Shown here one piece after another: positions 1 through 64,000 of a stretch of DNA of 64,000 nt; within the stretch, counting starts at the first letter, position 1; each line of letters begins with the position of its first letter. The notes beneath the pieces are model-generated. The model saw only the letters and a program-made list of their open reading frames with translations, did no database searches and was not told the DNA's origin. Both the position numbers and the translations under genes were made by a program. Where the stretch lies: the NCBI GenBank assembly GCA_030683815.1, contig JAUXPJ010000020.1:186001-250000 (forward strand). Reading direction: 5' to 3'. This DNA is from Flavobacteriaceae bacterium (GTDB taxonomy: Bacteria > Bacteroidota > Bacteroidia > Flavobacteriales > Flavobacteriaceae).

Positions 1-582
1 CCCTTGCATTTCATTAAGCATCCAGCTTTTTGGATGGACTTCAACAGTGCTTTTAAAAAATTTGAAAGCATTTCGTCTGTTGCTATGTGATGATTTGATG
101 AAGCCCAATTCAGTGAAATTAGTAGCAAAATTTCCCGACACCAAATTGATATTTCCATTTTCTTCATAGAAACCACCATCCTGCCCATTGGAGTGATGCG
201 CTATTTTTCCAAACAAGGTTAGTTTATTTAATGATTGTTTGCTTCCTGTTAAAAAATAAAATGTAATTTGTGGTATATAACTGGGTGTTCTCACCGGATA
301 GGATATTTCATCATACATCCTGATGATGATTTGTGGGGTAAGTACCGCCATTAATCTTGAATCTTTACGTTCGCGAATAATAAAACCGGGGCTTACATTG
401 GCCTCAAACATGAGCGGTTCTATGTTTCCAATGTCTGTGGGAAATGTAACATAACTATCGCCTTGATTAACCTGTGCTATTTTATCCAAATTAAGGTTTG
501 ATGTTGTATCTACACGAGTTTGTGCAAAAGCCAGACTTGAAATAAAGCCAACAAAAAACAATATGCGGCTAAACATTTTCAT
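1..582 (-). CDS. Phospholipase A1-like outer-membrane protein, C-terminus off the window
   Basis: The first 194 residues are visible, and the gene runs off the left edge. A signal peptide ends near FA-QTR (residue ~20). Residues 129-133 read H-H-S-N-G, resembling the His-x-Ser-Asn-Gly active-site motif of outer-membrane phospholipase A (PldA family), where His and Ser are catalytic; Asn residues follow about 15 positions later, as in that family. Short alternating hydrophobic stretches around it fit a beta-barrel. The start ATG overlaps the stop of the upstream DUF2141 gene by one base (TAATG), so translation is probably coupled and the gene is the distal cistron of the efflux operon. The in-frame ATG at 576 is an alternative start. 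Family assignment is from the motif only; a different small barrel protein is possible. Confidence 0.55.
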   Translation of the reverse strand, partial: MKMFSRILFFVGFISSLAFAQTRVDTTSNLNLDKIAQVNQGDSYVTFPTDIGNIEPLMFEANVSPGFIIRERKDSRLMAVLTPQIIIRMYDEISYPVRTPSYIPQITFYFLTGSKQSLNKLTLFGKIAHHSNGQDGGFYEENGNINLVSGNFATNFTELGFIKSSHSNRRNAFKFFKSTVEVHPKSWMLNEMQG

Positions 583-1034
583 TACTTATAAATGATTTTA
601 ACAACTTTTGTCATACTTGTATCCATCTGGAAACTTGCTTTAGAAAAGGTAGGACGATTTGTTAATCCTATAAACTCGTAATTTGAAAAGCCAACCCCTT
701 CAATAGGTAAAATAAATTTTTTGTCTATTTTGCCGTTTTCATTTTCATCGTGTAATACACATACGGCATACCTTCCTTTGGGCACCTTATAAAAGGTTAC
801 TGAAGATGAACCCTTGGCAAATACTGCAATTTCTTTTTTATAATAATTTTCAAATTTTTCATCGGGTATAGAACCATCTTTGTTATATAATGCAAATTGA
901 ACCACACCTTTCGAATTCCGTAAACCTTCCACTTTTATTGTTAAAGAATACGTTTCTTCACTATTAGTATGGTTAAAAGATAAAAAGATTAATAGTATAG
1001 ACAGTATCGCTATTTTTCTGATTATTTTTTCCAT
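582..1034 (-). CDS. DUF2141 family secreted protein
   Basis: This 150-residue protein has an N-terminal signal segment (about residues 7-25) followed by a single beta-rich domain. The stretch YAVCVLHDENENGKID near residues 90-105, then EGVGFSNYE, is the hallmark of the DUF2141 family, whose function is unknown; the Asp/Glu/Asn-rich loop looks like a possible cation-binding turn. It overlaps the upstream 4-TM gene by 13 bp and the downstream phospholipase-like gene by 1 bp, so all three are expected on one transcript. The periplasmic or outer-membrane location is inferred from the signal peptide. Confidence 0.8.
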   Translation of the reverse strand: MEKIIRKIAILSILLIFLSFNHTNSEETYSLTIKVEGLRNSKGVVQFALYNKDGSIPDEKFENYYKKEIAVFAKGSSSVTFYKVPKGRYAVCVLHDENENGKIDKKFILPIEGVGFSNYEFIGLTNRPTFSKASFQMDTSMTKVVKIIYK

Positions 1035-1423
1035 TTTATAATTTTTAAGTATGCAAATACCGTAAAAGCAAGTGTTATTGTAATTCTAAAAAATAGAGCA
1101 CCAATCGTTTTTGTTTCATATAATCCTCCAACTTTAATATGAATAAACAAACCAATTAGCGCTATAATTAAAAGCATAGCAGTAGTACTTAAAAGTTTAA
1201 AAGTCCATACTCTCTGCTTAAGAAATCCGTAAGCAGCAAAAAGATAAAGGAAACTGCTTATAAAATTTGCCAAAACCACAAATAAAACATAATTGCCTTC
1301 TTTTGCTCTAATCCCAAACCAATCAAATAGTACAGAGCTGCTTAAGAATAAGGTTAATAAGGCAAATGCGGTTAAGGCAACTGTTACTGTATATGTTAAT
1401 ACTTTTTTCATCATTTTTTTCAT
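1022..1423 (-). CDS. Four-TM membrane protein of unknown function (paralogue of 6218-6616)
   Basis: This 133-residue protein is almost entirely membrane segments, with about four helices (residues ~8-32, 45-67, 75-95, 108-128) and a basic N-terminus. No named family is recognised. It resembles the 4-TM protein at 6218-6616 in size, helix spacing and local motifs: AAYGFLK against AAYLIWK in helix 2/3, and an xxxFFRI/MSFRI element opening helix 4. The two are therefore probably ancient paralogues bracketing the ABC genes. It starts 5 bp after the permease stop and overlaps DUF2141 by 13 bp, placing it firmly in the exporter operon. Confidence 0.65.
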   Translation of the reverse strand: MKKMMKKVLTYTVTVALTAFALLTLFLSSSVLFDWFGIRAKEGNYVLFVVLANFISSFLYLFAAYGFLKQRVWTFKLLSTTAMLLIIALIGLFIHIKVGGLYETKTIGALFFRITITLAFTVFAYLKIIKWKK

Positions 1424-1428
1424 GTTTA

Positions 1429-2550
1429 TTAATTTGTTTTTTTATAACTCCAAACGGCTAGACCATTCATAACAATAGCATAGATAAATGTTTTTATAAG
1501 TTGAGGTAAAATATCGGTATAACTGGCGCCTTTGAGCATCACCATTCGCATGACTTCTACAAAATATTTTATCGGATTGAATTCTGTTAAAAATTGTGCC
1601 CATGGCGGCATACTTTCAATAGGCGTAAAAAGCCCACTCATCAAAATAAATATCACAACAAAAAACCAGGCAATAAACATGGCTTGTTGTTGGGTATCGG
1701 TAAAATTAGAGATAAATAATCCCATCCCTAAAATAACTAAAATATAAATAGAAGTGTATAGATACATCAATCCTACGCTGCCAACCATTGGTACGTTAAA
1801 TAATATTTTGGCGATAATCAATCCGATGCTTAGCAATCCCAATCCAATAATCCAAAACGGGAATAATTTGCCGATGACAAATTGATGTTTTTTGATGGGA
1901 GTTACGTTAATTTGTTCTAAGGTGCCAATTTCTTTTTCGCGAACAATGTTCATTCCTGATAAAAACAACGTAATCATAGTTACCAATAAAACCAAGATAC
2001 CGGGAACCATAAATGTTTTATAGTTTAGGGTTTCATTAAACCAAAAGGAAGGAATACTGGTGATGGTTTTGGATTTGTTTTTTAAATCATCCGGTTGCAT
2101 TAATACTGCTTGTGCATTTTTGTTAAAATCGTGTACAATTTGATTGATATACACATTTTCAACACCTGCAGCTGCACCATCAATGGCATCAATCGTTACG
2201 GCTAAAGTTGTTTTTTTGTTTTTTAAAAGATTGCGTTCAAAATAGTGTGGAATTTCCAAAATTACATCGACATCTCCTGTTAACATTGCAGAATTTGCCT
2301 CTTTTTTCGAAGAAAAATCAGCAATTACATTAAAATAAGCAGAGGCATTAAATTTATCTATTAACGCTCTTGAAAAGGAAGTTTTATCGTTATCGATATA
2401 GGAAAATTTTATATGTTGAACTTCAAATGTTGCTGCATTTGAAAGAATAATTAACTGTAACAAAGGCAAAATAAAAATAATAGGAAGCATTCCTTTATTT
2501 CTGAAGATTTGTTTGAATTCTTTTTGAATGATGTATCCGATGGTTTTCAT
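1429..2550 (-). CDS. ABC-2 type transport permease (YbhS/YbhR-like)
   Basis: This is an inner-membrane permease of 373 residues: an N-terminal helix at ~20-40, a large extracytoplasmic domain (~45-175), then five helices in the C-terminal half. The segment NIVREKEIGTLEQINVTPIK before the second helix is the cytoplasmic coupling motif typical of ABC-2 drug/lipid exporter permeases (YhhJ/YbhR/YbhS group). It is one of two different permeases here, so the transporter core is probably a heterodimer with the ATPases at 4037 and 4793. The substrate is not predictable; in the E. coli YbhFSR system, cationic drugs have been proposed. It is separated from the other permease by 159 bp of repeat-containing DNA. 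Confidence 0.9.
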   Translation of the reverse strand: MKTIGYIIQKEFKQIFRNKGMLPIIFILPLLQLIILSNAATFEVQHIKFSYIDNDKTSFSRALIDKFNASAYFNVIADFSSKKEANSAMLTGDVDVILEIPHYFERNLLKNKKTTLAVTIDAIDGAAAGVENVYINQIVHDFNKNAQAVLMQPDDLKNKSKTITSIPSFWFNETLNYKTFMVPGILVLLVTMITLFLSGMNIVREKEIGTLEQINVTPIKKHQFVIGKLFPFWIIGLGLLSIGLIIAKILFNVPMVGSVGLMYLYTSIYILVILGMGLFISNFTDTQQQAMFIAWFFVVIFILMSGLFTPIESMPPWAQFLTEFNPIKYFVEVMRMVMLKGASYTDILPQLIKTFIYAIVMNGLAVWSYKKTN

Positions 2551-2688
2551 TTTTTATTATTTAGTATCAGGTATCAAGTATCAAGAAACTCTGAATTTTT
2601 AATTGTTCGTTGTTTTTTAATGTTGCTTTTTCGCTTTTTCTCTATTTCCTATTTCCTAATGGCTAATGACTTAGAAATTATCAATTTT

Positions 2689-2708
2689 CAATTGTCAATT
2701 GACAATTG
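2689..2708. repeat. Perfect 20-bp palindrome between the two permease genes
   Basis: The sequence CAATTGTCAATTGACAATTG is identical to its reverse complement. It lies at the 3' end of the upstream permease gene, in a 159-bp spacer that also contains a short direct repetition (GTATCAGGTATCAAGTATCAAG-type) near 2573. It has no T-tract on the transcribed strand, so it is not a good intrinsic terminator. An mRNA hairpin or a degenerate member of an intergenic repeat family is more likely. Confidence 0.6.
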
Positions 2709-2709
2709 T

Positions 2710-3816
2710 TTACTCTAATCTGATTTTATATTTTTTAACACTCAATACCATAAAAAATAAAGTCATCGCAACTAAAATCAATGTTTCTTTCCAAATAAAT
2801 GCAATTCCTACACCTTTTAGCATGATTCCTTTGATGATGATGATAAACCATTTTGCGGGTATAATATGGCTGATAACTTGCAAAGGCGCAGGCATACTGG
2901 CAATTGGAAAAATAAATCCTGACAACAAAATTACAGGAAGCATTAATCCCATTAAAGAAATCATCATAGCCGTTTGTTGTGTGGCCGCTATGGTTGAAAT
3001 TAAAATCCCTAAAGACAGTGAGGTAATGATAAATAAAATACTTTCCATCGCCAATAAAAACAAACTGCCTTGAACAGGCATTTTAAATATAAAAATGCTT
3101 AGTAAAACAATCACAATAGCATTGATTACAGCTAAGAAAATATAGGGCACAACTTTGCCGATAATTACCTGAAATGGTTTTAAAGGAGAAACCAATAAAA
3201 TTTCCATAGTGCCTAATTCTTTTTCTCGTGTGATAGAAATGGAGGTCATCATGGCCGATACCAACATCAAAATAATAGTCATCACGCCCGGAACAAACAT
3301 AAAAACACTTTTTAATTCCGGATTGTAAACCATCCGTGTTTCCGGAACAATTTGATAGGCAATTTTTATATTTTTATTAATTGCCTGCTGATAATTTTGT
3401 ACAATAGAACTGGTATAATTACTAATGGTATTAGCCGTATTAGGATCCGTGGCGTCTGTTATTATCTGAATGGTTGCAGTATTTTCTTTCGTTAGTTTTT
3501 TGCTGAAATTATTTTCAAAAACCAACACTGCCTTTACTTTTCCTTTCTTGAAAATTGATTCAATAGCCGATTCATTTTCTATGAGTTGTTTAACGCTAAA
3601 GTATTTGGAAGCCGCAATCTTATTGATAATTTCTTGCGTAGTGGCATCCTTGGATTTGTCAAGAATAGCAATATCAACATTGTTGATTTCATTGGTAATG
3701 GCAAATCCAAAGAGCAAAATTTGAGCTATGGGCATCCCGAAAAGAATAAACAACGAGCGTTTATCTCTAAAGATATGGTAAAATTCTTTGGTAATAAATC
3801 CTATAAATCGTTTCAT
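2710..3816 (-). CDS. ABC-2 type transport permease (YbhR/YhhJ-like)
   Basis: The second ABC-2 permease has 368 residues from the chosen start. It begins MKRFIGFITKEFYHIFRDKR, the characteristic cytoplasmic N-terminal helix of this family. It then has TM1, a large periplasmic domain (~50-165), five C-terminal helices, and the coupling motif ITREKELGTMEILLVSP. The reading frame stays open 21 bp further upstream to an ATG at 3837, but that ATG lies inside a palindromic repeat, so 3816 is preferred because it matches the family N-terminus. It is expected to pair with the permease at 1429. Confidence 0.9.
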   Translation of the reverse strand: MKRFIGFITKEFYHIFRDKRSLFILFGMPIAQILLFGFAITNEINNVDIAILDKSKDATTQEIINKIAASKYFSVKQLIENESAIESIFKKGKVKAVLVFENNFSKKLTKENTATIQIITDATDPNTANTISNYTSSIVQNYQQAINKNIKIAYQIVPETRMVYNPELKSVFMFVPGVMTIILMLVSAMMTSISITREKELGTMEILLVSPLKPFQVIIGKVVPYIFLAVINAIVIVLLSIFIFKMPVQGSLFLLAMESILFIITSLSLGILISTIAATQQTAMMISLMGLMLPVILLSGFIFPIASMPAPLQVISHIIPAKWFIIIIKGIMLKGVGIAFIWKETLILVAMTLFFMVLSVKKYKIRLE

Positions 3817-3831
3817 TTGATTATTGTTTTT

Positions 3832-3865
3832 TCCCATCCTAAATCCTTCCCAAAGGGAAGGACTT
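3832..3865. repeat. 34-bp palindromic repeat, copy 1 (twin at 6551-6584)
   Basis: The core is CCTTCCC-AAA-GGGAAGG, a 7-bp stem with a 3-nt loop, flanked by identical sequence on both sides. It matches the copy at 6551-6584 at every base outside the loop (AAA here, GAG there). Read on the minus strand it carries GGATTTAGGATGGG, which contributes an in-frame ATG to the following gene in both places. Confidence 0.85.
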
Positions 3866-3925
3866 CTTGTTTAAGGCAGTATGCATTAGGCAATAAGCTT
3901 TTAAGCATTATGTAATACATTTTGT

Positions 3926-3998
3926 ATTATTCATTATTCATTATTCATTATTCATTATTCATTATTCATTATTCATTATTCATTATTCATTATTCATT
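3926..3998. repeat. Heptanucleotide microsatellite (ATTATTC)10
   Basis: Ten uninterrupted copies of ATTATTC run from 3926 to 3995, followed by ATT. They fill most of the 199-220 bp between the permease at 2710 and the ATPase at 4037, which are transcribed in the same direction. The array is non-coding. Seven-base units mutate readily by slippage, so the spacer length between these cistrons probably varies between isolates. Confidence 0.95.
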
Positions 3999-4036
3999 GC
4001 CTGCCTGCGAAGCCGAAGGGTTAATTATTATTTGTA

Positions 4037-4765
4037 CTATCCTCGTGCTAATTTTAAAAACACCTCATTCATATCGGTTGCCTTAAACTGTTCCTTTAGT
4101 TTTTTGGGTGTATCCAATGCTTCTATTTTTCCGTTAACCATGATAGAAACACGATCACAATATTCCGCTTCATCCATATAATGTGTAGTTACAAAAATGG
4201 TGGTTCCATTGTTGGCCGTTTTATAAATCATTTCCCAAAATTGACGTCTGGTAATGGGGTCAACACCTCCGGTTGGCTCATCTAAAAAAATAATTTTCGG
4301 ATTGTGTAATAAGGCTACCGAAAATGCTATTTTTTGTTTCCAGCCCAAAGGTAAAGAGCCCACTAATTCGTTTGCAACTGCTTGCAAATTCAATTCTTCA
4401 ATTAACTGCATTGTTTTTTCTTTGATTTGTGCGCGCGATAATCCGTAAATTCCGCCAAAAAAGGTGCTATTTTCTCTCACGGTTAAATCGTCATACAAAG
4501 CGAATTTCTGACTCATATAGCCGATATTTTTTTTGATGTCTTCGGTATGGGTGTAAACATCAAAATCAGCGATTTGTGCACTGCCGGAAGTTGGTTTAGA
4601 AATACCGATCAGCATTTTCATGGCCGTGGTTTTTCCGGCACCATTGGCGCCCAGAAATCCGAAAATCTCGCCTTTTTTTACCTCAAAAGAAATGGAATCT
4701 ACGGCTGTAAAATCACCAAATTTTTTGGTTAAATTTTTAACTTGTATGACGTTGTCGTTTTTCAT
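4037..4765 (-). CDS. ABC transporter ATP-binding protein (C-terminal half of YbhF type)
   Basis: A 242-residue ABC ATPase. Walker A is GANGAGKT at residues 39-46 and Walker B is IIFLDEPTGGVDP, followed by the H-loop TTHYMDEA. The usual LSGGQ signature is replaced by SLPLGWKQK, a variant seen in the second nucleotide-binding domain of YbhF-like exporters; this pairs it with the canonical ATPase encoded next at 4793. In E. coli YbhF the two domains are fused, while here they are separate genes 27 bp apart. It energises the two ABC-2 permeases encoded downstream. Confidence 0.92.
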   Translation of the reverse strand: MKNDNVIQVKNLTKKFGDFTAVDSISFEVKKGEIFGFLGANGAGKTTAMKMLIGISKPTSGSAQIADFDVYTHTEDIKKNIGYMSQKFALYDDLTVRENSTFFGGIYGLSRAQIKEKTMQLIEELNLQAVANELVGSLPLGWKQKIAFSVALLHNPKIIFLDEPTGGVDPITRRQFWEMIYKTANNGTTIFVTTHYMDEAEYCDRVSIMVNGKIEALDTPKKLKEQFKATDMNEVFLKLARG

Positions 4766-4792
4766 TTAATTGCAGGAAATTGCGCTGTTATT

Positions 4793-5695
4793 TTATTTGG
4801 CCAGCTCCATAAAGGTATCTTCAATGGTGGCTTCTGTTTGTTGAATTCTACTGTTTTTAATATTTCGATCTTCTAAAAATAGAACTAATTCTTTTAAATC
4901 AAAATCGGCTCTTTTATCTGTATAATGCACAAATTCTCCGAAAGGATATACGCTGTAACTATGTTTATACGCTTTTAAATGTATAATTAGCTGATAAATA
5001 TTATCAGCACTTATAGCGTATATTTTTTTCGGATATTGTTTTGCAATTTGTTGTGGGGTATCAATTTGTAATAGTTGGCCATTTTGAATCAAAGCAATTC
5101 TATCGCACAAGATTGCTTCATCCATATAAGGTGTAGAAACCAAAATAGTAATTCCTTTTTGTTGTAAGCGTTTGAGCATTTCCCAAAATTCTTTACGCGA
5201 AACCGGATCAACTCCTGTAGTTGGCTCATCTAAAAACAACACTTTCGGTTTGTGAATTAAAGCACAGCACAATGCTAATTTTTGTTTCATTCCGCCGGAT
5301 AAAGCACCGGCTCTACGGTTTTTAAAAGGTTCTATTTGAATGTAAATATCTTTGATTAAATCGTAGTTTTCTTCAATGGTGGTGTCAAAAATAGTTGCAA
5401 AAAAGGTGAGATTTTCTTCAACAGTTAAATCTTGGTATAATGAAAAACGCCCCGGCATATAACCTACATTATTTCTGATGTCTTTATAATTGGTAATTAC
5501 ATCATAACCGGCCACCGTTGCAGTACCTTTATCAGCAAAGAGAAGGGTGGTCAAAATTCTAAAAATGGTGGTTTTCCCGGCGCCATCAGGACCAATTAAC
5601 CCAAATAGTTCTCCTTCTTTTACTTCAAAAGACACATCGTTTATAGCAGTTGTATTTTTAAATGATTTGCTGATATGTTTTACGGATATACTCAT
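4793..5695 (-). CDS. ABC transporter ATP-binding protein (N-terminal half of YbhF type)
   Basis: A 300-residue ABC ATPase with canonical motifs: Walker A GPDGAGKT near residue 34, signature LSGGMKQK, Walker B VLFLDEPTTGVDP, and switch region STPYMDEA. Here the usual switch His is replaced by Pro (STPYMDE), as occurs in some YbhF-type N-terminal domains. About 80 extra residues follow the ATPase fold and may form a small regulatory domain. It lies between the His-rich lipoprotein gene (36-bp gap) and the second ATPase. The likely role is ATP hydrolysis for the tripartite exporter. Confidence 0.92.
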   Translation of the reverse strand: MSISVKHISKSFKNTTAINDVSFEVKEGELFGLIGPDGAGKTTIFRILTTLLFADKGTATVAGYDVITNYKDIRNNVGYMPGRFSLYQDLTVEENLTFFATIFDTTIEENYDLIKDIYIQIEPFKNRRAGALSGGMKQKLALCCALIHKPKVLFLDEPTTGVDPVSRKEFWEMLKRLQQKGITILVSTPYMDEAILCDRIALIQNGQLLQIDTPQQIAKQYPKKIYAISADNIYQLIIHLKAYKHSYSVYPFGEFVHYTDKRADFDLKELVLFLEDRNIKNSRIQQTEATIEDTFMELAK

Positions 5696-5730
5696 TTTAG
5701 CTGCTGTCTTTTTTGAAATCCAATTTGATT

Positions 5731-6192
5731 TTACTCGAAGTATGTTGAATATTCTGTCAAATAGCTATTTAATTTATCAAAGTTTGTTTTACACGTATTT
5801 AGATCCGAAGAACCCAATCCATTAAATAATTCTTTCATAGGAATCAAATAAGTGTGTAATTGGTTATGAGCTTCTCCTGTCATCGTACATTTGGTTATAA
5901 TAGTGCCAAATTCTTTTTCTAAACCTTGTTTAAGAGTTGTGTAAGCTTTTAAATTTTCTTTTTCTGAAAATCTATTCATTAGCGTTATCATATTATTAAT
6001 TCCTTCAGTGGTTTCTGCATTTGCAGACCATAGTTTTCCATTATCCAATTTTAAAGTATCTTCATTTTTCTGATGGTGATCTTTGGTTTGTTCGGTTTCG
6101 GAATCCCTGTGTTTTTTGTCAGAATGTTTCCCGCAAGAAATTGTAATTACCGGAATTACAAGTAATAATACTGTTTTGATTGTTTTTTTCAT
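5731..6192 (-). CDS. His-rich lipoprotein of unknown function
   Basis: A 153-residue probable lipoprotein: the signal peptide ends in ITISC-GK, so Cys20 would be lipidated. The first 35 mature residues are highly charged and His-rich (KHSDKKHRDSE...DHHQK), suggestive of metal binding. The rest is predicted helical, with a conserved-looking segment CTMTGEAHNQLHTYLIPM near residues 112-129 containing Cys, Met and His. Similar small proteins occur near metal-efflux loci in Bacteroidetes, from memory rather than a search. It lies between the 4-TM and ATPase genes, so it may be an accessory periplasmic sensor or binding factor. Confidence 0.6.
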   Translation of the reverse strand: MKKTIKTVLLLVIPVITISCGKHSDKKHRDSETEQTKDHHQKNEDTLKLDNGKLWSANAETTEGINNMITLMNRFSEKENLKAYTTLKQGLEKEFGTIITKCTMTGEAHNQLHTYLIPMKELFNGLGSSDLNTCKTNFDKLNSYLTEYSTYFE

Positions 6193-6217
6193 GTTGTTTA
6201 ATTTTTATATTTAATGA

Positions 6218-6616
6218 TTAATTTTTATAGGTTAAAAGACAAATAACAATCCAAATACTGATCCTAAAACTCATTGCTTTGATGCTTTCTAACACTGCCG
6301 TTTCACTAAAAAAATAAAGATGTGTGGCTATAAGTATATGTGATGCCAATATCAATGTAACTACTTTTTTAGTGTTTAAATTATTTTTCCAAATGAGATA
6401 AGCTGCCATCATTGAAATAATTCCTAATATTACGTTGTATATTACCAACCAGTTGAGAACTATATAATTTTTTACATCAAATCCTAAAAGAACTTTTGAA
6501 CCGGCAATTACAGAGATGCCTCCTATAAAAAGGGCTAGTATTGCGGCAATTCCCATCCTAAATCCTTCCCGAGGGGAAGGACTTTTTTTTTTTTTTTTAT
6601 AATTTATTCCAGCCAT
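6218..6616 (-). CDS. Four-TM membrane protein with repeat-derived N-terminus
   Basis: A 132-residue protein with about four membrane helices and an overall plan like the protein at 1022-1423. No known family is recognised. The first 20 residues (MAGINYKKKKKSPSPREGFR) are encoded by an A16 homopolymer plus a 34-bp palindromic repeat, so they are not ancestral sequence. The ATG at 6616 is used here because it has an AT-rich leader 21 bp after the hlyD stop. The ATG at 6556, also inside the repeat, gives a 112-residue protein and is equally plausible. Slippage in the A16 run would separate the two starts. Confidence 0.6.
   Translation of the reverse strand: MAGINYKKKKKSPSPREGFRMGIAAILALFIGGISVIAGSKVLLGFDVKNYIVLNWLVIYNVILGIISMMAAYLIWKNNLNTKKVVTLILASHILIATHLYFFSETAVLESIKAMSFRISIWIVICLLTYKN
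6551..6584. repeat. 34-bp palindromic repeat, copy 2, inside a coding 5' end
   Basis: It has the same sequence as 3832-3865 except for the 3-nt loop (GAG). The stem is CCTTCCC/GGGAAGG. It is followed on the plus strand by a run of 16 T (6583-6598), read as A16 in the gene on the minus strand. Confidence 0.85.
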
Positions 6617-6637
6617 ATTTATTGATATTAATCTAGT

Positions 6638-7555
6638 TTATTCTCCCTTTCCTTTGGAAAGGGTTGGGGATAGGAGCCACATTTCTGCCGGCATTCCTAT
6701 TTTTAGACTTCCATCATTTTTTACCGCTATTTTTACGGCATAAACCAGATTAACCCGTTCTTCTTTGGTTTGAACAATTTTAGGCGTAAATTCAGCCTCC
6801 GAAGCAATCCAAGTAATGATTCCTCTATAATTTTTCATAGCATCACCGGCATCTATTTTAACCTTAACTTCTTGTCCTATTTTAATGGAATTTAATTGGT
6901 TTTCACTGATATAAACACGAAGTTGCATCGAGCTCAAATCGGCAATCTTATACAAGGGTTTGCCAAAAGTGGTGATTTCATTTGGTTCTGCATATTTCAC
7001 TAAAACGGTTCCTTTTATTGGATTGATAATCTTACTTTTCTGGATTTGATCTTCCATTTGTTTTAACTGCGCATCCAAACTTTTGATATCATTTAAAATA
7101 GGATTATTCTGCGTTTCGATACTTTTTATTTGTTGATGTAAAACCGCTATTTCACCGTTGATATCATCGAGTTGTTTTTGGGTTCCGGCATTTTCTTTTA
7201 CTAAATTCTCAATTCTTTTCTGATTGATGATGGCCGTTTTTAATTGCGTTTTTAATACATTAATTTGAGATTCAACGCTCAGTAATTTTGACGAAATGGC
7301 TTTTTTATTGGCCATTAATTGTTCTTTTTTGTATACCAAAGCAAGGGAATCTATATATCCAACATACTCATTCATTTTTAACAATTGACCTTCTTCTATC
7401 AAAAATTGATTAATTTTTCCATTACTTTCTGCCGAGATGGTGATTTCTGTCGCTTCAAAATTGCCATAACCATCCGCTTTTCCATTTCCGCTTTTGCAGG
7501 AAATTGAGCTGCTTAAAACGATTAATAATCCGAATAAAACTGTAATATTTTTCAT
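6638..7555 (-). CDS. HlyD/YbhG-family periplasmic adaptor lipoprotein
   Basis: A membrane-fusion protein of 305 residues. A lipoprotein signal (SSSISC, Cys20) is followed by the first half of a biotinyl-lipoyl-like domain (~32-70), a long coiled-coil hairpin (~75-185), the second lipoyl half (KGTVLVKYAEPNEITTFG) and a beta-barrel with LRVYISENQL. It would bridge the ABC-2 permeases and the TolC-like channel encoded just upstream. The last ~11 residues (from LSPTLSKGKGE) are encoded by a palindromic repeat, so the original C-terminus has been replaced. The family end would be expected near GMPAEMW. Confidence 0.9.
   Translation of the reverse strand: MKNITVLFGLLIVLSSSISCKSGNGKADGYGNFEATEITISAESNGKINQFLIEEGQLLKMNEYVGYIDSLALVYKKEQLMANKKAISSKLLSVESQINVLKTQLKTAIINQKRIENLVKENAGTQKQLDDINGEIAVLHQQIKSIETQNNPILNDIKSLDAQLKQMEDQIQKSKIINPIKGTVLVKYAEPNEITTFGKPLYKIADLSSMQLRVYISENQLNSIKIGQEVKVKIDAGDAMKNYRGIITWIASEAEFTPKIVQTKEERVNLVYAVKIAVKNDGSLKIGMPAEMWLLSPTLSKGKGE
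6643..6674. repeat. Palindromic repeat (CTCCCTTTCC type) within the hlyD 3' end
   Basis: The stem is CCCTTTCC-TTT-GGAAAGGG (8 bp, 3-nt loop), followed by TTGGGGATAGG. It is related to the copy at 7591-7622. It encodes the last codons and stop of the adaptor gene on the minus strand. Confidence 0.8.
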
Positions 7556-7590
7556 CTGTAATATTTTATTTTTTAAATTTTGTTATACTT

Positions 7591-7622
7591 CTCCCTTCCC
7601 TTCGGGGAGGGCTGGGGAGGGG
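7591..7622. repeat. Palindromic repeat (CTCCCTTCCC type) between tolC and hlyD
   Basis: The stem is CCCTTCCC-TTC-GGGGAGGG with one G-U pair, and the flank CTGGGGAGGGG parallels the repeat at 6643-6674. It begins 2 bp past the tolC stop codon and fills most of the 68-bp tolC-hlyD spacer. Confidence 0.8.
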
Positions 7623-7623
7623 A

Positions 7624-8880
7624 TTAATTTCCTTTAGTTATTTGATAGTTCGCTTTTGCCATAATCAATTGAATTTGATGATCGCTCCAATTATTTTCTG
7701 CCTCGTATAAATTGGTTAATTCAGTAATATAAGCCGATGCGGTGATTACTCCATTTTTCAATTGTGCATCGGCAGCGGCTAAAATTTCTTTTCGCAATTC
7801 AATAATTTGTAAATCAGCTTGAATAAAAGACAACATTTTATTGATTTCTGAAAGCTGTTGATCCAATTCTATTGAAGTAGTTAGTTTAAATATTTCTTGT
7901 TGATTATCCACTAAATCTTTATTGATTTGCAACGATTTTTGTTCTTTTTTGGATGAATTCCAATCAAAAACATTCCAATTTAATTTGATGCCGGCCAAAT
8001 AATACGGTTGAAATGAATTGTCTAACATATTTAAGCCCGGATTTCCATATCCGCCAGTTGCAAAACCCACAATTTTCGGATTGTTTTTTTTACTGATTAG
8101 CTGTTCGGCTGTTTCTATTTGTGATTTTTGCAATTGAAATAAATCCAATTCAGGACGATGAATTTCTGGGCTCAAATCGCTTTTAATTTCAGGATTTTGA
8201 AATGCAGTATTAAACGAAATTTCTTTCCCTGTTAATTTTGACAGTGCTGAAATTAATCGGATTTTATGTTGTTCCATTTCGGCAAATTGTTGTTCAATTT
8301 TCAATAATTCGGCCGCAATTACTTTATCAGAAGTTGGCAACAAAACTCCATATTTTATTCCTGCCTTCACTTCTTTTAATTTTGCGTCTAGCAGATTTTT
8401 TTTAGCAGTCCATAAAAGGTATTTTTCTTGAACCAATAATATGGAAAAATAGTATTGATTAATTTGTTTTTTTAGCTGATATAAATTGACTTCTACTTGT
8501 TTTTGTTCCTTTTTTAAAGTGGCATTTTTTACCTCGGCAGACGCGTTAATCAAGCCACCGTCATAAATCAATTGATTGGCAGAAAATGTTGCTTTGTACT
8601 GATCTTTATTGGGTGCTTCAACTGGATTATTCGGAATTACAACGGGTATTTGAGTTACCTCCGATTGGTAAGTAGCTTGTGCCGAAAAATCTAATTTTGG
8701 CAGTTTTTCTGTTTGGATGATTGCTAAATCCAAGACATTTTGCTGCGCCAATAAATCAAATTGTTTGGCTAATGGATAGTTTTTATCGACTAAAATATAG
8801 CAATCGTTTAAGCTTAGTTTTTCTTGTCCAAAAACTGAAATAGTAGTTAAAAGAATCAATAAAGTGATTATTTTTTTCAT
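7624..8880 (-). CDS. TolC-family outer-membrane efflux channel
   Basis: The protein has 418 residues. The start at 8880 (MKKIITLLILLTTISVFGQ) gives a clean signal peptide; the frame extends 51 bp further through a palindromic repeat, which is not credible coding. The mature protein has the long amphipathic helices and repeated organisation of outer-membrane efflux proteins, with the segments LSLNDCYILVDKNYP near the N-terminus and LIYDGGLI in the first half. It supplies the outer-membrane exit for the ABC-2/HlyD exporter encoded downstream. It follows tetR after 175 bp with no convincing separate promoter, so it is probably read from the tetR promoter. Confidence 0.9.
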   Translation of the reverse strand: MKKIITLLILLTTISVFGQEKLSLNDCYILVDKNYPLAKQFDLLAQQNVLDLAIIQTEKLPKLDFSAQATYQSEVTQIPVVIPNNPVEAPNKDQYKATFSANQLIYDGGLINASAEVKNATLKKEQKQVEVNLYQLKKQINQYYFSILLVQEKYLLWTAKKNLLDAKLKEVKAGIKYGVLLPTSDKVIAAELLKIEQQFAEMEQHKIRLISALSKLTGKEISFNTAFQNPEIKSDLSPEIHRPELDLFQLQKSQIETAEQLISKKNNPKIVGFATGGYGNPGLNMLDNSFQPYYLAGIKLNWNVFDWNSSKKEQKSLQINKDLVDNQQEIFKLTTSIELDQQLSEINKMLSFIQADLQIIELRKEILAAADAQLKNGVITASAYITELTNLYEAENNWSDHQIQLIMAKANYQITKGN

Positions 8881-8908
8881 ATGTTGATATTTTATTTGTT
8901 CTTTAAAG

Positions 8909-8933
8909 GTCATCCCGATATATCGGGACAAGT
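8909..8933. repeat. TCCCGATATATCGGGA palindromic repeat, copy 1
   Basis: The perfect 16-bp palindrome lies at 8913-8928. The flanks match, in opposite orientation, the copy at 37812-37835 over 24 bp, and a decayed copy lies at 59691-59715. It sits in the tetR-tolC spacer. Confidence 0.85.
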
Positions 8934-9055
8934 TATAGAATTGTTCATTTGTTATTTATTTTTCTTTTTGGTATTCACGAACTAACGTTTCGCCAGTTTG
9001 TTTAAAATTTCCTCATAAATGATTATTTTTTTGCAAACATGGCTATTTCATCAGA

Positions 9056-9670
9056 TTAAAGTTTTATCGCATTAATAATAAAATCGGCTACTTCCGTTTT
9101 TCGATCTTCCATTAATTGTCTGTAAGTGGTATCATCTACCTTTAAAAGTCCCTTTAACAAAGGAGCTGCCATAAATGGAAACAGGTTTAAAGCTATAATA
9201 TTGATCAATAATTGCGTTGGTTTAATGGGCTTAATTACGCCTTCTGCAATTTGTTCATCAACTTGACTGCTGAATTTTTCAATGTTAGGGAAATGCCTTT
9301 CGGCAAGTAAGTTTTTCACAAATTCCGGATTTTTATTGAGTTCTTGAATAATAAAATTAGGTAAATACGGATGTTTTACTACAAACGATATATAGTTATT
9401 GGTGAAATTTCGGATTTTATCGAAAAGGGGAGAATCGTCATTGAGCACGCTATTTAATTGAGGTGCCAACAAAGAAAAAGCGCTTTTAAAAACCGCTTCA
9501 AACAGCAATTGTTTACTTCTGTAATAATAATGAAGTAATGATTTGTTGATGTTGGCTTCATCGGCAATTTCCTGCATTCTGGCGCCATCCATTCCTTTTA
9601 GTTGAAAAATGCGTTTTGCTGCATTTAAAATTTCTGACTCGGTATTGAGATTTTTTGTATCAGTTGTCAT
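9056..9670 (-). CDS. TetR/AcrR-family repressor of the efflux operon
   Basis: A 204-residue regulator. The N-terminal helix-turn-helix (~residues 10-55) shows the family pattern ILNAAKRIFQLKGMDGARMQ followed by ADEANINKSLLHYYYRSKQLL. The C-terminal ~150 residues form the variable ligand-binding helical domain. It is the first gene of the operon that continues through tolC, hlyD and the ABC genes. Two tandem 12-bp operators lie 5-31 bp upstream of its ATG, immediately after the -7 box, which indicates autorepression and co-repression of the exporter. The inducer is not predictable. Confidence 0.93.
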   Translation of the reverse strand: MTTDTKNLNTESEILNAAKRIFQLKGMDGARMQEIADEANINKSLLHYYYRSKQLLFEAVFKSAFSLLAPQLNSVLNDDSPLFDKIRNFTNNYISFVVKHPYLPNFIIQELNKNPEFVKNLLAERHFPNIEKFSSQVDEQIAEGVIKPIKPTQLLINIIALNLFPFMAAPLLKGLLKVDDTTYRQLMEDRKTEVADFIINAIKL

Positions 9671-9674
9671 ATTT

Positions 9675-9701
9675 AACTATATAGTTTAACCATATGGTTA
9701 A
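9675..9701 (-). promoter_or_regulatory. Tandem TetR operators
   Basis: Two inverted repeats of the form AACYATATRGTT occur: AACTATATAGTT at 9675-9686 and AACCATATGGTT at 9688-9699, the latter extended to a 16-bp palindrome TTAACCATATGGTTAA (9686-9701). They are 13 bp apart centre to centre and abut the -7 element of the tetR promoter. Confidence 0.8.
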
Positions 9702-9731
9702 CAAAAGTAAAAATCTTTTTTGATTTGACAA
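9702..9731 (-). promoter_or_regulatory. Bacteroidetes-type promoter of the tetR-efflux operon
   Basis: On the minus strand, TTG (9731-9729), a 19-bp spacer and TACTTTTG (9709-9702) match the TTG/TAnnTTTG consensus. Transcription would start about 9695, inside the operators, leaving a leader of about 25 nt. Confidence 0.7.
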
Positions 9732-9771
9732 AATAAAAGTTAATTTTATCAGCTGCTTCAAAAAAGTATCC

Positions 9772-11124
9772 ATGAATAAAACAATAAAATACGGCTTGTC
9801 TTTTCTTTTTATAGCGGTGTTTTTTGCGGTTTATTCCTATTATCCAAAATTGGATATAGTCACCGGTTTTGCAGCTAAAAGTGTATGTTCCTGTACTTTT
9901 GAAGATCAAAGAAAGCAGGCAATTATTGAAGCAGAAGACAATGATATTGATCCGGTTTATTATGCTAAAAATGTGATTAATCATCAAGAAAAATCGGTGA
10001 CTTCTACCGTTTTTGGCTTAAAAAAACGAAAAGCCATTTACAAAGAAGGAGTTGGTTGCGTGCTTTTATCCGAAGAAAATCAAAACAATAATATAGCAAT
10101 ATTGCATCCAAAAAGAGTAATGCTGCAAAATAATTTGGCTTTCCCATACGGAAATTTAGAACCGCAAAAAGCATTTTTCAACAATGTAAATCCTCAAAAA
10201 TTACAATTAGCCGTCAACAACGCTTTTGATAAAAATGGAGAAATGATCAAAAAAACACGTGCGGTTTTAGTGGTGTATAAAGATCAAATTATTGCCGAAA
10301 AATACGCCGATGGTTTTGATAAAAATTCTAAACTTTTGGGCTGGTCTATGACTAAAAGTATTACGAGTGCTGTGGTTGGAATACTAGAAAAACAAGGAAA
10401 AGTAAACGTAAATCAGCACAACTTATTTAAAGAATGGCAAAATGATGAACGTTCTAAAATAACGCTGAACAATTTATTGCAGATGAATAGCGGATTGGAA
10501 TGGGTAGAGGATTATAACACCATTTCTGATGTTACCAAAATGCTGTATTTAGATCGTGATATGACCCAAACACAACTCGATAAACCTTTGGTTGGAACAC
10601 CCAACAATAGTTGGAATTACTCCTCGGGAACCACTAATTTGATTGCCGGATTTATCCGAAATCAATTTAAAACACAACAAGAATATTTAGATTTTTGGTA
10701 TTCAGAATTAATTGATAAAATTGGTATAAATTCTATGATTATAGAAACTGATTTAAGCGGAAATTATGTGGGTTCTTCGTATGCTTGGGCAACGGTTCGC
10801 GATTGGGCAAAATTTGGTTTGCTGTATTTACACAAGGGCAATTGGAATGGCGAGCAAATTTTAAATAAATCGTGGATTGATTATTCTGTTACTCCAACCA
10901 ACAGTTCCAATGGAGAGTATGGTGCGCAATTTTGGTTAAATGCGGGCGGAAAATATCCCAATGCACCCAAAGACATGTTTTCATGTGATGGTTATCAAGG
11001 GCAGCATATATTCATCATTCCGTCTAAAGATTTGGTCATTGTTAGGATGGGTTTAACCGAAGCGCCCGAATTTGATTTTGACAATTTAATAAAGGAAATA
11101 TTAGCAGCTATTAAGGATATTTAG
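9772..11124 (+). CDS. Beta-lactamase-family serine hydrolase (NylB/class C-like)
   Basis: A 450-residue protein. An N-terminal hydrophobic segment (~7-24) anchors or exports it; the C-terminal ~290 residues form the penicillin-recognising fold. The catalytic S-x-x-K is Ser192-Met-Thr-Lys195 in GWSMTKSITS, and the second motif is Tyr283-Ser-Ser in WNYSSGT, as in 6-aminohexanoate-dimer hydrolase-like esterases rather than true beta-lactamases. The segment GYQGQHIFIIPSKDLVIV fits the third active-site strand. Residues ~35-130 are an uncharacterised N-terminal region. It is divergent from tetR across 101 bp, so the operators there might also touch its promoter. The natural substrate is unknown. 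Confidence 0.85.
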   Translation: MNKTIKYGLSFLFIAVFFAVYSYYPKLDIVTGFAAKSVCSCTFEDQRKQAIIEAEDNDIDPVYYAKNVINHQEKSVTSTVFGLKKRKAIYKEGVGCVLLSEENQNNNIAILHPKRVMLQNNLAFPYGNLEPQKAFFNNVNPQKLQLAVNNAFDKNGEMIKKTRAVLVVYKDQIIAEKYADGFDKNSKLLGWSMTKSITSAVVGILEKQGKVNVNQHNLFKEWQNDERSKITLNNLLQMNSGLEWVEDYNTISDVTKMLYLDRDMTQTQLDKPLVGTPNNSWNYSSGTTNLIAGFIRNQFKTQQEYLDFWYSELIDKIGINSMIIETDLSGNYVGSSYAWATVRDWAKFGLLYLHKGNWNGEQILNKSWIDYSVTPTNSSNGEYGAQFWLNAGGKYPNAPKDMFSCDGYQGQHIFIIPSKDLVIVRMGLTEAPEFDFDNLIKEILAAIKDI

Positions 11125-11225
11125 AAAATCGCTTTTTAAGGATTTATTGTAATGTGTTATAAAATGAAACCTCCTTATTTGAAATGCATTTACATTTTAG
11201 GTTGGGGGACAAAAAAAGACAGGAA

Positions 11226-11582
11226 TTAGAATACGAGAACTTTATCGCTATCCACAACCCAATTGGTAAGTTCTTCCATTGTGCTTAATTCTGTTCCTTC
11301 TATCAGTTGAACGTTTTTAAGTCCTCTTGCATCTGCACAACTTCCACAAATCTTTACTTTGGCTCCTTTGGCAAGTGAAAATTTCAACATTCTCCCAATA
11401 TTGTAATAGCCGTTTGGAGTTGTTTGGTTAGCAACAGCACAACTGGCAGCGTCTGCCATCAAAAAAATTCTCACTTCAACGGTCTCATGGTCTTTCCCAA
11501 GTTGGTTTGCAAGGCGTAAAGCATTGTAAGCTTTTTCTGTTCCGTAAGGAGCATCATTAATTAGAATTAAAATTTTACTCAT
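11226..11582 (-). CDS. DsrE-like sulfur-relay family protein
   Basis: A 118-residue single-domain protein with the DsrE/YchN fold pattern: MSKILILINDAPYGTEKAYN at the start, VRIFLMADAASCA in the second strand, and a cysteine motif CGSCADARG near residues 78-86. DsrE-type proteins carry persulfide or stay cytosolic trimers of unknown role. The nearby SQR-like and ArsR genes support a sulfur-handling role here. The gene lies downstream of the methyltransferase gene on the same strand, 70 bp away. Confidence 0.85.
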   Translation of the reverse strand: MSKILILINDAPYGTEKAYNALRLANQLGKDHETVEVRIFLMADAASCAVANQTTPNGYYNIGRMLKFSLAKGAKVKICGSCADARGLKNVQLIEGTELSTMEELTNWVVDSDKVLVF

Positions 11583-11652
11583 GGTTGTTTATTTTTTTAA
11601 GTTATTTGTATTCATGAACCGCAAGCGGTTTTTTTGTTCTTGATATTTGCGG

Positions 11653-12285
11653 TTAATTTTTGATTGCTTTTATCACTACAAAACTTCCCTTGCCAAAACC
11701 TTTTGTCGGTTGCTCAATTTCATTGGTATTGATTTTTGTTAATGTCTGCCAATAAGAGAATGAATTGAAGTTTGACTGTTCCAATAAGGATGTAATTTCT
11801 TCGGTGGAATGAAAAGAAGCATCTTTATAAAACATATTCTTGAATTTTTCTTTTTCATATTTCTTTCCGAGTTCACTGTTTTTATCGATAATGGCAAGAA
11901 TAATTTTTCCTTTCGGTTTTAAGATACGATGAATTTCTGAAAATGCTTTTGGAATATCAGAGAGAAAACAAACAGTTGTTGCCATTAAAACAAAGTTATA
12001 AGTATTGTTTTTGACAGGAAGATTTTCAGCCGCCGCCCTTATTACTTTTATTCCTCTCTGTTCCGCTACACTTGCCATATTTTCAGAGGGTTCAACTCCG
12101 AATTTTATATTTAACGCCTGAGCAAAACGTCCTGTTCCAACACCAATTTCAATTCCATTTCCAATCTTTGGAACGGCTTGTTGCAGTGCGAGTATTTCCG
12201 ATTGATAGATGATAGCGTGTTTCTCGAACCAATTATCATATTCCATGGTGTTTTGGTCAAATACAGTTATGTTGTTTGCCAGCAT
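11653..12285 (-). CDS. Class I SAM-dependent methyltransferase
   Basis: The protein is 210 residues from the ATG at 12285, chosen because family members begin close to this point; an ATG 30 bp upstream is also in frame. The SAM-binding motif I is GIEIGVGTGRFAQ, the acidic loop follows, and the post-motif IMATTVCFLSDIPKAFSEIHRILKPKGK is typical of the UbiE/Methyltransf_11 group. The acceptor is unknown. Its position between DsrE-like and SQR-like genes suggests a small thiol or sulfide acceptor is possible, but this is inference. Confidence 0.85.
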   Translation of the reverse strand: MLANNITVFDQNTMEYDNWFEKHAIIYQSEILALQQAVPKIGNGIEIGVGTGRFAQALNIKFGVEPSENMASVAEQRGIKVIRAAAENLPVKNNTYNFVLMATTVCFLSDIPKAFSEIHRILKPKGKIILAIIDKNSELGKKYEKEKFKNMFYKDASFHSTEEITSLLEQSNFNSFSYWQTLTKINTNEIEQPTKGFGKGSFVVIKAIKN

Positions 12286-12415
12286 ATTTATTCGTTTGTT
12301 GGATAATCGTATCAATCCAGTCCACTTTTAGGTTGTATGTAGGTCTAAAAGTTTGTGCTTGGTAAATTTCGTATTATGGAGTAATTTAAAAGTTGGATAA
12401 ATGTTTGGGCTATCT

Positions 12416-13576
12416 TTAAAAGTATTTAAAGAACCAATATTTTTCAAACCATACTTTAGTCCAGTGCCAAAAATATCCCGGCTCTTTCATTTTTACAACT
12501 GGCAATGGCGAACCATAGAAGTTACCTCCGGCATAACCTGCTTTTCCGTTGCCCATTTCTAAAAAGCATTGCCCTTCACCATTGAATTTTTTAAAATCGG
12601 ATTTACCATATATCTTCTGAGCAATATTATGAGCAACTGTTTCTGCCTGATAATGTGCAAATACTCCGGCTTTAGGTAATGGTTTGCCCATTTCCAACGG
12701 AATAAATGTGATATCGCCGATGGCATAAACATTTGGAAACTGAGTTTCCATTGTGTTGCGATTGGTTTCTATCCATCCTGATTTGCCGATTAAATCAGTT
12801 TTGCTGATTGCTGTCGGGCATTGATGTTTTGGCGTAAAAGCCAGCAAATCGTATTCCGTTGTTTTGCCATTGCTGAAAGTCAATGTTTTTTCTGATGTTG
12901 CTGTGAGTTGGTATTCAGGGAAATATTTAATTCCTTTCATTTCTACCATTTGCCTTACAGCTCCTGATAATTCTTTTCCGGCTACTCCCATGGGTCCTGG
13001 TTCCGGGGTGTAAAGGGATATTTCTGTTTTACTGCTTAATCCTTTATTGCGGATAAAACTTTCAACAAGCATAGCAGCTTCATAAGGTGCTGCCGGACAT
13101 TTAAAAGGAAGCGATGGAACTAAAACAGCGATTTTACCGCCTTTAAAATCTTGAAGTTTTTTATTAAATGATGTTGCTCCTTCAAGTGTGTAAAAATCGT
13201 GTCCGTAATTATTAAGATTATGTTCTACAAGCTGTTCCACACCAAGCGAAATTACCATATAATCGCCTTTGTAACTTGTCTGCCCATTGGCGGATTCTTT
13301 GTCTTTTACACTAACAGAAATATTTTCAGGATCAATATTTTCAATTTCACCTATTACCACTTCAATTCCTGCACCTGCTAATTTATTGGTGTTTCCGTAA
13401 ACCTGTTGTGGTTTTCTTTTTCCAACCATCAGCCAAAGAAGTGAAGGTGCGAAAACATTTTTTTCTTCCTTTTCAAAAAGAATAATTTTCATATCACGTC
13501 CTGCTTTCTTACTTAATTCTTTGGCAGTGATAATTCCGCCTGTACCGGCTCCTAATACTAATATTGTTTGACTCAT
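12416..13576 (-). CDS. FAD-dependent oxidoreductase, sulfide:quinone reductase-like
   Basis: A 386-residue two-dinucleotide-fold flavoprotein. The FAD-binding start is ILVLGAGTGGIITAKEL (residues ~5-21), and the second FAD contact VYAIGDITFIPLEMGKPLPK is near residue 290. Cysteines occur in FKCPAAPYEA (~160), HQCPTA (~252) and GQCFLEMG (~344). The first and last correspond roughly to the redox-active pair of sulfide:quinone oxidoreductases, and the aromatic C-terminal tail (WFEKYWFFKYF) could insert into the membrane. It would oxidise sulfide to persulfide/polysulfide and reduce quinone. It follows arsR by 12 bp. Confidence 0.82.
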   Translation of the reverse strand: MSQTILVLGAGTGGIITAKELSKKAGRDMKIILFEKEEKNVFAPSLLWLMVGKRKPQQVYGNTNKLAGAGIEVVIGEIENIDPENISVSVKDKESANGQTSYKGDYMVISLGVEQLVEHNLNNYGHDFYTLEGATSFNKKLQDFKGGKIAVLVPSLPFKCPAAPYEAAMLVESFIRNKGLSSKTEISLYTPEPGPMGVAGKELSGAVRQMVEMKGIKYFPEYQLTATSEKTLTFSNGKTTEYDLLAFTPKHQCPTAISKTDLIGKSGWIETNRNTMETQFPNVYAIGDITFIPLEMGKPLPKAGVFAHYQAETVAHNIAQKIYGKSDFKKFNGEGQCFLEMGNGKAGYAGGNFYGSPLPVVKMKEPGYFWHWTKVWFEKYWFFKYF

Positions 13577-13588
13577 ATTTTTAAAAGT

Positions 13589-13909
13589 TTACATTTTTTC
13601 AAGAAGATCTTGGTGTATTTTAAGACTGTCCATTAGAACCTCGCGCATTAGTCGGCAAGCTTGTGCTACTTTTTTAGACGAAAGTGAATAATAGTTACAT
13701 TGTCCTTCCCGCCTCATTTTTAAGATGCCTTTTTTTGTCATTACCGAAAGATGTTGTGATAGGTTGGATTTCAGTCCGCCTGTAACCTCAAGAATATCTG
13801 AAAAGCAAAACTCCTTTTCTTGTAATAAGTCAATTACTTCAATTCTCAAAGGATGTCCCAATGCTTTACAAACATCAGCGTGTAGTTCAAAAATCTTTTT
13901 ACCTGTCAT
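13589..13909 (-). CDS. ArsR-family regulator, candidate persulfide sensor
   Basis: A 106-residue winged-helix regulator with recognition helix GGLKSNLSQHLSVMTKKGIL (residues 44-63). It has four cysteines: Cys14, Cys35 (EFCFSD), Cys71 and Cys85 (AQACR). The pair Cys35/Cys85 falls near the positions of the two redox cysteines in SqrR/BigR-type persulfide sensors, and classical metal motifs such as CxCxxC are absent. It is the first gene of the SQR operon, with a near-perfect 30-bp inverted repeat 11 bp upstream. The sensing role is inferred from cysteine placement and the SQR neighbour. Confidence 0.85.
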   Translation of the reverse strand: MTGKKIFELHADVCKALGHPLRIEVIDLLQEKEFCFSDILEVTGGLKSNLSQHLSVMTKKGILKMRREGQCNYYSLSSKKVAQACRLMREVLMDSLKIHQDLLEKM

Positions 13910-13920
13910 TGTTTAGCAGT

Positions 13921-13950
13921 TTAATAGTTCATAAAGTTATAAACTATTAA
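13921..13950 (-). promoter_or_regulatory. ArsR operator, 14-2-14 inverted repeat
   Basis: The left arm TTAATAGTTCATAA and right arm TTATAAACTATTAA are separated by AG, with 13 of 14 positions complementary. It lies 11 bp upstream of the arsR ATG. A smaller 13-bp palindrome with related half-sites, AACTATTATAGTT, lies at 14046-14058 next to the sufD stop. Confidence 0.75.
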
Positions 13951-14063
13951 TTAAACCACCAAATCTTTCTTGAGTGTGGAAAAATATTCTAAAACGTGTA
14001 TCTGGTTCTGAAAAAGTTTACAAATTATAGTTAGAAAAAGAAGTTAACTATTATAGTTTTGAT

Positions 14064-15380
14064 TTACAATTCCAAACTTAAATCGACTTTTAATTTCATC
14101 GCTATTATTTTGGTAATTCTGGTTTTGAGTTCCGGAATTTTTATTTTCTCCAGCACATCATTTCCAAAGGCATACAACATTAAAGCTTTCGCTTCTTTTT
14201 CCGGGATTCCGCGTGAGCGCAGGTAAAAGATTGCTTTATCATCCAATTGTCCAATCGTACATCCGTGCGAACATCTTACGTCATCAGCAAAAATTTCTAA
14301 TTGCGGTTTGCTGTTGATGGATGCGTTATCGTCAATCAACATTGAATTGTTTTGCTGAAAAGCATTGGTTTTTTGGGCATCTCTATCCACGATAATTTTA
14401 CCGTTAAAAACACCTGTAGATTGATCGGCATAAATTCCTTTGTACAATTCATGGCTCTCACAATTGGGTTGTTTGTGATGAACTAAGGTATAATTTGCCG
14501 CCAATTGCTCTTTCCCAATGATAGAAAATCCGTTTAAATTGGAAGTAATTCGCTCATCTTCTTGATAAAACTCCAGATTATTTCGAATAAATTTTCCGCC
14601 AAATGAAAAGGTATTTACCGATACAATACTTTCTTTTTGTTGCGAAACAAAGGTATTATCGATGAGTGAAGCGGTATCTAAATCGTTCTGAATTTTATAA
14701 AAATCGACTATGGCTCTTTTGTGTGCAAAAATCTCGGTAACAGCATTGGTTAAAACGGTATTTTCTTTTAAACTTTGATGGCGTTCCATAATTTGCACGT
14801 GAGAATTTTCTCCGACTACCACCAAATTACGGGGTTGTAACATCAATTCAGCATCGGTTCCGGTATTGAAATAAATGATTTCAATGGGCTTTGAAACGAC
14901 TACATTTTTTGGGATGTTTATAAAAGCACCTTCTGTTGCAAAAGAAGTATTTAAATTGGCAAAATGTTGATTTTTGTTGATGATTTTATTGAAATAAAAA
15001 TCGACTACCATTTTGTATTTTGGCTTTGTAAAAGCCGATGACATCACACAAATATCGACTCCATCATGCGTGGTGGTTGATAAAAGTGAATTGTAGATTC
15101 CGTTAACAAAAATCAATTTGTAGGTATCAATTTCGTGGATGAAATACTTTTTCACCTCATTTAAATTGATGTCACTTTCTGTGGATGAAAAAATACGATA
15201 ATCGGGTTTTAAAACTTCTCGGATAGAAGTGTATTTCCAATCTTCTTCTTTTTTAGACGGAAAGCCATGTTGTTCAAAAAGCTGAAAGCTCTCTGAACGT
15301 ATTTGATGAATGTTGGTATCGGTTGCTGTTGAATTTTCAAACGCTAAAAACGAAGAAATAAGCTTTTCTTTTAAATCCAT
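14064..15380 (-). CDS. sufD: Fe-S cluster assembly protein SufD
   Basis: The protein is 438 residues from the ATG at 15380 (MDLKEKLISSFLAFENS). The frame is open 102 bp further upstream, but that stretch is the low-complexity sufC-sufD spacer. The N-terminal helical domain contains KKEEDWKYTSIREVLK, and the C-terminal beta-helix carries the conserved segments ADDVRCSHGCTIGQLDDKAIFYLRSRGI. SufD is the scaffold partner of SufB in SufBC2D, which assembles Fe-S clusters in the cytosol. It is the last gene of the suf operon. Confidence 0.96.
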   Translation of the reverse strand: MDLKEKLISSFLAFENSTATDTNIHQIRSESFQLFEQHGFPSKKEEDWKYTSIREVLKPDYRIFSSTESDINLNEVKKYFIHEIDTYKLIFVNGIYNSLLSTTTHDGVDICVMSSAFTKPKYKMVVDFYFNKIINKNQHFANLNTSFATEGAFINIPKNVVVSKPIEIIYFNTGTDAELMLQPRNLVVVGENSHVQIMERHQSLKENTVLTNAVTEIFAHKRAIVDFYKIQNDLDTASLIDNTFVSQQKESIVSVNTFSFGGKFIRNNLEFYQEDERITSNLNGFSIIGKEQLAANYTLVHHKQPNCESHELYKGIYADQSTGVFNGKIIVDRDAQKTNAFQQNNSMLIDDNASINSKPQLEIFADDVRCSHGCTIGQLDDKAIFYLRSRGIPEKEAKALMLYAFGNDVLEKIKIPELKTRITKIIAMKLKVDLSLEL

Positions 15381-15482
15381 TTTGTTTTTGTGTTGTAAAG
15401 TTGAAAGTTTTAAAGTTAAAAAGGTGTTTTTAAGTTTCAAAAATAAAACTGGTAACTTTTTAACCTTTAAATTTAAACTCAA

Positions 15483-16220
15483 TTATTTTAACCAATCGTA
15501 TCCTTTTTCCTCTAGTTCAAAAGCGAGTTCTTTACCGCCCGATTTTACAATTTTTCCGTTGTGTAAAACGTGTACAAAATCGGGTACTATATAATCTAAC
15601 AAACGTTGATAATGGGTAATTACCAACACAGCATTGTTCTCATTTTTAAGTTTGTTCACTCCGTTAGCCACAATTTTCAATGCATCGATATCTAAGCCGG
15701 AATCGGTTTCATCCAAAATGGCTAATTTGGGCTCTAACATCGCCATTTGAAATATTTCGTTTCTTTTTTTCTCTCCGCCGGAAAAACCTTCGTTTAAGGA
15801 ACGCGACAAGAAATTGCGGTCAATCTCTAATAATGCTGCTTTTTCTCTGATGAGTTTCAGTAAATCTTTTGCGGGCATATCTTCCAATCCTTTGGATTTT
15901 CGGGTTTCGTTGATAGCTGTTTTGATGAAATTGGTTACGGTAACTCCGGGAATTTCTATCGGATATTGAAAGGATAAAAATACCCCTTTATGAGCACGTT
16001 CTTCGGGTGAAAACCCCATAATACTTTCATTTTCAAAAAGAATTTCACCTTGGGTAACTTCATAAGTTTCGTTTCCGGCGATTACCGATGAAAGCGTACT
16101 TTTTCCGGATCCATTGGGTCCCATAATGGCATGAATTTCTCCTGCTTTTATTTCTAAATCAATTCCTCTGAGAATTTCTTTGTTTTCTAGACCTGCGTGT
16201 AAGTTTTTTATTGATAACAT
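15483..16220 (-). CDS. sufC: Fe-S cluster assembly ATPase SufC
   Basis: A 245-residue soluble ABC-type ATPase. Walker A is GPNGSGKST, and the signature region NEGFSGGEKKRNEIFQM with the SufC-specific KKRNE is followed by Walker B LAILDETDSGLDIDALK, where the Asp-rich sequence is diagnostic of SufC. ATP-driven SufC dimerisation remodels the SufB-SufD scaffold. It lies between sufB (194-bp spacer) and sufD (102-bp spacer), all on the minus strand. Confidence 0.97.
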   Translation of the reverse strand: MLSIKNLHAGLENKEILRGIDLEIKAGEIHAIMGPNGSGKSTLSSVIAGNETYEVTQGEILFENESIMGFSPEERAHKGVFLSFQYPIEIPGVTVTNFIKTAINETRKSKGLEDMPAKDLLKLIREKAALLEIDRNFLSRSLNEGFSGGEKKRNEIFQMAMLEPKLAILDETDSGLDIDALKIVANGVNKLKNENNAVLVITHYQRLLDYIVPDFVHVLHNGKIVKSGGKELAFELEEKGYDWLK

Positions 16221-16414
16221 TGTTTAATGTTTAAAAGTTTAATGTTGTTTTTTAATTTGAAAATGTGCCAATTTGAAAATTTGAAAATTCTAAATAGGAC
16301 ATAATATTTTTATCTTCGTTTTTATTTGTTTATGAGAAATTCAATATTTTAAAATCAAAGCATTTTTTTATTTACAATCCTTTAAAAACATTTCCAAATT
16401 ATCTCATTTTCAAA
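16221..16414. other. AT-rich sufB-sufC spacer
   Basis: This 194-bp spacer contains simple repetitions such as TTTGAAAATTTGAAAATT near 16265-16290. No ORF, strong hairpin or recognised promoter was seen, so sufC is probably read from the upstream suf promoter. Confidence 0.5.
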
Positions 16415-17863
16415 TTATCCTACTGAACCTTCTAATGAAATTTCCAACAATTTCTGTGCTTCGACTGCAAATTCCATCGGTAATTTATTCAACACATCTT
16501 TGCTGAATCCGTTTACGATTAAAGCGATGGCTTTTTCGGTTGGAATTCCGCGTTGGTTGCAATAAAAAACTTGGTCTTCTCCAATTTTAGAAGTGGTTGC
16601 TTCGTGTTCTATTTGAGCCGATTTATTTTTTACTTCGATATATGGAAAAGTATGAGCGCCACAATTATTGCCCATCAATAGTGAATCACATTGTGAAAAA
16701 TTCCGTGCATTTTCAGCTTTTGAACCGATACGTACCAATCCGCGGTAACTATTTTGTGATTTTCCGGCGGATATTCCTTTAGAAATAATCGTGCTTTTGG
16801 TGTTTTTGCCAATGTGAATCATTTTAGTTCCGGTATCAGCTTGTTGATGGTGATTCGTAACCGCAATCGAATAAAATTCACCTACCGAATTATCACCTTT
16901 TAAAATACAAGACGGATATTTCCAAGTAATAGCACTTCCTGTTTCTACTTGAGTCCACGAAATTTTGGCGTTGGTTTCGCACAATCCGCGTTTGGTAACA
17001 AAATTAAAAACGCCTCCTTTACCTTCTTTATCACCCGGATACCAATTTTGAACGGTGGAATATTTTATTTCGGCATCATCCAAAGCAATAAGCTCAACAA
17101 CCGCAGCATGTAACTGATTTTCATCGCGTTGCGGAGCGGTACATCCTTCTAAATAACTCACATAACTTCCCGCATCGGCAATGACTAAAGTCCGTTCAAA
17201 CTGCCCGGTTCCACCTTCGTTAATTCTGAAATAGGTAGAAAGTTCCATCGGACATTTTACCCCTTTTGGGATATAACAAAAGGAACCATCAGAAAATACG
17301 GCAGAATTGAGCGCCGCGTAAAAATTATCAGTTTTAGGAACGACTGAACCTAAATATTTTTTTACTAATTCAGGATGTTCTTGTATGGCTTCGGAAATCG
17401 GACAAAAAATAATGCCTTTTTCGCCTAATGTTTTCTTAAATGTGGTGGCTACTGAAACGGAATCCATCACAATATCAACAGCTACATTAGATAATCGTTT
17501 TTGTTCATCTAATGAAATTCCCAATTTTTTAAATGTTTCTAAAAGCTCAGGATCTACTTCATCTAAACTATCCAATTTTGGTTTTTGTTTGGGCGCCGAA
17601 TAATAACTTATCTCGTTAAATTTTGGTTTGGTGTATTTGACATTGGCCCATTCCGGCTCTTCCATTTTCTCCCAAATTCGATAAGCTTCAAGTCGCCAAT
17701 CGGTCATCCATTCTGGTTCATTTTTCTTTTTGGAGATAGCTCTGACGACGTCTTCATTTAATCCCGCAAGAAACTTATCAGCTTCAATATCTGTGTAAAA
17801 ACCGTAGGCGTACTCCTTGGTTTCCAGTTCTTTTTTTAAATCGTCCTCAGTGTATTTATTCAT
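16415..17863 (-). CDS. sufB: Fe-S cluster assembly protein SufB
   Basis: A 482-residue core scaffold of the SUF system. Diagnostic segments include [52 protein letters not shown]-like [20 protein letters not shown], and C-terminal [20 protein letters not shown]. It assembles nascent [4Fe-4S] clusters with SufC and SufD. The gene follows the four-helix-bundle gene by 28 bp. Its length and motif order match full-length SufB, with no sign of truncation. Confidence 0.97.
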
Positions 17864-17891
17864 TTTAGTTTTAATGTTAAAATGTTGAATG

Positions 17892-18263
17892 TTATAAAGT
17901 TGATGATAAATACTTTATTAAACCACTTAACAATTTAGAAATATCGTTAATTTTTATGCTCAATTTTTCAAATTTATCGATGTTTATATATTTTAAATCA
18001 ATTGCCAAATATAATTGCGATCGAAATTCGCCTGCGGATGCTTTTGCTATGTATAAAAATCGAATAAACTCTTTGGTTGTTTCTCTTTCAAATCCTTCTG
18101 CAATATTTGATGAAATAGAAATACATGAACGTCTTATTTGATCTCGCAATCCAAAATCTTTTGAAAAAGCATTATTGATATTTGTAATACTATAAATTTC
18201 GGCATTGAGTTCTCTTGCTTTTTGCCAAGCAATTATTTCCTCAAATGAATTAAATTTTGCCAT
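17892..18263 (-). CDS. Four-helix-bundle protein (23S rRNA intervening-sequence type)
   Basis: A 123-residue all-helical protein. The pattern [20 protein letters not shown] ... [22 protein letters not shown] ... [19 protein letters not shown] is the signature of the S23/four-helix-bundle family (TIGR02436 type). These proteins are encoded both in 23S rRNA intervening sequences and as free-standing genes; their function is unknown. Here the gene sits inside the suf operon between the sufA-like gene (57-bp gap) and sufB (28-bp gap). It was either captured by the operon or co-opted as a partner. Confidence 0.88.
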
Positions 18264-18320
18264 TTTAAAACATTATAACATTACAACTTTATTACTTTCC
18301 AACTTATAATCTTTCAATAA

Positions 18321-18650
18321 TTATAGCGAAAAACTCTCCCCACACCCGCACGTTCTGTTGGCATTCGGATTTTCAAAATATAAGCCCTTGCCGTTTAAAC
18401 CGCCTGAAAAATCGAGGGTTGTTCCAACTATATATAAAAAACTTTTTTTATCGATAATAATTTTAATGCCATTATTTTCTACAATTTTATCGCCTTCATT
18501 TTGCTGATTGTCAAATGATAAATTGTATAGAAGTCCCGAGCAACCGCCACTTTGAACGCCAACCCGCACGTAATTTGAAGAGGGATCTTTACCTTCTTCA
18601 CCCATCATGTCTATGATTTTTTTTCTTGCAATTTCAGATATTTTAATCAT
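18321..18650 (-). CDS. IscA/SufA-type A-type Fe-S carrier
   Basis: The protein is 109 residues from the ATG at 18650 (MIKISEIARKKIIDMMGEEG). The extra 11 residues of the longer frame lie at or before the predicted transcription start, so they are rejected. The conserved cysteines are in GVQSGGCSGLLY and the C-terminal NRTCGCGESFSL (C-x-C), the cluster ligands of the HesB/IscA family. It delivers Fe-S clusters to apo-targets. It is the first gene of the suf operon, with a TATCTTTG element upstream at 18681-18688. Confidence 0.93.
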   Translation of the reverse strand: MIKISEIARKKIIDMMGEEGKDPSSNYVRVGVQSGGCSGLLYNLSFDNQQNEGDKIVENNGIKIIIDKKSFLYIVGTTLDFSGGLNGKGLYFENPNANRTCGCGESFSL

Positions 18651-18680
18651 TTTGTAATATAGATTGATTCTAAATAAGGG

Positions 18681-18688
18681 CAAAGATA
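18681..18688 (-). promoter_or_regulatory. Candidate suf operon promoter (-7 box)
   Basis: TATCTTTG on the minus strand matches TAnnTTTG exactly, about 31 bp upstream of the sufA-like ATG. No clear TTG was seen at the -33 distance. Confidence 0.5.
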
Positions 18689-18741
18689 CTAACTTTTTGT
18701 CTTAAATTTGTCATCAGATATATATAAAATTGATTCTGTAA

Positions 18742-18770
18742 TTGCCATTCTCAATAAACACTTATTTTTG
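18742..18770 (+). promoter_or_regulatory. Candidate thiL promoter
   Basis: TTG (18742-18744), an 18-bp spacer and TATTTTTG (18763-18770) match the Bacteroidetes consensus. The element ends 4 bp before the thiL ATG, so the predicted transcription start falls at or within the start codon. Confidence 0.55.
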
Positions 18771-18774
18771 CATC

Positions 18775-19821
18775 ATGATAGAAGATAAAAGCTTTAAAAG
18801 CACCGATATTTCTGAATTGGGCGAATTCGGATTAATTGACCATTTAACAAAACAATTCGAAGTTAAAAATCCGTCAACCATTAAAGGCGTGGGCGATGAC
18901 GCCGCAGTGCTCGATTTTAAGAACCGGCAAGTGGTAATGACTACCGATTTATTGATTGAAAACGTGCATTTTGATTTGAGCTATATGCCGCTAAAACATT
19001 TGGGCTATAAAGCTGCCATTGTCAATATTTCTGATGTATGCGCCATGAATGCAACGCCCACTCAAATTACGGTTTCTATCGCTGTTTCTAACCGATTTCC
19101 GTTAGAGGCCTTGGAAGAATTGTATGCCGGAATCAAGTTTGCCTGTGAAAAATACCAAGTCGATTTGGTTGGGGGCGATACCACCAGTTCTACCAAAGGA
19201 ATGTTGATTAGCATTACCGCTTTAGGTGTTTTAAATCCGGACGAAGTGGTTTATAGAAATGGTGCAAAACCAGATGATTTATTGGTAGTAAGTGGCGATT
19301 TAGGCGCTTCTTATCTCGGATTGCAAGTGTTGGAACGCGAAAAACAAGTTTTTTTGGTGAATCCCAATTCGCAACCCGATTTAACCGCTTACGATTATTT
19401 GATTGAGCGACATTTAAAACCGGAAGCGCGACAAGATATCATCCAATTATTAAAAGATTTGGAAGTAAAGCCAACATCGATGATTGATATTTCTGACGGA
19501 CTTTCTTCTGAAATATTACATTTGTGCAAACAATCCAATGTTGGGTGTAAATTGTATGAAGATAAAATTCCGTTAGATCAACAAGTGATTACTACTTGCG
19601 AAGAGTTCAATATTAACAGCACTACAGTAGCACTGAGTGGCGGCGAAGATTATGAATTGCTGTTTACCATTGCCCAGGAAGATTTTGATAAGATAAAGGA
19701 AAATCCGAGTTTAACCATTATTGGTTATATGACCGAAGCTAAAGATGGTGTAAATTTAATCACAAGAGCCAATCAACAAATTGAATTGACCGCTCAAGGT
19801 TGGAATTCTTTTAGAAAATAA
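18775..19821 (+). CDS. thiL: Thiamine-monophosphate kinase
   Basis: The protein is 348 residues from the ATG at 18775. It phosphorylates thiamine monophosphate to thiamine pyrophosphate. Family motifs are IKGVGDDAAVLDF near the N-terminus, TTDLLIENVHFD with the metal-binding Asp, VGGDTTSS, and SMIDISDGLSSEI. The fold is of the PurM/AIR synthase type. The longer frame starting at 18742 would begin inside the predicted promoter. The gene stops immediately before the convergent YeeZ-like gene, with no terminator between them. Confidence 0.95.
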   Translation: MIEDKSFKSTDISELGEFGLIDHLTKQFEVKNPSTIKGVGDDAAVLDFKNRQVVMTTDLLIENVHFDLSYMPLKHLGYKAAIVNISDVCAMNATPTQITVSIAVSNRFPLEALEELYAGIKFACEKYQVDLVGGDTTSSTKGMLISITALGVLNPDEVVYRNGAKPDDLLVVSGDLGASYLGLQVLEREKQVFLVNPNSQPDLTAYDYLIERHLKPEARQDIIQLLKDLEVKPTSMIDISDGLSSEILHLCKQSNVGCKLYEDKIPLDQQVITTCEEFNINSTTVALSGGEDYELLFTIAQEDFDKIKENPSLTIIGYMTEAKDGVNLITRANQQIELTAQGWNSFRK

Positions 19822-20619
19822 CTAACCCTCCAACGCTTTTAAAATATCTGAATGCTTAAACGTATAGTTAAGCTCTTTTTTGAGTTTATCATTGCTGATG
19901 ATTTTAAACGATAAGGATTCTCCTACGATAAAATTTGGTGGTGGATTTCCGACAATTTCAGTGGCTTTGGTGTAAAATTCACGTTTGGTGGGATGAAAAT
20001 CTGCGCAAGCATTAAAAGTTTCATTCCATTTATTTTGTTGGATGATTTGATGCATAATAGCCACACTATCATCGCGGTGAATCATATTTACCGGTGCTTC
20101 CGGTTGTGAAATACTTTTACCTAAAGGGAAAAAATTACCCGGTTTTCTGGTATAACCAAACAAACCTCCGAAACGAAGAATGGTAGTTTTAAAGTGATGG
20201 TTTTGTTGGAACATTTTTTCGATTTCCAGTAACGGACTATCAGAAAAACTATCCGTTGTATCTTCATAAATCACCCTATTATTGTCGCGATAAACTGAAG
20301 TTGAACTCACGAAAAGCACTTTTTTAATAGTTGACTTTTTAATAAAAGAAATCAATTTATTAAATTCTGCTATATTTTTTGAAGGTATGTTGACAATCAA
20401 AATCTCCGTATCAAAAAAAGGCAGCATCGTTTCATTTAAAGACTCTAAACTTAATTGATAGGTTTCAATTCCGATTGCTATTAAGCGATGTAATTTTTCT
20501 TCGGATGTTGTTGAACCTTTTACCTTAAATCCATTTGCTGACAAATAGTTGGCCAATGGTTCGCCCAACCAGCCGCAACCCAAAATACTGATGGTGGTTG
20601 GCACTTTTTTTAAAACCAT
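19822..20619 (-). CDS. NAD(P)-binding Rossmann protein, YeeZ-like
   Basis: A 265-residue SDR-type protein. The dinucleotide-binding motif is ISILGCGWLGEPLANYL (residues 9-25), a G-x-G-x-x-G variant seen in YeeZ-like epimerase-fold proteins. VLFVSSTSVYRDNNRVIYED contains the Ser and Tyr expected around an SDR active site. The substrate is unknown; the family is often annotated as NAD-dependent epimerase. Its start overlaps the end of corA by 10 bp, suggesting coupling. Confidence 0.8.
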   Translation of the reverse strand: MVLKKVPTTISILGCGWLGEPLANYLSANGFKVKGSTTSEEKLHRLIAIGIETYQLSLESLNETMLPFFDTEILIVNIPSKNIAEFNKLISFIKKSTIKKVLFVSSTSVYRDNNRVIYEDTTDSFSDSPLLEIEKMFQQNHHFKTTILRFGGLFGYTRKPGNFFPLGKSISQPEAPVNMIHRDDSVAIMHQIIQQNKWNETFNACADFHPTKREFYTKATEIVGNPPPNFIVGESLSFKIISNDKLKKELNYTFKHSDILKALEG

Positions 20620-21671
20620 TTTTTACGTCTAAAATAAATCAACATAACAAGAACGACCAACACCATGATTCCCCACGTAAAGAAATAGCCGTATTTCCAT
20701 CGCAATTCGGGCATATAATCAAAGTTCATTCCGTAAATTCCGACAATAAAAGTGAGAGGGATAAAGATGGTGGCTATAATCGTTAAAACTTGCATTATCT
20801 GATTCATTTTGTTGTTAATGCCAGATTGGTATAAATCGGTTAAATTTTGAGTCATTTCACGATACATTTCGATGCTTTCATTGACCTGAATGATATGTTC
20901 ATACACATCATTAAAATAGCGGAGCGTATTTTTTTGAATCAATTTTGCTTCATTTTTTTGCAATAAAGTGATGGCTTCGCGCAGCGGACTCAGCGATTTT
21001 CGCAATAAAATCAGCTGTTTTTTTGATTCTTGAATTTGATGTAAAACAGCCGTTGTTTGGGTGGTTAAAACTAATTCTTCCAAGTTGTCAATCCGTTCAC
21101 TTAAATGATCGGTAATAAAAAAATATTGGTCAACTACGGCATCAATTAATCGGTAAAAAAGATAATCGGCACCGCGATTTCTAATATTCCCTTTGGCTTC
21201 CCGCAACCGAATTCGGATAGGTTCAAAAACATCGCCGGCCTGTTCTTGAAAGGAAATCAGATAATTTTTTCCCAAAATAAAACTGATTTGTTCTATGATG
21301 ATAGATTCTCCCTTTTTGTCAATTCCCAACATTTTTAGCGTCAAAAAAAGATAATCTTGAAATTCTTCTAATTTAGGACGGTGTAAGGTATTCATAATAT
21401 CTTCCAGCAAAAGCGGATGAAAATCAAAATGAGTTCCAAAAGATTGAATGATGTCGGTATTGTGAATTCCATCCACATTAATCCAACTGATACCGGGCGT
21501 TTCTTTTAACGAAAATGTTTCTTCAATAGCGACATCATCCGATTCAAAAAAATGCGTATCGGTATAATCCATCACCGAAATTTTCACTTCTTTACTGCTT
21601 TTTTTCCCAATATGAATAAGGGTTCCCGGCGGTAAACCTGCTTTTTTGCTGCTGTATTTGTGTTCTGTCAT
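20610..21671 (-). CDS. corA: CorA-family Mg2+/Co2+ transporter
   Basis: The protein has 353 residues: a large cytoplasmic N-terminal domain (~1-285) with long helices, then two C-terminal membrane helices. The pore-loop signature YGMNFDYMPE follows TM1, and the C-terminus is basic (YFRRKKW). It forms a pentameric channel for divalent cations. It is co-directional with the alpha/beta hydrolase (21-bp gap upstream) and overlaps the YeeZ-like gene. Confidence 0.95.
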   Translation of the reverse strand: MTEHKYSSKKAGLPPGTLIHIGKKSSKEVKISVMDYTDTHFFESDDVAIEETFSLKETPGISWINVDGIHNTDIIQSFGTHFDFHPLLLEDIMNTLHRPKLEEFQDYLFLTLKMLGIDKKGESIIIEQISFILGKNYLISFQEQAGDVFEPIRIRLREAKGNIRNRGADYLFYRLIDAVVDQYFFITDHLSERIDNLEELVLTTQTTAVLHQIQESKKQLILLRKSLSPLREAITLLQKNEAKLIQKNTLRYFNDVYEHIIQVNESIEMYREMTQNLTDLYQSGINNKMNQIMQVLTIIATIFIPLTFIVGIYGMNFDYMPELRWKYGYFFTWGIMVLVVLVMLIYFRRKKWF

Positions 21672-21692
21672 AAGCGTAGTTGATGAAAGAAA

Positions 21693-22487
21693 CTAACGAT
21701 AACATTTCCTGATGAAAAGTTGAAGCGTTTCTGTTAATGCTGATTTATTTTCAATGTGACTCATGTGCCCATCAGGAAAAATAACGATTTCTGTGGAGGT
21801 GTTTTCTACACTTTGCAATGTTGATTCAATGTCTATAGCCCCATCATTTTGACCAATTATTATTTGAGTTGGAACACTTAATTTTTTTAATGCTAAAACC
21901 TGATTTTTGCGCAATTTCATTCCTTCTAAGGAAGCAATAATTCCTTGAGCTTGCATTTGTAACGCTTGTTCAACAACAACACTAACTTCATCTTTATATT
22001 TTATGAGGTTATAGGACGCAAATAAGTTGGGAACAGACATGCGTACAAATGTCTTATGGTTTTGTTTAACAGCTTCAATGGCTCTATCACGATTTATTTT
22101 TTTCTCTGGTGAATCAGTCAAAGGTGTTGAGTTCATTAAACACAATCCTTTTACATTGGATAAAAAAAGTTGTGAAAAAGCCAAACCGACATAACCTCCC
22201 ATACTATGACCAATCATTACATATCTATATAAATTTAGCGAATCAAGAACTGCTTTTACCATCAATGCCTGGTCTTCCATTGAATGGATATATCCGATGT
22301 TTTCAGTCTTTCCATGACCTAATAAATCAATAGCAATTACACGATATTTTGATGCTAATTCAGGAATAATATCATCCCACATCGTCAAATTTTCTAAAAA
22401 TCCGTGCAACAAAACCACCACTCGACCCTTGCCGTGAGAAGAGAAATGAATATCAGCATTTTTATAGTGAAGTATTTCCATACCCAT
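21693..22487 (-). CDS. Alpha/beta-hydrolase
   Basis: A 264-residue protein. The oxyanion region is VVLLHGFLENLTMWDDI, the nucleophile elbow is GHSMGG (Ser at ~95), the acid lies near IIIGQNDGAID, and the catalytic His is in DGHMSHIE. There is no signal peptide, so it is cytosolic. The substrate is not predictable; the family includes esterases and MhpC-like C-C hydrolases. The start at 22487 (MGMEILHY) or 22481 cannot be separated. It lies 21 bp upstream of corA. Confidence 0.88.
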   Translation of the reverse strand: MGMEILHYKNADIHFSSHGKGRVVVLLHGFLENLTMWDDIIPELASKYRVIAIDLLGHGKTENIGYIHSMEDQALMVKAVLDSLNLYRYVMIGHSMGGYVGLAFSQLFLSNVKGLCLMNSTPLTDSPEKKINRDRAIEAVKQNHKTFVRMSVPNLFASYNLIKYKDEVSVVVEQALQMQAQGIIASLEGMKLRKNQVLALKKLSVPTQIIIGQNDGAIDIESTLQSVENTSTEIVIFPDGHMSHIENKSALTETLQLFIRKCYR

Positions 22488-22805
22488 AAAGATAAAAAAA
22501 TCCTGATTATTAATCAGACAAAAGAAAAAAGATAACAGATAAAAGACGGACTTTTTTCTATTATCTTTTAGCTGTTTTCAGTTGCAGTTTTCAGTTTTCA
22601 GTCACAGTTTTCGAGTAACGTTAAACTTTTCTAGCTGCCAATGACGCTTTTGTTTAATTACAAGATTAACAAGTATTTAGTAAAATTAAAAAACACACCC
22701 CTAACCCCTCTCAAGAGGGGAATTAGAATTGCTTACAACTCACATACGTCATTTTATATTGCTTTTTTTAGTATAAAAATTATCCCTCAGTCTGACAAAT
22801 AAAAT
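22488..22805. other. 318-bp repeat-rich intergenic region
   Basis: No gene was seen. It contains a CTGATTA-T-TAATCAG palindrome (22503-22517), overlapping CAGTTTTCAG units around 22570-22600, a GATAAAAGAC word shared with 52900-52935, and a palindromic repeat at 22705-22720. Confidence 0.6.
22705..22720. repeat. CCCCTC-TCAA-GAGGGG hairpin repeat
   Basis: A 6-bp G+C stem with a TCAA loop, preceded by CACCCCTAA and followed by AATTAG. It is a short intergenic palindrome of the kind scattered in flavobacterial genomes, and no T-tract follows. Confidence 0.6.
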
Positions 22806-24098
22806 TTACGATTTCATCAACGCTTCAATCTCTTCAACTGTAATTGGAATGTTCGCCATCAAATTAAAGGGTGCGCCACTTTCCTGAATCACATAATCAT
22901 CTTCTAAACGGATTCCTAAGTTTTCGGCCGGAATATAAATTCCGGGTTCAACGGTAAACACCATTCCGGCTTGCATGGGCTCTGTTAAAATTCCGTAATC
23001 ATGGGTATCTAAACCAATGTGATGCGAAGTGCCGTGCATAAAATGTTTTTTATAAGCGGGCCAATCCGGATTTTCATTTTTCACCTCATCTTCAGTAATT
23101 AAACCCAATCCGATTAATTCTTGGGTCATAATTTTACCCACTTCAACGTGGTATTGTGTCCAATCATTTCCAACTACTAACATAGCGGCAGCTTCATTTT
23201 TAACACGTAAAACGGCATTGTAAACATCCTTTTGGCGTTGGGTAAATTTTCCAGAAACCGGTACGCATCGGGTTAAATCTGAACTATAATTAGCATATTG
23301 CGCTCCGACATCCATCAAGATAACTTCACCTTCATTACAAACTTGATTATTTTCTATATAATGTAATACACAAGCATTGTAACCACTGCCTATAATTGGC
23401 GTATAGGCAAATCCGCCAGCACGATTTTTAATAAATTCATGGATAAATTCTGCCTCAATTTCATATTCAGTTACTTTGGGTTTTACAAATCCTAAAATTC
23501 GACGAAATCCTTTCTCGGTAATATTACAAGCTTTTTGTATCAAGGCAATTTCTTGCGGTTCTTTGACCGAACGGATTCTTTGTATAATGGGCTGACTTCT
23601 CAAATAAGTATGTCCCGGATATTTTTGTTGTAACCATTTTACAAAACGGGCTTCACGCGTTTCGGTTTCAATTTTGGCGCGATAATGTTCATTGGTATTG
23701 ATATAAACATTTTCGGTCTGAGTCATCAATTCAAAAAAGATTTTCTCAAATTCCTGAAGCCAATAAACGGTTTTAATTCCGGTAGTTTCAAAGGCCTTTT
23801 CTTTGGTTAATTTCTCACCTTCCCAAACAGCGATATAGTCATTGGTTTCTTTTAAAAAGAGCATTTCTCTGTGCTGAGGTTTTGGCGCATCAGGAAAAAG
23901 AACCAAAATGCTTTCTTCCTGATCAACTCCTGATAAATAGAAGATATCACGATGTTGTGCAAACGGCAAAGTGCTATCGGCACTTATCGGATAAATATCG
24001 TTTGAGTTGAAGACAGCTAATGAATTTGGTTGCATTTTTTCAGCAAATTTCGCTCTGTTTTTGATAAATAATTGGCAATCTATTGGTAAATATTTCAT
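22806..24098 (-). CDS. Xaa-Pro aminopeptidase (M24B)
   Basis: A 430-residue metallopeptidase removing N-terminal residues before proline. The N-terminal creatinase-like domain (~1-165) contains AQHRDIFYLSGVDQEES. The C-terminal pita-bread domain carries the dinuclear metal ligands in LMDVGAQYANYSSDLTR (two Asp), HGTSHHIGLDTHD (His), VFTVEPGIYIP (Glu) and GIRLEDDYVI (Glu). There is no signal peptide. It is monocistronic, as judged by a 318-bp gap downstream and 228 bp upstream. Confidence 0.95.
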   Translation of the reverse strand: MKYLPIDCQLFIKNRAKFAEKMQPNSLAVFNSNDIYPISADSTLPFAQHRDIFYLSGVDQEESILVLFPDAPKPQHREMLFLKETNDYIAVWEGEKLTKEKAFETTGIKTVYWLQEFEKIFFELMTQTENVYINTNEHYRAKIETETREARFVKWLQQKYPGHTYLRSQPIIQRIRSVKEPQEIALIQKACNITEKGFRRILGFVKPKVTEYEIEAEFIHEFIKNRAGGFAYTPIIGSGYNACVLHYIENNQVCNEGEVILMDVGAQYANYSSDLTRCVPVSGKFTQRQKDVYNAVLRVKNEAAAMLVVGNDWTQYHVEVGKIMTQELIGLGLITEDEVKNENPDWPAYKKHFMHGTSHHIGLDTHDYGILTEPMQAGMVFTVEPGIYIPAENLGIRLEDDYVIQESGAPFNLMANIPITVEEIEALMKS

Positions 24099-24296
24099 TT
24101 ATAATGATGTTTTTAATTGAGAAGAATTTAAAAGTATATTTTAACTATCCTTATTCAACTAGTTAGCAAATCGACGGTAATATATATAGGGAAAATAAAA
24201 TGTGATTAACAATTGATTTCTATCACAAATATCTTTAATCTATTATCTATATTCTTTCGTCTGGTTAATAGTATAGTTATTTATGATTCAAATTTA

Positions 24297-24304
24297 TACA
24301 TTTG
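24297..24304 (+). promoter_or_regulatory. Promoter -7 box for the chaN-M20-propeller cluster
   Basis: TACATTTG matches TAnnTTTG, 22 bp upstream of the ATG at 24327. An exact TTG at the expected distance is missing. Confidence 0.5.
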
Positions 24305-24326
24305 TAAGGAATCAATCCATTAAACC

Positions 24327-25181
24327 ATGAAAAAATTCCATATTTTTTTGATTATTATTTTGATTACATCCTTAGGATTTTCTCAAAATAAGCCAGCTTA
24401 TCAAATTTTTAATGCATCGGGTAAAAAAGTGACTTATCAAAAAATGCTTAAAGAAATGAGTAAAGCAGAGGTGGTATTGTTTGGAGAATTGCACAACAAT
24501 CCCATTACACATTGGTTGCAATACGCTACTTTACAAGATTTACATGAAAAAAGAGCACTGACTTTAGGTGCCGAAATGTTTGAAGCCGATAACCAAAATT
24601 GTGTAAGTGAATACATTGCTGGTCATATAACGGCTAAAGATTTGGAAATTACAGCACGTCTTTGGAATAATTTTAGCACCGATTATAAACCACTGTTAGA
24701 TTTCGCCAAGAAAAATCAAATTAAATTTGTAGCTACCAATATCCCCAGAACATATGCCAATATGGTGTATAAAAACGGATTTCAAGTATTAGACACTTTC
24801 CCGATGGTGTACAAAAAATGGATTGCTCCGTTGCCCATAGAATATGATGGCTCTTTACCCGGTTATCAAAAAATGTTAACAATGGCAGCAGGACACGGTG
24901 GTGATAATTTACCAAAAGCACAAGCTGTTAAGGATGCCACTATGGCTCATTTCATTCTTCAAAATAGAGAAAAAGATAAATTGTTTATTCACTATAACGG
25001 CACTTTTCATTCCGATTATTTTGAAGGAATTGGCTGGTATTTAAAAAGAAAAGAACCGCATTTAAAGATTGTAACTATTGCAACTTCTGAACAAGAAAAT
25101 TTGAAATCCTTAGCAAAAGAAGACAAAAACAGGGCAACTTTTATCATTGTTGTTGATGCCGAAATGACTAAGACCTATTAA
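24327..25181 (+). CDS. ChaN-family (heme-binding-like) exported protein
   Basis: A 284-residue protein with a cleavable signal peptide (MKKFHIFLIIILITSLGFSQ). The family motif VVLFGELHNNPITHWLQ lies at residues ~49-65, with GAEMFEADNQNCVSEYI following, as in the Cofac_haem_bdg (ChaN) domain. Campylobacter ChaN binds stacked hemes at the outer membrane; whether this protein does is not shown. The C-terminal half contains HYNGTFHSDYFEGIGWYL. The next gene starts 3 bp after its stop, so they are co-transcribed. Confidence 0.87.
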   Translation: MKKFHIFLIIILITSLGFSQNKPAYQIFNASGKKVTYQKMLKEMSKAEVVLFGELHNNPITHWLQYATLQDLHEKRALTLGAEMFEADNQNCVSEYIAGHITAKDLEITARLWNNFSTDYKPLLDFAKKNQIKFVATNIPRTYANMVYKNGFQVLDTFPMVYKKWIAPLPIEYDGSLPGYQKMLTMAAGHGGDNLPKAQAVKDATMAHFILQNREKDKLFIHYNGTFHSDYFEGIGWYLKRKEPHLKIVTIATSEQENLKSLAKEDKNRATFIIVVDAEMTKTY

Positions 25182-25184
25182 AAA

Positions 25185-26492
25185 ATGCATCAATTTTCAA
25201 TAAAAATAGGATTCGCAATTTTGTTGCTGATTTCAACTTCAAGTATAGCACAACAAATTAGTAAAACAGAACAAAAAATAATCGATTTAGTTTCTAAAAA
25301 CCACGAAGAAGCGATTCAATTGTTAGAAAAAACCGTTAATATCAATAGCGGAACCATGAATCAAGATGGGGTTAAAAAAGTGGCAGATGTTTTTAAAGAA
25401 TCGTTTCAGCAAATCGGATTTACTACGCGTTGGATTGAACAAGCCTCAGAAGTAAATCGAGCCGGGCATTTTTTTGCAGAAACTACCCCAAAAAAGGTAA
25501 TAGGAAAAAAGATTTTACTCATCGGACATTTTGATACGGTTTTTGAAGAAAACAGTCCATTCCAAACCTACATTCGAAAAGACAGTATAGCATACGGACC
25601 TGGAATTAATGACATGAAAGGCGGAAACGTCCTTATTTTATATGCTCTTAAAGCACTAAAACAAGCTGGTGTACTTAACAATGCTCAAATTATTGCGGCT
25701 TTTACCGGTGATGAAGAAGATACTGGAAATCCGATTTCAATGAGTCGTAAAGATTTGATTGATGCAGCCAAACGAAGTAACGTTGCCTTGGGTTTTGAAA
25801 CTGCTACCGGTTTTCAGTATGCAACTGTTGCTCGAAGAAGTTCTAGTAGTTGGGAATTAGAGGTTACTGGGAAAAGAGCCCATTCCTCAGGAATATTTAG
25901 TGAAAATACCGGTGCCGGAGCCATTTTTGAAACGGCCCGTATTTTGAATTCTTTTTATCAAGAATTGCCGGAAACCTTTGTAACCTTTAATGCCAGTGTA
26001 ATTTTAGGAGGGTCAACTGTTCAATACGATGCTGAAAACAATTCTGGATTTTCAGAAGGGAAAAGTAATATTGTTCCTGAAAAGACATTTGTTCACGGCG
26101 ATTTGCGTTGTATTTCACGAGAACAAATTCAGCAAATAGAAACCAAAATGCGCGAAATAGTATCTAAAAATTTACCACAAACAAGCGCAACAATCAGTTT
26201 TAAACATCATTTTCCGCCTATGAAACCTACGGATGGAAATTATCAATTGCTCAAAGTATTAAACCAAGTGAGTTTAGATTTAAATCAAGGCGAAGTAAAA
26301 GTGCATGATCCGGGAAAACGCGGAGCCGGAGATATCTCTTTTGTGGCTGATTATGTTGACGGATTAGACGGACTCGGAGCATTGGGCAGCGGTGCTCATT
26401 CGTTTAATGAGAACATCAACTTAAATCAACTAAAACTACAAACCCAACGAATTGCATTATTAATATATCGTTTAATTCAAACACAACTATAA
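25185..26492 (+). CDS. M20-family metallopeptidase (carboxypeptidase G2-like)
   Basis: A 435-residue exported dizinc peptidase. After a signal peptide (to ~SIAQQ), metal-binding motifs appear in order: LIGHFDTVFEE (His, with catalytic Asp two residues on), GPGINDMKGG (bridging Asp), GDEEDTGN (catalytic Glu pair) and a C-terminal GSGAHSFNE (His). A dimerisation domain (~210-330) separates the catalytic halves. It probably trims glutamate or other residues from peptides in the periplasm. It is co-transcribed with chaN and the propeller gene 15 bp downstream. Confidence 0.92.
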   Translation: MHQFSIKIGFAILLLISTSSIAQQISKTEQKIIDLVSKNHEEAIQLLEKTVNINSGTMNQDGVKKVADVFKESFQQIGFTTRWIEQASEVNRAGHFFAETTPKKVIGKKILLIGHFDTVFEENSPFQTYIRKDSIAYGPGINDMKGGNVLILYALKALKQAGVLNNAQIIAAFTGDEEDTGNPISMSRKDLIDAAKRSNVALGFETATGFQYATVARRSSSSWELEVTGKRAHSSGIFSENTGAGAIFETARILNSFYQELPETFVTFNASVILGGSTVQYDAENNSGFSEGKSNIVPEKTFVHGDLRCISREQIQQIETKMREIVSKNLPQTSATISFKHHFPPMKPTDGNYQLLKVLNQVSLDLNQGEVKVHDPGKRGAGDISFVADYVDGLDGLGALGSGAHSFNENINLNQLKLQTQRIALLIYRLIQTQL

Positions 26493-26507
26493 CTTTAACC
26501 AAACTGT

Positions 26508-29279
26508 ATGAAAAAATTACAATTTATCGTGTTATTATTTTTAATGTCTTTAGGCATTAATGCGCAAAATTTAGTTAAAAATATACCTTTTAATAATATT
26601 GGTCCCACTATTATGAGCGGGCGAGTGGTAGATTTAGATGTAAATCCGGATAAACCATCCGAATTTTATGTAGCTTATGCCTCCGGCGGATTGTGGTACA
26701 CCAACAACAACGGAACTACTTTTGCTCCTATGATGGATAATTCGCCCACTCAAAATATAGGCGATATTGCTGTTGATTGGAAAAACGGAACTGTTTGGGT
26801 TGGAACCGGCGAGAACAATTCATCACGTTCATCTTATGCCGGAATCGGACTGTTAAAAAGTATTGATAAAGGTAAAACTTGGACGAATGTCGGACTTACC
26901 GATTCGCATCACATCAGCCGAATTTCTATCAATCCAAAGAATCCAAATGAAGTAATCGTAGCAGTTATTGGTCATTTATACACCACCAACAAGGAACGCG
27001 GAATTTTTAAAACTACCGATGGTGGAAAAACTTGGAAACACACTTTGTTTATTAACGATGCAACGGGTGTCATTGATTTATCGGCAGCACCGGATAATTT
27101 TAAGGTGATGTTCGCCGCCGCTTGGCAACGCGACAGAAAAGCGTGGCATTTTGAAGGAAACGGTCCCAATTCGGGCATCTATAAAAGTACCGATGCCGGT
27201 GATACTTGGCAAAAAATTTCGACTCCTGAAAGTGGATTTCCAACCGGTAATGGCGTCGGCCGAATTGGATTAGCGGCGTTTAATGAAAACATTATTTACG
27301 CCATTCATGACAATCAATTCAGAAGAATAAAAGAAGATAAAAAGAAGGATGAAAATCAATTGGTTAAAGATGATTTTAAATCGATGAGTGTTGAAACGTT
27401 TTTAGAATTAGACAATAAAAAACTCAATAACTTTTTAAAAGAAAACGGATTTCAAGAAAAATACCGCGCAGAAAATGTGAAGAATTTGATCAAAAGCGGA
27501 ACGGTTAAACCGGCAGATATTGCCCATTATTTAGAAGATGCCAATTCTGAATTATTTGATACGCCCGTTATCGGTTCAGAGGTTTACAAATCAGAAGATG
27601 GCGGGAAAACCTGGAGAAAGTCGCACGATGGTTATTTGGATGATATTTATTTCTCTTATGGTTATTATTTTGGTCATATTTATGTGCATCCAAAACATCA
27701 AGAACAAATTTATATTTATGGTGTTCCTATTTTAAAATCGAAAGATAGCGGTAAAACTTTTACGCCCATTAACGCAGAAAATGTACATGTTGACCATCAT
27801 TCGCTTTGGATTAATCCCAATTTAAACGGTCATCTTATCAATGGAAATGACGGTGGAGTCAATATTTCTTATGATGATGGAGAAAATTGGATAAAATGCA
27901 ATACGCCGGCAGTTGGGCAGTTTTATGCCATCAATACAGACAATGCAAAACCTTATAATGTGTACGGCGGATTGCAAGATAACGGCGTTTGGAAGGGGCC
28001 GAGTACTTATAAACCATCGGTAGATTGGTATCAAGAAGGACAATATCCTTATCAATCTATTTTAGGTGGCGATGGCATGCAGGTTGAAATTGACAACAGA
28101 GATAAAACCACTGTTTATACCGGATTTCAATTTGGAAATTATTACCGCATCGACACCAAAACCGAAAAAAGAACGCCGATTCAGCCCAAACACGAATTAG
28201 GCGAAATACCTTTGCGATTTAATTGGCAAACGCCTATTCATCTTTCAGTTCACAATCAGGATATTTTATATTTCGGAAGTAATAAATTACATCGATCACT
28301 AAATAAAGGCGATGATTGGACGGCTATTTCAGCCGATTTAACCCTGGGCGGCAAAAAAGGAAATGTAGCTTTCGGTACGCTGACAACTATTGCTGAAAGT
28401 CCGTTGCAATTCGGAATGTTGTATGTTGGTAGCGATGATGGATTGGTTCATTTTTCTGATAATGGCGGCGGAAGCTGGACTAAAATTTCAGATTCTTTTC
28501 CAAAAGAATTATGGGTTTCCAGAATTGTAGCATCATCTCATAAAAAAGAACGCGTTTATGTGGCGTTAAACGGTTACCGAAATGATGATTTTAAACCCTA
28601 TTTATTTGTTTCTGAGGATAAGGGAACCACTTGGAAATCTATCAGCAACAATTTACCAAACTTCCCAATTAATGTGATTAGAGAAGATGCTGAAAATGAA
28701 AAATTATTGTATGTAGGAAATGATAATGGCGTTTTTGTTTCTTTGGATGGCGGAATTGTATGGCAAGAATTTCAAAAAGATTTGCCCAAAGTTGCCGTTC
28801 ACGATTTGGTAATTCAGAAAGAAGCCAAAGATTTATTGATTGGAACCCACGGACGCTCCATTTATAAAGCGAATATAGCGCCTCTACAACAATTTGAAAA
28901 AACCAAGAATAAAGATCTTTTTATTTTTGAATTGGAATCGATTGGATTTTCTAAAAATTGGGGAAGTTCGTGGAGCAAATGGTTAGAACCCTCTGAACCG
29001 AAACTGAACATTCCGTTTTATGCTGCTAAAGCAGGAATTTATCAAATGATGATTAAATCTGAAGATGGAATTGAATTAAATACCATTGAAGTGAGAGCAG
29101 ATGTCGGTTTTAATTATACTTCATTTAATTTAACGTATTCTGAAAAAGGAAAATCAGCGTATTTAAAAAAGTTTAAAGATGCAGTAATTACCGAAGCAAA
29201 AAATAAAAACTTCTACTTTATTAAAGGAAAATATTCAGTTGTAATAAGCGAAGTTTCACAAACTTTTGAGGTGAAATAA
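26508..29279 (+). CDS. Secreted sortilin/BNR-type beta-propeller protein
   Basis: A 923-residue protein with a signal peptide (to ~INAQ). It contains many Asp-box turns S-x-D-x-G-x-x-W/F: SIDKGKTW, TTDGGKTW, STDAGDTW, SEDGGKTW, SKDSGKTF, SYDDGENW, SDNGGGSW, SEDKGTTW and SLDGGIVW, consistent with two stacked propellers of the VPS10/BNR class. An unusual inserted helical segment lies near residues 275-345. No glycosidase catalytic residues can be assigned. It has a paralogue of 1065 residues on the opposite strand at 30813-34010. It is probably a large extracellular or periplasmic binding protein or hydrolase. Confidence 0.85.
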   Translation: MKKLQFIVLLFLMSLGINAQNLVKNIPFNNIGPTIMSGRVVDLDVNPDKPSEFYVAYASGGLWYTNNNGTTFAPMMDNSPTQNIGDIAVDWKNGTVWVGTGENNSSRSSYAGIGLLKSIDKGKTWTNVGLTDSHHISRISINPKNPNEVIVAVIGHLYTTNKERGIFKTTDGGKTWKHTLFINDATGVIDLSAAPDNFKVMFAAAWQRDRKAWHFEGNGPNSGIYKSTDAGDTWQKISTPESGFPTGNGVGRIGLAAFNENIIYAIHDNQFRRIKEDKKKDENQLVKDDFKSMSVETFLELDNKKLNNFLKENGFQEKYRAENVKNLIKSGTVKPADIAHYLEDANSELFDTPVIGSEVYKSEDGGKTWRKSHDGYLDDIYFSYGYYFGHIYVHPKHQEQIYIYGVPILKSKDSGKTFTPINAENVHVDHHSLWINPNLNGHLINGNDGGVNISYDDGENWIKCNTPAVGQFYAINTDNAKPYNVYGGLQDNGVWKGPSTYKPSVDWYQEGQYPYQSILGGDGMQVEIDNRDKTTVYTGFQFGNYYRIDTKTEKRTPIQPKHELGEIPLRFNWQTPIHLSVHNQDILYFGSNKLHRSLNKGDDWTAISADLTLGGKKGNVAFGTLTTIAESPLQFGMLYVGSDDGLVHFSDNGGGSWTKISDSFPKELWVSRIVASSHKKERVYVALNGYRNDDFKPYLFVSEDKGTTWKSISNNLPNFPINVIREDAENEKLLYVGNDNGVFVSLDGGIVWQEFQKDLPKVAVHDLVIQKEAKDLLIGTHGRSIYKANIAPLQQFEKTKNKDLFIFELESIGFSKNWGSSWSKWLEPSEPKLNIPFYAAKAGIYQMMIKSEDGIELNTIEVRADVGFNYTSFNLTYSEKGKSAYLKKFKDAVITEAKNKNFYFIKGKYSVVISEVSQTFEVK

Positions 29280-29282
29280 TTC

Positions 29283-29312
29283 AAAAAAATCCCGATTTAT
29301 TCGGGATTTTTT
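29283..29312. terminator. Intrinsic terminator (copy A)
   Basis: The stem is AAATCCCGA-TTTAT-TCGGGATTT, with A-tracts and T-tracts on both sides, so it would work in both directions. It follows the propeller gene stop by 3 bp. Confidence 0.85.
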
Positions 29313-29328
29313 GTTTCAACAAACCCTT

Positions 29329-29402
29329 TTAAAACGTCTTTGATTCCTTAAACAAAACTCAGATTTAATTTCTTGACCTGATTTTTAAAGTCAACCCAAT
29401 CT
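29329..29402 (-). pseudogene. Decayed C-terminal fragment of the propeller gene at 30813
   Basis: Read on the minus strand it encodes QKDWVDFKNQVKKLNLS, against NDWVDFKNQVEKLNLSLFKE at the true C-terminus. One extra T in the AGTTTTGTTT stretch then shifts the frame and brings an early TAA. It is a remnant left by duplication of the junction, not an expressed gene. Confidence 0.85.
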
Positions 29403-29475
29403 TTTTGAGGGATAATTATTAATACTTTTAAAAATTATTGATACTTTTAAAAAGTATTAATCTATAAAAAATGTT

Positions 29476-30702
29476 ATGAAAAAAATTACACTTCTACTTA
29501 CTTTATTGGCAAGCGGCTATTTATTTTCCCAGGAGAATCAGCCAAACCTAAAAATTTTCTTAAACTGTAATTATTGCGACGAAACTTACATTAAACAAAA
29601 TTTGACTTTTGTTGAATTTGTAAGAGATCAAAAATTTGCAGATGTTATTTTATTATTTAGAACTCAACAAAATGGAAGCGGAGCCGATACTTATGAAATT
29701 GAATTTACAGGTCAAAATAACTATAATGAAATTCAAGACAAATTAATTTTTTCAACCAATGCTGATAATACAGATAATGAAGTTAGAGATTTGATTTTTA
29801 AAAATATTAAACTTGGGTTAATACGCTATTGGATAAAAAATGGCAAGCAAGATAAAATTACAATTCAAATTGAAAAAGAAATTTCTGGCCCTATAGAAGA
29901 TGAAAAAGATCCTTGGAATAAATGGGTATTTAATTTGGGTATTGACGGTTTTTTTTATGGACAAGAAACTAGCCAAGATGAAAATTTAAGTTTTAGCGCA
30001 ACAGTTAAACAAGTTACTGAAAAGAATAAATTTTATTTAAGAGCAAGACTTAATAATAGCAAATCAGTTTTTACGTATGATAATGTGGACATTATATCTA
30101 AACGAAAGTCTACCAATATTAATTTATATGATGTTGTAAGTATTAATAGCCATTGGTCAGTTGGAGCGTTTGCAACTGTAGGAAAATCAACGTACAATAA
30201 TTATTCTTTCTATTCATCGTTTAAACCTGCTATTGAGTATAATTTCTTTTCATATAAAGATTCTTCAAAAAAGCAATTAACAATATCTTATAAAATAGGT
30301 GGTATTCAGAATAATTATGCAGAAAAAACTATTTTTAATAAAGAGAAAGAATTTTTATGGGAGCACGGTTTAAATTTAGGGGGAAGTGTAAAACAAAATT
30401 GGGGAAATATAACAAGTGAAGTATCTTATCAAAGTTTTTTACATGATTCAGATCTAAATCAATTCTCTTTTCACCTAGGTACTAATTTTAGAATACTCAA
30501 GGGCTTATCATTCAATATAAGTGGCAACTATAGTATTACTGATAATCAAATAAATTTAGCAGGTAGAAATTTGTCTTTGGAAGAATTATTATTGAGACAA
30601 CAACAAGTGAAATCAGGGTATAATTATTTTATAAGTACTGGTTTAAATTATTCATTTGGTTCAATATACAATACCATAGTAAATCCAAGATTTAATTTTT
30701 AA
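29476..30702 (+). CDS. Predicted outer-membrane barrel protein with CNYCD N-terminal domain
   Basis: A 408-residue exported protein (signal peptide to ~LFSQE). The N-terminal domain (~25-135) contains LNCNYCDETYIKQNLTFVEF, VRDQKFADVILLFRTQ and GSGADTYEIEFTGQ. This pattern is familiar from uncharacterised Bacteroidetes proteins whose N-terminal part resembles CsgG/TolB-like periplasmic domains; no function is known. The C-terminal ~250 residues alternate as beta-strands and end in SFGSIYNTIVNPRFNF, typical of an outer-membrane barrel. It sits between two copies of a duplicated junction, so it is an insertion relative to the flanking convergent gene pair. Confidence 0.72.
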   Translation: MKKITLLLTLLASGYLFSQENQPNLKIFLNCNYCDETYIKQNLTFVEFVRDQKFADVILLFRTQQNGSGADTYEIEFTGQNNYNEIQDKLIFSTNADNTDNEVRDLIFKNIKLGLIRYWIKNGKQDKITIQIEKEISGPIEDEKDPWNKWVFNLGIDGFFYGQETSQDENLSFSATVKQVTEKNKFYLRARLNNSKSVFTYDNVDIISKRKSTNINLYDVVSINSHWSVGAFATVGKSTYNNYSFYSSFKPAIEYNFFSYKDSSKKQLTISYKIGGIQNNYAEKTIFNKEKEFLWEHGLNLGGSVKQNWGNITSEVSYQSFLHDSDLNQFSFHLGTNFRILKGLSFNISGNYSITDNQINLAGRNLSLEELLLRQQQVKSGYNYFISTGLNYSFGSIYNTIVNPRFNF

Positions 30703-30734
30703 TGGAAAGAAAACGTCCCGTTTTAGCGGGTAAA

Positions 30735-30890
30735 TTCACAAACTTTTGAAGTGAGATAATTCAATAAAAAATCCCGATTTTATTCGGGATTTTTTGATCT
30801 CAACAAATGCTGTTAAAACGTCTTAGACTCCTTAAACAAACTCAGATTTAATTTTTCAACCTGATTTTTAAAGTCAACCCAATCATTTTT
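30735..30890. repeat. Direct repeat copy B (junction duplication)
   Basis: The second copy of the junction. Its left end carries a remnant of the plus-strand propeller C-terminus (SQTFEV with a stop at the equivalent place), and its right end is the intact 3' end of the minus-strand propeller gene. The period between copies is about 1480 bp. Confidence 0.9.
30766..30795. terminator. Intrinsic terminator (copy B)
   Basis: The arms AAAAAATCCCGA and TCGGGATTTTTT enclose a TTTTAT loop. It serves the gene at 29476 on plus and the propeller gene on minus. Confidence 0.85.
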
Positions 30891-33800
30891 ATAAAAGGTA
30901 TTGACCTTAATTTTATAGGCATCAAAGACTTTTACAGCATTTTCCAACAATTGATTTTCTGTAGCTCCGGGAAGTTGCATTAAATCATTAATATAGGAAA
31001 AAGCGGTAGCTAAATTGGATACGATAGTTGGATCAGGACTTCTCGTAATTCCTTGGCGTTTATCTTCTTTGCCTAATAATTCATCGATAAAACTATCCAG
31101 TTGCTTCGTAATTGAATCATGTTTTTTGAGTAAATCTGCGTGTTTATTATCTTTTAAATCGCCGATTTGTTTTTTATATTGTTTAACAATTTCTTTGGAT
31201 TCATTGAGCTGTTGACTGATATTAGCCATTTGCTCCATTGTATTTTCAGCATCTTTCAACAGTTGGTATTTGGCTTCCAGCGCTTCTGTAGTCATATCAA
31301 TTCGAGGGTCATATTTTACGGAAATCACAGTAGAATCTTTTTCTTTTCCGAATGAAAGAACCAGTTTATAAGTCCCGGGAAGTACGGTAACGCCGCGCGG
31401 TTCAAAATTTCTTCCGCGTTGAGAAGAACTTCTGGAAGGTCTGTTAACTCCTTTTTCATCCAAACCCCAATACATTCTATGAATACCATTTTCTGTTGGA
31501 GTTTTTTGTTTTAAAGTGCGTATTAATTTATTTTCCTGATTGTAAACAGTTACCATTATAGAATCATTTTTTTGTTTAGAATCAGATGTTGATTTAACAG
31601 TTTCTTTTGTTTCTTTTTTCGATTCCTTAATTTCAATTGGTTTGTTGAAGAGGTAACTAATCATAGCACCATCACGTTTATTTTCACCATTGTAAACAGC
31701 ATTTGCACCAAATCGAGTTCCGGTTGGTTGTTGTTTTTCGGTAATAAATGCCTTGTTGGGCTCAAATATTTTGAGGGATTTGGTTAAAAGCGTGACACCT
31801 GTTTTTGCCAATTCGCGCAACGGACGGATATCATCTAAAATCCAAAACGAACGACCAAAAGTTCCGATGACCAAATCGTGTTGTGTTGGATGAATCACTA
31901 AATCCATCGTTGGAACTGATGGATAATCTTCTGTCCATTTTGTCCAATTCTTTCCTTCATCAATACTGAAATATAAACCGTATTCGGTTCCTAAAAATAG
32001 TAGGTTTTTAGCTTCTGTATCTTGGACTAATGATAAAGTGTATCCAAAAGTTTCTTCTTTTTTATCGAGTAAACTTTCCCAAGTTTTTCCATAATCACGC
32101 GTACGGAATAAATATGGCTTGAAATCAAAATTGCGATAATTATTAACTACCACAAACGCTTCAGCAGGATTAAAGGTAGAAGCTTTTATTTGTGCAACCC
32201 AACTTCCGGCAGGCATTCCTTTGATATTTTGCGACAAATTAGTCCAGGTTTCACCTCCATTTCGGGTAATTTGAACATTTCCATCATCAGTTCCAATCCA
32301 AATCAACCCTTTTTCTAAAGTGCTTGGTGTAATGGCTAAAATGGTACAATGATTTTCTGCTCCGGTGGCATCCATGGTTAATCCGCCACTTTCGTGTTGT
32401 TTTTGTTTTTCCGGATTATCAGTGGTTAAATCGGGGGAAATAATTTTCCACTCATGTCCTTTATTGGTTGATTTATGCACAAATTGACTCCCAAAATAAA
32501 CAGTTTCTCCATCAAATGGATCAATGGCAATGGCTGAATTCCAATTAAAACGAAGTTTCATTTTTAGATCAGGATGTGTAGGTTTGATGTTCTTAACATT
32601 TCCTGTAAGTTTATCAAAACGTCCAACATTTCCACCTTGAGACATGGCATATCCGTAGCGATTGTCTTTTAAATCAGGAACAACATCAAAACCATCGCCA
32701 AACATCACTTCTTGCCAATAGGAGTTTCGAATTCCTTGATCTTTCAAAACACTGGAAGGGCCGAACCAAGAACCGTTATCTTGCATTCCGCCGTAAACAT
32801 TATAGGGAAATTCATTATCAACATTTATGTGGTAGAATTGTCCTACCGGAAGATTCTCCACAAAGCGCCATGTTTTTCCACGATCATGTGAGATGTTTAA
32901 CCCACCGTCATTTCCATCGATGATATAATTTGGATTAGAGGGATGAATCCACCACGCGTGATGATCAGGGTGCACACCTTTTGAAGTATTGTAAGCGGGC
33001 ATTAATTCTTCAAAAGATTTTCCGCCGTCAATACTAACGGTTACATAAGTATGAATGCTGTAAAGGCGATTTTCATTGAGTGGATCAACATAGATTTCTG
33101 CATAATAAAATGGACGATTGTTGATATTGTCAGAATCATTGACTTTTTTCCATTTAAATCCGCCATCTTCAGATTTGTAAAGTCCATTTTTTTCAGCTTC
33201 AACTAAAGCATATACAATTTTTGGATTGCTGGCAGATATTGCCAAACCTGTTCTTCCTAAGTTTCCTTTAGGCAAACCATCATCTTCTGTTTTTTTACTC
33301 CAGTTTTTTCCACCATCATAGGAAATGTAAATTCCAGAGCCTTCACCACCCGATTTAAAAAACCACGGATCGCGTTTGTGTTCCCACATAGCCGCAATTA
33401 ATTTATTGGGATTAGAACTATCCACTACCAAATCGGCAGCACCGGTTCTGTTGTTTACAAATAGGATTTTTTCCCATGTTTTTCCGCCATCAGTAGTTTT
33501 AAAAACACCTCTTTCCGGATGTTCTCCCCAAGGAGATCCGATTGCAGCCACATAAACAGTATTTGGATTGTCTCTATCGATGATAATTCGATGGATATTG
33601 CGGGTTTTTTCCAGACCCATCAATTGCCAGTTTTTACCGCCATCCAAACTTTTATAGATTCCATAACCTCCGTTTAAGCTGTTTCTCGGATTTCCTTCAC
33701 CGGTTCCTACCCAAATCACATCCGGATTACTTTGTTGAATAGTAATGGCACCAATAGCTTGAATGGGCTGTTTGTCAAATATAGGTTCCCATTCTATGCC

Positions 33801-34010
33801 GCCACTTTCAGATTTCCAAACACCACCTGAAGCGGCGCCAGCGTAAATTATTTCCGGTTGATTATTAACAACGTCAACAGCAGTAATTCGACCACTCATT
33901 CCTGCGGGACCGATAGATCGAGGTTTCATTCCTTTAAACTTTTCAATAGGTAATTGTTGTGAAAAAGCGATTAAAGAAACGAAGAAAAAGAAGTAAAGTA
34001 TTTTTTTCAT
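30813..34010 (-). CDS. Secreted sortilin/BNR-type beta-propeller protein with C-terminal coiled coil
   Basis: The protein is 1065 residues from the ATG at 34010 (MKKILYFFFFVSLIAFSQQ, a signal peptide); 19 more residues would precede it in the open frame. About ten Asp-box turns are visible: SESGGIEW, SLDGGKNW, TTDGGKTW, SYDGGKNW, SEDGGFKW, SIDGGKSF, SHDRGKTW, TRNGGETW, TRDYGKTW and SIDEGKNW. The C-terminal third adds a beta-domain (PGTYKLVLSFGKEKDS) and a helical coiled-coil region (~930-1010). It is the class often labelled glycosyl hydrolase, but no catalytic residues are evident. It is paralogous to the protein at 26508. Confidence 0.85.
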   Translation of the reverse strand: MKKILYFFFFVSLIAFSQQLPIEKFKGMKPRSIGPAGMSGRITAVDVVNNQPEIIYAGAASGGVWKSESGGIEWEPIFDKQPIQAIGAITIQQSNPDVIWVGTGEGNPRNSLNGGYGIYKSLDGGKNWQLMGLEKTRNIHRIIIDRDNPNTVYVAAIGSPWGEHPERGVFKTTDGGKTWEKILFVNNRTGAADLVVDSSNPNKLIAAMWEHKRDPWFFKSGGEGSGIYISYDGGKNWSKKTEDDGLPKGNLGRTGLAISASNPKIVYALVEAEKNGLYKSEDGGFKWKKVNDSDNINNRPFYYAEIYVDPLNENRLYSIHTYVTVSIDGGKSFEELMPAYNTSKGVHPDHHAWWIHPSNPNYIIDGNDGGLNISHDRGKTWRFVENLPVGQFYHINVDNEFPYNVYGGMQDNGSWFGPSSVLKDQGIRNSYWQEVMFGDGFDVVPDLKDNRYGYAMSQGGNVGRFDKLTGNVKNIKPTHPDLKMKLRFNWNSAIAIDPFDGETVYFGSQFVHKSTNKGHEWKIISPDLTTDNPEKQKQHESGGLTMDATGAENHCTILAITPSTLEKGLIWIGTDDGNVQITRNGGETWTNLSQNIKGMPAGSWVAQIKASTFNPAEAFVVVNNYRNFDFKPYLFRTRDYGKTWESLLDKKEETFGYTLSLVQDTEAKNLLFLGTEYGLYFSIDEGKNWTKWTEDYPSVPTMDLVIHPTQHDLVIGTFGRSFWILDDIRPLRELAKTGVTLLTKSLKIFEPNKAFITEKQQPTGTRFGANAVYNGENKRDGAMISYLFNKPIEIKESKKETKETVKSTSDSKQKNDSIMVTVYNQENKLIRTLKQKTPTENGIHRMYWGLDEKGVNRPSRSSSQRGRNFEPRGVTVLPGTYKLVLSFGKEKDSTVISVKYDPRIDMTTEALEAKYQLLKDAENTMEQMANISQQLNESKEIVKQYKKQIGDLKDNKHADLLKKHDSITKQLDSFIDELLGKEDKRQGITRSPDPTIVSNLATAFSYINDLMQLPGATENQLLENAVKVFDAYKIKVNTFYKNDWVDFKNQVEKLNLSLFKESKTF

Positions 34011-34175
34011 CAGTTTGAATAGTTTTGTTTGAAATTGAAAAGTAGAATTTATTTCATTGATATACAAAACAGTTAATTTAATTTAACAAAATATTTTATT
34101 TTTGCAGATAACTTATAATCATTCTAAATTGATTAAAAATCAATTAATTCAATAGTGTGTCCAATTTCTATGTTT

Positions 34176-34183
34176 TATATTTG
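34176..34183 (+). promoter_or_regulatory. Candidate sdh promoter (-7 box)
   Basis: TATATTTG matches TAnnTTTG, 28 bp upstream of sdhC. A second match, TATTTTTG at 34097-34104, could be an alternative upstream promoter with a leader of about 100 nt. Confidence 0.45.
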
Positions 34184-34211
34184 CTAATCATTATCTCAAA
34201 TTTTTAATAAA

Positions 34212-34889
34212 ATGAGCGGATTTTTATCTTCATCAATTGCCAAAAAGGTTGCGATGGCACTTTCGGCATTATTCCTTATTTTCTTCTTAATTATTCATTT
34301 AGCAGTTAACTTAACATCATTATTTGGTGAAAACGTATTTAATGAGTTATCTCACTTTATGGGAACAAATCCACTAATCCAATTTGCATTGCAACCTATA
34401 CTTATTTTAGGTGTTGTATTTCATTTTGTACTGGGTTTCGTTTTGGAAATTAAAAATAGAAAATCGAGGAACGTTAAATATGTTAAATACAATGGTGCTG
34501 CCAATGCCACTTGGATGTCAAGAAATATGATTATCAGCGGCGGTGTTATTTTAGCATTTATTGTTTTACATTTTGTTGATTTTTGGATTCCAGAAATCAA
34601 CACAAAATATATCCTTGGGGATATGTCGGGTCAGTTTGAAGGCGAAACCAGTTTTCGTTATTTTACAGAATTACAACATAAATTTGCCAATCCATGGAGA
34701 GTAGTTGCTTATGTAGTTGCTTTTATCTTATTGGCATTGCATTTATTACACGGATTTCAGTCAGCTTTTCAATCGATTGGATTTAACAATAAATACACCA
34801 GCTGTCTGAAATCATTTGGGAAATTTTATGCGATTGCAGTTCCTTTAGGATTTATAATAATTGCATTATTTCATCATTTTAACCATTAA
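34212..34889 (+). CDS. sdhC: Succinate dehydrogenase cytochrome b subunit
   Basis: A 225-residue integral membrane protein with five predicted helices. Membrane-embedded histidines (FLIIHLAVN, VVFHFVLG, FIVLHFVDF, LLALHLLHGFQSAFQS) fit the dihaem anchor of Bacteroidetes/epsilon-proteobacterial type succinate:quinone reductases, which have a single large anchor subunit and no sdhD. It binds quinone and transfers electrons from SdhB. It is the first gene of sdhCAB, with sdhA 12 bp downstream. Confidence 0.95.
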   Translation: MSGFLSSSIAKKVAMALSALFLIFFLIIHLAVNLTSLFGENVFNELSHFMGTNPLIQFALQPILILGVVFHFVLGFVLEIKNRKSRNVKYVKYNGAANATWMSRNMIISGGVILAFIVLHFVDFWIPEINTKYILGDMSGQFEGETSFRYFTELQHKFANPWRVVAYVVAFILLALHLLHGFQSAFQSIGFNNKYTSCLKSFGKFYAIAVPLGFIIIALFHHFNH

Positions 34890-34901
34890 TCTTATTCAAT
34901 T

Positions 34902-36905
34902 ATGTCGACTTTAAATTCAAAAATACCAGAAGGTCCAATAAAAGATAAATGGACAAAATATAAAGACAAAATTAACTTAGTTAATCCTGCAAACAAACGT
35001 AATATAGATATCATTGTTGTAGGAACTGGTTTGGCAGGAGGTTCTGCGGCTGCTACATTAGCAGAACAAGGGTACAACGTTAAAGCATTTGCTTACCAAG
35101 ATTCGCCAAGAAGAGCACACTCAATTGCTGCTCAAGGAGGAATCAATGCTTCAAAAAATTATATGGGTGATGGAGATTCTGATTACCGTTTATTTTATGA
35201 CACCATAAAAGGAGGGGATTACCGTTCGCGCGAAGCCAACGTTTATCGTTTAGCAGAAGTTTCGAGTAATATCATTGACCAATGTGTGGCGCAAGGTGTT
35301 CCGTTAGCAAGAGATTACGGCGGACAATTAGACAACCGTTCTTTTGGAGGAACTTTAGTTTCCAGAACTTTTTATGCTAAAGGACAAACCGGACAACAAT
35401 TGTTGTTAGGTGCTTATTCTGCAATGAATCGTCAAATTGCTCGTGGTAAAATTCAAATGTTTAACCGCCATGAAATGTTAGATGTGGTGATTGTCAATGG
35501 AAAAGCAAGAGGAATTATAGCACGCGATATGATTACCGGTGAAATTGAACGTCATTCTGCGCACGCTGTTGTAATTGCATCTGGTGGATATGGAAATGTG
35601 TATTATTTATCTACCCTCGCCATGGGTTCAAACGCAACTGCTGCATGGAAAGCTCATAAAAAAGGAGCGTATTTTGCCAACCCTTGTTTTACCCAAATTC
35701 ACCCAACCTGTATTCCGCGTTCTGGCGATTATCAATCTAAATTAACCTTGATGTCTGAGTCATTACGTAATGATGGACGGATTTGGGTTCCTAAAAAACT
35801 GGAAGATGCGAAAGCAATTCAGCAAGGAAAATTAAAACCAACCCAAATTGCTGAAGAAGATAGAGATTACTATTTAGAGCGTCGTTATCCATCGTTTGGT
35901 AATTTAGCACCACGAGATATTTCATCGCGTGCTGCAAAAGAGCGTTGCGATGCCGGTTATGGTGTAAATGCCACCGGAGAAGCGGTGTATTTAGATTTCT
36001 CAACAGCAATTAATCGTTACGGAAAAGAAAAAGCATTTGTATTGGGTATTCACAATCCAACGCAGGAAAAAATCATTGAATTAGGCGAAAAAGTAATCAA
36101 TGAAAAATATGGAAACTTGTTTCAGATGTATGAAAAAATTATTGATGAAAATCCGTATAAAACACCAATGATGATTTATCCGGCTACACATTACACCATG
36201 GGTGGACTTTGGGTTGATTATAACTTAATGACCACCGTCCCCGGAATGTATTGTATTGGCGAAGCTAATTTTTCTGACCACGGAGCAAATCGTTTAGGCG
36301 CTTCGGCTTTAATGCAAGGTTTAGCCGATGGATATTTTGTACTTCCATATACGATTGGTGATTATTTAGCGCCAGATATCAAAACAGGGGCAATTCCAAC
36401 AAATACACCTGAATTTGATGAAGCTGAAAAGGCCATCAGAGAGCGTTTAGAGTTTTTCATCAATAATAAAGGGACTCATTCTGTTGATTATTTCCACAAG
36501 AAATTAGGAAAAATTATGTGGAATAAAGTTGGAATGGGACGTACAGAACAAGGATTAAAAGAAGCGATTGTAGAAATTCAGCAAGTACGTGAAGATTTCT
36601 GGAAAAATGTAAAAGTTCCGGGAGCAATGAATGAACTGAATCCTGAATTGGAAAAAGCGGCTAGAGTTGCTGATTTCCTGGAATTGGCAGAATTATTTGC
36701 TAAAGATGCCTTGGAACGAAATGAATCTTGTGGTGGACATTTCCGTGAAGAATATCAAACAGAAGAAGGAGAAGCCATGCGTGACGATGCCAATTACGCT
36801 TATGTTGCTGTTTGGGAATATACCGGAAAACCAAGCGAAGCAGTTTTACATAAAGAAGAATTAAAATTTGAAGAGTTAGAATTTAAAACACGATCCTATA
36901 AATAA
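34902..36905 (+). CDS. sdhA: Succinate dehydrogenase flavoprotein subunit
   Basis: A 667-residue catalytic subunit of complex II. The FAD-binding motif is [20 protein letters not shown], and the covalent-FAD His is in [18 protein letters not shown]. Active-site segments include [48 protein letters not shown] and [14 protein letters not shown]. It oxidises succinate to fumarate in the TCA cycle. The protein is longer than proteobacterial SdhA (~590) but typical of the Bacteroidetes form. Confidence 0.97.
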
Positions 36906-36913
36906 GATATGCC

Positions 36914-37663
36914 ATGAATATGAATTTAACACTAAAAGTATGGCGCCAAAAAAATGCTCAAACTAAGGGCAAAATGGTCGATTATAAAGTAACTGATATT
37001 TCTGAACACATGTCATTTTTAGAAATGTTGGATGTACTTAACGAAGATTTAGTAAAAAAAGGTGAAGAGCCCGTTGCTTTTGACCACGATTGTAGAGAAG
37101 GAATTTGCGGCATGTGTTCGTTATTTATCAATGGAGAAGCACACGGACCGGATCGATTAATCACAACTTGCCAGTTACACATGCGTAAATTTAAAAACGG
37201 TGACACCATTTATATAGAACCGTTTAGAGCTAAAGCATTTCCGGTAATTAAAGATTTAATTGTAGATAGAATGGCTTTTGAACGTATTCAACAAGCGGGT
37301 GGATTTATTTCTGTAAATACCTCTGGCAATACCACTGATGCTAATTCTATTTTAATTCCAAAACATAATGCTGATCTATCCATGGATGCAGCCGCTTGTA
37401 TTGGATGTGGAGCGTGCGTTGCGACCTGTAAAAACTCATCGGCTATGTTATTCGTTTCGGCTAAAGTTTCGCAGTTTGCCCTTTTACCTCAAGGTAGAAT
37501 TGAAGCTAAAGAACGGGTTTTGAACATGGTACGTCAAATGGATTTAGAAGGATTTGGGAACTGTACCAACACTGAAGCGTGCGAAGTAGAATGTCCGAAA
37601 GGAATTTCTTTAGAAAACATTGCCCGAATGAACCGAGAATATTTATCAGCAAGTATTTTTTAA
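36914..37663 (+). CDS. sdhB: Succinate dehydrogenase iron-sulfur subunit
   Basis: A 249-residue subunit carrying three Fe-S centres. The [2Fe-2S] ligands lie in CREGICGMC plus a later Cys in LITTCQLH. The [4Fe-4S] and [3Fe-4S] ligands lie in [11 protein letters not shown] and [15 protein letters not shown]. It relays electrons from SdhA flavin to the cytochrome b anchor. It starts 8 bp after the sdhA stop, and a strong terminator follows 18 bp after its stop. Confidence 0.97.
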
Positions 37664-37681
37664 TATTTTTTGATGAGCACT

Positions 37682-37710
37682 AATCCTGAACTTATTTAGT
37701 TCAGGATTTT
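37682..37710 (+). terminator. Intrinsic terminator after sdhCAB
   Basis: The perfect 10-bp arms AATCCTGAAC and GTTCAGGATT enclose a TTATTTA loop and run into a T-tract. Confidence 0.9.
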
Positions 37711-37811
37711 TTAGTTTATCTTTAGAGTAAAGTTAAAATTATGGAATAGCCATGTTTGAAAAAACATAATAATTGATAAAAATATTTCAATCAAACGGAT
37801 CTATTCCATGG

Positions 37812-37835
37812 CTTGTCCCGATATATCGGGATGAC
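37812..37835. repeat. TCCCGATATATCGGGA palindromic repeat, copy 2
   Basis: It matches 24 bp of the copy at 8909-8933 in inverted orientation. Just upstream, 9-bp arms ATGGAATAG (37741-37749) and CTATTCCAT (37801-37809) bracket 51 bp, so the whole block may be a composite repeat. Confidence 0.8.
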
Positions 37836-37862
37836 AATTAAAAAACAATAAATTATTTACAT

Positions 37863-38639
37863 ATGAAAGAGCAACTTCGGGTCACAATTATTCAAGCTGA
37901 TTTAATTTGGGAAGATAAAAACGCTAATCTCAAGAATTTTGAAAAAAAAATCAGTAAGATTTCTCAAACAGATTTAATCGTGTTGCCCGAAATGTTTACT
38001 ACCGGATTTACAATGAATCCGAAACCATTAGCTGAAACCATGGATGGAAAAACGGTAAAATGGATGCTTCAAATAGCATCAGAAAAGAAATGCCTTTTAC
38101 TTGGGAGTGCTATTATTGAAGAAGATAATAAATATTACAACCGCTTAATTGCTGCATTTCCTGATGGTTCTATCCAATTTTACGATAAAAAACACTTATT
38201 TACCTTAGCGAATGAACATCATACTTATACTGCAGGTACTCAACAATTATTAATTGAATATCAAGGATGGAGAATTTTTCCGCTTATTTGTTATGATTTA
38301 CGTTTTCCCGTTTGGGCTCGAAATACGGAAAATTATGATTTGCTAATTTATATTGCCAGTTGGCCAAAACCACGTATTTTTGCTTGGGACACTTTGTTGA
38401 AAGCAAGAGCCATTGAAAATATGGCATATACTATTGGAGTGAATCGGGTAGGAATAGATGCTAATGATTTTGAATATTCAGGACATTCTATAGTGTTAGA
38501 TGCTTATGGAGCAGATCTCATAACTACCAATGAAAATCAGGAACAAATTAGCAGTACCATACTTGATAAAATCAATTTAAATAAAGTGCGTGAAAAACTC
38601 CCTTTTTTAAATGATAAAGATGATTTTAAATTACTGTAA
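37863..38639 (+). CDS. Carbon-nitrogen hydrolase (omega-amidase/YafV-like)
   Basis: A 258-residue nitrilase-superfamily amidase. The catalytic triad is visible as Glu in IVLPEMFTTGF (~43), Lys in FYDKKHLF (~109) and Cys in PLICYDLRFP (~142). The closest functional type by motif is YafV/Nit2 omega-amidase, which deaminates alpha-ketoglutaramate or related omega-amides formed by transaminases. It is cytosolic. Its end overlaps the convergent acyltransferase gene by 14 bp, so no terminator lies between them. Confidence 0.92.
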   Translation: MKEQLRVTIIQADLIWEDKNANLKNFEKKISKISQTDLIVLPEMFTTGFTMNPKPLAETMDGKTVKWMLQIASEKKCLLLGSAIIEEDNKYYNRLIAAFPDGSIQFYDKKHLFTLANEHHTYTAGTQQLLIEYQGWRIFPLICYDLRFPVWARNTENYDLLIYIASWPKPRIFAWDTLLKARAIENMAYTIGVNRVGIDANDFEYSGHSIVLDAYGADLITTNENQEQISSTILDKINLNKVREKLPFLNDKDDFKLL

Positions 38640-39372
38640 CAGTACTTTTAATCCTTTCTTCAACCACTTTAAATAAGTCATCAAAAGGCATAGAATTCGC
38701 CGCAATGGGTTCATGAACCGTTATGGAAATAGTAATTCCTAAAGGTCTAAAAAAGGAATTTCCAACTGAAATTTTCCAAGCATTGTTAATCGTAAGAGGA
38801 ACAATATAGGCAGACGGTACATATTTTATCAGTATCTTCAAACCACTTTCAAGAAAAGGTTTTGGAATTCCGTCTTTACTTCGGGTTCCTTCCGGAAAAA
38901 TAATGGCGGCATAATTGTTTTTTTCGATGTATTTACCAAATGCGGTGAGCGCTGTGATAGATTGTTTAGCGTCTTTTCGGTTGATTAATACCGAGCCGCC
39001 GTGTTTTAAATTATAGGAAATTCCGGGAATCCCTTTTCCTAATTCAATTTTTGAAACATATTTTGGATGATGTTTCCTAAAAAACCAACCAATAGGAGGT
39101 AAATCAAAAAAACTTTGATGGTTCGATACAATAATCAACGGAACGTCTTTTGGCAAAGAAGATATAGCATGAAATTTTATTTTCGTTCCAACGAAACGCA
39201 ATGAAAACAGGATAAGATAAGTCATCCAATCCACTGTTTTTTTATGAGTAGCATAACCAAATAAATTGCGACTAATCCGTTGAAGAATATCAAATATTAC
39301 TAATGTCAATCCGAAAAAGAAATTTTGAATGACGGACAGTGGAAAAGAAATGATATTTTTTAAAATACCCAT
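38626..39372 (-). CDS. 1-acyl-sn-glycerol-3-phosphate acyltransferase (PlsC-like)
   Basis: A 248-residue membrane-associated acyltransferase. The H-x4-D catalytic motif is in VSNHQSFFDLPPIG, the acceptor-binding motif is FPEGTRSKDG, and VPLTINNAW follows. An N-terminal amphipathic or membrane segment (~10-30) anchors it. It probably acylates lysophosphatidic acid in phospholipid synthesis. It lies 8 bp downstream of the small membrane-protein gene and overlaps the convergent amidase gene by 14 bp. Confidence 0.92.
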   Translation of the reverse strand: MGILKNIISFPLSVIQNFFFGLTLVIFDILQRISRNLFGYATHKKTVDWMTYLILFSLRFVGTKIKFHAISSLPKDVPLIIVSNHQSFFDLPPIGWFFRKHHPKYVSKIELGKGIPGISYNLKHGGSVLINRKDAKQSITALTAFGKYIEKNNYAAIIFPEGTRSKDGIPKPFLESGLKILIKYVPSAYIVPLTINNAWKISVGNSFFRPLGITISITVHEPIAANSMPFDDLFKVVEERIKSTVTVI

Positions 39373-39380
39373 AAGAGAAT

Positions 39381-39815
39381 TTAAGCTTTAAACCATTGAT
39401 CCCAAGGAATTCTGCTTAAAATTAAAACGAAAGCTATACCAAAATACCAAGCTAAAGTTTTGAATTTAACGGAACAGTCTTGTTGTTTTTTGTGTTTATA
39501 AAATCCGATGATTATTAAAGTGATGGCAATCAGCATCATTAAAGGATGCTCCATAATATATAATCTCAAGGTAGAATCTTTCATCACAACTTTAAAACCA
39601 ACTTCACGTAAGGTTTGATAGTAGGTAGAAAAATAATAAGAAAATACGCCTAAAATCAGTTGAATTTTAACAAAAAAAGTAGCCGTTAAAGCAATGTAAT
39701 AGTCATTTATTTTATAAGAACTTCTGGATTTAAGTTTTACCAAAGCATTTACCAAAGTAAACAATACTAATAAAACCACTAAATAAGAAATGCCGGAATG
39801 AATTAATTTAAACAT
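39381..39815 (-). CDS. Four-TM membrane protein, cytochrome-b-like in appearance
   Basis: A 144-residue protein with about four membrane helices (~7-27, 41-63, 92-110, 122-138). Histidines at residue ~6 (LIHSGISY) and in the third helix (MEHPLMM) could be haem ligands, and databases often give such proteins a cytochrome b label; no firm family is recognised here. It is followed by plsC 8 bp later, so both are probably on one transcript. Upstream is the TonB receptor, but a terminator intervenes. Confidence 0.65.
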   Translation of the reverse strand: MFKLIHSGISYLVVLLVLFTLVNALVKLKSRSSYKINDYYIALTATFFVKIQLILGVFSYYFSTYYQTLREVGFKVVMKDSTLRLYIMEHPLMMLIAITLIIIGFYKHKKQQDCSVKFKTLAWYFGIAFVLILSRIPWDQWFKA

Positions 39816-39860
39816 ATCAAAAATTTTAGCTGGTAAAGATACTAAATCGTATTACATAAA

Positions 39861-39888
39861 AAAACCTCTCAAAATTTTGAGAGGTTTT
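39861..39888 (-). terminator. Intrinsic terminator after the TonB receptor gene
   Basis: A perfect 28-bp palindrome with arms AAAACCTCTCAAAA and TTTTGAGAGGTTTT, followed on the minus strand by a T7 tract. It lies 19 bp past the receptor stop codon. Confidence 0.9.
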
Positions 39889-39906
39889 AAAGTTAAAAAT
39901 TAGAAA

Positions 39907-42900
39907 TTATTTTCCAAAAATATATCTCAATGAGATTTGGGCTGACCAAACATCAGATACAGAAGTATTTTTAGAGAAAGTGTCACGTGCCAAAATAATT
40001 CTTTTAGATTCATCTAACTGAGTTCCCATACGGAACACCGGAATTCCGTCAGCACCTACACTTCTATAGGTTAACAAGGAAGGCACAGTAGCTCTCTGAG
40101 ATACGCCCCAATCATTATTAAGCATATTTCCAAAGTTTAAGATATCTGCGCGCACTTGGAAACTATTTTTAATCCCTCTAATAGTTAGATAGAAATCTTG
40201 GATTACAGAGAAATCAATACGGTGTAATATAGGTACATAAGTTCCATTACGTTCTGCATATCCACCGCGTCTTGAACTTAAATATTTATCTTGTTTGATA
40301 AAATCCTCAAATGCCTGTTGTTGTGCGGCAATGGTAAAGATTGTAACGGTGCCATCCGGTTGTGTTGAAGAATTCCATTGTTCAAATTTGATATCAGTAC
40401 CTTTTAATGGAACAAATAGTAAATCATTTCCAAAAACGCCATCTCTGTTCATATCTCCATTATAAACATAGGAAAATGGATTTCCGCTTTGACCAATGTA
40501 TCCCAAAGTAAAGGAGGTAGCTCCCCCATTTTTCTTGCCGTAATTGAAACGGTATCCCATTAAACCAACCAATCTGTTTGGCGTATTGTTATCAGCAGTA
40601 GATAAACCTACGATGTTATTTCCATAAACACTTTTAATCCCTTGCCAAGAACCACCCGCGATAGAACCGGCAGACTGAATGTCTTTGGCATCAGAAAAGG
40701 TTAAGGCAAAGGAACCCCATAATCCTTTATTAGAAGGATATTCAATTTTTAGGGTTGTACTATGGTAATAACCTTTGTCTGTATTGGTTAAAATAGCCGC
40801 CATAGAAACGTTGCCGTTAACTCTCAAGGTTGCATCAGTACCGCCAAATCTTGGTCTGTTATCAGGCCCGTTAAAAGTACCGATAGGAGCTTTTAAGTTG
40901 GCATTATAGTAAGTAACTGCATTGATGTTTTGGCTATAGAGGTATTCAACAGTTCCAATGAATCCACCTGGTAATTTATGGTCTAATGCAATATTTGATT
41001 TCCAAACCTGAGGGAATTTATAATTAGGATCAGTCATAGCTAAATCAAAGGTTGTCGGTAACGTTGGGTTAGCCGGTGTAAAATACTGCGCCGGATTTGC
41101 AGTAAATCCATAAGCAGCTGCAGCGGTTCCACTTACATCGATAAATCCTGTTAAAATACCATTATTCCCAATTTGGTTAGATAAGAATACATAAGGAGGT
41201 TTTCCTGTGAAAACGCCGGTTCCTCCACGAATTTGGGTACTTCTATCGCCTTTAATATCGTAATTAAACCCAAATCTTGGTTCAAATAAATATTGAGTTT
41301 GTGGCATTACTCCGGTATTCCATTTTTCGCCGTTGGCAAAAGTCATGGCAGTAACGGCAGGATTTTCTAATGCAGTATTCGTGAAGTCAATCATTGAAAC
41401 GCGTAACCCACCGATCACTTTTAATTTATCAGAAATGATATATTCGTCTTGTAAGTAAAGGTCTACCCTGTTTGATTTTACTGGTTGGATTGGATCTTTA
41501 CCTCCCGGAATAGCAGAATATCTGAATTGGAATCTAGCAGGCGCAAATGTAGAAGGCGCACCGCCATTGGCTACAGATTGATTAGCCGCTGTGTAAAAAT
41601 CAGCCAAAGAGTTAAAAATATACACACCATTTGATGCCGGAAAGAATAAGTTATTAGAGGTGAATTTCTCATAATTTACGCCAGCTATTATAGTATGTTT
41701 TCCAATGAATTTGGTAATATTATTGGTAATGTGGAAATTATTGTAATCTAATTTATTTCCGGGAGTGAATGGGTCAAAACCAACGGATGTGTACGTAGAA
41801 CCACCTTCTCTAATATCTATTGTTGGAAAAAGTTCAGTTCTGTAACCACGGTCTTCAATTTGTTTGTCGTACCCCACAATTAAATTATTATGTACTGTTT
41901 CACTTAATTTACTGTTTAATTCTAATACCGCAGAACGGGTGTTATCCATCATCGTATAACCGCTATTTTGAAAAGACATCGCAGTAAATAGATCCCGGCG
42001 GCTTCCTGCTCCTGCGGAAGAAGAGTTAGATACCTGAAAATCTGATTCAGAATCGTGGTGAACGTAACGCAAGGTTAATTTATGATTGTCATTAATATTC
42101 CAATCCAAACGACCCAAGAATTTTTTAGAAGCCATTTCACTGTCAAAACCTTCCCATGGACCTGTAATATATCCGAATTTATCTTTCATAAAGTTGGATA
42201 AGGTTTCCATACTTGCATAGGTAACTCTTGAGGTAATTCCTGTTAAGGGAGATCCGGTAGAAACCCAATTGGTGGCAGGTGATACTTGTGAAATTTCCTC
42301 TGCATTTACAAATAAGAACAACTTATCTTTAATAATAGGAGTCCCAACCCTAAAACCCTTCATATTTTCCTCAAATTTAGAGGCCACGACCGCAGCACCT
42401 GCAGCATTGTCTCCCACAAACTTGGATGAGTTATCTCTGTACGAGCCATAAACAGAAGCCTCCAAATCGTTGGTTCCGCTACGCGTTACGGCATTGATAC
42501 CGGCTCCAACGAAACCACTTTGTCTCACATCATAAGGTGCAATATTTACTTGTAATTGTTCTACAGCGTCTAATGAAATGGAAGTAGTTCCAGTTCTCCC
42601 TCCGGCTTGCGACTCACCGCCTAATCCAAATCCGTTATTCAAAATCGAACCATCAACAGTAAAGTTATTTAAACGCGAATCTTGGGCAGAAAAAGAACGT
42701 CCGTCACCTTGTGGATTGTATTTAGTAATTGACGCCATAGTTCTTGATCCTGTAATAGGAATTGATTGCACTTCTCTTTTTGAGAATTGTTGTGCTGCTC
42801 CAGTTCTATCTTTATTAAAAGAAGAAGCGCCTTCAACTGAAATTACAACCTCTTTTAAAGAAGTAACATCATCGGATAAAATGGCATTAACTGCAGTTGA

Positions 42901-43200
42901 AGCACCTAAAGAGGTGTAAACTTCTTTAGTTTCAAAAGTTGTAAAGCCTACATAAGAAATCCGAACAGAGAAAGGTCCTCCCGGACGAACTGCAGGAATG
43001 TTGTAATAACCACTCGAGTTGGTTATTGAGAAATACTTAGTTCCTGAAGCTAAATGCGTAACGGCAACATTTGCTCCCATAACAATTTCACCTCCAGAAT
43101 CTTTAACAACACCGTAAATAGTAGATGATGTAGTTTGTGAAATACCCCAAGTAGTTACAAAGAGCATCAGCATTAAGAAAAGATTGGTAATTTTTTTCAT
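39907..43200 (-). CDS. Oar-like TonB-dependent outer-membrane receptor
   Basis: A 1097-residue protein: signal peptide (to ~WGISQ), a carboxypeptidase-regulatory-like domain (~25-105; TIYGVVKDSGGEIVMGANV), a plug domain (~120-240; NNFTVDGSILNN, VRQSGFVGAGINAVTRSGTN) and a C-terminal 22-strand-type barrel ending SAQISLRYIFGK with terminal aromatic residues. The architecture matches the Oar-like receptors of Myxococcus and Bacteroidetes, whose cargo may include proteins. There is no SusD-like partner gene, so it is probably not a glycan SusCD pair. A full promoter lies upstream and a strong terminator downstream, so it is monocistronic. Confidence 0.92.
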   Translation of the reverse strand: MKKITNLFLMLMLFVTTWGISQTTSSTIYGVVKDSGGEIVMGANVAVTHLASGTKYFSITNSSGYYNIPAVRPGGPFSVRISYVGFTTFETKEVYTSLGASTAVNAILSDDVTSLKEVVISVEGASSFNKDRTGAAQQFSKREVQSIPITGSRTMASITKYNPQGDGRSFSAQDSRLNNFTVDGSILNNGFGLGGESQAGGRTGTTSISLDAVEQLQVNIAPYDVRQSGFVGAGINAVTRSGTNDLEASVYGSYRDNSSKFVGDNAAGAAVVASKFEENMKGFRVGTPIIKDKLFLFVNAEEISQVSPATNWVSTGSPLTGITSRVTYASMETLSNFMKDKFGYITGPWEGFDSEMASKKFLGRLDWNINDNHKLTLRYVHHDSESDFQVSNSSSAGAGSRRDLFTAMSFQNSGYTMMDNTRSAVLELNSKLSETVHNNLIVGYDKQIEDRGYRTELFPTIDIREGGSTYTSVGFDPFTPGNKLDYNNFHITNNITKFIGKHTIIAGVNYEKFTSNNLFFPASNGVYIFNSLADFYTAANQSVANGGAPSTFAPARFQFRYSAIPGGKDPIQPVKSNRVDLYLQDEYIISDKLKVIGGLRVSMIDFTNTALENPAVTAMTFANGEKWNTGVMPQTQYLFEPRFGFNYDIKGDRSTQIRGGTGVFTGKPPYVFLSNQIGNNGILTGFIDVSGTAAAAYGFTANPAQYFTPANPTLPTTFDLAMTDPNYKFPQVWKSNIALDHKLPGGFIGTVEYLYSQNINAVTYYNANLKAPIGTFNGPDNRPRFGGTDATLRVNGNVSMAAILTNTDKGYYHSTTLKIEYPSNKGLWGSFALTFSDAKDIQSAGSIAGGSWQGIKSVYGNNIVGLSTADNNTPNRLVGLMGYRFNYGKKNGGATSFTLGYIGQSGNPFSYVYNGDMNRDGVFGNDLLFVPLKGTDIKFEQWNSSTQPDGTVTIFTIAAQQQAFEDFIKQDKYLSSRRGGYAERNGTYVPILHRIDFSVIQDFYLTIRGIKNSFQVRADILNFGNMLNNDWGVSQRATVPSLLTYRSVGADGIPVFRMGTQLDESKRIILARDTFSKNTSVSDVWSAQISLRYIFGK

Positions 43201-43269
43201 TTGATTTGATTTATAAATATGAACATGAGAATTTTAATCTACAAATATCATATTTTAGTTTAAACTCAA

Positions 43270-43297
43270 CAAATATAAAAAAATGTTGTTAAGACAA
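43270..43297 (-). promoter_or_regulatory. Promoter of the TonB receptor gene
   Basis: On the minus strand, TTG (43297-43295), a 17-bp spacer and TATATTTG (43277-43270) match the consensus. The leader would be about 63 nt. Confidence 0.65.
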
Positions 43298-43383
43298 CGT
43301 AAAATTTACATTATCTTATCAACATTTTTTTAACAAAACATTAATAAAATGAGGTAATTATAAAAATTAAAAGAAGAAAATAT

Positions 43384-44955
43384 TTAAGAGTTGTTATAAA
43401 TTTTATTAGCCAACTCTTTTCCTAACTCAACACCAAATTGATCATAACTGTAGATATTCCAAATAACTCCCTGAACAAAAATTTTATGTTCGCACATCGC
43501 AATTAACATTCCTAAGTTTTGCGGTGTAAGTTTATCAAACAAAATAACATTGCTTGGCTTGTTTCCTTCAAAAACTTTAAAAGGGAGCAAAGATTGAATT
43601 TGATTAAATTGTCCGCTTACTTTCATATCAAGATGAACTTCTTCTTTTGTTTTTCCATCAGATAAAGCTTGAATTTGTGCGTAAAAATTGGCCATCAATT
43701 TTTGATGATGCTCTGTTAAACCATGTATGGATTCTTTAAATCCGATAAAATCTGCAGGAATTAATTTAGTGCCTTGATGTAATAATTGAATAAAAGCATG
43801 TTGCGCATTTGTTCCGGTACTTCCCCAAACAATATTTCCTGTCTGATAATCAATTTTATTTCCATTTCTATCAACTGATTTTCCATTACTTTCCATAATA
43901 GCTTGCTGTAAATACGGAGCCAAACTTTTTAGGTATTCGCTATATGGTAAAATAACTTCGGTTTCTGTCTCAAAGAAATTATTATACCAAATACTGATAA
44001 GCGCCAAAACAACAGGTATATTTTTATCAAAAGGAGTATTTTTAAAATGATTGTCCATTTGATGTGCGCCTGCTAGAAGTTGATTGAAATTATCAAATCC
44101 TATGGCTAAAGAAATGGAAAGCCCAACTGCACTCCAAAGTGAAAATCGACCACCAACCCAATCCCACATGGGGAAAATGTTTTCATCTGCAACACCAAAA
44201 TCTTTGACCATTTTTAAATTGGCAGAAACGGCTACAAAATGATTTTTGATGTTTTTTTCTAATCCACTTTCTAAAAACCATTTTTTAATCGTTAAAGCAT
44301 TGGTCAGTGTTTCTTGAGTAGTAAAAGTTTTTGAAACAATCAAAAACAAGGTCGTTTCCGGATTTAATTTCAGCAGTGTTTCCTGTACATGATCGCCATC
44401 AATATTAGAAACAAAATGAATGTTTAACGGAGTTTTGTAATATTTTAAAGATTCTACCACCATTTGCGGCCCTAAATCGGAACCGCCTATTCCAATGTTT
44501 ACAACATCAGTAATACTTTTTCCCGTATAACCTTTCCAATTACCCGAAAGCACTTTGTGGGTAAAGTCTTCTATTTTTTGTAGTGTTTCAGTTATTTCTG
44601 GAATAATATTTTGCTGATTTACTACAATCTTCTGACTTGTTTTATCACGCAAGGCAGTATGTAATACAGCTCTGTTTTCAGTTACATTGATTAAATCTCC
44701 CGAAAAATATTTATGAATGGCATCTCCTAAATCAGTTTGTTGAGCTAATTGAAATAACAATTGTAATGTTTCTTCAGAAATTCGATTGTTAGAAAAATCA
44801 ATTTCTAAATCTTGAAATTTCAGTAAAAAATCTTTCTTTCTGTTGGGATGATTTTCTTTAAGCTCTTTTAAATGAACATGTTTGATTTGCTCATAATGAG
44901 CCAGCAGTTTTTCCCAAGCGTTGGTTTTAGTTGGGTTGATGTTATTTAAAGCCAT
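43384..44955 (-). CDS. pgi: Glucose-6-phosphate isomerase
   Basis: A 523-residue enzyme interconverting glucose-6-phosphate and fructose-6-phosphate. The sugar-phosphate-binding motif is NIGIGGSDLGPQMVVESL, the signature GGRFSLWSAVGLSI contains the active-site Arg region, catalytic Glu/His are in GSTGTNAQHAFIQLLHQG, and the C-terminal Lys region is QFGVELGKELA. It is slightly shorter than E. coli Pgi (549). The M23 peptidase gene lies 11 bp upstream on the same strand. Confidence 0.97.
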   Translation of the reverse strand: MALNNINPTKTNAWEKLLAHYEQIKHVHLKELKENHPNRKKDFLLKFQDLEIDFSNNRISEETLQLLFQLAQQTDLGDAIHKYFSGDLINVTENRAVLHTALRDKTSQKIVVNQQNIIPEITETLQKIEDFTHKVLSGNWKGYTGKSITDVVNIGIGGSDLGPQMVVESLKYYKTPLNIHFVSNIDGDHVQETLLKLNPETTLFLIVSKTFTTQETLTNALTIKKWFLESGLEKNIKNHFVAVSANLKMVKDFGVADENIFPMWDWVGGRFSLWSAVGLSISLAIGFDNFNQLLAGAHQMDNHFKNTPFDKNIPVVLALISIWYNNFFETETEVILPYSEYLKSLAPYLQQAIMESNGKSVDRNGNKIDYQTGNIVWGSTGTNAQHAFIQLLHQGTKLIPADFIGFKESIHGLTEHHQKLMANFYAQIQALSDGKTKEEVHLDMKVSGQFNQIQSLLPFKVFEGNKPSNVILFDKLTPQNLGMLIAMCEHKIFVQGVIWNIYSYDQFGVELGKELANKIYNNS

Positions 44956-44966
44956 TTTTTAGAGTT

Positions 44967-46196
44967 TTAACTTTTGTCTTTTTTAAAAGGAATAGAGTCT
45001 AAAGATGATTTAACCGTTTTTATGTAGGTTAAATATCGTTCTTTATGTTCAGATTTAATAGGTTCTGATGCCGGCATTTTTTCGCGCAGAGGGTCTACTT
45101 CATTTCCATTTCTGGCAAATCGATAGCAAACATGTGGCCCCGAAGTATTTCCAGTCATTCCAACTAAACCAATTGTTTGCCCTTGTCGAACTCTTTCTCC
45201 TACTCTAACCAAGCGTTTACTCATATGAAGATAAGCAGTTGTATAAGTAGAGTTGTGTCTGATTTTTACATAATTGCCATTTCCTCCCTTATAAGCGGAT
45301 TCTATAACAGTTCCGTCTGCTGTTGATTGTATTTGACTTCCAACAGGGGCAGCAAAATCGGTTCCTCTATGCGCTCTAACCATCCCATAAAAGGCAATTT
45401 TTCTTCTTAAATTGTATTTGGATGAGATTCTGCTAAACTGTAAAGGAGCTTTTAGAAAAGGTCTGCGCATAGTGTTACCAACTTCATCATAAAATTCATG
45501 GTATTTTTTTAATGAATCAGTTTTAAAGCCAAAAGCGTAATACGGTTTCCCGTTATGTTCAAAATAGGTACCTACTATTTTTCCCATTCCGGCATAAATA
45601 GAGTCATTGATAAATTTTTCTTCATAAATGATTTTAAATTTATCATTTTTCTGAAGCCGGAAAAAATCAATAGTCCAAGCGTAAATTTCAGATAATTCGT
45701 GAGCCACTATATAATTCATTCCTTCGCTATCTATAGTTTCGCTTAAAGAACTGGTTATTACACCAGTAGACATTCTCAATACTGTTTTTATCGGTTTTTT
45801 GGTATTGAGTGCTTTAACTTCTGAGTTCTTAAAGTTGATAACCGAGTAGTTTATTTTATCGTGCTCGTATATAAAAACTTGTGCTTTTTTAAGAGAATCG
45901 TTAGAAGCTAATATAGTATAGGGTTGTCCAATTTTTAATTTTCGAACGTCAAAAGTTTCTTTGATTGTATTGACAATTTTATCAATTTCTGGATAGGGAA
46001 CATTGTGTTTGCTGAGCAAAGAACCGAAGTTTTCTCCAGATCTGATGGTGTCTTTTATTACGTAAAAATTGTTTAATATAAATCCGTATTCTCTAATAAT
46101 CTTTACTTTTTTAGCGGTATCTTCTAAAGAATTTTGTGAATCATTAGAGCATGAAAATAATAGTAAAATTAACAATAGGGGGATAAATCGATTCAT
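44967..46196 (-). CDS. M23-family peptidoglycan endopeptidase lipoprotein
   Basis: The protein is 409 residues from the ATG at 46196 (MNRFIPLLLILLLFSCSND), a lipoprotein signal with Cys16. A LysM-like/OapA-type segment (SGENFGSLLSKHNVPYPEID) precedes the C-terminal LytM domain. The zinc ligands are in RAHRGTDFAAPVGSQ (His, Asp) and GPHVCYRFARNG, where the usual HxH reads H-V-C; this replaces the second His of the canonical GPHLHFE and may alter catalysis. It could be a regulator-type M23 protein rather than an active hydrolase. It is encoded with pgi and DUF3108 on the same strand. Confidence 0.88.
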   Translation of the reverse strand: MNRFIPLLLILLLFSCSNDSQNSLEDTAKKVKIIREYGFILNNFYVIKDTIRSGENFGSLLSKHNVPYPEIDKIVNTIKETFDVRKLKIGQPYTILASNDSLKKAQVFIYEHDKINYSVINFKNSEVKALNTKKPIKTVLRMSTGVITSSLSETIDSEGMNYIVAHELSEIYAWTIDFFRLQKNDKFKIIYEEKFINDSIYAGMGKIVGTYFEHNGKPYYAFGFKTDSLKKYHEFYDEVGNTMRRPFLKAPLQFSRISSKYNLRRKIAFYGMVRAHRGTDFAAPVGSQIQSTADGTVIESAYKGGNGNYVKIRHNSTYTTAYLHMSKRLVRVGERVRQGQTIGLVGMTGNTSGPHVCYRFARNGNEVDPLREKMPASEPIKSEHKERYLTYIKTVKSSLDSIPFKKDKS

Positions 46197-46250
46197 TTTT
46201 ACGCACAAATATAATTTCAACTTCAATTCTTAAGCGTGTAAAAATACAAT

Positions 46251-47024
46251 TTAATTATTAAAAATAATGTTAAAAGGGTTCGATAATCCCTTGTATTCAT
46301 CTAATTCCATTTTTAATGAGCCAATTACTAATGAGGCCTTAATTCTGATGGGGATTTTATTTTCATCATCGGTAATCCATATAGTTACACTTTCATTTTC
46401 TTTAAAAACCCTTCCGGTTTGCACATAAGGTCTGAATTTTAAACTGCGGATTTTTCCAAATTTTGTGTTGATAATCTCTCGATCTAATAGTTTAAGTTTG
46501 AACGGATTGGTTTCTCCATCGAAAAAAAGGTTGACAACGACTTCCTCTCCATTTTTTAGGTTAGATAAATCTTTGTTTCTAAGAAAATAAAGCGTTGAAA
46601 GCATATCTTGAACGTCATTTATTTTGTAAACATCGTTTGTTTTTCTTTTGTGATCAATTACAACCACTTCTTTTTTTTGATGATCAAAATATTTATCTCT
46701 GCTGATGATATATCCCCCTTCGTCCACTCGTCGGATGAAATGATAGGGTAACCCCGTTTCTTTGTCAAAATATGATTGATAATTGTCATTCACTTTAAAA
46801 AATAATTTTGCTACTCCGGTAGTCCAACCTTCTCCGGTTACATGGTAAACTGATTTCCCGTTTTTTTGAGAGTCTTTTAGTGATAATGTTGCAAAACCGG
46901 CATTGACCAATCCGTAATGTACCCGAAATTTTAACCATTCTCCTTCTTTAAAAGGATTTTTAATAGTTGGTTTAAATGAAGTAAGTGAGAAAAGTAATAT
47001 ACCGATAAATAAAATTTTCTTCAT
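46251..47024 (-). CDS. DUF3108 family exported protein
   Basis: The protein is 257 residues from the ATG at 47024 (MKKILFIGILLFSLTSF), giving a signal peptide. The start 36 bp upstream lies at the predicted transcription start and is rejected. The body is beta-rich, with GEWLKFRVHYGLVNAGFATL at the N-terminus and VTIWITDDENKIPIRIKASL near the end, both typical of DUF3108. Function is unknown; these proteins are periplasmic and usually single-copy in Flavobacteria. Its stop lies 54 bp before the M23 gene start. Confidence 0.87.
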   Translation of the reverse strand: MKKILFIGILLFSLTSFKPTIKNPFKEGEWLKFRVHYGLVNAGFATLSLKDSQKNGKSVYHVTGEGWTTGVAKLFFKVNDNYQSYFDKETGLPYHFIRRVDEGGYIISRDKYFDHQKKEVVVIDHKRKTNDVYKINDVQDMLSTLYFLRNKDLSNLKNGEEVVVNLFFDGETNPFKLKLLDREIINTKFGKIRSLKFRPYVQTGRVFKENESVTIWITDDENKIPIRIKASLVIGSLKMELDEYKGLSNPFNIIFNN

Positions 47025-47062
47025 AAAATTAAGTGTTGTAAAACGGCTTTCAATTATCATTC

Positions 47063-47070
47063 CAAAGGTA
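47063..47070 (-). promoter_or_regulatory. Promoter -7 box for DUF3108
   Basis: TACCTTTG matches TAnnTTTG, about 39 bp upstream of the ATG at 47024. This position decides the start, because the alternative ATG at 47060 would lie at the transcription start. Confidence 0.5.
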
Positions 47071-47116
47071 ATTAAAAGATATTAGAGCTTTGAAAATCAT
47101 ATTAAATATTCAACAA

Positions 47117-47143
47117 AAAAAGGATAACTATATGGCTATCCTT
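47117..47143 (-). terminator. Intrinsic terminator after the nifU-like gene
   Basis: The arms AAGGATA (47120-47126) and TATCCTT (47137-47143) read as a hairpin on the minus strand, running into a T-rich tract. It lies 24 bp past the stop codon. Confidence 0.75.
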
Positions 47144-47166
47144 AGTGTAAATCCTGATTTAAAATA

Positions 47167-47412
47167 TTATAAAAAATTAAATTCAGTTACTTTTTTTATT
47201 TGTGGAGCGTATCTTTTTATAGTTTCCTCAACTCCATTTTTCAAGGTCATCTGATTGATAGTGCAACTTTGACAAGTGCCTTCAAATTGTACAATTACCT
47301 CATCATCAGTAATATTAACAATTGAAATATCGCCTCCATCAGCAATTAAATAAGGTCTGATTTCTGCTAAGGCATTTTCTACCGCTTGTCGTAATTCATC
47401 AGATACACTCAT
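47167..47412 (-). CDS. NifU C-terminal-domain Fe-S protein
   Basis: An 81-residue protein made only of the NifU C-terminal (Nfu) domain. The cluster-binding motif is C-x-x-C in EGTCQSCTINQMTLKNGVE, and IRPYLIADGGDISIVNI is the family N-terminal signature. It carries a [4Fe-4S] cluster between subunits for delivery to client proteins. It is co-transcribed with the Mrp-like ATPase 8 bp upstream, a functional pairing in Fe-S cluster trafficking. Confidence 0.93.
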   Translation of the reverse strand: MSVSDELRQAVENALAEIRPYLIADGGDISIVNITDDEVIVQFEGTCQSCTINQMTLKNGVEETIKRYAPQIKKVTEFNFL

Positions 47413-47420
47413 AAAATTTG

Positions 47421-48542
47421 TTATTTTGCGCTACAGCCACTCATATTGGTAATTTTCACAATCTCTGTTGGAGGAAGTTCTTCATTACGTTTTATAAGCT
47501 GACTTAGCATGTTTTTAGTAATTTGTGTAAAAGCAATTTCTAAAGGAGAATTTGTGAGCAATGCAACAGGTTGTCCTAAATCTCCGCCTTCTCTAATACT
47601 TTGTACAATGGGTACTTCACCTAAAAATTCGATTTCAATATCTTCGGCTAATTTTTTAGCGCCGTCTTTACCAAAAATATAGTATTTATTTTCTGGCAAT
47701 TCGGCGGGTGTAAAATAACTCATATTTTCAATAATACCTAAAACGGGAACATTAATGGATTGTTGTTGAAACATGGCTACTCCTTTTTTAGCATCGGCTA
47801 GCGCAATATTTTGAGGTGTACTCACAATGACTGCTCCGCTTACCGGAACTGTTTGAACAATTGACAGGTGAATATCTCCCGTTCCCGGAGGTAAATCAAT
47901 CAATAGAAAATCTAAATCACCCCAATTGGTTTCGAAAATCATTTGGTCTAATGCTTTGGACGCCATCGCTCCACGCCAAATAACGGCTTCATTCGGATTT
48001 AAGAAAAAACCGAGAGATGAAATTTTAACTCCGTGATTCTCTACCGGTTTCATCATTGATTTACCGTTAACATCCACAGAAAGCGGACGCTCATTGGCAA
48101 CATCAAACATAATTGGAATGGACGGTCCGTAAACATCGGCATCTAAAATACCAACCTTAAAACCCATTTTTGAAAGTGTAACCGCAATATTTGCTGTAAC
48201 CGTCGATTTTCCAACGCCTCCTTTTCCGGATGCAATGGCAATAATATTTTGGATTCCGGGAACTGCTTTACCTTTTATTTGCGGTACTTTTGGCGGAACC
48301 ACCGCATTGAAATTTAGTTTAATTTCAATATCAGATCCTAACTTTTCCAGAACTCCAACAATTTCTGACTCTATTTTCTTTTTGGCTTGTAAGGTTGGAT
48401 TTTTGATTTCGATATCAATAATTACTTCATTGCCAAATACCTGTATATTTTTGATGGATTCATTTTCAATGGAACTGCTTTCTCCTACCTTAGAAGCGTG
48501 AATTTCTAAAGCATCAATAATTGTTTGTTTTGTGATGTTCAT
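47421..48542 (-). CDS. Mrp/ApbC-like P-loop ATPase
   Basis: A 373-residue protein. An N-terminal MIP18/DUF59-like domain (~1-85) precedes the ATPase. The deviant Walker A motif is ASGKGGVGKST, with LDADVYGPSIP and LIDLPPGTGDIHLS following. The region equivalent to the CxxC of ApbC/Nbp35 reads NMSYFTPAELPENKYYIFG and lacks both cysteines; the only nearby Cys is in the C-terminal tail MSGCSAK. The family carries Fe-S clusters, so cluster binding here may use another site or depend on the NifU partner. Confidence 0.93.
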   Translation of the reverse strand: MNITKQTIIDALEIHASKVGESSSIENESIKNIQVFGNEVIIDIEIKNPTLQAKKKIESEIVGVLEKLGSDIEIKLNFNAVVPPKVPQIKGKAVPGIQNIIAIASGKGGVGKSTVTANIAVTLSKMGFKVGILDADVYGPSIPIMFDVANERPLSVDVNGKSMMKPVENHGVKISSLGFFLNPNEAVIWRGAMASKALDQMIFETNWGDLDFLLIDLPPGTGDIHLSIVQTVPVSGAVIVSTPQNIALADAKKGVAMFQQQSINVPVLGIIENMSYFTPAELPENKYYIFGKDGAKKLAEDIEIEFLGEVPIVQSIREGGDLGQPVALLTNSPLEIAFTQITKNMLSQLIKRNEELPPTEIVKITNMSGCSAK

Positions 48543-48571
48543 ATATTCTTAATTAAAATCATTCTAAATTG

Positions 48572-48579
48572 CAAATATA
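48572..48579 (-). promoter_or_regulatory. Promoter -7 box for mrp-nifU
   Basis: TATATTTG matches TAnnTTTG, 30 bp upstream of the mrp ATG at 48542. Confidence 0.45.
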
Positions 48580-48656
48580 GGGAAGCTAAATTAAAATAGA
48601 AAGATATTTAATTGTTTGATGAGAGGAGAAGAATAAAATAGATAAGAAAACGAGTT

Positions 48657-48992
48657 TTACGATTTTAATTCAATATTAGGATTCCAAAACAAATCCTCAA
48701 AATTGATGATTTGATGGGCTTTGATGATTGCTCCTTCACTTTCTAACAGTTGTTGCATTAAATGGGTTCCTTCAAAATGATGTTTTCCTGTTAAAATTCC
48801 TTTGCGGTTTACAACTCTGTGTGCTGGAATATCCTCTTTTCCATGAGAAGCATTCATGGCCCAGCCCACCATTCTGGCCGATTTTTTAGTTCCTAAATAT
48901 TGGGCAATGGCGCCATAACTGGTAATTCTTCCGTAGGGAATCTTACGAGTTACCTCATAAACTTTTTCAAAAAAAGAATCAGAATGTGACAT
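48657..48992 (-). CDS. Alkyltransferase-like (ATL) DNA-binding protein
   Basis: A 111-residue protein with the DNA-binding domain of O6-alkylguanine-DNA alkyltransferases: the helix-turn-helix with KKSARMVGWAMNAS, including the Arg that flips the base (Arg40). The active-site motif is IPAHRV, with Ala57 in place of the nucleophilic Cys of PCHRV. It therefore cannot transfer alkyl groups. ATLs bind alkylated guanine and hand it to nucleotide excision repair. It lies 8 bp downstream of trmB on the same strand. Confidence 0.9.
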   Translation of the reverse strand: MSHSDSFFEKVYEVTRKIPYGRITSYGAIAQYLGTKKSARMVGWAMNASHGKEDIPAHRVVNRKGILTGKHHFEGTHLMQQLLESEGAIIKAHQIINFEDLFWNPNIELKS

Positions 48993-49000
48993 TAAATCAG

Positions 49001-49672
49001 CTAAAAATGAAGTTTAAATTTAAGATAAGTGATGGGTTTTTGCTTTTCTAAATATTGTTTTTCGTAAAAAGTTTGCGTTTCAATTACGTCTTTTGGCACA
49101 TGCGGATTGTTATAAATATCGTGATGCGCGTACAAAACCTCATGATTTGACAATTCTAACAAGCCCAAAGTGTAACCGTGTAAAAATTCGCTGTCGGTTT
49201 TAAGATGAATAAGTCCGTCTTTTTGTAGAATTTGGTTGTATTTTCTTAGAAATTCAGGATTGGTTAAGCGGTGTTTGGTACGTTTATATTTGATTTGCGG
49301 GTCTGGAAAAGTAATCCAAATTTCACTGATTTCATTGTTTTCAAAACAATTTTCAATCAATTCAATTTGGGTGCGGATAAAGGCAATATTGGGTAAATTT
49401 TCTTCTAAAGCTGTTTTGGCACCACGCCAAAATCGGGCACCTTTGATATCTATACCGATATAATTTTTATCAGGATTTTTTTTGGCTAAATCAATGGTAT
49501 ATTCGCCTTTACCACAACCCAATTCTAATACAATTGGATGGTTATTGTTGAAAAAACTTTGCCATTTTCCTTTTAAAGAAAATCCCTCAAAAATTTCTTG
49601 TCGTGTTGGCTGAAATACGTTTGTAAACGTTTCGTTTTCTCTAAAACGCTTGAGTTTGTTTTTACTTCCCAC
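49001..49672 (-). CDS. trmB: tRNA (guanine-N7-)-methyltransferase
   Basis: A 223-residue enzyme making m7G46 in tRNA. The SAM motif I is VLELGCGKGEYTIDLA, KNYIGIDIKGARFWRGAKTA follows, and the family signature is ISEIWITFPDPQIKYKRTKHRL, with the FPDP motif and conserved Lys/Arg. The start MGSKNKLKRFRENETF agrees with other flavobacterial TrmB proteins. It is co-transcribed with the ATL gene. Confidence 0.95.
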   Translation of the reverse strand: MGSKNKLKRFRENETFTNVFQPTRQEIFEGFSLKGKWQSFFNNNHPIVLELGCGKGEYTIDLAKKNPDKNYIGIDIKGARFWRGAKTALEENLPNIAFIRTQIELIENCFENNEISEIWITFPDPQIKYKRTKHRLTNPEFLRKYNQILQKDGLIHLKTDSEFLHGYTLGLLELSNHEVLYAHHDIYNNPHVPKDVIETQTFYEKQYLEKQKPITYLKFKLHF

Positions 49673-49696
49673 TAAATAAATCTGAATAAATATGGA

Positions 49697-49894
49697 TTAA
49701 GAATTTGCTTTCTTTTTAAATTTCGTCAACTGATTTAACCAATATCCAAAAGCCAATATTCCAATAACAGTAAAGGTAAAACTCACGATATTTTGAACCC
49801 ACCAATTATCTATGGAACGAATAAAATTATAGGGGAAAAAAAGGACTTCTGTAAAAAAGTACTCAATTGCTGTTAAAATGCTATTTACGGTCAT
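49697..49894 (-). CDS. Small membrane protein (DUF6341-like)
   Basis: A 65-residue protein with one or two membrane segments (~35-57 clearly) and an aromatic-rich N-terminal half (VLFFPYNFIRSIDNWWVQN). This pattern is typical of a short Flavobacteriaceae-specific family, recalled as DUF6341; function is unknown. A TACTTTTG promoter element lies 22 bp upstream of its ATG. It is divergent from the DUF6427-like gene. Confidence 0.7.
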   Translation of the reverse strand: MTVNSILTAIEYFFTEVLFFPYNFIRSIDNWWVQNIVSFTFTVIGILAFGYWLNQLTKFKKKANS

Positions 49895-49915
49895 ATCTTA
49901 GTATATTTACAATCG

Positions 49916-49923
49916 CAAAAGTA
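49916..49923 (-). promoter_or_regulatory. Promoter -7 box upstream of the 65-residue protein
   Basis: TACTTTTG matches TAnnTTTG on the minus strand, 22 bp from the ATG at 49894, and would also drive trmB and the ATL gene. Confidence 0.5.
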
Positions 49924-49936
49924 TAAAAATATAGTT

Positions 49937-50860
49937 ATGTTATCCAATTTTTTAAGTAAAACACGTCCAATTAATTACTTAATGATTTTGTTGATTCTTG
50001 TTATTTTCTTTTTTGTTGGTGTTTTTACTGATGATAATTTAGCGTTAAACATATCATGGTTTATTAAAATTTTAATAAACGCCACAGCACTCTTTTTTAC
50101 GGTTTTACTTGTCAATTTTGTGATTCGTAAAAATACACTCACAAAAGACAATTCATATGCTTTATTTTTTATGGTGATGTTTTTTGGGATGTTGCCTCAA
50201 ACGATGACTTGGTCTGTGCTGTTTTTATCGAATGTATTTTTATTGATTTCCCTTCGAAGGGTTTATAGTTTAAAAAACAATGGCAGAATCCAGATAAAAG
50301 TATTTGATGCCGGATTATGGCTCGGAATTTCAGTGCTTTTTTATAATAATCTTATTCTATTTTGGATTGTAATATTGATGGGATTAGTGTTTTACCAAAG
50401 ACTAAACTTAAAGAATGTAATAATCTCCATTTTAGGAGTTGCCACTCCTATATTTTTATATTATGTGTATCGTTTAACTTTTGACCAATTGTCAGATTTT
50501 AACCAACTTTTTGATTTAGAATTAGATAACAGCATTGTTTTTTACGGAAAATTATCTATTTTAATTCCGATAAGTATCCTTATTAGTTTATTAATTTGGT
50601 CAGGAATCAGTATTACTTCAGGGCTTCATAGAATTAGTGCTAAAAACAGATCTTCTTGGTTTTTAATGCTTTTTAATTTGATGATTGCTTCATTGATTTC
50701 TTTTATGAGCATCAATAAAAATGGAAGTGAATTGATTTTTTTATTCTTTCCGGCAAGTGTAATATTAGCCAATTATCTTCAAAAAGAAAAAGACAAATGG
50801 TTTAGAAATTTGGTGTTGTATCTTGTTTTTTTTATCGGAATTGGTATTTATTTCTTATAA
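49937..50860 (+). CDS. DUF6427-like polytopic membrane protein
   Basis: A 307-residue protein with roughly nine hydrophobic helices starting with MLSNFLSKTRPINYLMILLI. It is of the flavobacterial family recalled as DUF6427, adjacent to upp and the DUF6341-like gene as commonly seen in this group. No enzymatic motif is visible; an O-antigen-ligase or glycosyltransferase-like membrane fold is possible but not supported by residues. It is convergent with upp and overlaps its 3' end by 6 bp. Confidence 0.75.
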   Translation: MLSNFLSKTRPINYLMILLILVIFFFVGVFTDDNLALNISWFIKILINATALFFTVLLVNFVIRKNTLTKDNSYALFFMVMFFGMLPQTMTWSVLFLSNVFLLISLRRVYSLKNNGRIQIKVFDAGLWLGISVLFYNNLILFWIVILMGLVFYQRLNLKNVIISILGVATPIFLYYVYRLTFDQLSDFNQLFDLELDNSIVFYGKLSILIPISILISLLIWSGISITSGLHRISAKNRSSWFLMLFNLMIASLISFMSINKNGSELIFLFFPASVILANYLQKEKDKWFRNLVLYLVFFIGIGIYFL

Positions 50861-51505
50861 TTTTTTACCAAAAGCCAAATCGCCGGCATCGCCTAAACCG
50901 GGAATAATATATCCTTTATCATTTAATTTTTCATCAACGGTTGCAATCCATAAATGAACACTATTGGGAAAACTATTTTTGATATTATCAATTCCGGTTT
51001 GTGAACCAATAACACTTACAATATGAATTTCTTTTGGCGTTCCATGATTTTTTAAACCTTCAAAAACACTAATTAAAGATTGCCCTGTTGCTAACATTGG
51101 GTCGGCTAAAATGAGGATTTTATCATCCAAAGATGGTGAAGCAAAATACTCTACAACTATTTCAAATTCTGTTTCGGTAGTGTGTTTTCTGTAAGCCGAA
51201 ATAAAAGCATTTTCAGCATCATCAAAATAATTTAATAAGCCATGATGCAACGGTAAACCGGCTCTTAAGATAGAACACAAAACAATATTATTCTCAAATT
51301 TATCTATTTGTTTGATGCCAAGCGGAGTAGTAACATCTGATGGTTTATAATGTAAGTTCTTGCTGACTTCATAACTCATAATTTCTCCAATACGTTCTAT
51401 ATTTCTACGAAAACGCATAGAATCTTTTTGAATTTCTACATCTCTAATTTCTGCAATAAACTTGTTGAGGATTGAGTTTTCTGAGTCAAATTTATGAATT
51501 ATCAT
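50855..51505 (-). CDS. upp: Uracil phosphoribosyltransferase
   Basis: A 216-residue type I phosphoribosyltransferase making UMP from uracil and PRPP. The PRPP-binding loop is ILADPMLATGQSLISVF, the uracil-contact region GYIIPGLGDAGDLAFG lies at the C-terminus, and CSILRAGLPLHHGLL precedes. It is the pyrimidine salvage enzyme. A TACTTTTG promoter box is 17 bp upstream. The 3' end overlaps the convergent membrane-protein gene. Confidence 0.96.
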   Translation of the reverse strand: MIIHKFDSENSILNKFIAEIRDVEIQKDSMRFRRNIERIGEIMSYEVSKNLHYKPSDVTTPLGIKQIDKFENNIVLCSILRAGLPLHHGLLNYFDDAENAFISAYRKHTTETEFEIVVEYFASPSLDDKILILADPMLATGQSLISVFEGLKNHGTPKEIHIVSVIGSQTGIDNIKNSFPNSVHLWIATVDEKLNDKGYIIPGLGDAGDLAFGKKL

Positions 51506-51521
51506 TGCTTGATATTTTTTG

Positions 51522-51529
51522 CAAAAGTA
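51522..51529 (-). promoter_or_regulatory. Promoter -7 box for upp
   Basis: TACTTTTG matches TAnnTTTG, 17 bp upstream of the upp ATG, predicting a very short leader of about 10 nt. Confidence 0.5.
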
Positions 51530-51646
51530 AGGTTAATAAATCGATGGTAAAATATAGCGAAAAGAAAATGTGATAGAAAATTAATTCTTATCATAATAAT
51601 CTGTAATCTATAATTCATAATTCATAATTTATAATTCATAATTTTG

Positions 51647-52804
51647 TTAATAACTCATTTCAACAATTGCTGCCACTTTTTCCAGATGGATATTTTTACG
51701 CTCGCCCAAACCAATCCAACCGCGTTCTTTAAACCGATTCGAAATAATTTGTGAAGTTTCTTTGTAAGAGTTAGTATAATCAGAAAGTGATGTTTTTACG
51801 CCCAAACTTTGATAAAATTCCTGTGTTTTTTTGATGGCTTGATGCGCTATTGCTTCATCAGTTCCGATAAGATTCCAAACACGTTTTCCGTATTGCGCTA
51901 ATTTTTCTTTTTTAAATTCAAACTGAACCTTGTAAAGATTGGGACCGATAACCGCCAAAGATTGCGCGTGGTCTAATCCGTGTAAAGCAGTCAATTCATG
52001 ACCAATCATATGGGTAGCCCAATCGGTTGGAACACCTTTTGAAAGCAGTCCGTTTAAAGCCATGGTACAACACCACATAAAATTAGAAGCGATAATGTAA
52101 TCAGATGGATTTTTAATCACTTTCGGACCAACTTCTATCAAAGTTTGTAAAACACTTTCTGCAATTCGGTCTTGTAAAAAAGCATTTGAAGGATAGGTTA
52201 AATATTGTTCCAATACATGAACATAGGCATCAATTATACCATTTTGAAGTTGTCTTAAAGGTAATGATTGAATCACTGCCGGATCTGTGATAGAAAATTT
52301 TGGAAAGAGTAACGGACTTCCAAAAACTAATTTTTCATTGGTAGCTGTTTTAGAAATTACAGCGCCTGAATTCATTTCAGAGCCCGTTGCCGGAAGTGTT
52401 AAAACCGTTCCGAAAGAAATTGCGGTTTTTACATTTGCTCCTTTTGCCAAAATATCCCACGCGTTTTCACCTTCGTAATTGGCGGCCGCAGCTATAAATT
52501 TGGTGCCGTCAATTACAGAACCGCCGCCTACAGCCAGAATAAAATCAATGTTTTTTTCCTTTACAACAGCAACAGCTTTCATTAAGGTTTCATAAGTTGG
52601 ATTGGCTTCAATGCCGCCAAATTCAGTAATGTTATATCCTTCTAAAGCTTTAATTACCTGATTATAAACTCCGTTTTTCATGATGCTTCCACCGCCGTAA
52701 GTCATCAAAATAGCAGCATTTTTAGGGATTTCAGTTGTTAATTTCTCGTATTGATTTTTACCAAAAATCAATTTGGTCGGATTGTATAATTCAAAATTCA
52801 GCAT
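51647..52804 (-). CDS. Iron-containing alcohol dehydrogenase (YqhD/BDH-like)
   Basis: A 385-residue group III alcohol dehydrogenase. The nucleotide-binding motif is AVGGGSVIDGTKFIAA, and metal-ligand histidines lie in GHELTALHGLDHAQSLAV. The N-terminus FELYNPTKLIFGKNQYEKL is typical of the NADPH-dependent butanol dehydrogenase/YqhD branch, which reduces aldehydes. It is monocistronic. TAAATTTG at 52827-52834 on the minus strand may be its -7 box. A TAATTCAT-like repetition lies just past the stop (51608-51645). Confidence 0.93.
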   Translation of the reverse strand: MLNFELYNPTKLIFGKNQYEKLTTEIPKNAAILMTYGGGSIMKNGVYNQVIKALEGYNITEFGGIEANPTYETLMKAVAVVKEKNIDFILAVGGGSVIDGTKFIAAAANYEGENAWDILAKGANVKTAISFGTVLTLPATGSEMNSGAVISKTATNEKLVFGSPLLFPKFSITDPAVIQSLPLRQLQNGIIDAYVHVLEQYLTYPSNAFLQDRIAESVLQTLIEVGPKVIKNPSDYIIASNFMWCCTMALNGLLSKGVPTDWATHMIGHELTALHGLDHAQSLAVIGPNLYKVQFEFKKEKLAQYGKRVWNLIGTDEAIAHQAIKKTQEFYQSLGVKTSLSDYTNSYKETSQIISNRFKERGWIGLGERKNIHLEKVAAIVEMSY

Positions 52805-52999
52805 AACTTTTATATATAGGTTTATACAAATTTACTATTTTCAGTTGAATTCACAGACAGATTATTTATTGCATCTTTGCGCAATTATTATTAACCAGAT
52901 AAAAGACTATAGATAATAGATAAAAGACTATTGTGTTAGAAATCAATTATTTATCACATTTTCTTTTCCTTATATATTATCATCGATTTAATATAACAA

Positions 53000-53911
53000 A
53001 TGAGAACGAGAGAAATTGCACTTTTGGTGGCACTGATAGCAACTTCTATTTACGGAATAACTTTTACCGTAGCAAAAGATGTGATGCCATTGCATATAAA
53101 ACCATTCGGATTTATTTTGCTAAGAGTTGGGGTAGCAACTTCCTTGTTTTGGATTGTCGGGAGTTTGTTTTTTAAAAGCGAACCCATTGAGAGACAGGAT
53201 TTTTTAAGATTGATTGCCGCGGCACTTTTCGGAATCGCTATCAACATGTTGTCGTTTTTTAAAGGATTGAGTTACACAACACCCATCAATGCTGCCGTAA
53301 TTATGGCAACAGCCCCCATTATGGTTTTTGTATTTTCCATTTTTTTATTGAAAGAAAAAATACTGATTCGCAAAATAATTGGAATTGCTATCGGATTGAT
53401 TGGAACAGTTATTTTAATTCTGTACGGACAAAAATCATCTGCCGCCGGGAGCAATATACCTTTAGGAAATCTATTGGTGTTTATCAACGCCACTTCTTAT
53501 AGTTTATACTTGGTTATTGCTAAAAAATTAACCGTCAAATACCATCCTTTTACCTTCGCCAGATGGATTTATCTCATCGGATTTTTAATGGTTTTACCTT
53601 TCGGATTTCAAGAATTTTCAGAAGTTCAATGGCATTTCTTGCCAATAGATATCTGGTGGAAAATAGGGTTTATTGTTGTTTTATCAACCTTTGTCACTTA
53701 TTTATTTAATTTATATGCTTTAACAAAATTAAAACCAACCACTGTAGGTATTTTTATATATTTACAGCCGGTTGTGGCAACTATATACGCATTAAATGTG
53801 GGAAGCGATTCTCTAAATACAGTGAAGATAATCGCTACAATTTGTATATTTATAGGGATTTATTTAGTGAGTGTTAAGTTTAAAAAGAAACAAAAATATG
53901 AAGGCAATTAA
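53000..53911 (+). CDS. EamA-family (DMT) transporter
   Basis: A 303-residue membrane protein with ten predicted helices in two EamA repeats (~5-135 and ~150-290). It begins MRTREIALLVALIATSIYGITF, and the second repeat starts GNLLVFINATSYSLYLVIAK. It is a metabolite or drug exporter of unknown substrate. Its 3' end overlaps the carbonic anhydrase start by 14 bp, so the two are translationally linked, which hints at a carboxylate or bicarbonate-related link but does not prove it. Confidence 0.9.
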   Translation: MRTREIALLVALIATSIYGITFTVAKDVMPLHIKPFGFILLRVGVATSLFWIVGSLFFKSEPIERQDFLRLIAAALFGIAINMLSFFKGLSYTTPINAAVIMATAPIMVFVFSIFLLKEKILIRKIIGIAIGLIGTVILILYGQKSSAAGSNIPLGNLLVFINATSYSLYLVIAKKLTVKYHPFTFARWIYLIGFLMVLPFGFQEFSEVQWHFLPIDIWWKIGFIVVLSTFVTYLFNLYALTKLKPTTVGIFIYLQPVVATIYALNVGSDSLNTVKIIATICIFIGIYLVSVKFKKKQKYEGN

Positions 53912-54461
53912 GGCATTAGAACTTTTAAAAGAAGGAAATCAACGATTTGTTGAGCATAAACTCGAAAATATAACCAAAGGAATTTTAGATTGTGATCACT
54001 TGGTTGATGGTCAAACTCCGTTTGCTGCAATTGTTGGATGTTCAGATTCCAGAGTACCAACCGAGATGATTTTTGACACCGGTTTAGGCGATTTATTCAT
54101 CATCAGAAATGCAGGAAGTGTTGCCAATAAAACCCAAATTGCCAGTATAGAATTTGCGGTTTTAAAATTAAAAGTTGAATTAGTGGTGGTTTTGGTTCAT
54201 CAAAATTGTGGCGCTGTGCAAGCTGCCATAGAATATGAATATGTGAGCGAAAATTTAGACTTTATGTTGAGTCAGATTAGAGAATTAATTCATGAAACTG
54301 AAGATAAATCTTTTGAAAATATTACCAAGTTAAACGCCTTTAAATCAATTGATAATTTAATCAACAAATCAAAAATTATCAAAGCAAAAGTGGCAGAAGG
54401 AAGTGTTAAAATTGTTCCGGCTTACTACGAAATTTCGTCGGGCAAGGTTTATTTCCTATAA
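53898..54461 (+). CDS. Beta-class carbonic anhydrase
   Basis: The protein is 187 residues from the ATG at 53898 (MKAIKALELLKEGNQRFVE). Zinc ligands are Cys and Asp-Arg dyad in VGCSDSRVPTEMIFDTGLGD and the H-x-x-C in VLVHQNCGAVQAA; FIIRNAGSVANK is also diagnostic. It hydrates CO2 to bicarbonate. It lacks a signal peptide, so it is cytosolic. Its 5' end overlaps the EamA transporter gene. Confidence 0.94.
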   Translation: MKAIKALELLKEGNQRFVEHKLENITKGILDCDHLVDGQTPFAAIVGCSDSRVPTEMIFDTGLGDLFIIRNAGSVANKTQIASIEFAVLKLKVELVVVLVHQNCGAVQAAIEYEYVSENLDFMLSQIRELIHETEDKSFENITKLNAFKSIDNLINKSKIIKAKVAEGSVKIVPAYYEISSGKVYFL

Positions 54462-54494
54462 ATTCTGTATTTTTAGGGTCTTAATTAATCATGT

Positions 54495-55352
54495 ATGATT
54501 CAATCAATGACCGGATATGGCAAAGCTGTAGTGCAATTGCCAACCAAAAAAATAACCATCGAAATTAAATCACTCAACAGTAAAAATATTGATTTAAATG
54601 TTCGGGTTCCTTCTTATTATCGTGAAAAAGAACTCGATATGCGAAAAACAATTGCTGCTAAATTAGAACGCGGCAAAATAGATTTTTCCATTTTTATTGA
54701 ATTAACCGCTGAAGAAACTGCTGCAAAAGTTAATAAACCAATCGTTTTAGGATATATAAATCAATTGCGTGAAATAGCTTCTGCTGATGATTTTGAGATG
54801 CTGAAATTAGCAGTAAAACTACCCGATGCTTTAAAAATTGAACGAGATGAATTGGATGAATTAGAATCGGAACAAGTGGATAAAGCGTTAGAAGAATCGC
54901 TTCAAAAGATTATGCAATACCGGATTGATGAAGGAGCCGTTCTTCAAAATGAATTTAAAAATAGAGTGTTTAATATCAAAAATTTGTTGGAAGAAATAAC
55001 AAAACTTGATACGGCTAGAGTCGGTAAAATTAGAGAAAAATTACATTCATCCATTGCTGAAATTATGGCTGATTTTGATCAAAACAGATTGGAGCAAGAA
55101 TTGATTTTTTATCTGGAAAAACTTGATATTACAGAAGAAATTGTTCGTTTGAACAATCATCTTTCCTATTTTGAAGAGGAACTAAACAATAGAGAATCTA
55201 ACGGTAAAAAACTCGGTTTTATTTCACAGGAAATGGGAAGAGAAATTAATACCATCGGTTCAAAATCCAATGATGCGCCCATGCAAAAGAAAGTGGTTAT
55301 GATGAAAGATGAATTGGAAAAAATTAAAGAACAACTTTTAAATGTACTTTAA
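54495..55352 (+). CDS. YicC-family endoribonuclease
   Basis: A 285-residue YicC protein. The signatures are the N-terminal MIQSMTGYGKAVVQLPTKK and the C-terminal GKKLGFISQEMGREINTIGS with NDA following; acidic residues there coordinate metal. E. coli YicC cleaves RNA and targets the small RNA RyhB. It opens an operon with gmk (3 bp downstream), matching the conserved yicC-gmk pairing seen in Bacteroidetes. Confidence 0.93.
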   Translation: MIQSMTGYGKAVVQLPTKKITIEIKSLNSKNIDLNVRVPSYYREKELDMRKTIAAKLERGKIDFSIFIELTAEETAAKVNKPIVLGYINQLREIASADDFEMLKLAVKLPDALKIERDELDELESEQVDKALEESLQKIMQYRIDEGAVLQNEFKNRVFNIKNLLEEITKLDTARVGKIREKLHSSIAEIMADFDQNRLEQELIFYLEKLDITEEIVRLNNHLSYFEEELNNRESNGKKLGFISQEMGREINTIGSKSNDAPMQKKVVMMKDELEKIKEQLLNVL

Positions 55353-55355
55353 TCG

Positions 55356-55931
55356 ATGGATAAAAACGGAAAATTAATTGTTTTTTCGGCTCCTTCAGGT
55401 TCTGGAAAAACCACCATTGTACATCATTTATTAACCTGTCCTGAGCTAAAGTTAGATTTTTCTGTTTCGGCAACTTCAAGACCAGCAAGGGGACAAGAAA
55501 TAAATGGCAAAGATTATTATTTTATTACAGCCGATCAGTTTAAAAATCACATTGAAAACAATGATTTTGTAGAGTGGGAAGAAGTTTACCATGATAATTT
55601 TTACGGCACCTTAAAATCAGAAATTAACCGAATTTGGAGCAAGGGTAAAAATGTTATTTTTGACATTGATGTGAAAGGCGGATTGAATATCAAAAAACAA
55701 TTCCCGAAGCAAACTTTGGCTATTTTTGTTCAACCACCCTCCATAGAAGAAATGGAAATCAGGTTGAGAAATAGACAAACTGATCCAGAAGAAAAAATAT
55801 TAGAGCGGGTTGCAAAAGCAGCAAAAGAAATCGTATTTGCTAAAGATTTTGACATTATTTTACTGAATGATGACTTAGAAATTGCCAAGCAAAAAGCGTA
55901 TGATTTGGTGGCTGAATTTTTAAAGAAATAA
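55356..55931 (+). CDS. gmk: Guanylate kinase
   Basis: A 191-residue P-loop kinase phosphorylating GMP to GDP. The P-loop is FSAPSGSGKTT (residues ~9-19), the GMP-binding segments are SATSRPARGQEINGKDYYFI and EWEEVYHDNFYGTLKSEI, and the lid Arg segment is EEMEIRLRNRQTD. Length and motifs are standard. It lies between yicC and nadD with 3- and 10-bp gaps. Confidence 0.97.
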   Translation: MDKNGKLIVFSAPSGSGKTTIVHHLLTCPELKLDFSVSATSRPARGQEINGKDYYFITADQFKNHIENNDFVEWEEVYHDNFYGTLKSEINRIWSKGKNVIFDIDVKGGLNIKKQFPKQTLAIFVQPPSIEEMEIRLRNRQTDPEEKILERVAKAAKEIVFAKDFDIILLNDDLEIAKQKAYDLVAEFLKK

Positions 55932-55941
55932 ATATCTACAT

Positions 55942-56526
55942 ATGAATATCGGTCTTTATTTTGGGACATTTAATCCTATTCACATCGGTCATTTGATTAT
56001 CGCTAATCATTTGGTAGAATATTCCGATTTAGAAGAAGTTTGGTTGGTGGTATCGCCTCATAATCCGTTTAAAGACAAAAAATCTTTATTGGATAATCAT
56101 CACAGATTGGCTATGGTTCAATTGGCTATTGAAGATTTTCCGAAGTTAAAAGTGTCGGATATTGAATTTAAATTACCGCAACCTTCTTATACCATTAAGA
56201 CTTTGGCGTATTTGACAGAGAAATATCCCAATCATCATTTTTCTTTAATTATGGGTGAAGATAATTTAAGAGGATTTCACAAATGGAAAAATCAGGAACA
56301 AATTTTGCAAAATCATTTCATTTATGTTTATCCGCGGATAAAAACGAAAGAGGAAAAGGAAAAATCGTTTTTAAATCACCCTAATATTAAGTTTATGGAA
56401 GCGCCCATTATCCAAATATCAGCCACATCAATAAGAAAATCTATCAAGAATAAAAAGAATGTATTGCCGTTATTGCCTATAAAGGTGTGGAATTATATTG
56501 ACGAAATGAACTTTTATAAAAAGTAA
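55942..56526 (+). CDS. nadD: Nicotinate-nucleotide adenylyltransferase
   Basis: A 194-residue enzyme forming deamido-NAD from nicotinate mononucleotide and ATP. The nucleotidyltransferase motif is GLYFGTFNPIHIGHLIIANH, WLVVSPHNPFKDK and LIMGEDNLRGFHKWKN follow, and the ISATSIRKSI C-terminal motif is present. It is the NAD biosynthesis step placed after gmk in many Bacteroidetes. Confidence 0.96.
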   Translation: MNIGLYFGTFNPIHIGHLIIANHLVEYSDLEEVWLVVSPHNPFKDKKSLLDNHHRLAMVQLAIEDFPKLKVSDIEFKLPQPSYTIKTLAYLTEKYPNHHFSLIMGEDNLRGFHKWKNQEQILQNHFIYVYPRIKTKEEKEKSFLNHPNIKFMEAPIIQISATSIRKSIKNKKNVLPLLPIKVWNYIDEMNFYKK

Positions 56527-56556
56527 GTAACAAATGAATTGTATATTTGTTGACGG

Positions 56557-57444
56557 ATGAAAAATATACTAAAAGACAGAATAAAGAAAAAAAAATTAAA
56601 ACATAAATTAACCGATAAATATCGGTTAGTAGTGTTAAACGAAGATACATTTGAGGAACGATTTTCCTTAAAATTATCTCGTTTAAACGTTTTTGTTTTC
56701 GGAAGTTTGTTTATTATTTTTCTAATTATCAGCACCTCAATTCTTATCGCTTTTACCTCCATAAAATATTATATTCCAGGATATTCATCAACAGAATTAA
56801 AAAAACAAGCAACCTCATTGGTTTATAAAGTTGATTCATTGCAAAATGTATTAAATATTTATGACATTAAAATGGAGGCCTTACTTCCCGTTTTAAAAGG
56901 CGAAGAAAAATCAAAAAAATTTATAGAAAATGTTGATTCATTAGTGCAGAGAGATCGTTTGTTGAATAAATCTCAATTGAACTTGGTGGCTTCCAAAAAA
57001 GATGCTGCTTTTAGAAATGAGGTAGAAAGTAAAGACCGTTTCAGCGTATTTAATAAAGCGGTAAATAAACTTGATATTGTTTTCTTTGCGCCTGTAACCG
57101 GTTATATTACAAGCGGATACAATCCTAAGGAAAAACATTACGCAGTTGATATTTCCCTTAAAAAAGGAACACCGGTTAAAGCAGTTGCCGATGGAACCGT
57201 TATTTTTACGGCATGGACTTCAGAAACCGAATATGTCATCATATTAAAACATAAAAAAGATTTTATTTCAGTTTATAAACACAATAGTGTGGTGCTAAAA
57301 CAACAGGGCGATTTGGTAAAAACAGGTCAAGTAATTGCTGCTTCAGGTTCTTTAGGCGAGTTAAGTACGGGTCCACATTTGCATTTTGAACTTTGGAGTG
57401 ATGGCTATCCGGTAAATCCCACCAATTATATTTCATTCGAATAA
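56557..57444 (+). CDS. M23-family metallopeptidase, membrane-anchored
   Basis: A 295-residue protein. A cytoplasmic basic N-terminus precedes one TM helix (~47-70), then a coiled-coil stretch (~85-165) and a C-terminal LytM domain. Zinc-site residues are in KEKHYAVDISLKKGTPVKA (His, Asp) and STGPHLHFELWSDGYPVNP (HxH). It cleaves peptidoglycan cross-bridges or regulates amidases at division. Its stop overlaps the GH3 start by 1 bp (TAATG), so translation is coupled. Confidence 0.93.
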   Translation: MKNILKDRIKKKKLKHKLTDKYRLVVLNEDTFEERFSLKLSRLNVFVFGSLFIIFLIISTSILIAFTSIKYYIPGYSSTELKKQATSLVYKVDSLQNVLNIYDIKMEALLPVLKGEEKSKKFIENVDSLVQRDRLLNKSQLNLVASKKDAAFRNEVESKDRFSVFNKAVNKLDIVFFAPVTGYITSGYNPKEKHYAVDISLKKGTPVKAVADGTVIFTAWTSETEYVIILKHKKDFISVYKHNSVVLKQQGDLVKTGQVIAASGSLGELSTGPHLHFELWSDGYPVNPTNYISFE

Positions 57445-58934
57445 TGAGTTTAAAATCATTTTTTGCTAAAATTTACGCGCAAATAGAAAAGCGTAATATT
57501 GATAAATGGGCATCTAGACCAATTGAAACTCAAAAAAAAGTGTTGAAGCAACTCATTAAAGAAGCGCAAAAAACTTCGTTCGGAATTGATCATCAATTTA
57601 AAAAAATCAAATCTTATGAGGATTTTAAAAAACGCGTTCCGATAAGAGATTATGAAGATTTAAGAATTTATATTGATAGCGTAGTTTTAGGAAAAAAAGA
57701 TGTTTTATGGAAAGGGAAACCCCTTTATTTTGCTAAAACTTCAGGTACAACTTCGGGTACAAAATATATTCCTATTTCCAAGGAATCGATGCCGTTTCAT
57801 ATCAAGGCAGCCAAACAGGCCTTGTTAATGTATATAGCCGAAACCGGTAAAGCTGATTTTGTTGATGGTAAAATGATTTTTTTACAGGGAAGCCCTGTTC
57901 TTGAAGAAAAAAACGGTATCAAAACCGGTCGGCTTTCAGGTATAGCAGCTCATTTTATCCCAAAATATTTACAGCAAAATCGGCTTCCGTCTTGGGAAAC
58001 CAATTGTATTGATGATTGGGAAACCAAAGTCAACGCCATTGTAGATGAAACCATCCATGAAGATATGAGAGTCATCAGTGGAATTCCTTCCTGGGTACAG
58101 ATGTATTTCGAAAAACTGATAGAGAAAAGTGGAAAAAATATTGGAACACTCTATAAAAACTTCAATTTATTTGTTTTTGGAGGTGTTAATTTTGAACCCT
58201 ATCGCAATAAATTTGAACAATTAATCGGCAGAAAAGTAGATTCAATCGAATTGTTTCCGGCCTCTGAAGGATTTTTTGCATTTCAAGATTCGCAAACAGC
58301 AAAAGGAATGTTGCTCCAATTAAACAGCGGTATGTTTTATGAATTTATTCCATCCGAAGAATTTTTTGATGAAAATCCGACCAGAATTTCCATCGCCGAT
58401 GTAAAATTAGGGATTAATTATGTCTTAATTCTCAACACCAATGCCGGTTTGTGGGGCTATAATATTGGAGATACGGTTATATTTACATCCTTAAAACCAT
58501 ATAGAGTTATCGTTTCGGGTCGCATCAAACATTATATTTCTGCATTTGGAGAACATGTAATTGCTAAAGAAGTGGAACATGCTTTGAAAGAAGCTGTTGA
58601 AAATTCAGAAATTAGCATCAATGAATTTACGGTAGCGCCACAAGTTACGCCAACAGTCGGACTTCCATATCACGAATGGTTTATTGAATTTGAAAAAGAA
58701 CCGGAAAATTTAGAAACTTTTTCGACTCTTATAGATCAAGCACTTCAGCAGCAAAATGCATATTATTTTGATTTGATTTCCGGCCATGTTTTACAGCCGT
58801 TAAAAGTTAGAAAAGTAGTGAAAGACGGCTTTAAAAATTATATGAAATCGATTGGGAAATTGGGCGGACAAAACAAAGTACCGCGATTGTCTAACGATCG
58901 TAAAATTGTAGATCAACTAGTAATAACGGAATGA
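57444..58934 (+). CDS. GH3-family acyl-adenylating enzyme
   Basis: A 496-residue protein of the GH3 auxin-responsive family, members of the adenylate-forming enzymes. The phosphate-binding loop is FAKTSGTTSGTKYIPIS (~104-120). IELFPASEGFFAFQD fits the A5 motif with the substrate Glu, and LWGYNIGDTVIFTSLKPYRV the hinge region. In plants it conjugates amino acids to jasmonate or auxin; bacterial members have no established substrate. It is coupled by a 1-bp overlap upstream and a 4-bp overlap (ATGA) downstream with the MOSC gene. Confidence 0.93.
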   Translation: MSLKSFFAKIYAQIEKRNIDKWASRPIETQKKVLKQLIKEAQKTSFGIDHQFKKIKSYEDFKKRVPIRDYEDLRIYIDSVVLGKKDVLWKGKPLYFAKTSGTTSGTKYIPISKESMPFHIKAAKQALLMYIAETGKADFVDGKMIFLQGSPVLEEKNGIKTGRLSGIAAHFIPKYLQQNRLPSWETNCIDDWETKVNAIVDETIHEDMRVISGIPSWVQMYFEKLIEKSGKNIGTLYKNFNLFVFGGVNFEPYRNKFEQLIGRKVDSIELFPASEGFFAFQDSQTAKGMLLQLNSGMFYEFIPSEEFFDENPTRISIADVKLGINYVLILNTNAGLWGYNIGDTVIFTSLKPYRVIVSGRIKHYISAFGEHVIAKEVEHALKEAVENSEISINEFTVAPQVTPTVGLPYHEWFIEFEKEPENLETFSTLIDQALQQQNAYYFDLISGHVLQPLKVRKVVKDGFKNYMKSIGKLGGQNKVPRLSNDRKIVDQLVITE

Positions 58935-59482
58935 TGAAAGTGGTATCAACCAATATCGGGAAAAGAGCAATTCATCAATGGAAAAATAAAATTGCTGAAA
59001 CAGGAATTTTTAAAGAACCTACTACAACACCCATTTTTTTGGGCTTAGAAGATGTCGAGAATGACTCTGTTGTAGATAGAAAATATCATGGTGGAATCGA
59101 ACAGGCGATGTATGCCTACAGTGCCAATCATTACGAATATTGGGAAAAATTATATCCAAATTTGAGTTTTGATTTCGGTATGTTTGGCGAGAATCTGACG
59201 ATTGCTGATTTAGACGAAACCACTATTTGTGTGGGCGATGTTTACCAATTAGGAAATTCATTAGTTGAAGTTACAAAACCAAGAGAACCCTGTTTTAAAC
59301 TGATATTCCGTTTTCAGGATGAAGCGATTGTAAAACAATTTTGGAATACCACTTTTAGCGGAGTGTACTTCAAAATTCTTCAAACAGGAACGGTGAAAAA
59401 AGGAGATATTTTACAATTAGTTGAAAAAGCGCAAAACCAATCCACCATTGCTGAGGTTTATGGGAAGTTAAAAAGTTCATAA
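58931..59482 (+). CDS. MOSC-domain protein (YiiM-like)
   Basis: A 183-residue MOSC-domain protein. The signature is RKYHGGIEQAMYAY near residue 55, and the conserved cysteine lies in VTKPREPCFKLIF (~118). MOSC proteins bind molybdenum cofactor sulfur; YiiM relatives reduce N-hydroxylated purines. Its last codons (GKLKSS) are part of the 9-bp tandem repeat that continues downstream, so the 3' end has probably been extended or replaced by the repeat. Confidence 0.9.
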   Translation: MMKVVSTNIGKRAIHQWKNKIAETGIFKEPTTTPIFLGLEDVENDSVVDRKYHGGIEQAMYAYSANHYEYWEKLYPNLSFDFGMFGENLTIADLDETTICVGDVYQLGNSLVEVTKPREPCFKLIFRFQDEAIVKQFWNTTFSGVYFKILQTGTVKKGDILQLVEKAQNQSTIAEVYGKLKSS

Positions 59483-59581
59483 AGTTAAAAAGTTTATAAT
59501 GTTTATAAAGTTTATAATGTTTATAATGTTTATAATGTTTATAAAGTTTGTAATGTTCATAAAGTTCACAATGTTGATAAA
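59467..59581. repeat. Degenerate 9-bp tandem repeat (GTTTATAAW)
   Basis: At least ten consecutive 9-bp units run from 59492 to 59581, alternating GTTTATAAT and GTTTATAAA and decaying to GTTCATAAA, GTTCACAAT and GTTGATAAA. Shorter related units begin at 59467 inside the MOSC gene. The rest of the gap to 59727 holds TTAACCAATTAACCAATT and the repeat at 59691. Confidence 0.9.
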
Positions 59582-59690
59582 GATTAACCCAACGTTTAAC
59601 CGATTAACCAATTAACCAATTCATTATTTTACTTTACAACATTATTACATTCAAACTTTTAACAATTAATACAATTTCAAATTCCCAAAA

Positions 59691-59715
59691 CTTGTCCCGA
59701 TTTTTTGGGATTATC
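59691..59715. repeat. Decayed copy of the TCCCGATATATCGGGA repeat
   Basis: CTTGTCCCGATTTTTTGGGA aligns with the copies at 8909 and 37812. The centre has changed from ATATAT to TTTTTT, breaking the outer pairing. Confidence 0.6.
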
Positions 59716-59727
59716 TCATTTCCAAAT

Positions 59728-60831
59728 TTACTTTAAAACCCTTGGTATTCGTTGTGAAATTCCAGTAATCATTTCATAAGAAATAGTACCTGAACGAGTA
59801 GCCAAATCTTCTACATTTTCCTGATTTTTAAAGATAAAAACTTCATCGCCTTCTTTGCAATTAATATGAGTTACATCGACCATAATCATATCCATACACA
59901 CATTTCCCAAAATAAATGCTTGCTGATTGTTGATGGTAACATAGCCCACTTTATTGCCTAAATTACGATGAATTCCATCGGCGTGACCAATCGGAATGGT
60001 AGCGCTTTTTACCATTTCTGATGAAATAAACGCACGGTTATAACCAATAGATTCACCAGGATTGATGGTATGAATCTGTGAAATTGTAGATTTTAATGTT
60101 CCAACATTTTTTAATTTGGATGTTTCAGCAGCATCATTTCCAAAACCGTATAATCCAATTCCGACTCTGACCATATCTAAATGGGCATCAGGATAATTGA
60201 TAACTCCCGAAGTATTTGTCAGATGTCTGATTGGATTGATCTGAAGTTTATCGGTAATCTTTTTTGAAATTTCATTAAAAGCATCAATTTGATTTTGTGT
60301 AAACGCGCGTTCATTCAAATCCTCACTGGCAACTAAATGAGAAAATATAGACGTTAAATAAACTTCCTGCTGATCTTTTAAAATCGAAATAACCTCATCA
60401 ACATCAGTAGATTTAAAGCCCAAACGATTTAAGCCCGTATTAAATTTGATATGAATTGGATAATGTTGAAGATTGGCTTTTTTTACCTCATCCATAAACT
60501 GATGCAAAACCCTGAAACTGTATAAATTGGGTTCTAATTGATAAGGCAATAAATGATGTAATGTTTCTTTTTGAGGATGTAAAATTAAAATAGGTTTTGT
60601 AATTCCGGCTTCGCGAAGTGCAATACCTTCATCAATAAAAGCAACAGCCAAATAATCAACGCCTTCATTTTCCAATATTTCAGCAATGGCAACGGCTTCA
60701 TTTCCGTAGGCAAAAGCTTTTACAACTCCCAAAAATTTGGTAGCCGGTATTAATTTCGATTTGAAATAATTAAAATTATGTATAACTGCCTTAGAATCAA
60801 TTTCTAAAAGCGTAACATGGGTTTTATTCAT
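59728..60831 (-). CDS. alr: Alanine racemase
   Basis: A 367-residue PLP enzyme making D-alanine for peptidoglycan. The PLP-binding Lys is in [13 protein letters not shown] (~residue 38; commonly VVKANAYG), the second catalytic residue Tyr is in [12 protein letters not shown] (~261), and NTGLNRLGF and [10 protein letters not shown] are conserved. It overlaps the tdk 3' end by 8 bp and is translated from the same mRNA. It lacks an N-terminal MurF fusion sometimes found in this phylum. Confidence 0.96.
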
Positions 60832-61426
60832 TTTCTTTGGCTATTTTTTGAGCTCTCATGGCTTTGTAATAAGCCGCTCTGCTGAGTGGTTCATATTCTT
60901 GTGTTTCGCCTAACATCACCACATTATCATTAGCCACTTTTCTAAAACTATAATGCGCTAAATTTCCGGTTCTGGTACAAACGGCATGGACTTTGGTAAC
61001 ATATTCGGCGGTTGCCATCAGCGCAGGCACCGGCCCGAACGGATTTCCTTTAAAATCCATATCTAAACCGGCAATAATTACTCTAACTCCACGATTGGCC
61101 AATTCATTGCAAACCGCTACAATATGTTCATCAAAAAATTGAGCTTCATCAATTCCAACAACCTGTACACCTTCACTCAGTAATAATATACTTGCTGATG
61201 AAGTAACGGGCGTTGAACGAATTTGATTGGCATCGTGAGAAACAACCATTTCATCATCGTAACGCGTATCTATAGATGGCTTGAAAATCTCAACACTTTG
61301 CTTAGCAAATTGAGCACGTTTTAAGCGACGGATAAGTTCTTCCGTTTTGCCGGAAAACATAGAGCCGCAAATGACTTCTATCCATCCAAATTGTTCTGTG
61401 TGATTTACGGTATTTTCAAGAAACAT
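60824..61426 (-). CDS. tdk: Thymidine kinase (type II)
   Basis: A 200-residue enzyme phosphorylating thymidine. The P-loop is [19 protein letters not shown] (~22-40), Walker B is [12 protein letters not shown], and the lasso/zinc region reads [20 protein letters not shown]. The usual C-x-x-C zinc half-site has only its first Cys (C-T-R-T), and no second Cys pair follows near the end. The structural zinc site is therefore incomplete. A TAGATTTG promoter box lies 50 bp upstream. Confidence 0.94.
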
Positions 61427-61476
61427 TTTGTAAATTTAGAGCTTGAAAGATTCAACAATCTATTTTTTGTTTTGTA

Positions 61477-61508
61477 CAAATCTATTAAAAATAGTACTCA
61501 TTTGACAA
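61477..61508 (-). promoter_or_regulatory. Candidate tdk-alr promoter
   Basis: On the minus strand, TAGATTTG (61484-61477) matches TAnnTTTG, and a TTG lies 21 bp further upstream (61508-61506). Confidence 0.5.
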
Positions 61509-61523
61509 TTAATTTATTAACGT

Positions 61524-62219
61524 ATGCGCAAAAAAATCGAAACCGAATTAAAATCTTTAGCGACAGAAATTTTACAATTACCGGATTTTACCGATGTAGG
61601 GGCGTTACATCAGAAATCATTGGAACTTTATGAAAAATTAACACTTTTAAAATTTGTTGATAATTACTTTGAAACGCGTTTTGAAGATGTTGAAATTTCT
61701 TTTATTCCATCAAAAATGGAGGAAGAACTAAAAGAAAAGGATACTAATCAAGACATTTTAGAGGATGAATTTGATGAGTTGGATGAAGATAAAAGAGAAG
61801 AAAATATTGACTTTGATAATTCTGATGATGAATTATTAGAAGAAACTGATAATTTTTTAAATTATCCGAGTAGACAACTTTCATTAGAAGAAGAGTTAGA
61901 AAATTCAATTTCAGCTGACGTTGCTGCGGATTTATTTGAAAAAAGTGTTAAGGTAGCTCCCAAATCAGTTTCATTAAATGATAAGTTGCAAAATAGTGCC
62001 ATCCAAGTTGGATTAAATGATCGCATTGCATTTGTTAAATATTTGTTTAATGGAAGTCAGGAAGATTATAACCGGGTTTTGTCTCAATTAAACTCATTTG
62101 ATACAGAAGATGAAGCGAAAGATTTTCTGCTGGAGATTGTAAAACCTGACTATAACTGGAACGATAAATTAGAATATGAACAACGTTTCTTATTTTTGAT
62201 AGAGCGAAAGTTTTTGTAA
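61524..62219 (+). CDS. Acidic cytosolic protein of unknown function
   Basis: A 231-residue soluble protein. Residues ~65-115 form a highly acidic low-complexity linker rich in Asp and Glu. The N-terminal ~60 residues are helical (FTDVGALHQKSLELYEKLTLL). The C-terminal ~80 residues (SVSLNDKLQNSAIQVGLNDR, IAFVKYLFNGSQEDYNRVLS) form a compact helical domain. This organisation recurs in flavobacterial proteins of unknown function beside tdk, as far as I recall. No catalytic motif is visible. It is divergent from tdk. Confidence 0.65.
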   Translation: MRKKIETELKSLATEILQLPDFTDVGALHQKSLELYEKLTLLKFVDNYFETRFEDVEISFIPSKMEEELKEKDTNQDILEDEFDELDEDKREENIDFDNSDDELLEETDNFLNYPSRQLSLEEELENSISADVAADLFEKSVKVAPKSVSLNDKLQNSAIQVGLNDRIAFVKYLFNGSQEDYNRVLSQLNSFDTEDEAKDFLLEIVKPDYNWNDKLEYEQRFLFLIERKFL

Positions 62220-62342
62220 GCCGTTGCAATTGGTAAAATGAATCAGATTTTTAGTGTACTAATTGATTGTTATTAGGTCAACTGATTTTTCAACTCAAAT
62301 AATTGAATTGGTGTAAACTCTAACGTATCGTTATTGAAATTA

Positions 62343-63053
62343 TTAAATTTTATCTCTTCTATTTATCAGTTTTAACCAATAGTATTTAAGAGGATTTTTG
62401 TACTTTAACTGTTTCCAGGGGCGACTGCTATGTGGCTTATGAATTACGGGTGTCTCCATAAGAACATAATTTTTAAAATTCATTTCAATAGCTTTTTTAG
62501 ATATTATGGTATCATACCAATCTTTAGTTTGATCTAAATTTACAAAATTATAGCTTTTTAAAAAGTCAATTGACAGCAGTGTACAGCAAAAACTCAAACT
62601 CCTTTTCGTTGCAATAAAATCTTCCGGATTGTCTTTAAATTTCAAATAAGGGAAATTTACTTTTCCTAAAGAATCGACCGTTATTGCGCCTACTAAACCA
62701 CAATTTTTATTTTTATCAGCAAATTGAATCATTTTAAAAAATGTAGTTGGTTTTACAGTTACATCGGACTCAACAATAATTAATGGGATATTTTTTTCAA
62801 GGGATATTTTTTGAGCGAGTTGTAAAACTAACTTATAATTAGGAGATGGAGTGTTGGTTACATCTTCTAAATTTATTAATTTGTAGGATAATTTCTGAGC
62901 ATTATTTTCTAAATAGGTTTTAGTTTCGATACTGCTGAAATCATTGTAAATAATATACTCAATTTCAATTTGGCTGGTTTTAATGGCCTCAATTGTTTCA
63001 ATAGTATTTTGTAAAGAATCTTTAACGGGTGTAATTACTAAAGCCTGAATCAT
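62343..63053 (-). CDS. Glycosyltransferase-like (GT2-type) protein
   Basis: A 236-residue protein with a GT-A-like beginning: MIQALVITPVKDSLQNTIET, then IEYIIYNDFSSIETKTYLE, resembling the nucleotide-binding start of family 2 glycosyltransferases. PLIIVESDVTVKPTTFFKM contains a candidate Asp-x-Asp-like acidic pair (ESDV). The C-terminal part has a positively charged helix region. It is short for a GT2 enzyme, so it may be a compact or minimal member. There are no membrane segments. Confidence 0.75.
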   Translation of the reverse strand: MIQALVITPVKDSLQNTIETIEAIKTSQIEIEYIIYNDFSSIETKTYLENNAQKLSYKLINLEDVTNTPSPNYKLVLQLAQKISLEKNIPLIIVESDVTVKPTTFFKMIQFADKNKNCGLVGAITVDSLGKVNFPYLKFKDNPEDFIATKRSLSFCCTLLSIDFLKSYNFVNLDQTKDWYDTIISKKAIEMNFKNYVLMETPVIHKPHSSRPWKQLKYKNPLKYYWLKLINRRDKI

Positions 63054-63286
63054 GAGTAAATTTTTAACAAATGTAATAAAATTTAACTTTTTGACTCTTA
63101 GAGATTCTGTATTGTATAAATTTTAATTATAAAGTTAGTTTGGATTATATCCCAAAAGTATGAGCAATAATATGTGAAATAAAACGATTTCATATTGAGA
63201 AAAATGCAGTGTTTCATTGCTGATTTACTGATTTTAACAAACGTCATTTTGAAAAAAATAATATCTTTGCCGGTATAAGCAGAAAT
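63054..63286. other. AT-rich gap between the glycosyltransferase-like and DinB-like genes
   Basis: No ORF was supported in this 233-bp divergent gap beyond shadows. The only recognisable element is the TATCTTTG box at 63262-63269. Confidence 0.5.
63262..63269 (+). promoter_or_regulatory. Promoter -7 box for the DinB-like gene
   Basis: TATCTTTG matches TAnnTTTG, 17 bp upstream of the ATG at 63287, predicting a leader of about 10 nt. Confidence 0.5.
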
Positions 63287-63757
63287 ATGGAAAAACAACT
63301 CGATATTATCAAAAATCATCGTGAAATTCTTTTATCATTAATTGCTGATTTAAATCAGGAACAATTGTGTAAAATTCCGAATGGTTTTAACAACAATGTC
63401 ATCTGGAATGTAGGTCATATTTTAGTGACGCAACAAATGTTAACCTATGGTTTGTCAAATTTATCTTATAAAATAGATAAAGAGCTTGTTGATAAATATA
63501 GGAAGGGTTCTATAGCGATGAAAAATGTTTCTACAGATGAAATCAATCAAATTAAAGAGCTTTTAGTAACAACTTTAGATACGCTAGAGAGTGATTTACA
63601 ACAAAATAAGTTTGCTTCTTTTAACCACTATAAAACCAGTATGGGATTGGAATTAAACTCGATAACAGATTGTATTCCTTTTATGGCGTATCATGAAGGA
63701 ATTCATTTGGGCATAATCTTATCTTTGATCAAATTTGTTAAAATTAGTGATAAGTGA
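63287..63757 (+). CDS. DinB-family four-helix metalloprotein
   Basis: A 156-residue all-helical protein. Histidines lie at the positions expected for the DinB/YfiT metal site: VGHILVTQQ in helix 2 and YHEGIHLG (H-x-x-x-H) in the C-terminal helix. This group (DinB_2) includes bacillithiol or mycothiol-type thiol transferases, but the thiol partner in Bacteroidetes is uncertain. It is monocistronic, with its own promoter box. Confidence 0.88.
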   Translation: MEKQLDIIKNHREILLSLIADLNQEQLCKIPNGFNNNVIWNVGHILVTQQMLTYGLSNLSYKIDKELVDKYRKGSIAMKNVSTDEINQIKELLVTTLDTLESDLQQNKFASFNHYKTSMGLELNSITDCIPFMAYHEGIHLGIILSLIKFVKISDK

Positions 63758-63886
63758 ATAAATAGCAGCAGCACGCACTGGAAGTAATCAGTTAAACGAT
63801 TTCACCGATATAAAAGAGCCAACAAGCCAAATACCTGATACTAGATACCAAATACAACCCTTTTAACATTACAAACTTTTATAAAA

Positions 63887-64000
63887 ATGAAATTCAACAC
63901 TAAAACAATACACGGCAATCAGCATCATGACCCAGCAACTGGCGCGGTTATGACACCAATATATCAAACATCTACCTATGCGCAGAAATCGCCCGGAGAT
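63887..64000 (+). CDS. Cys/Met-metabolism PLP enzyme, cut by the right edge
   Basis: Only the first 38 residues are visible: MKFNTKTIHGNQHHDPATGA, then VMTPIYQTSTYAQKSPGD. T-x-x-I-H-G followed by PIYQTSTY is the N-terminal signature of the trans-sulfuration family (cystathionine gamma-synthase, cystathionine gamma/beta-lyase, O-succinylhomoserine sulfhydrylase). The substrate cannot be assigned from this fragment. The preceding 130 bp contain GATACTAGATACCAAATAC-type repetition. Confidence 0.88.
   Translation, partial: MKFNTKTIHGNQHHDPATGAVMTPIYQTSTYAQKSPGD

Follow-up and report, generated by a model that had tools for sequence, protein, structure and literature searches.

How does a gene come to stand between two copies of the junction that its own neighbours form without it? 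The question is raised by a 64,000-nucleotide stretch of a Flavobacteriaceae genome, hereafter the window, in which a gene that we call ins (29476..30702, plus strand, 408 aa) lies between two convergent genes for propeller proteins of the Sortilin-Vps10/BNR family. The left gene, L (26508..29279, plus strand), is intact and encodes 923 aa with a match to Pfam PF15902 (E 4e-31); the right gene, R (30813..34010, minus strand), has its most likely start at 34010, not at the TTG at 34067. Beyond R, at 34212..36905 on the plus strand, follow two genes that we take to be sdhC (34212-34889) and sdhA (34902-36905), recognised as fumarate reductase/succinate dehydrogenase sequences and not by a family search.

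The junction, J, is about 155 bp long and comprises the 3' end of L, a terminator and the 3' end of R. Its two copies are direct repeats that flank ins on both sides, about 1,480 bp apart; in an alignment of the left copy (29255-29408) with the right copy (30735-30891), 140 of 153 columns are identical, with 13 mismatches and 5 gap positions. Both copies carry the same elements in the same order: the final 25 nt of L including its stop codon, the terminator hairpin, a short spacer, and the final ~80 nt of R, read from its stop codon into the gene. The left copy holds the true end of L and the right copy the true end of R, and the remaining two ends are remnants. The R remnant in the left copy (pseudo-R, 29329..29408, minus strand) has a one-base insertion, an extra A within a run near 29353-29356 that breaks the frame, and is identical to the true R end at 70 of 76 positions once this base is removed. 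The L remnant in the right copy (pseudo-L, 30735..30759, plus strand) consists of the final 25 nt of L with two substitutions, reads SQTFEVR* and ends at 30759. The hairpins of both copies fold strongly, at -15.5 kcal/mol (z -4.7) on the left (29284..29312) and -16.0 kcal/mol (z -4.2) on the right (30765..30796), the latter now standing between ins and R. In a control comparison of the two 250-nt flanks of each of 249 genes, drawn from the window and from related loci, the best local match scored 220 for ins, 38 for the next best gene and 20 at the median; the duplication around ins is not a product of chance. High-identity matches to J elsewhere in the genome are confined to the ~30-nt terminator core. 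The initial annotation of this DNA had described just such a doubled junction, with a frameshifted piece of R on the left and a remnant of L on the right, and in these respects it was accurate.

Between the two copies lie the upstream region of ins (29409..29475, plus strand), which can be aligned with the regions upstream of ins in the congeners G001 and G002, the gene itself, and a weak hairpin 3' of its stop codon (CCCG-TTTTAG-CGGG, 30717..30730, plus strand, z -1.2) that has no U-tract and is possibly a broken terminator brought in with ins. Just 5' of ins, at window positions 29418-29461, there is an imperfect inverted repeat or partial tandem repeat (ATTAATACTTTTAAAA...), of which the congener G002 has a single similar unit; from its sequence it could be a regulatory site. 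The annotation had held that no transposase was needed, and this agrees with the surroundings: we found no transposase or integrase genes nearby, and the region from 22.8 to 36.9 kb holds only pepP, chaN, an M20 peptidase gene, L, ins, R and the sdh genes. Nor did a search of the ends of the insert yield terminal inverted repeats or attC sites, the sole inverted repeats at both ends being the terminator hairpins themselves; the ins segment does not qualify as a transposon or an integron cassette.

The product of ins is a predicted secreted protein with an N-terminal domain that carries two invariant cysteines (C31 and C34) and a C-terminal beta-barrel. The protein is predicted to be an outer-membrane barrel from an AlphaFold2 model (pLDDT 76, pTM 0.54) and from Foldseek matches to outer-membrane barrels such as OmpG, FapF and EstA at a low TM of ~0.36. 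No Pfam family matched it, and its NCBIfam matches were all below threshold. The function of ins has no bearing on the duplication of J.

The structure of the locus in relatives provides the main constraint on its history. We compared this genome (G000) with three of the same genus (G001, G002 and G003) and with other Flavobacteriaceae, among them G074. The annotation had proposed a search for relatives with an uninterrupted convergent pair, and had named, as findings that would speak against its reading, the lack of any single-copy junction in relatives or copies of J that do not align. The copies align, and G003 (public MAG JAGXRT010000034.1) has L and R convergent, ~46 bp apart from stop to stop, with a single junction and without ins at the locus. 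We found no ins match anywhere in the G003 genome, which is 88% complete; the locus there is unbroken, with no gene between L and R. G003 is not a sister strain but another species, with an R end ~80% alike. In G001 the order is L-ins-R, with ~40 bp between the stops of ins and R and without a clear duplicated junction, and in G002 (public MAG JAUYUF010000137.1) L and ins are followed by the end of the contig. G001 and G002 are probably the closest relatives of this genome; in the tree of the genus, G003 falls outside the other three with weak support (71/61).

Across the family, an ins match occurs in 39 of 301 genomes. The gene directly precedes sdhC and sdhA in nine other genera (G016, G109, G176, G271, G319, G253, G086, G294 and G227), and L directly precedes ins in three of these (G176, G319 and G086) and in a tenth genus (G222). 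Further genera have L and sdhC without an ins match. Of the loci examined, those of this genus and of G074 are the only ones with R between ins and sdhC, and R is therefore a later arrival. Judged from these gene orders, the old arrangement is pepP-L-ins-sdhCA, with repeated losses of ins and with sdhC and sdhA as its ancestral right-hand neighbours. The occurrence of L-ins-sdhC in other genera rules out a plain new insertion of ins, and G003 was rejected as proof of the ancestral state for the family and kept open as such within the genus. The claim of a gene insertion thus has to be divided: ins did enter an intact L-R junction, as the two copies of J and the single copy in G003 indicate, but it is no foreign newcomer to the site, since the usual place of the gene in the family is between L and sdhC. 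Several of the distant ins relatives, at loci L006, L090, L092, L096 and L100, show one TAG codon within the matched stretch, for which pseudogenes or run-over of the alignment are candidate explanations.

A contiguous series of L end, terminator and R end can form only in the absence of ins, and two such series are present, which means that the locus once went through a stage without ins or exchanged DNA with an ins-less one. As read from the sequence, the structure of J argues that the immediate ancestor of this locus was without ins, though the ancestral locus of the family had it. The history that fits best, and that we consider rather probable, is that ins was lost and that a horizontally acquired copy re-entered through the empty junction. 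On this account ins would be an old resident of the pepP-L-ins-sdhCA block in Flavobacteriaceae, and R would have arrived between ins and sdhC first. In the ancestry of this genome ins would then have been deleted, or an ins-less allele would have spread, so that the convergent L and R shared a single terminator, the state seen in G003. An ins gene of low GC would subsequently have been acquired from a different species, together with the DNA upstream of it, and its recombination into the junction would have given J-ins-J. Its route of entry would be DNA uptake and recombination at the junction, either by a Campbell-type crossover of a molecule bearing J or by end capture with a long target duplication. 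Because each copy of J contains a terminator, L, ins and R are each terminated, and the insertion would thus disturb its neighbours little.

Several features of the genome bear on this route. The gene dprA is present, and Ku (PF02735) was absent in searches of G000-G003 and G074, a control search finding it in Bacillus subtilis; the pair of observations leans away from end-joining by Ku and allows DNA uptake. Natural competence is known in some Flavobacteriaceae, for example in Riemerella, according to a passage of PMC7965970. A foreign source would be consistent with the base composition of ins, whose GC3 of 17.6%, a single gene's value, is the lowest of 31 genes in the window (the others range from 23.2 to 35.6%, with a mean of ~28%). 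In G001, G002, G074 and seven other genomes, the GC3 of ins is about level with or above that of its neighbours. Elsewhere in the window, the DUF6427 gene at 49937-50860 has a low overall GC (27.5%) and an ordinary GC3 (26.9%), its low GC probably reflecting amino-acid content.

The ins genes of G074 and this genus are 77% identical as against 66% for L and R, and elsewhere ins is less conserved than L. The identities lend support to horizontal exchange of ins between the two but do not settle it, as sdhC, too, is comparatively similar (80%) and the L of G074 groups elsewhere. The left flank of the G074 locus is unusually far from the genus of the window, with pepP at 65% versus 69-75% in most other genera, and this locus (L101), with its distant pepP and close ins and sdhC, is possibly a patchwork made by transfer. 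Also present there are an additional gene, of the DUF6973 type, that separates L from ins (G074:C62, 8070-8684) and, between chaN and L, a three-gene signalling group; the members of this group, named by eye, are presumably a sensor kinase, a response regulator with a cyclic-nucleotide-binding-like domain, and a UspA-like protein. Mapping of ins against G001 and G002 for a mosaic structure or a donor found fairly even identity along the gene and no clear breakpoint.

The age of the duplication can be bounded by the R piece, in which the copies of J differ at 6 of 76 bases, compared with 15-19 between species. Since the copies differ less than the species do, the age of the duplication, or of the event that last made its copies alike, falls by this sequence comparison far below that of the species. 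Synonymous sites were rejected as a clock across species because of saturation: between members of the genus, L and R are 35-45% identical at fourfold sites, near saturation, with the exception of L in G001 and G002 (52%).

Some observations count against loss followed by regain. G001 and G002 have ins in this position but show no clear duplication of J, and vertical inheritance there and in this genome is thus possible; the left gap of G002 looks like a degraded end of R, which would push the duplication further back in time; and the position of G003 in the tree is weakly supported, its genome is incomplete, and the low GC3 comes from one gene.

The initial annotation had favoured a single (Campbell) crossover that integrates a circular molecule with ins and a diverged copy of J on it; this is a special case of loss and regain. 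Such a crossover gives J-ins-J in one step and without a transposase, and so the annotation was right that it yields the observed structure; it is one of several routes, however, not singled out by the sequence, and we think it unlikely to be the actual one. The mismatches between the copies are ambiguous. In the R piece, 5 of 6 fall at third codon positions and 4 of 6 are synonymous (by eye), as if the copies were coding alleles of two parents, but by the outgroup most substitutions and the frameshift lie on the pseudo-copies, as if the copies had begun identical and the freed ones had drifted; the numbers are too small to tell the two patterns apart. Further, no relative of ins was found on 72,556 plasmids, and for a circle to bear J, a J-ins-J arrangement or a comparable fusion would have had to exist beforehand.

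A doubtful alternative is that J-ins-J is old, dating from the ancestor of G000, G001 and G002, and decayed in the latter two while gene conversion kept the copies alike in G000. Under this scheme a deletion between terminators would have removed the pseudo-L on the right in G001. The left gap of G002 contains, just after the terminator, a signal suggestive of a degraded R end, whose register agrees with that in G000 (0 of 200 shuffles were as good, and 1 of ~335 real intergenic control windows ties), and the regions upstream of ins can be aligned between G000 and G002. The same-register signal in the left gap of G001 is not significant, however, with 31 of 200 shuffles as good; conversion would be required across the entire 155 bp in G000; and the low GC3 of ins in G000 alone is left unexplained. 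If the remnant in G002 is real, the first duplication may predate these species, and this genome would then have undergone gene conversion or a further event.

It is also conceivable, and to our minds improbable, that ins was never lost, and that two separate template switches in an L-ins-R locus copied the R end to the left and the L end to the right. The similar terminator cores, found repeatedly in the genome, could have served as switch points, but the same contiguous J would have had to be built twice by chance, in two events that each joined DNA homologously at one end and illegitimately at the other, and the base composition is unexplained. A chimeric assembly of two strains, one with ins and one without, suggested by copies that differ by ~8%, as two strains might, and by the metagenomic origin of at least two relatives, is very far-fetched, as no overlap usable by an assembler is apparent at the joints at ~29409 (R piece to ins upstream region) and ~30735 (ins tail to L piece), and the contig is 296 kb long in a genome of 23 contigs that is 99.99% complete.

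Loss followed by regain through the empty junction has consequences for how gene content is read. Gene presence and absence are usually scored without telling retention from loss and regain. Where the junction formed in a gene's absence stands on both sides of that gene, the empty state is directly on record, and a history of loss and return becomes readable from one genome. Conversely, not every gene enclosed by direct repeats is new to its site, as the family gene order shows that ins belongs there. At the speculative end, where we would place only slight belief, J might act as a cassette: recombination between its copies would excise ins cleanly and restore a terminated empty junction as in G003, and the J-ins circle might return at that same junction, in its own or a related cell. 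A plain chromosomal gene would then cycle in and out at its own address without a recombinase of its own.

The locus can be compared with several known systems. Homology-facilitated illegitimate recombination, reportedly described in natural transformation by de Vries and Wackernagel in 2002 (cited in PMC2884548), is similar in that a foreign gene would enter by one homologous and one non-homologous joint. Its classical outcome, however, is an insertion with a deletion, not a two-sided duplication of 155 bp. Small variable segments between direct repeats (PMC2884548) likewise place a variable gene between repeats, and other genomes have the site without it; most of those repeats are shorter than 30 bp and were read as deletion sites, unlike the 155-bp repeats here. 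In Arabidopsis, transposition of genes with flanking repeats has been proposed to proceed by excision of a circle and homologous re-insertion (Woodhouse et al. 2010, PMC2869330). There, too, the inserted gene lies between direct repeats of its genic target, a sequence that a relative carries at the orthologous position, but the genome is a plant nuclear one, and ins, for which we found no donor site or circle, is back at its own ancestral address. Insertion with long target duplication was described from comparisons of Helicobacter pylori strains (Nobusato et al. 2000, Gene 259:99), as related in passages of PMC1643837 and PMC3031569. The likeness extends to one or more extra genes in one genome, long direct repeats, a segment that is single-copy in a relative, no need for a transposase, and repeats that could permit later deletion or amplification. 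The ~155-bp repeats around ins are much longer than the target-site duplications of transposons, and the repeat is single-copy at the orthologous site without ins in G003. Those insertions often involve restriction-modification genes and strains of one species, whereas here a barrel-protein gene, a difference between species and an ancestral address are involved. The kind of event is thus already known, and the ins locus is a clear example of it; what is unusual is the return of the gene to the normal address of its family.
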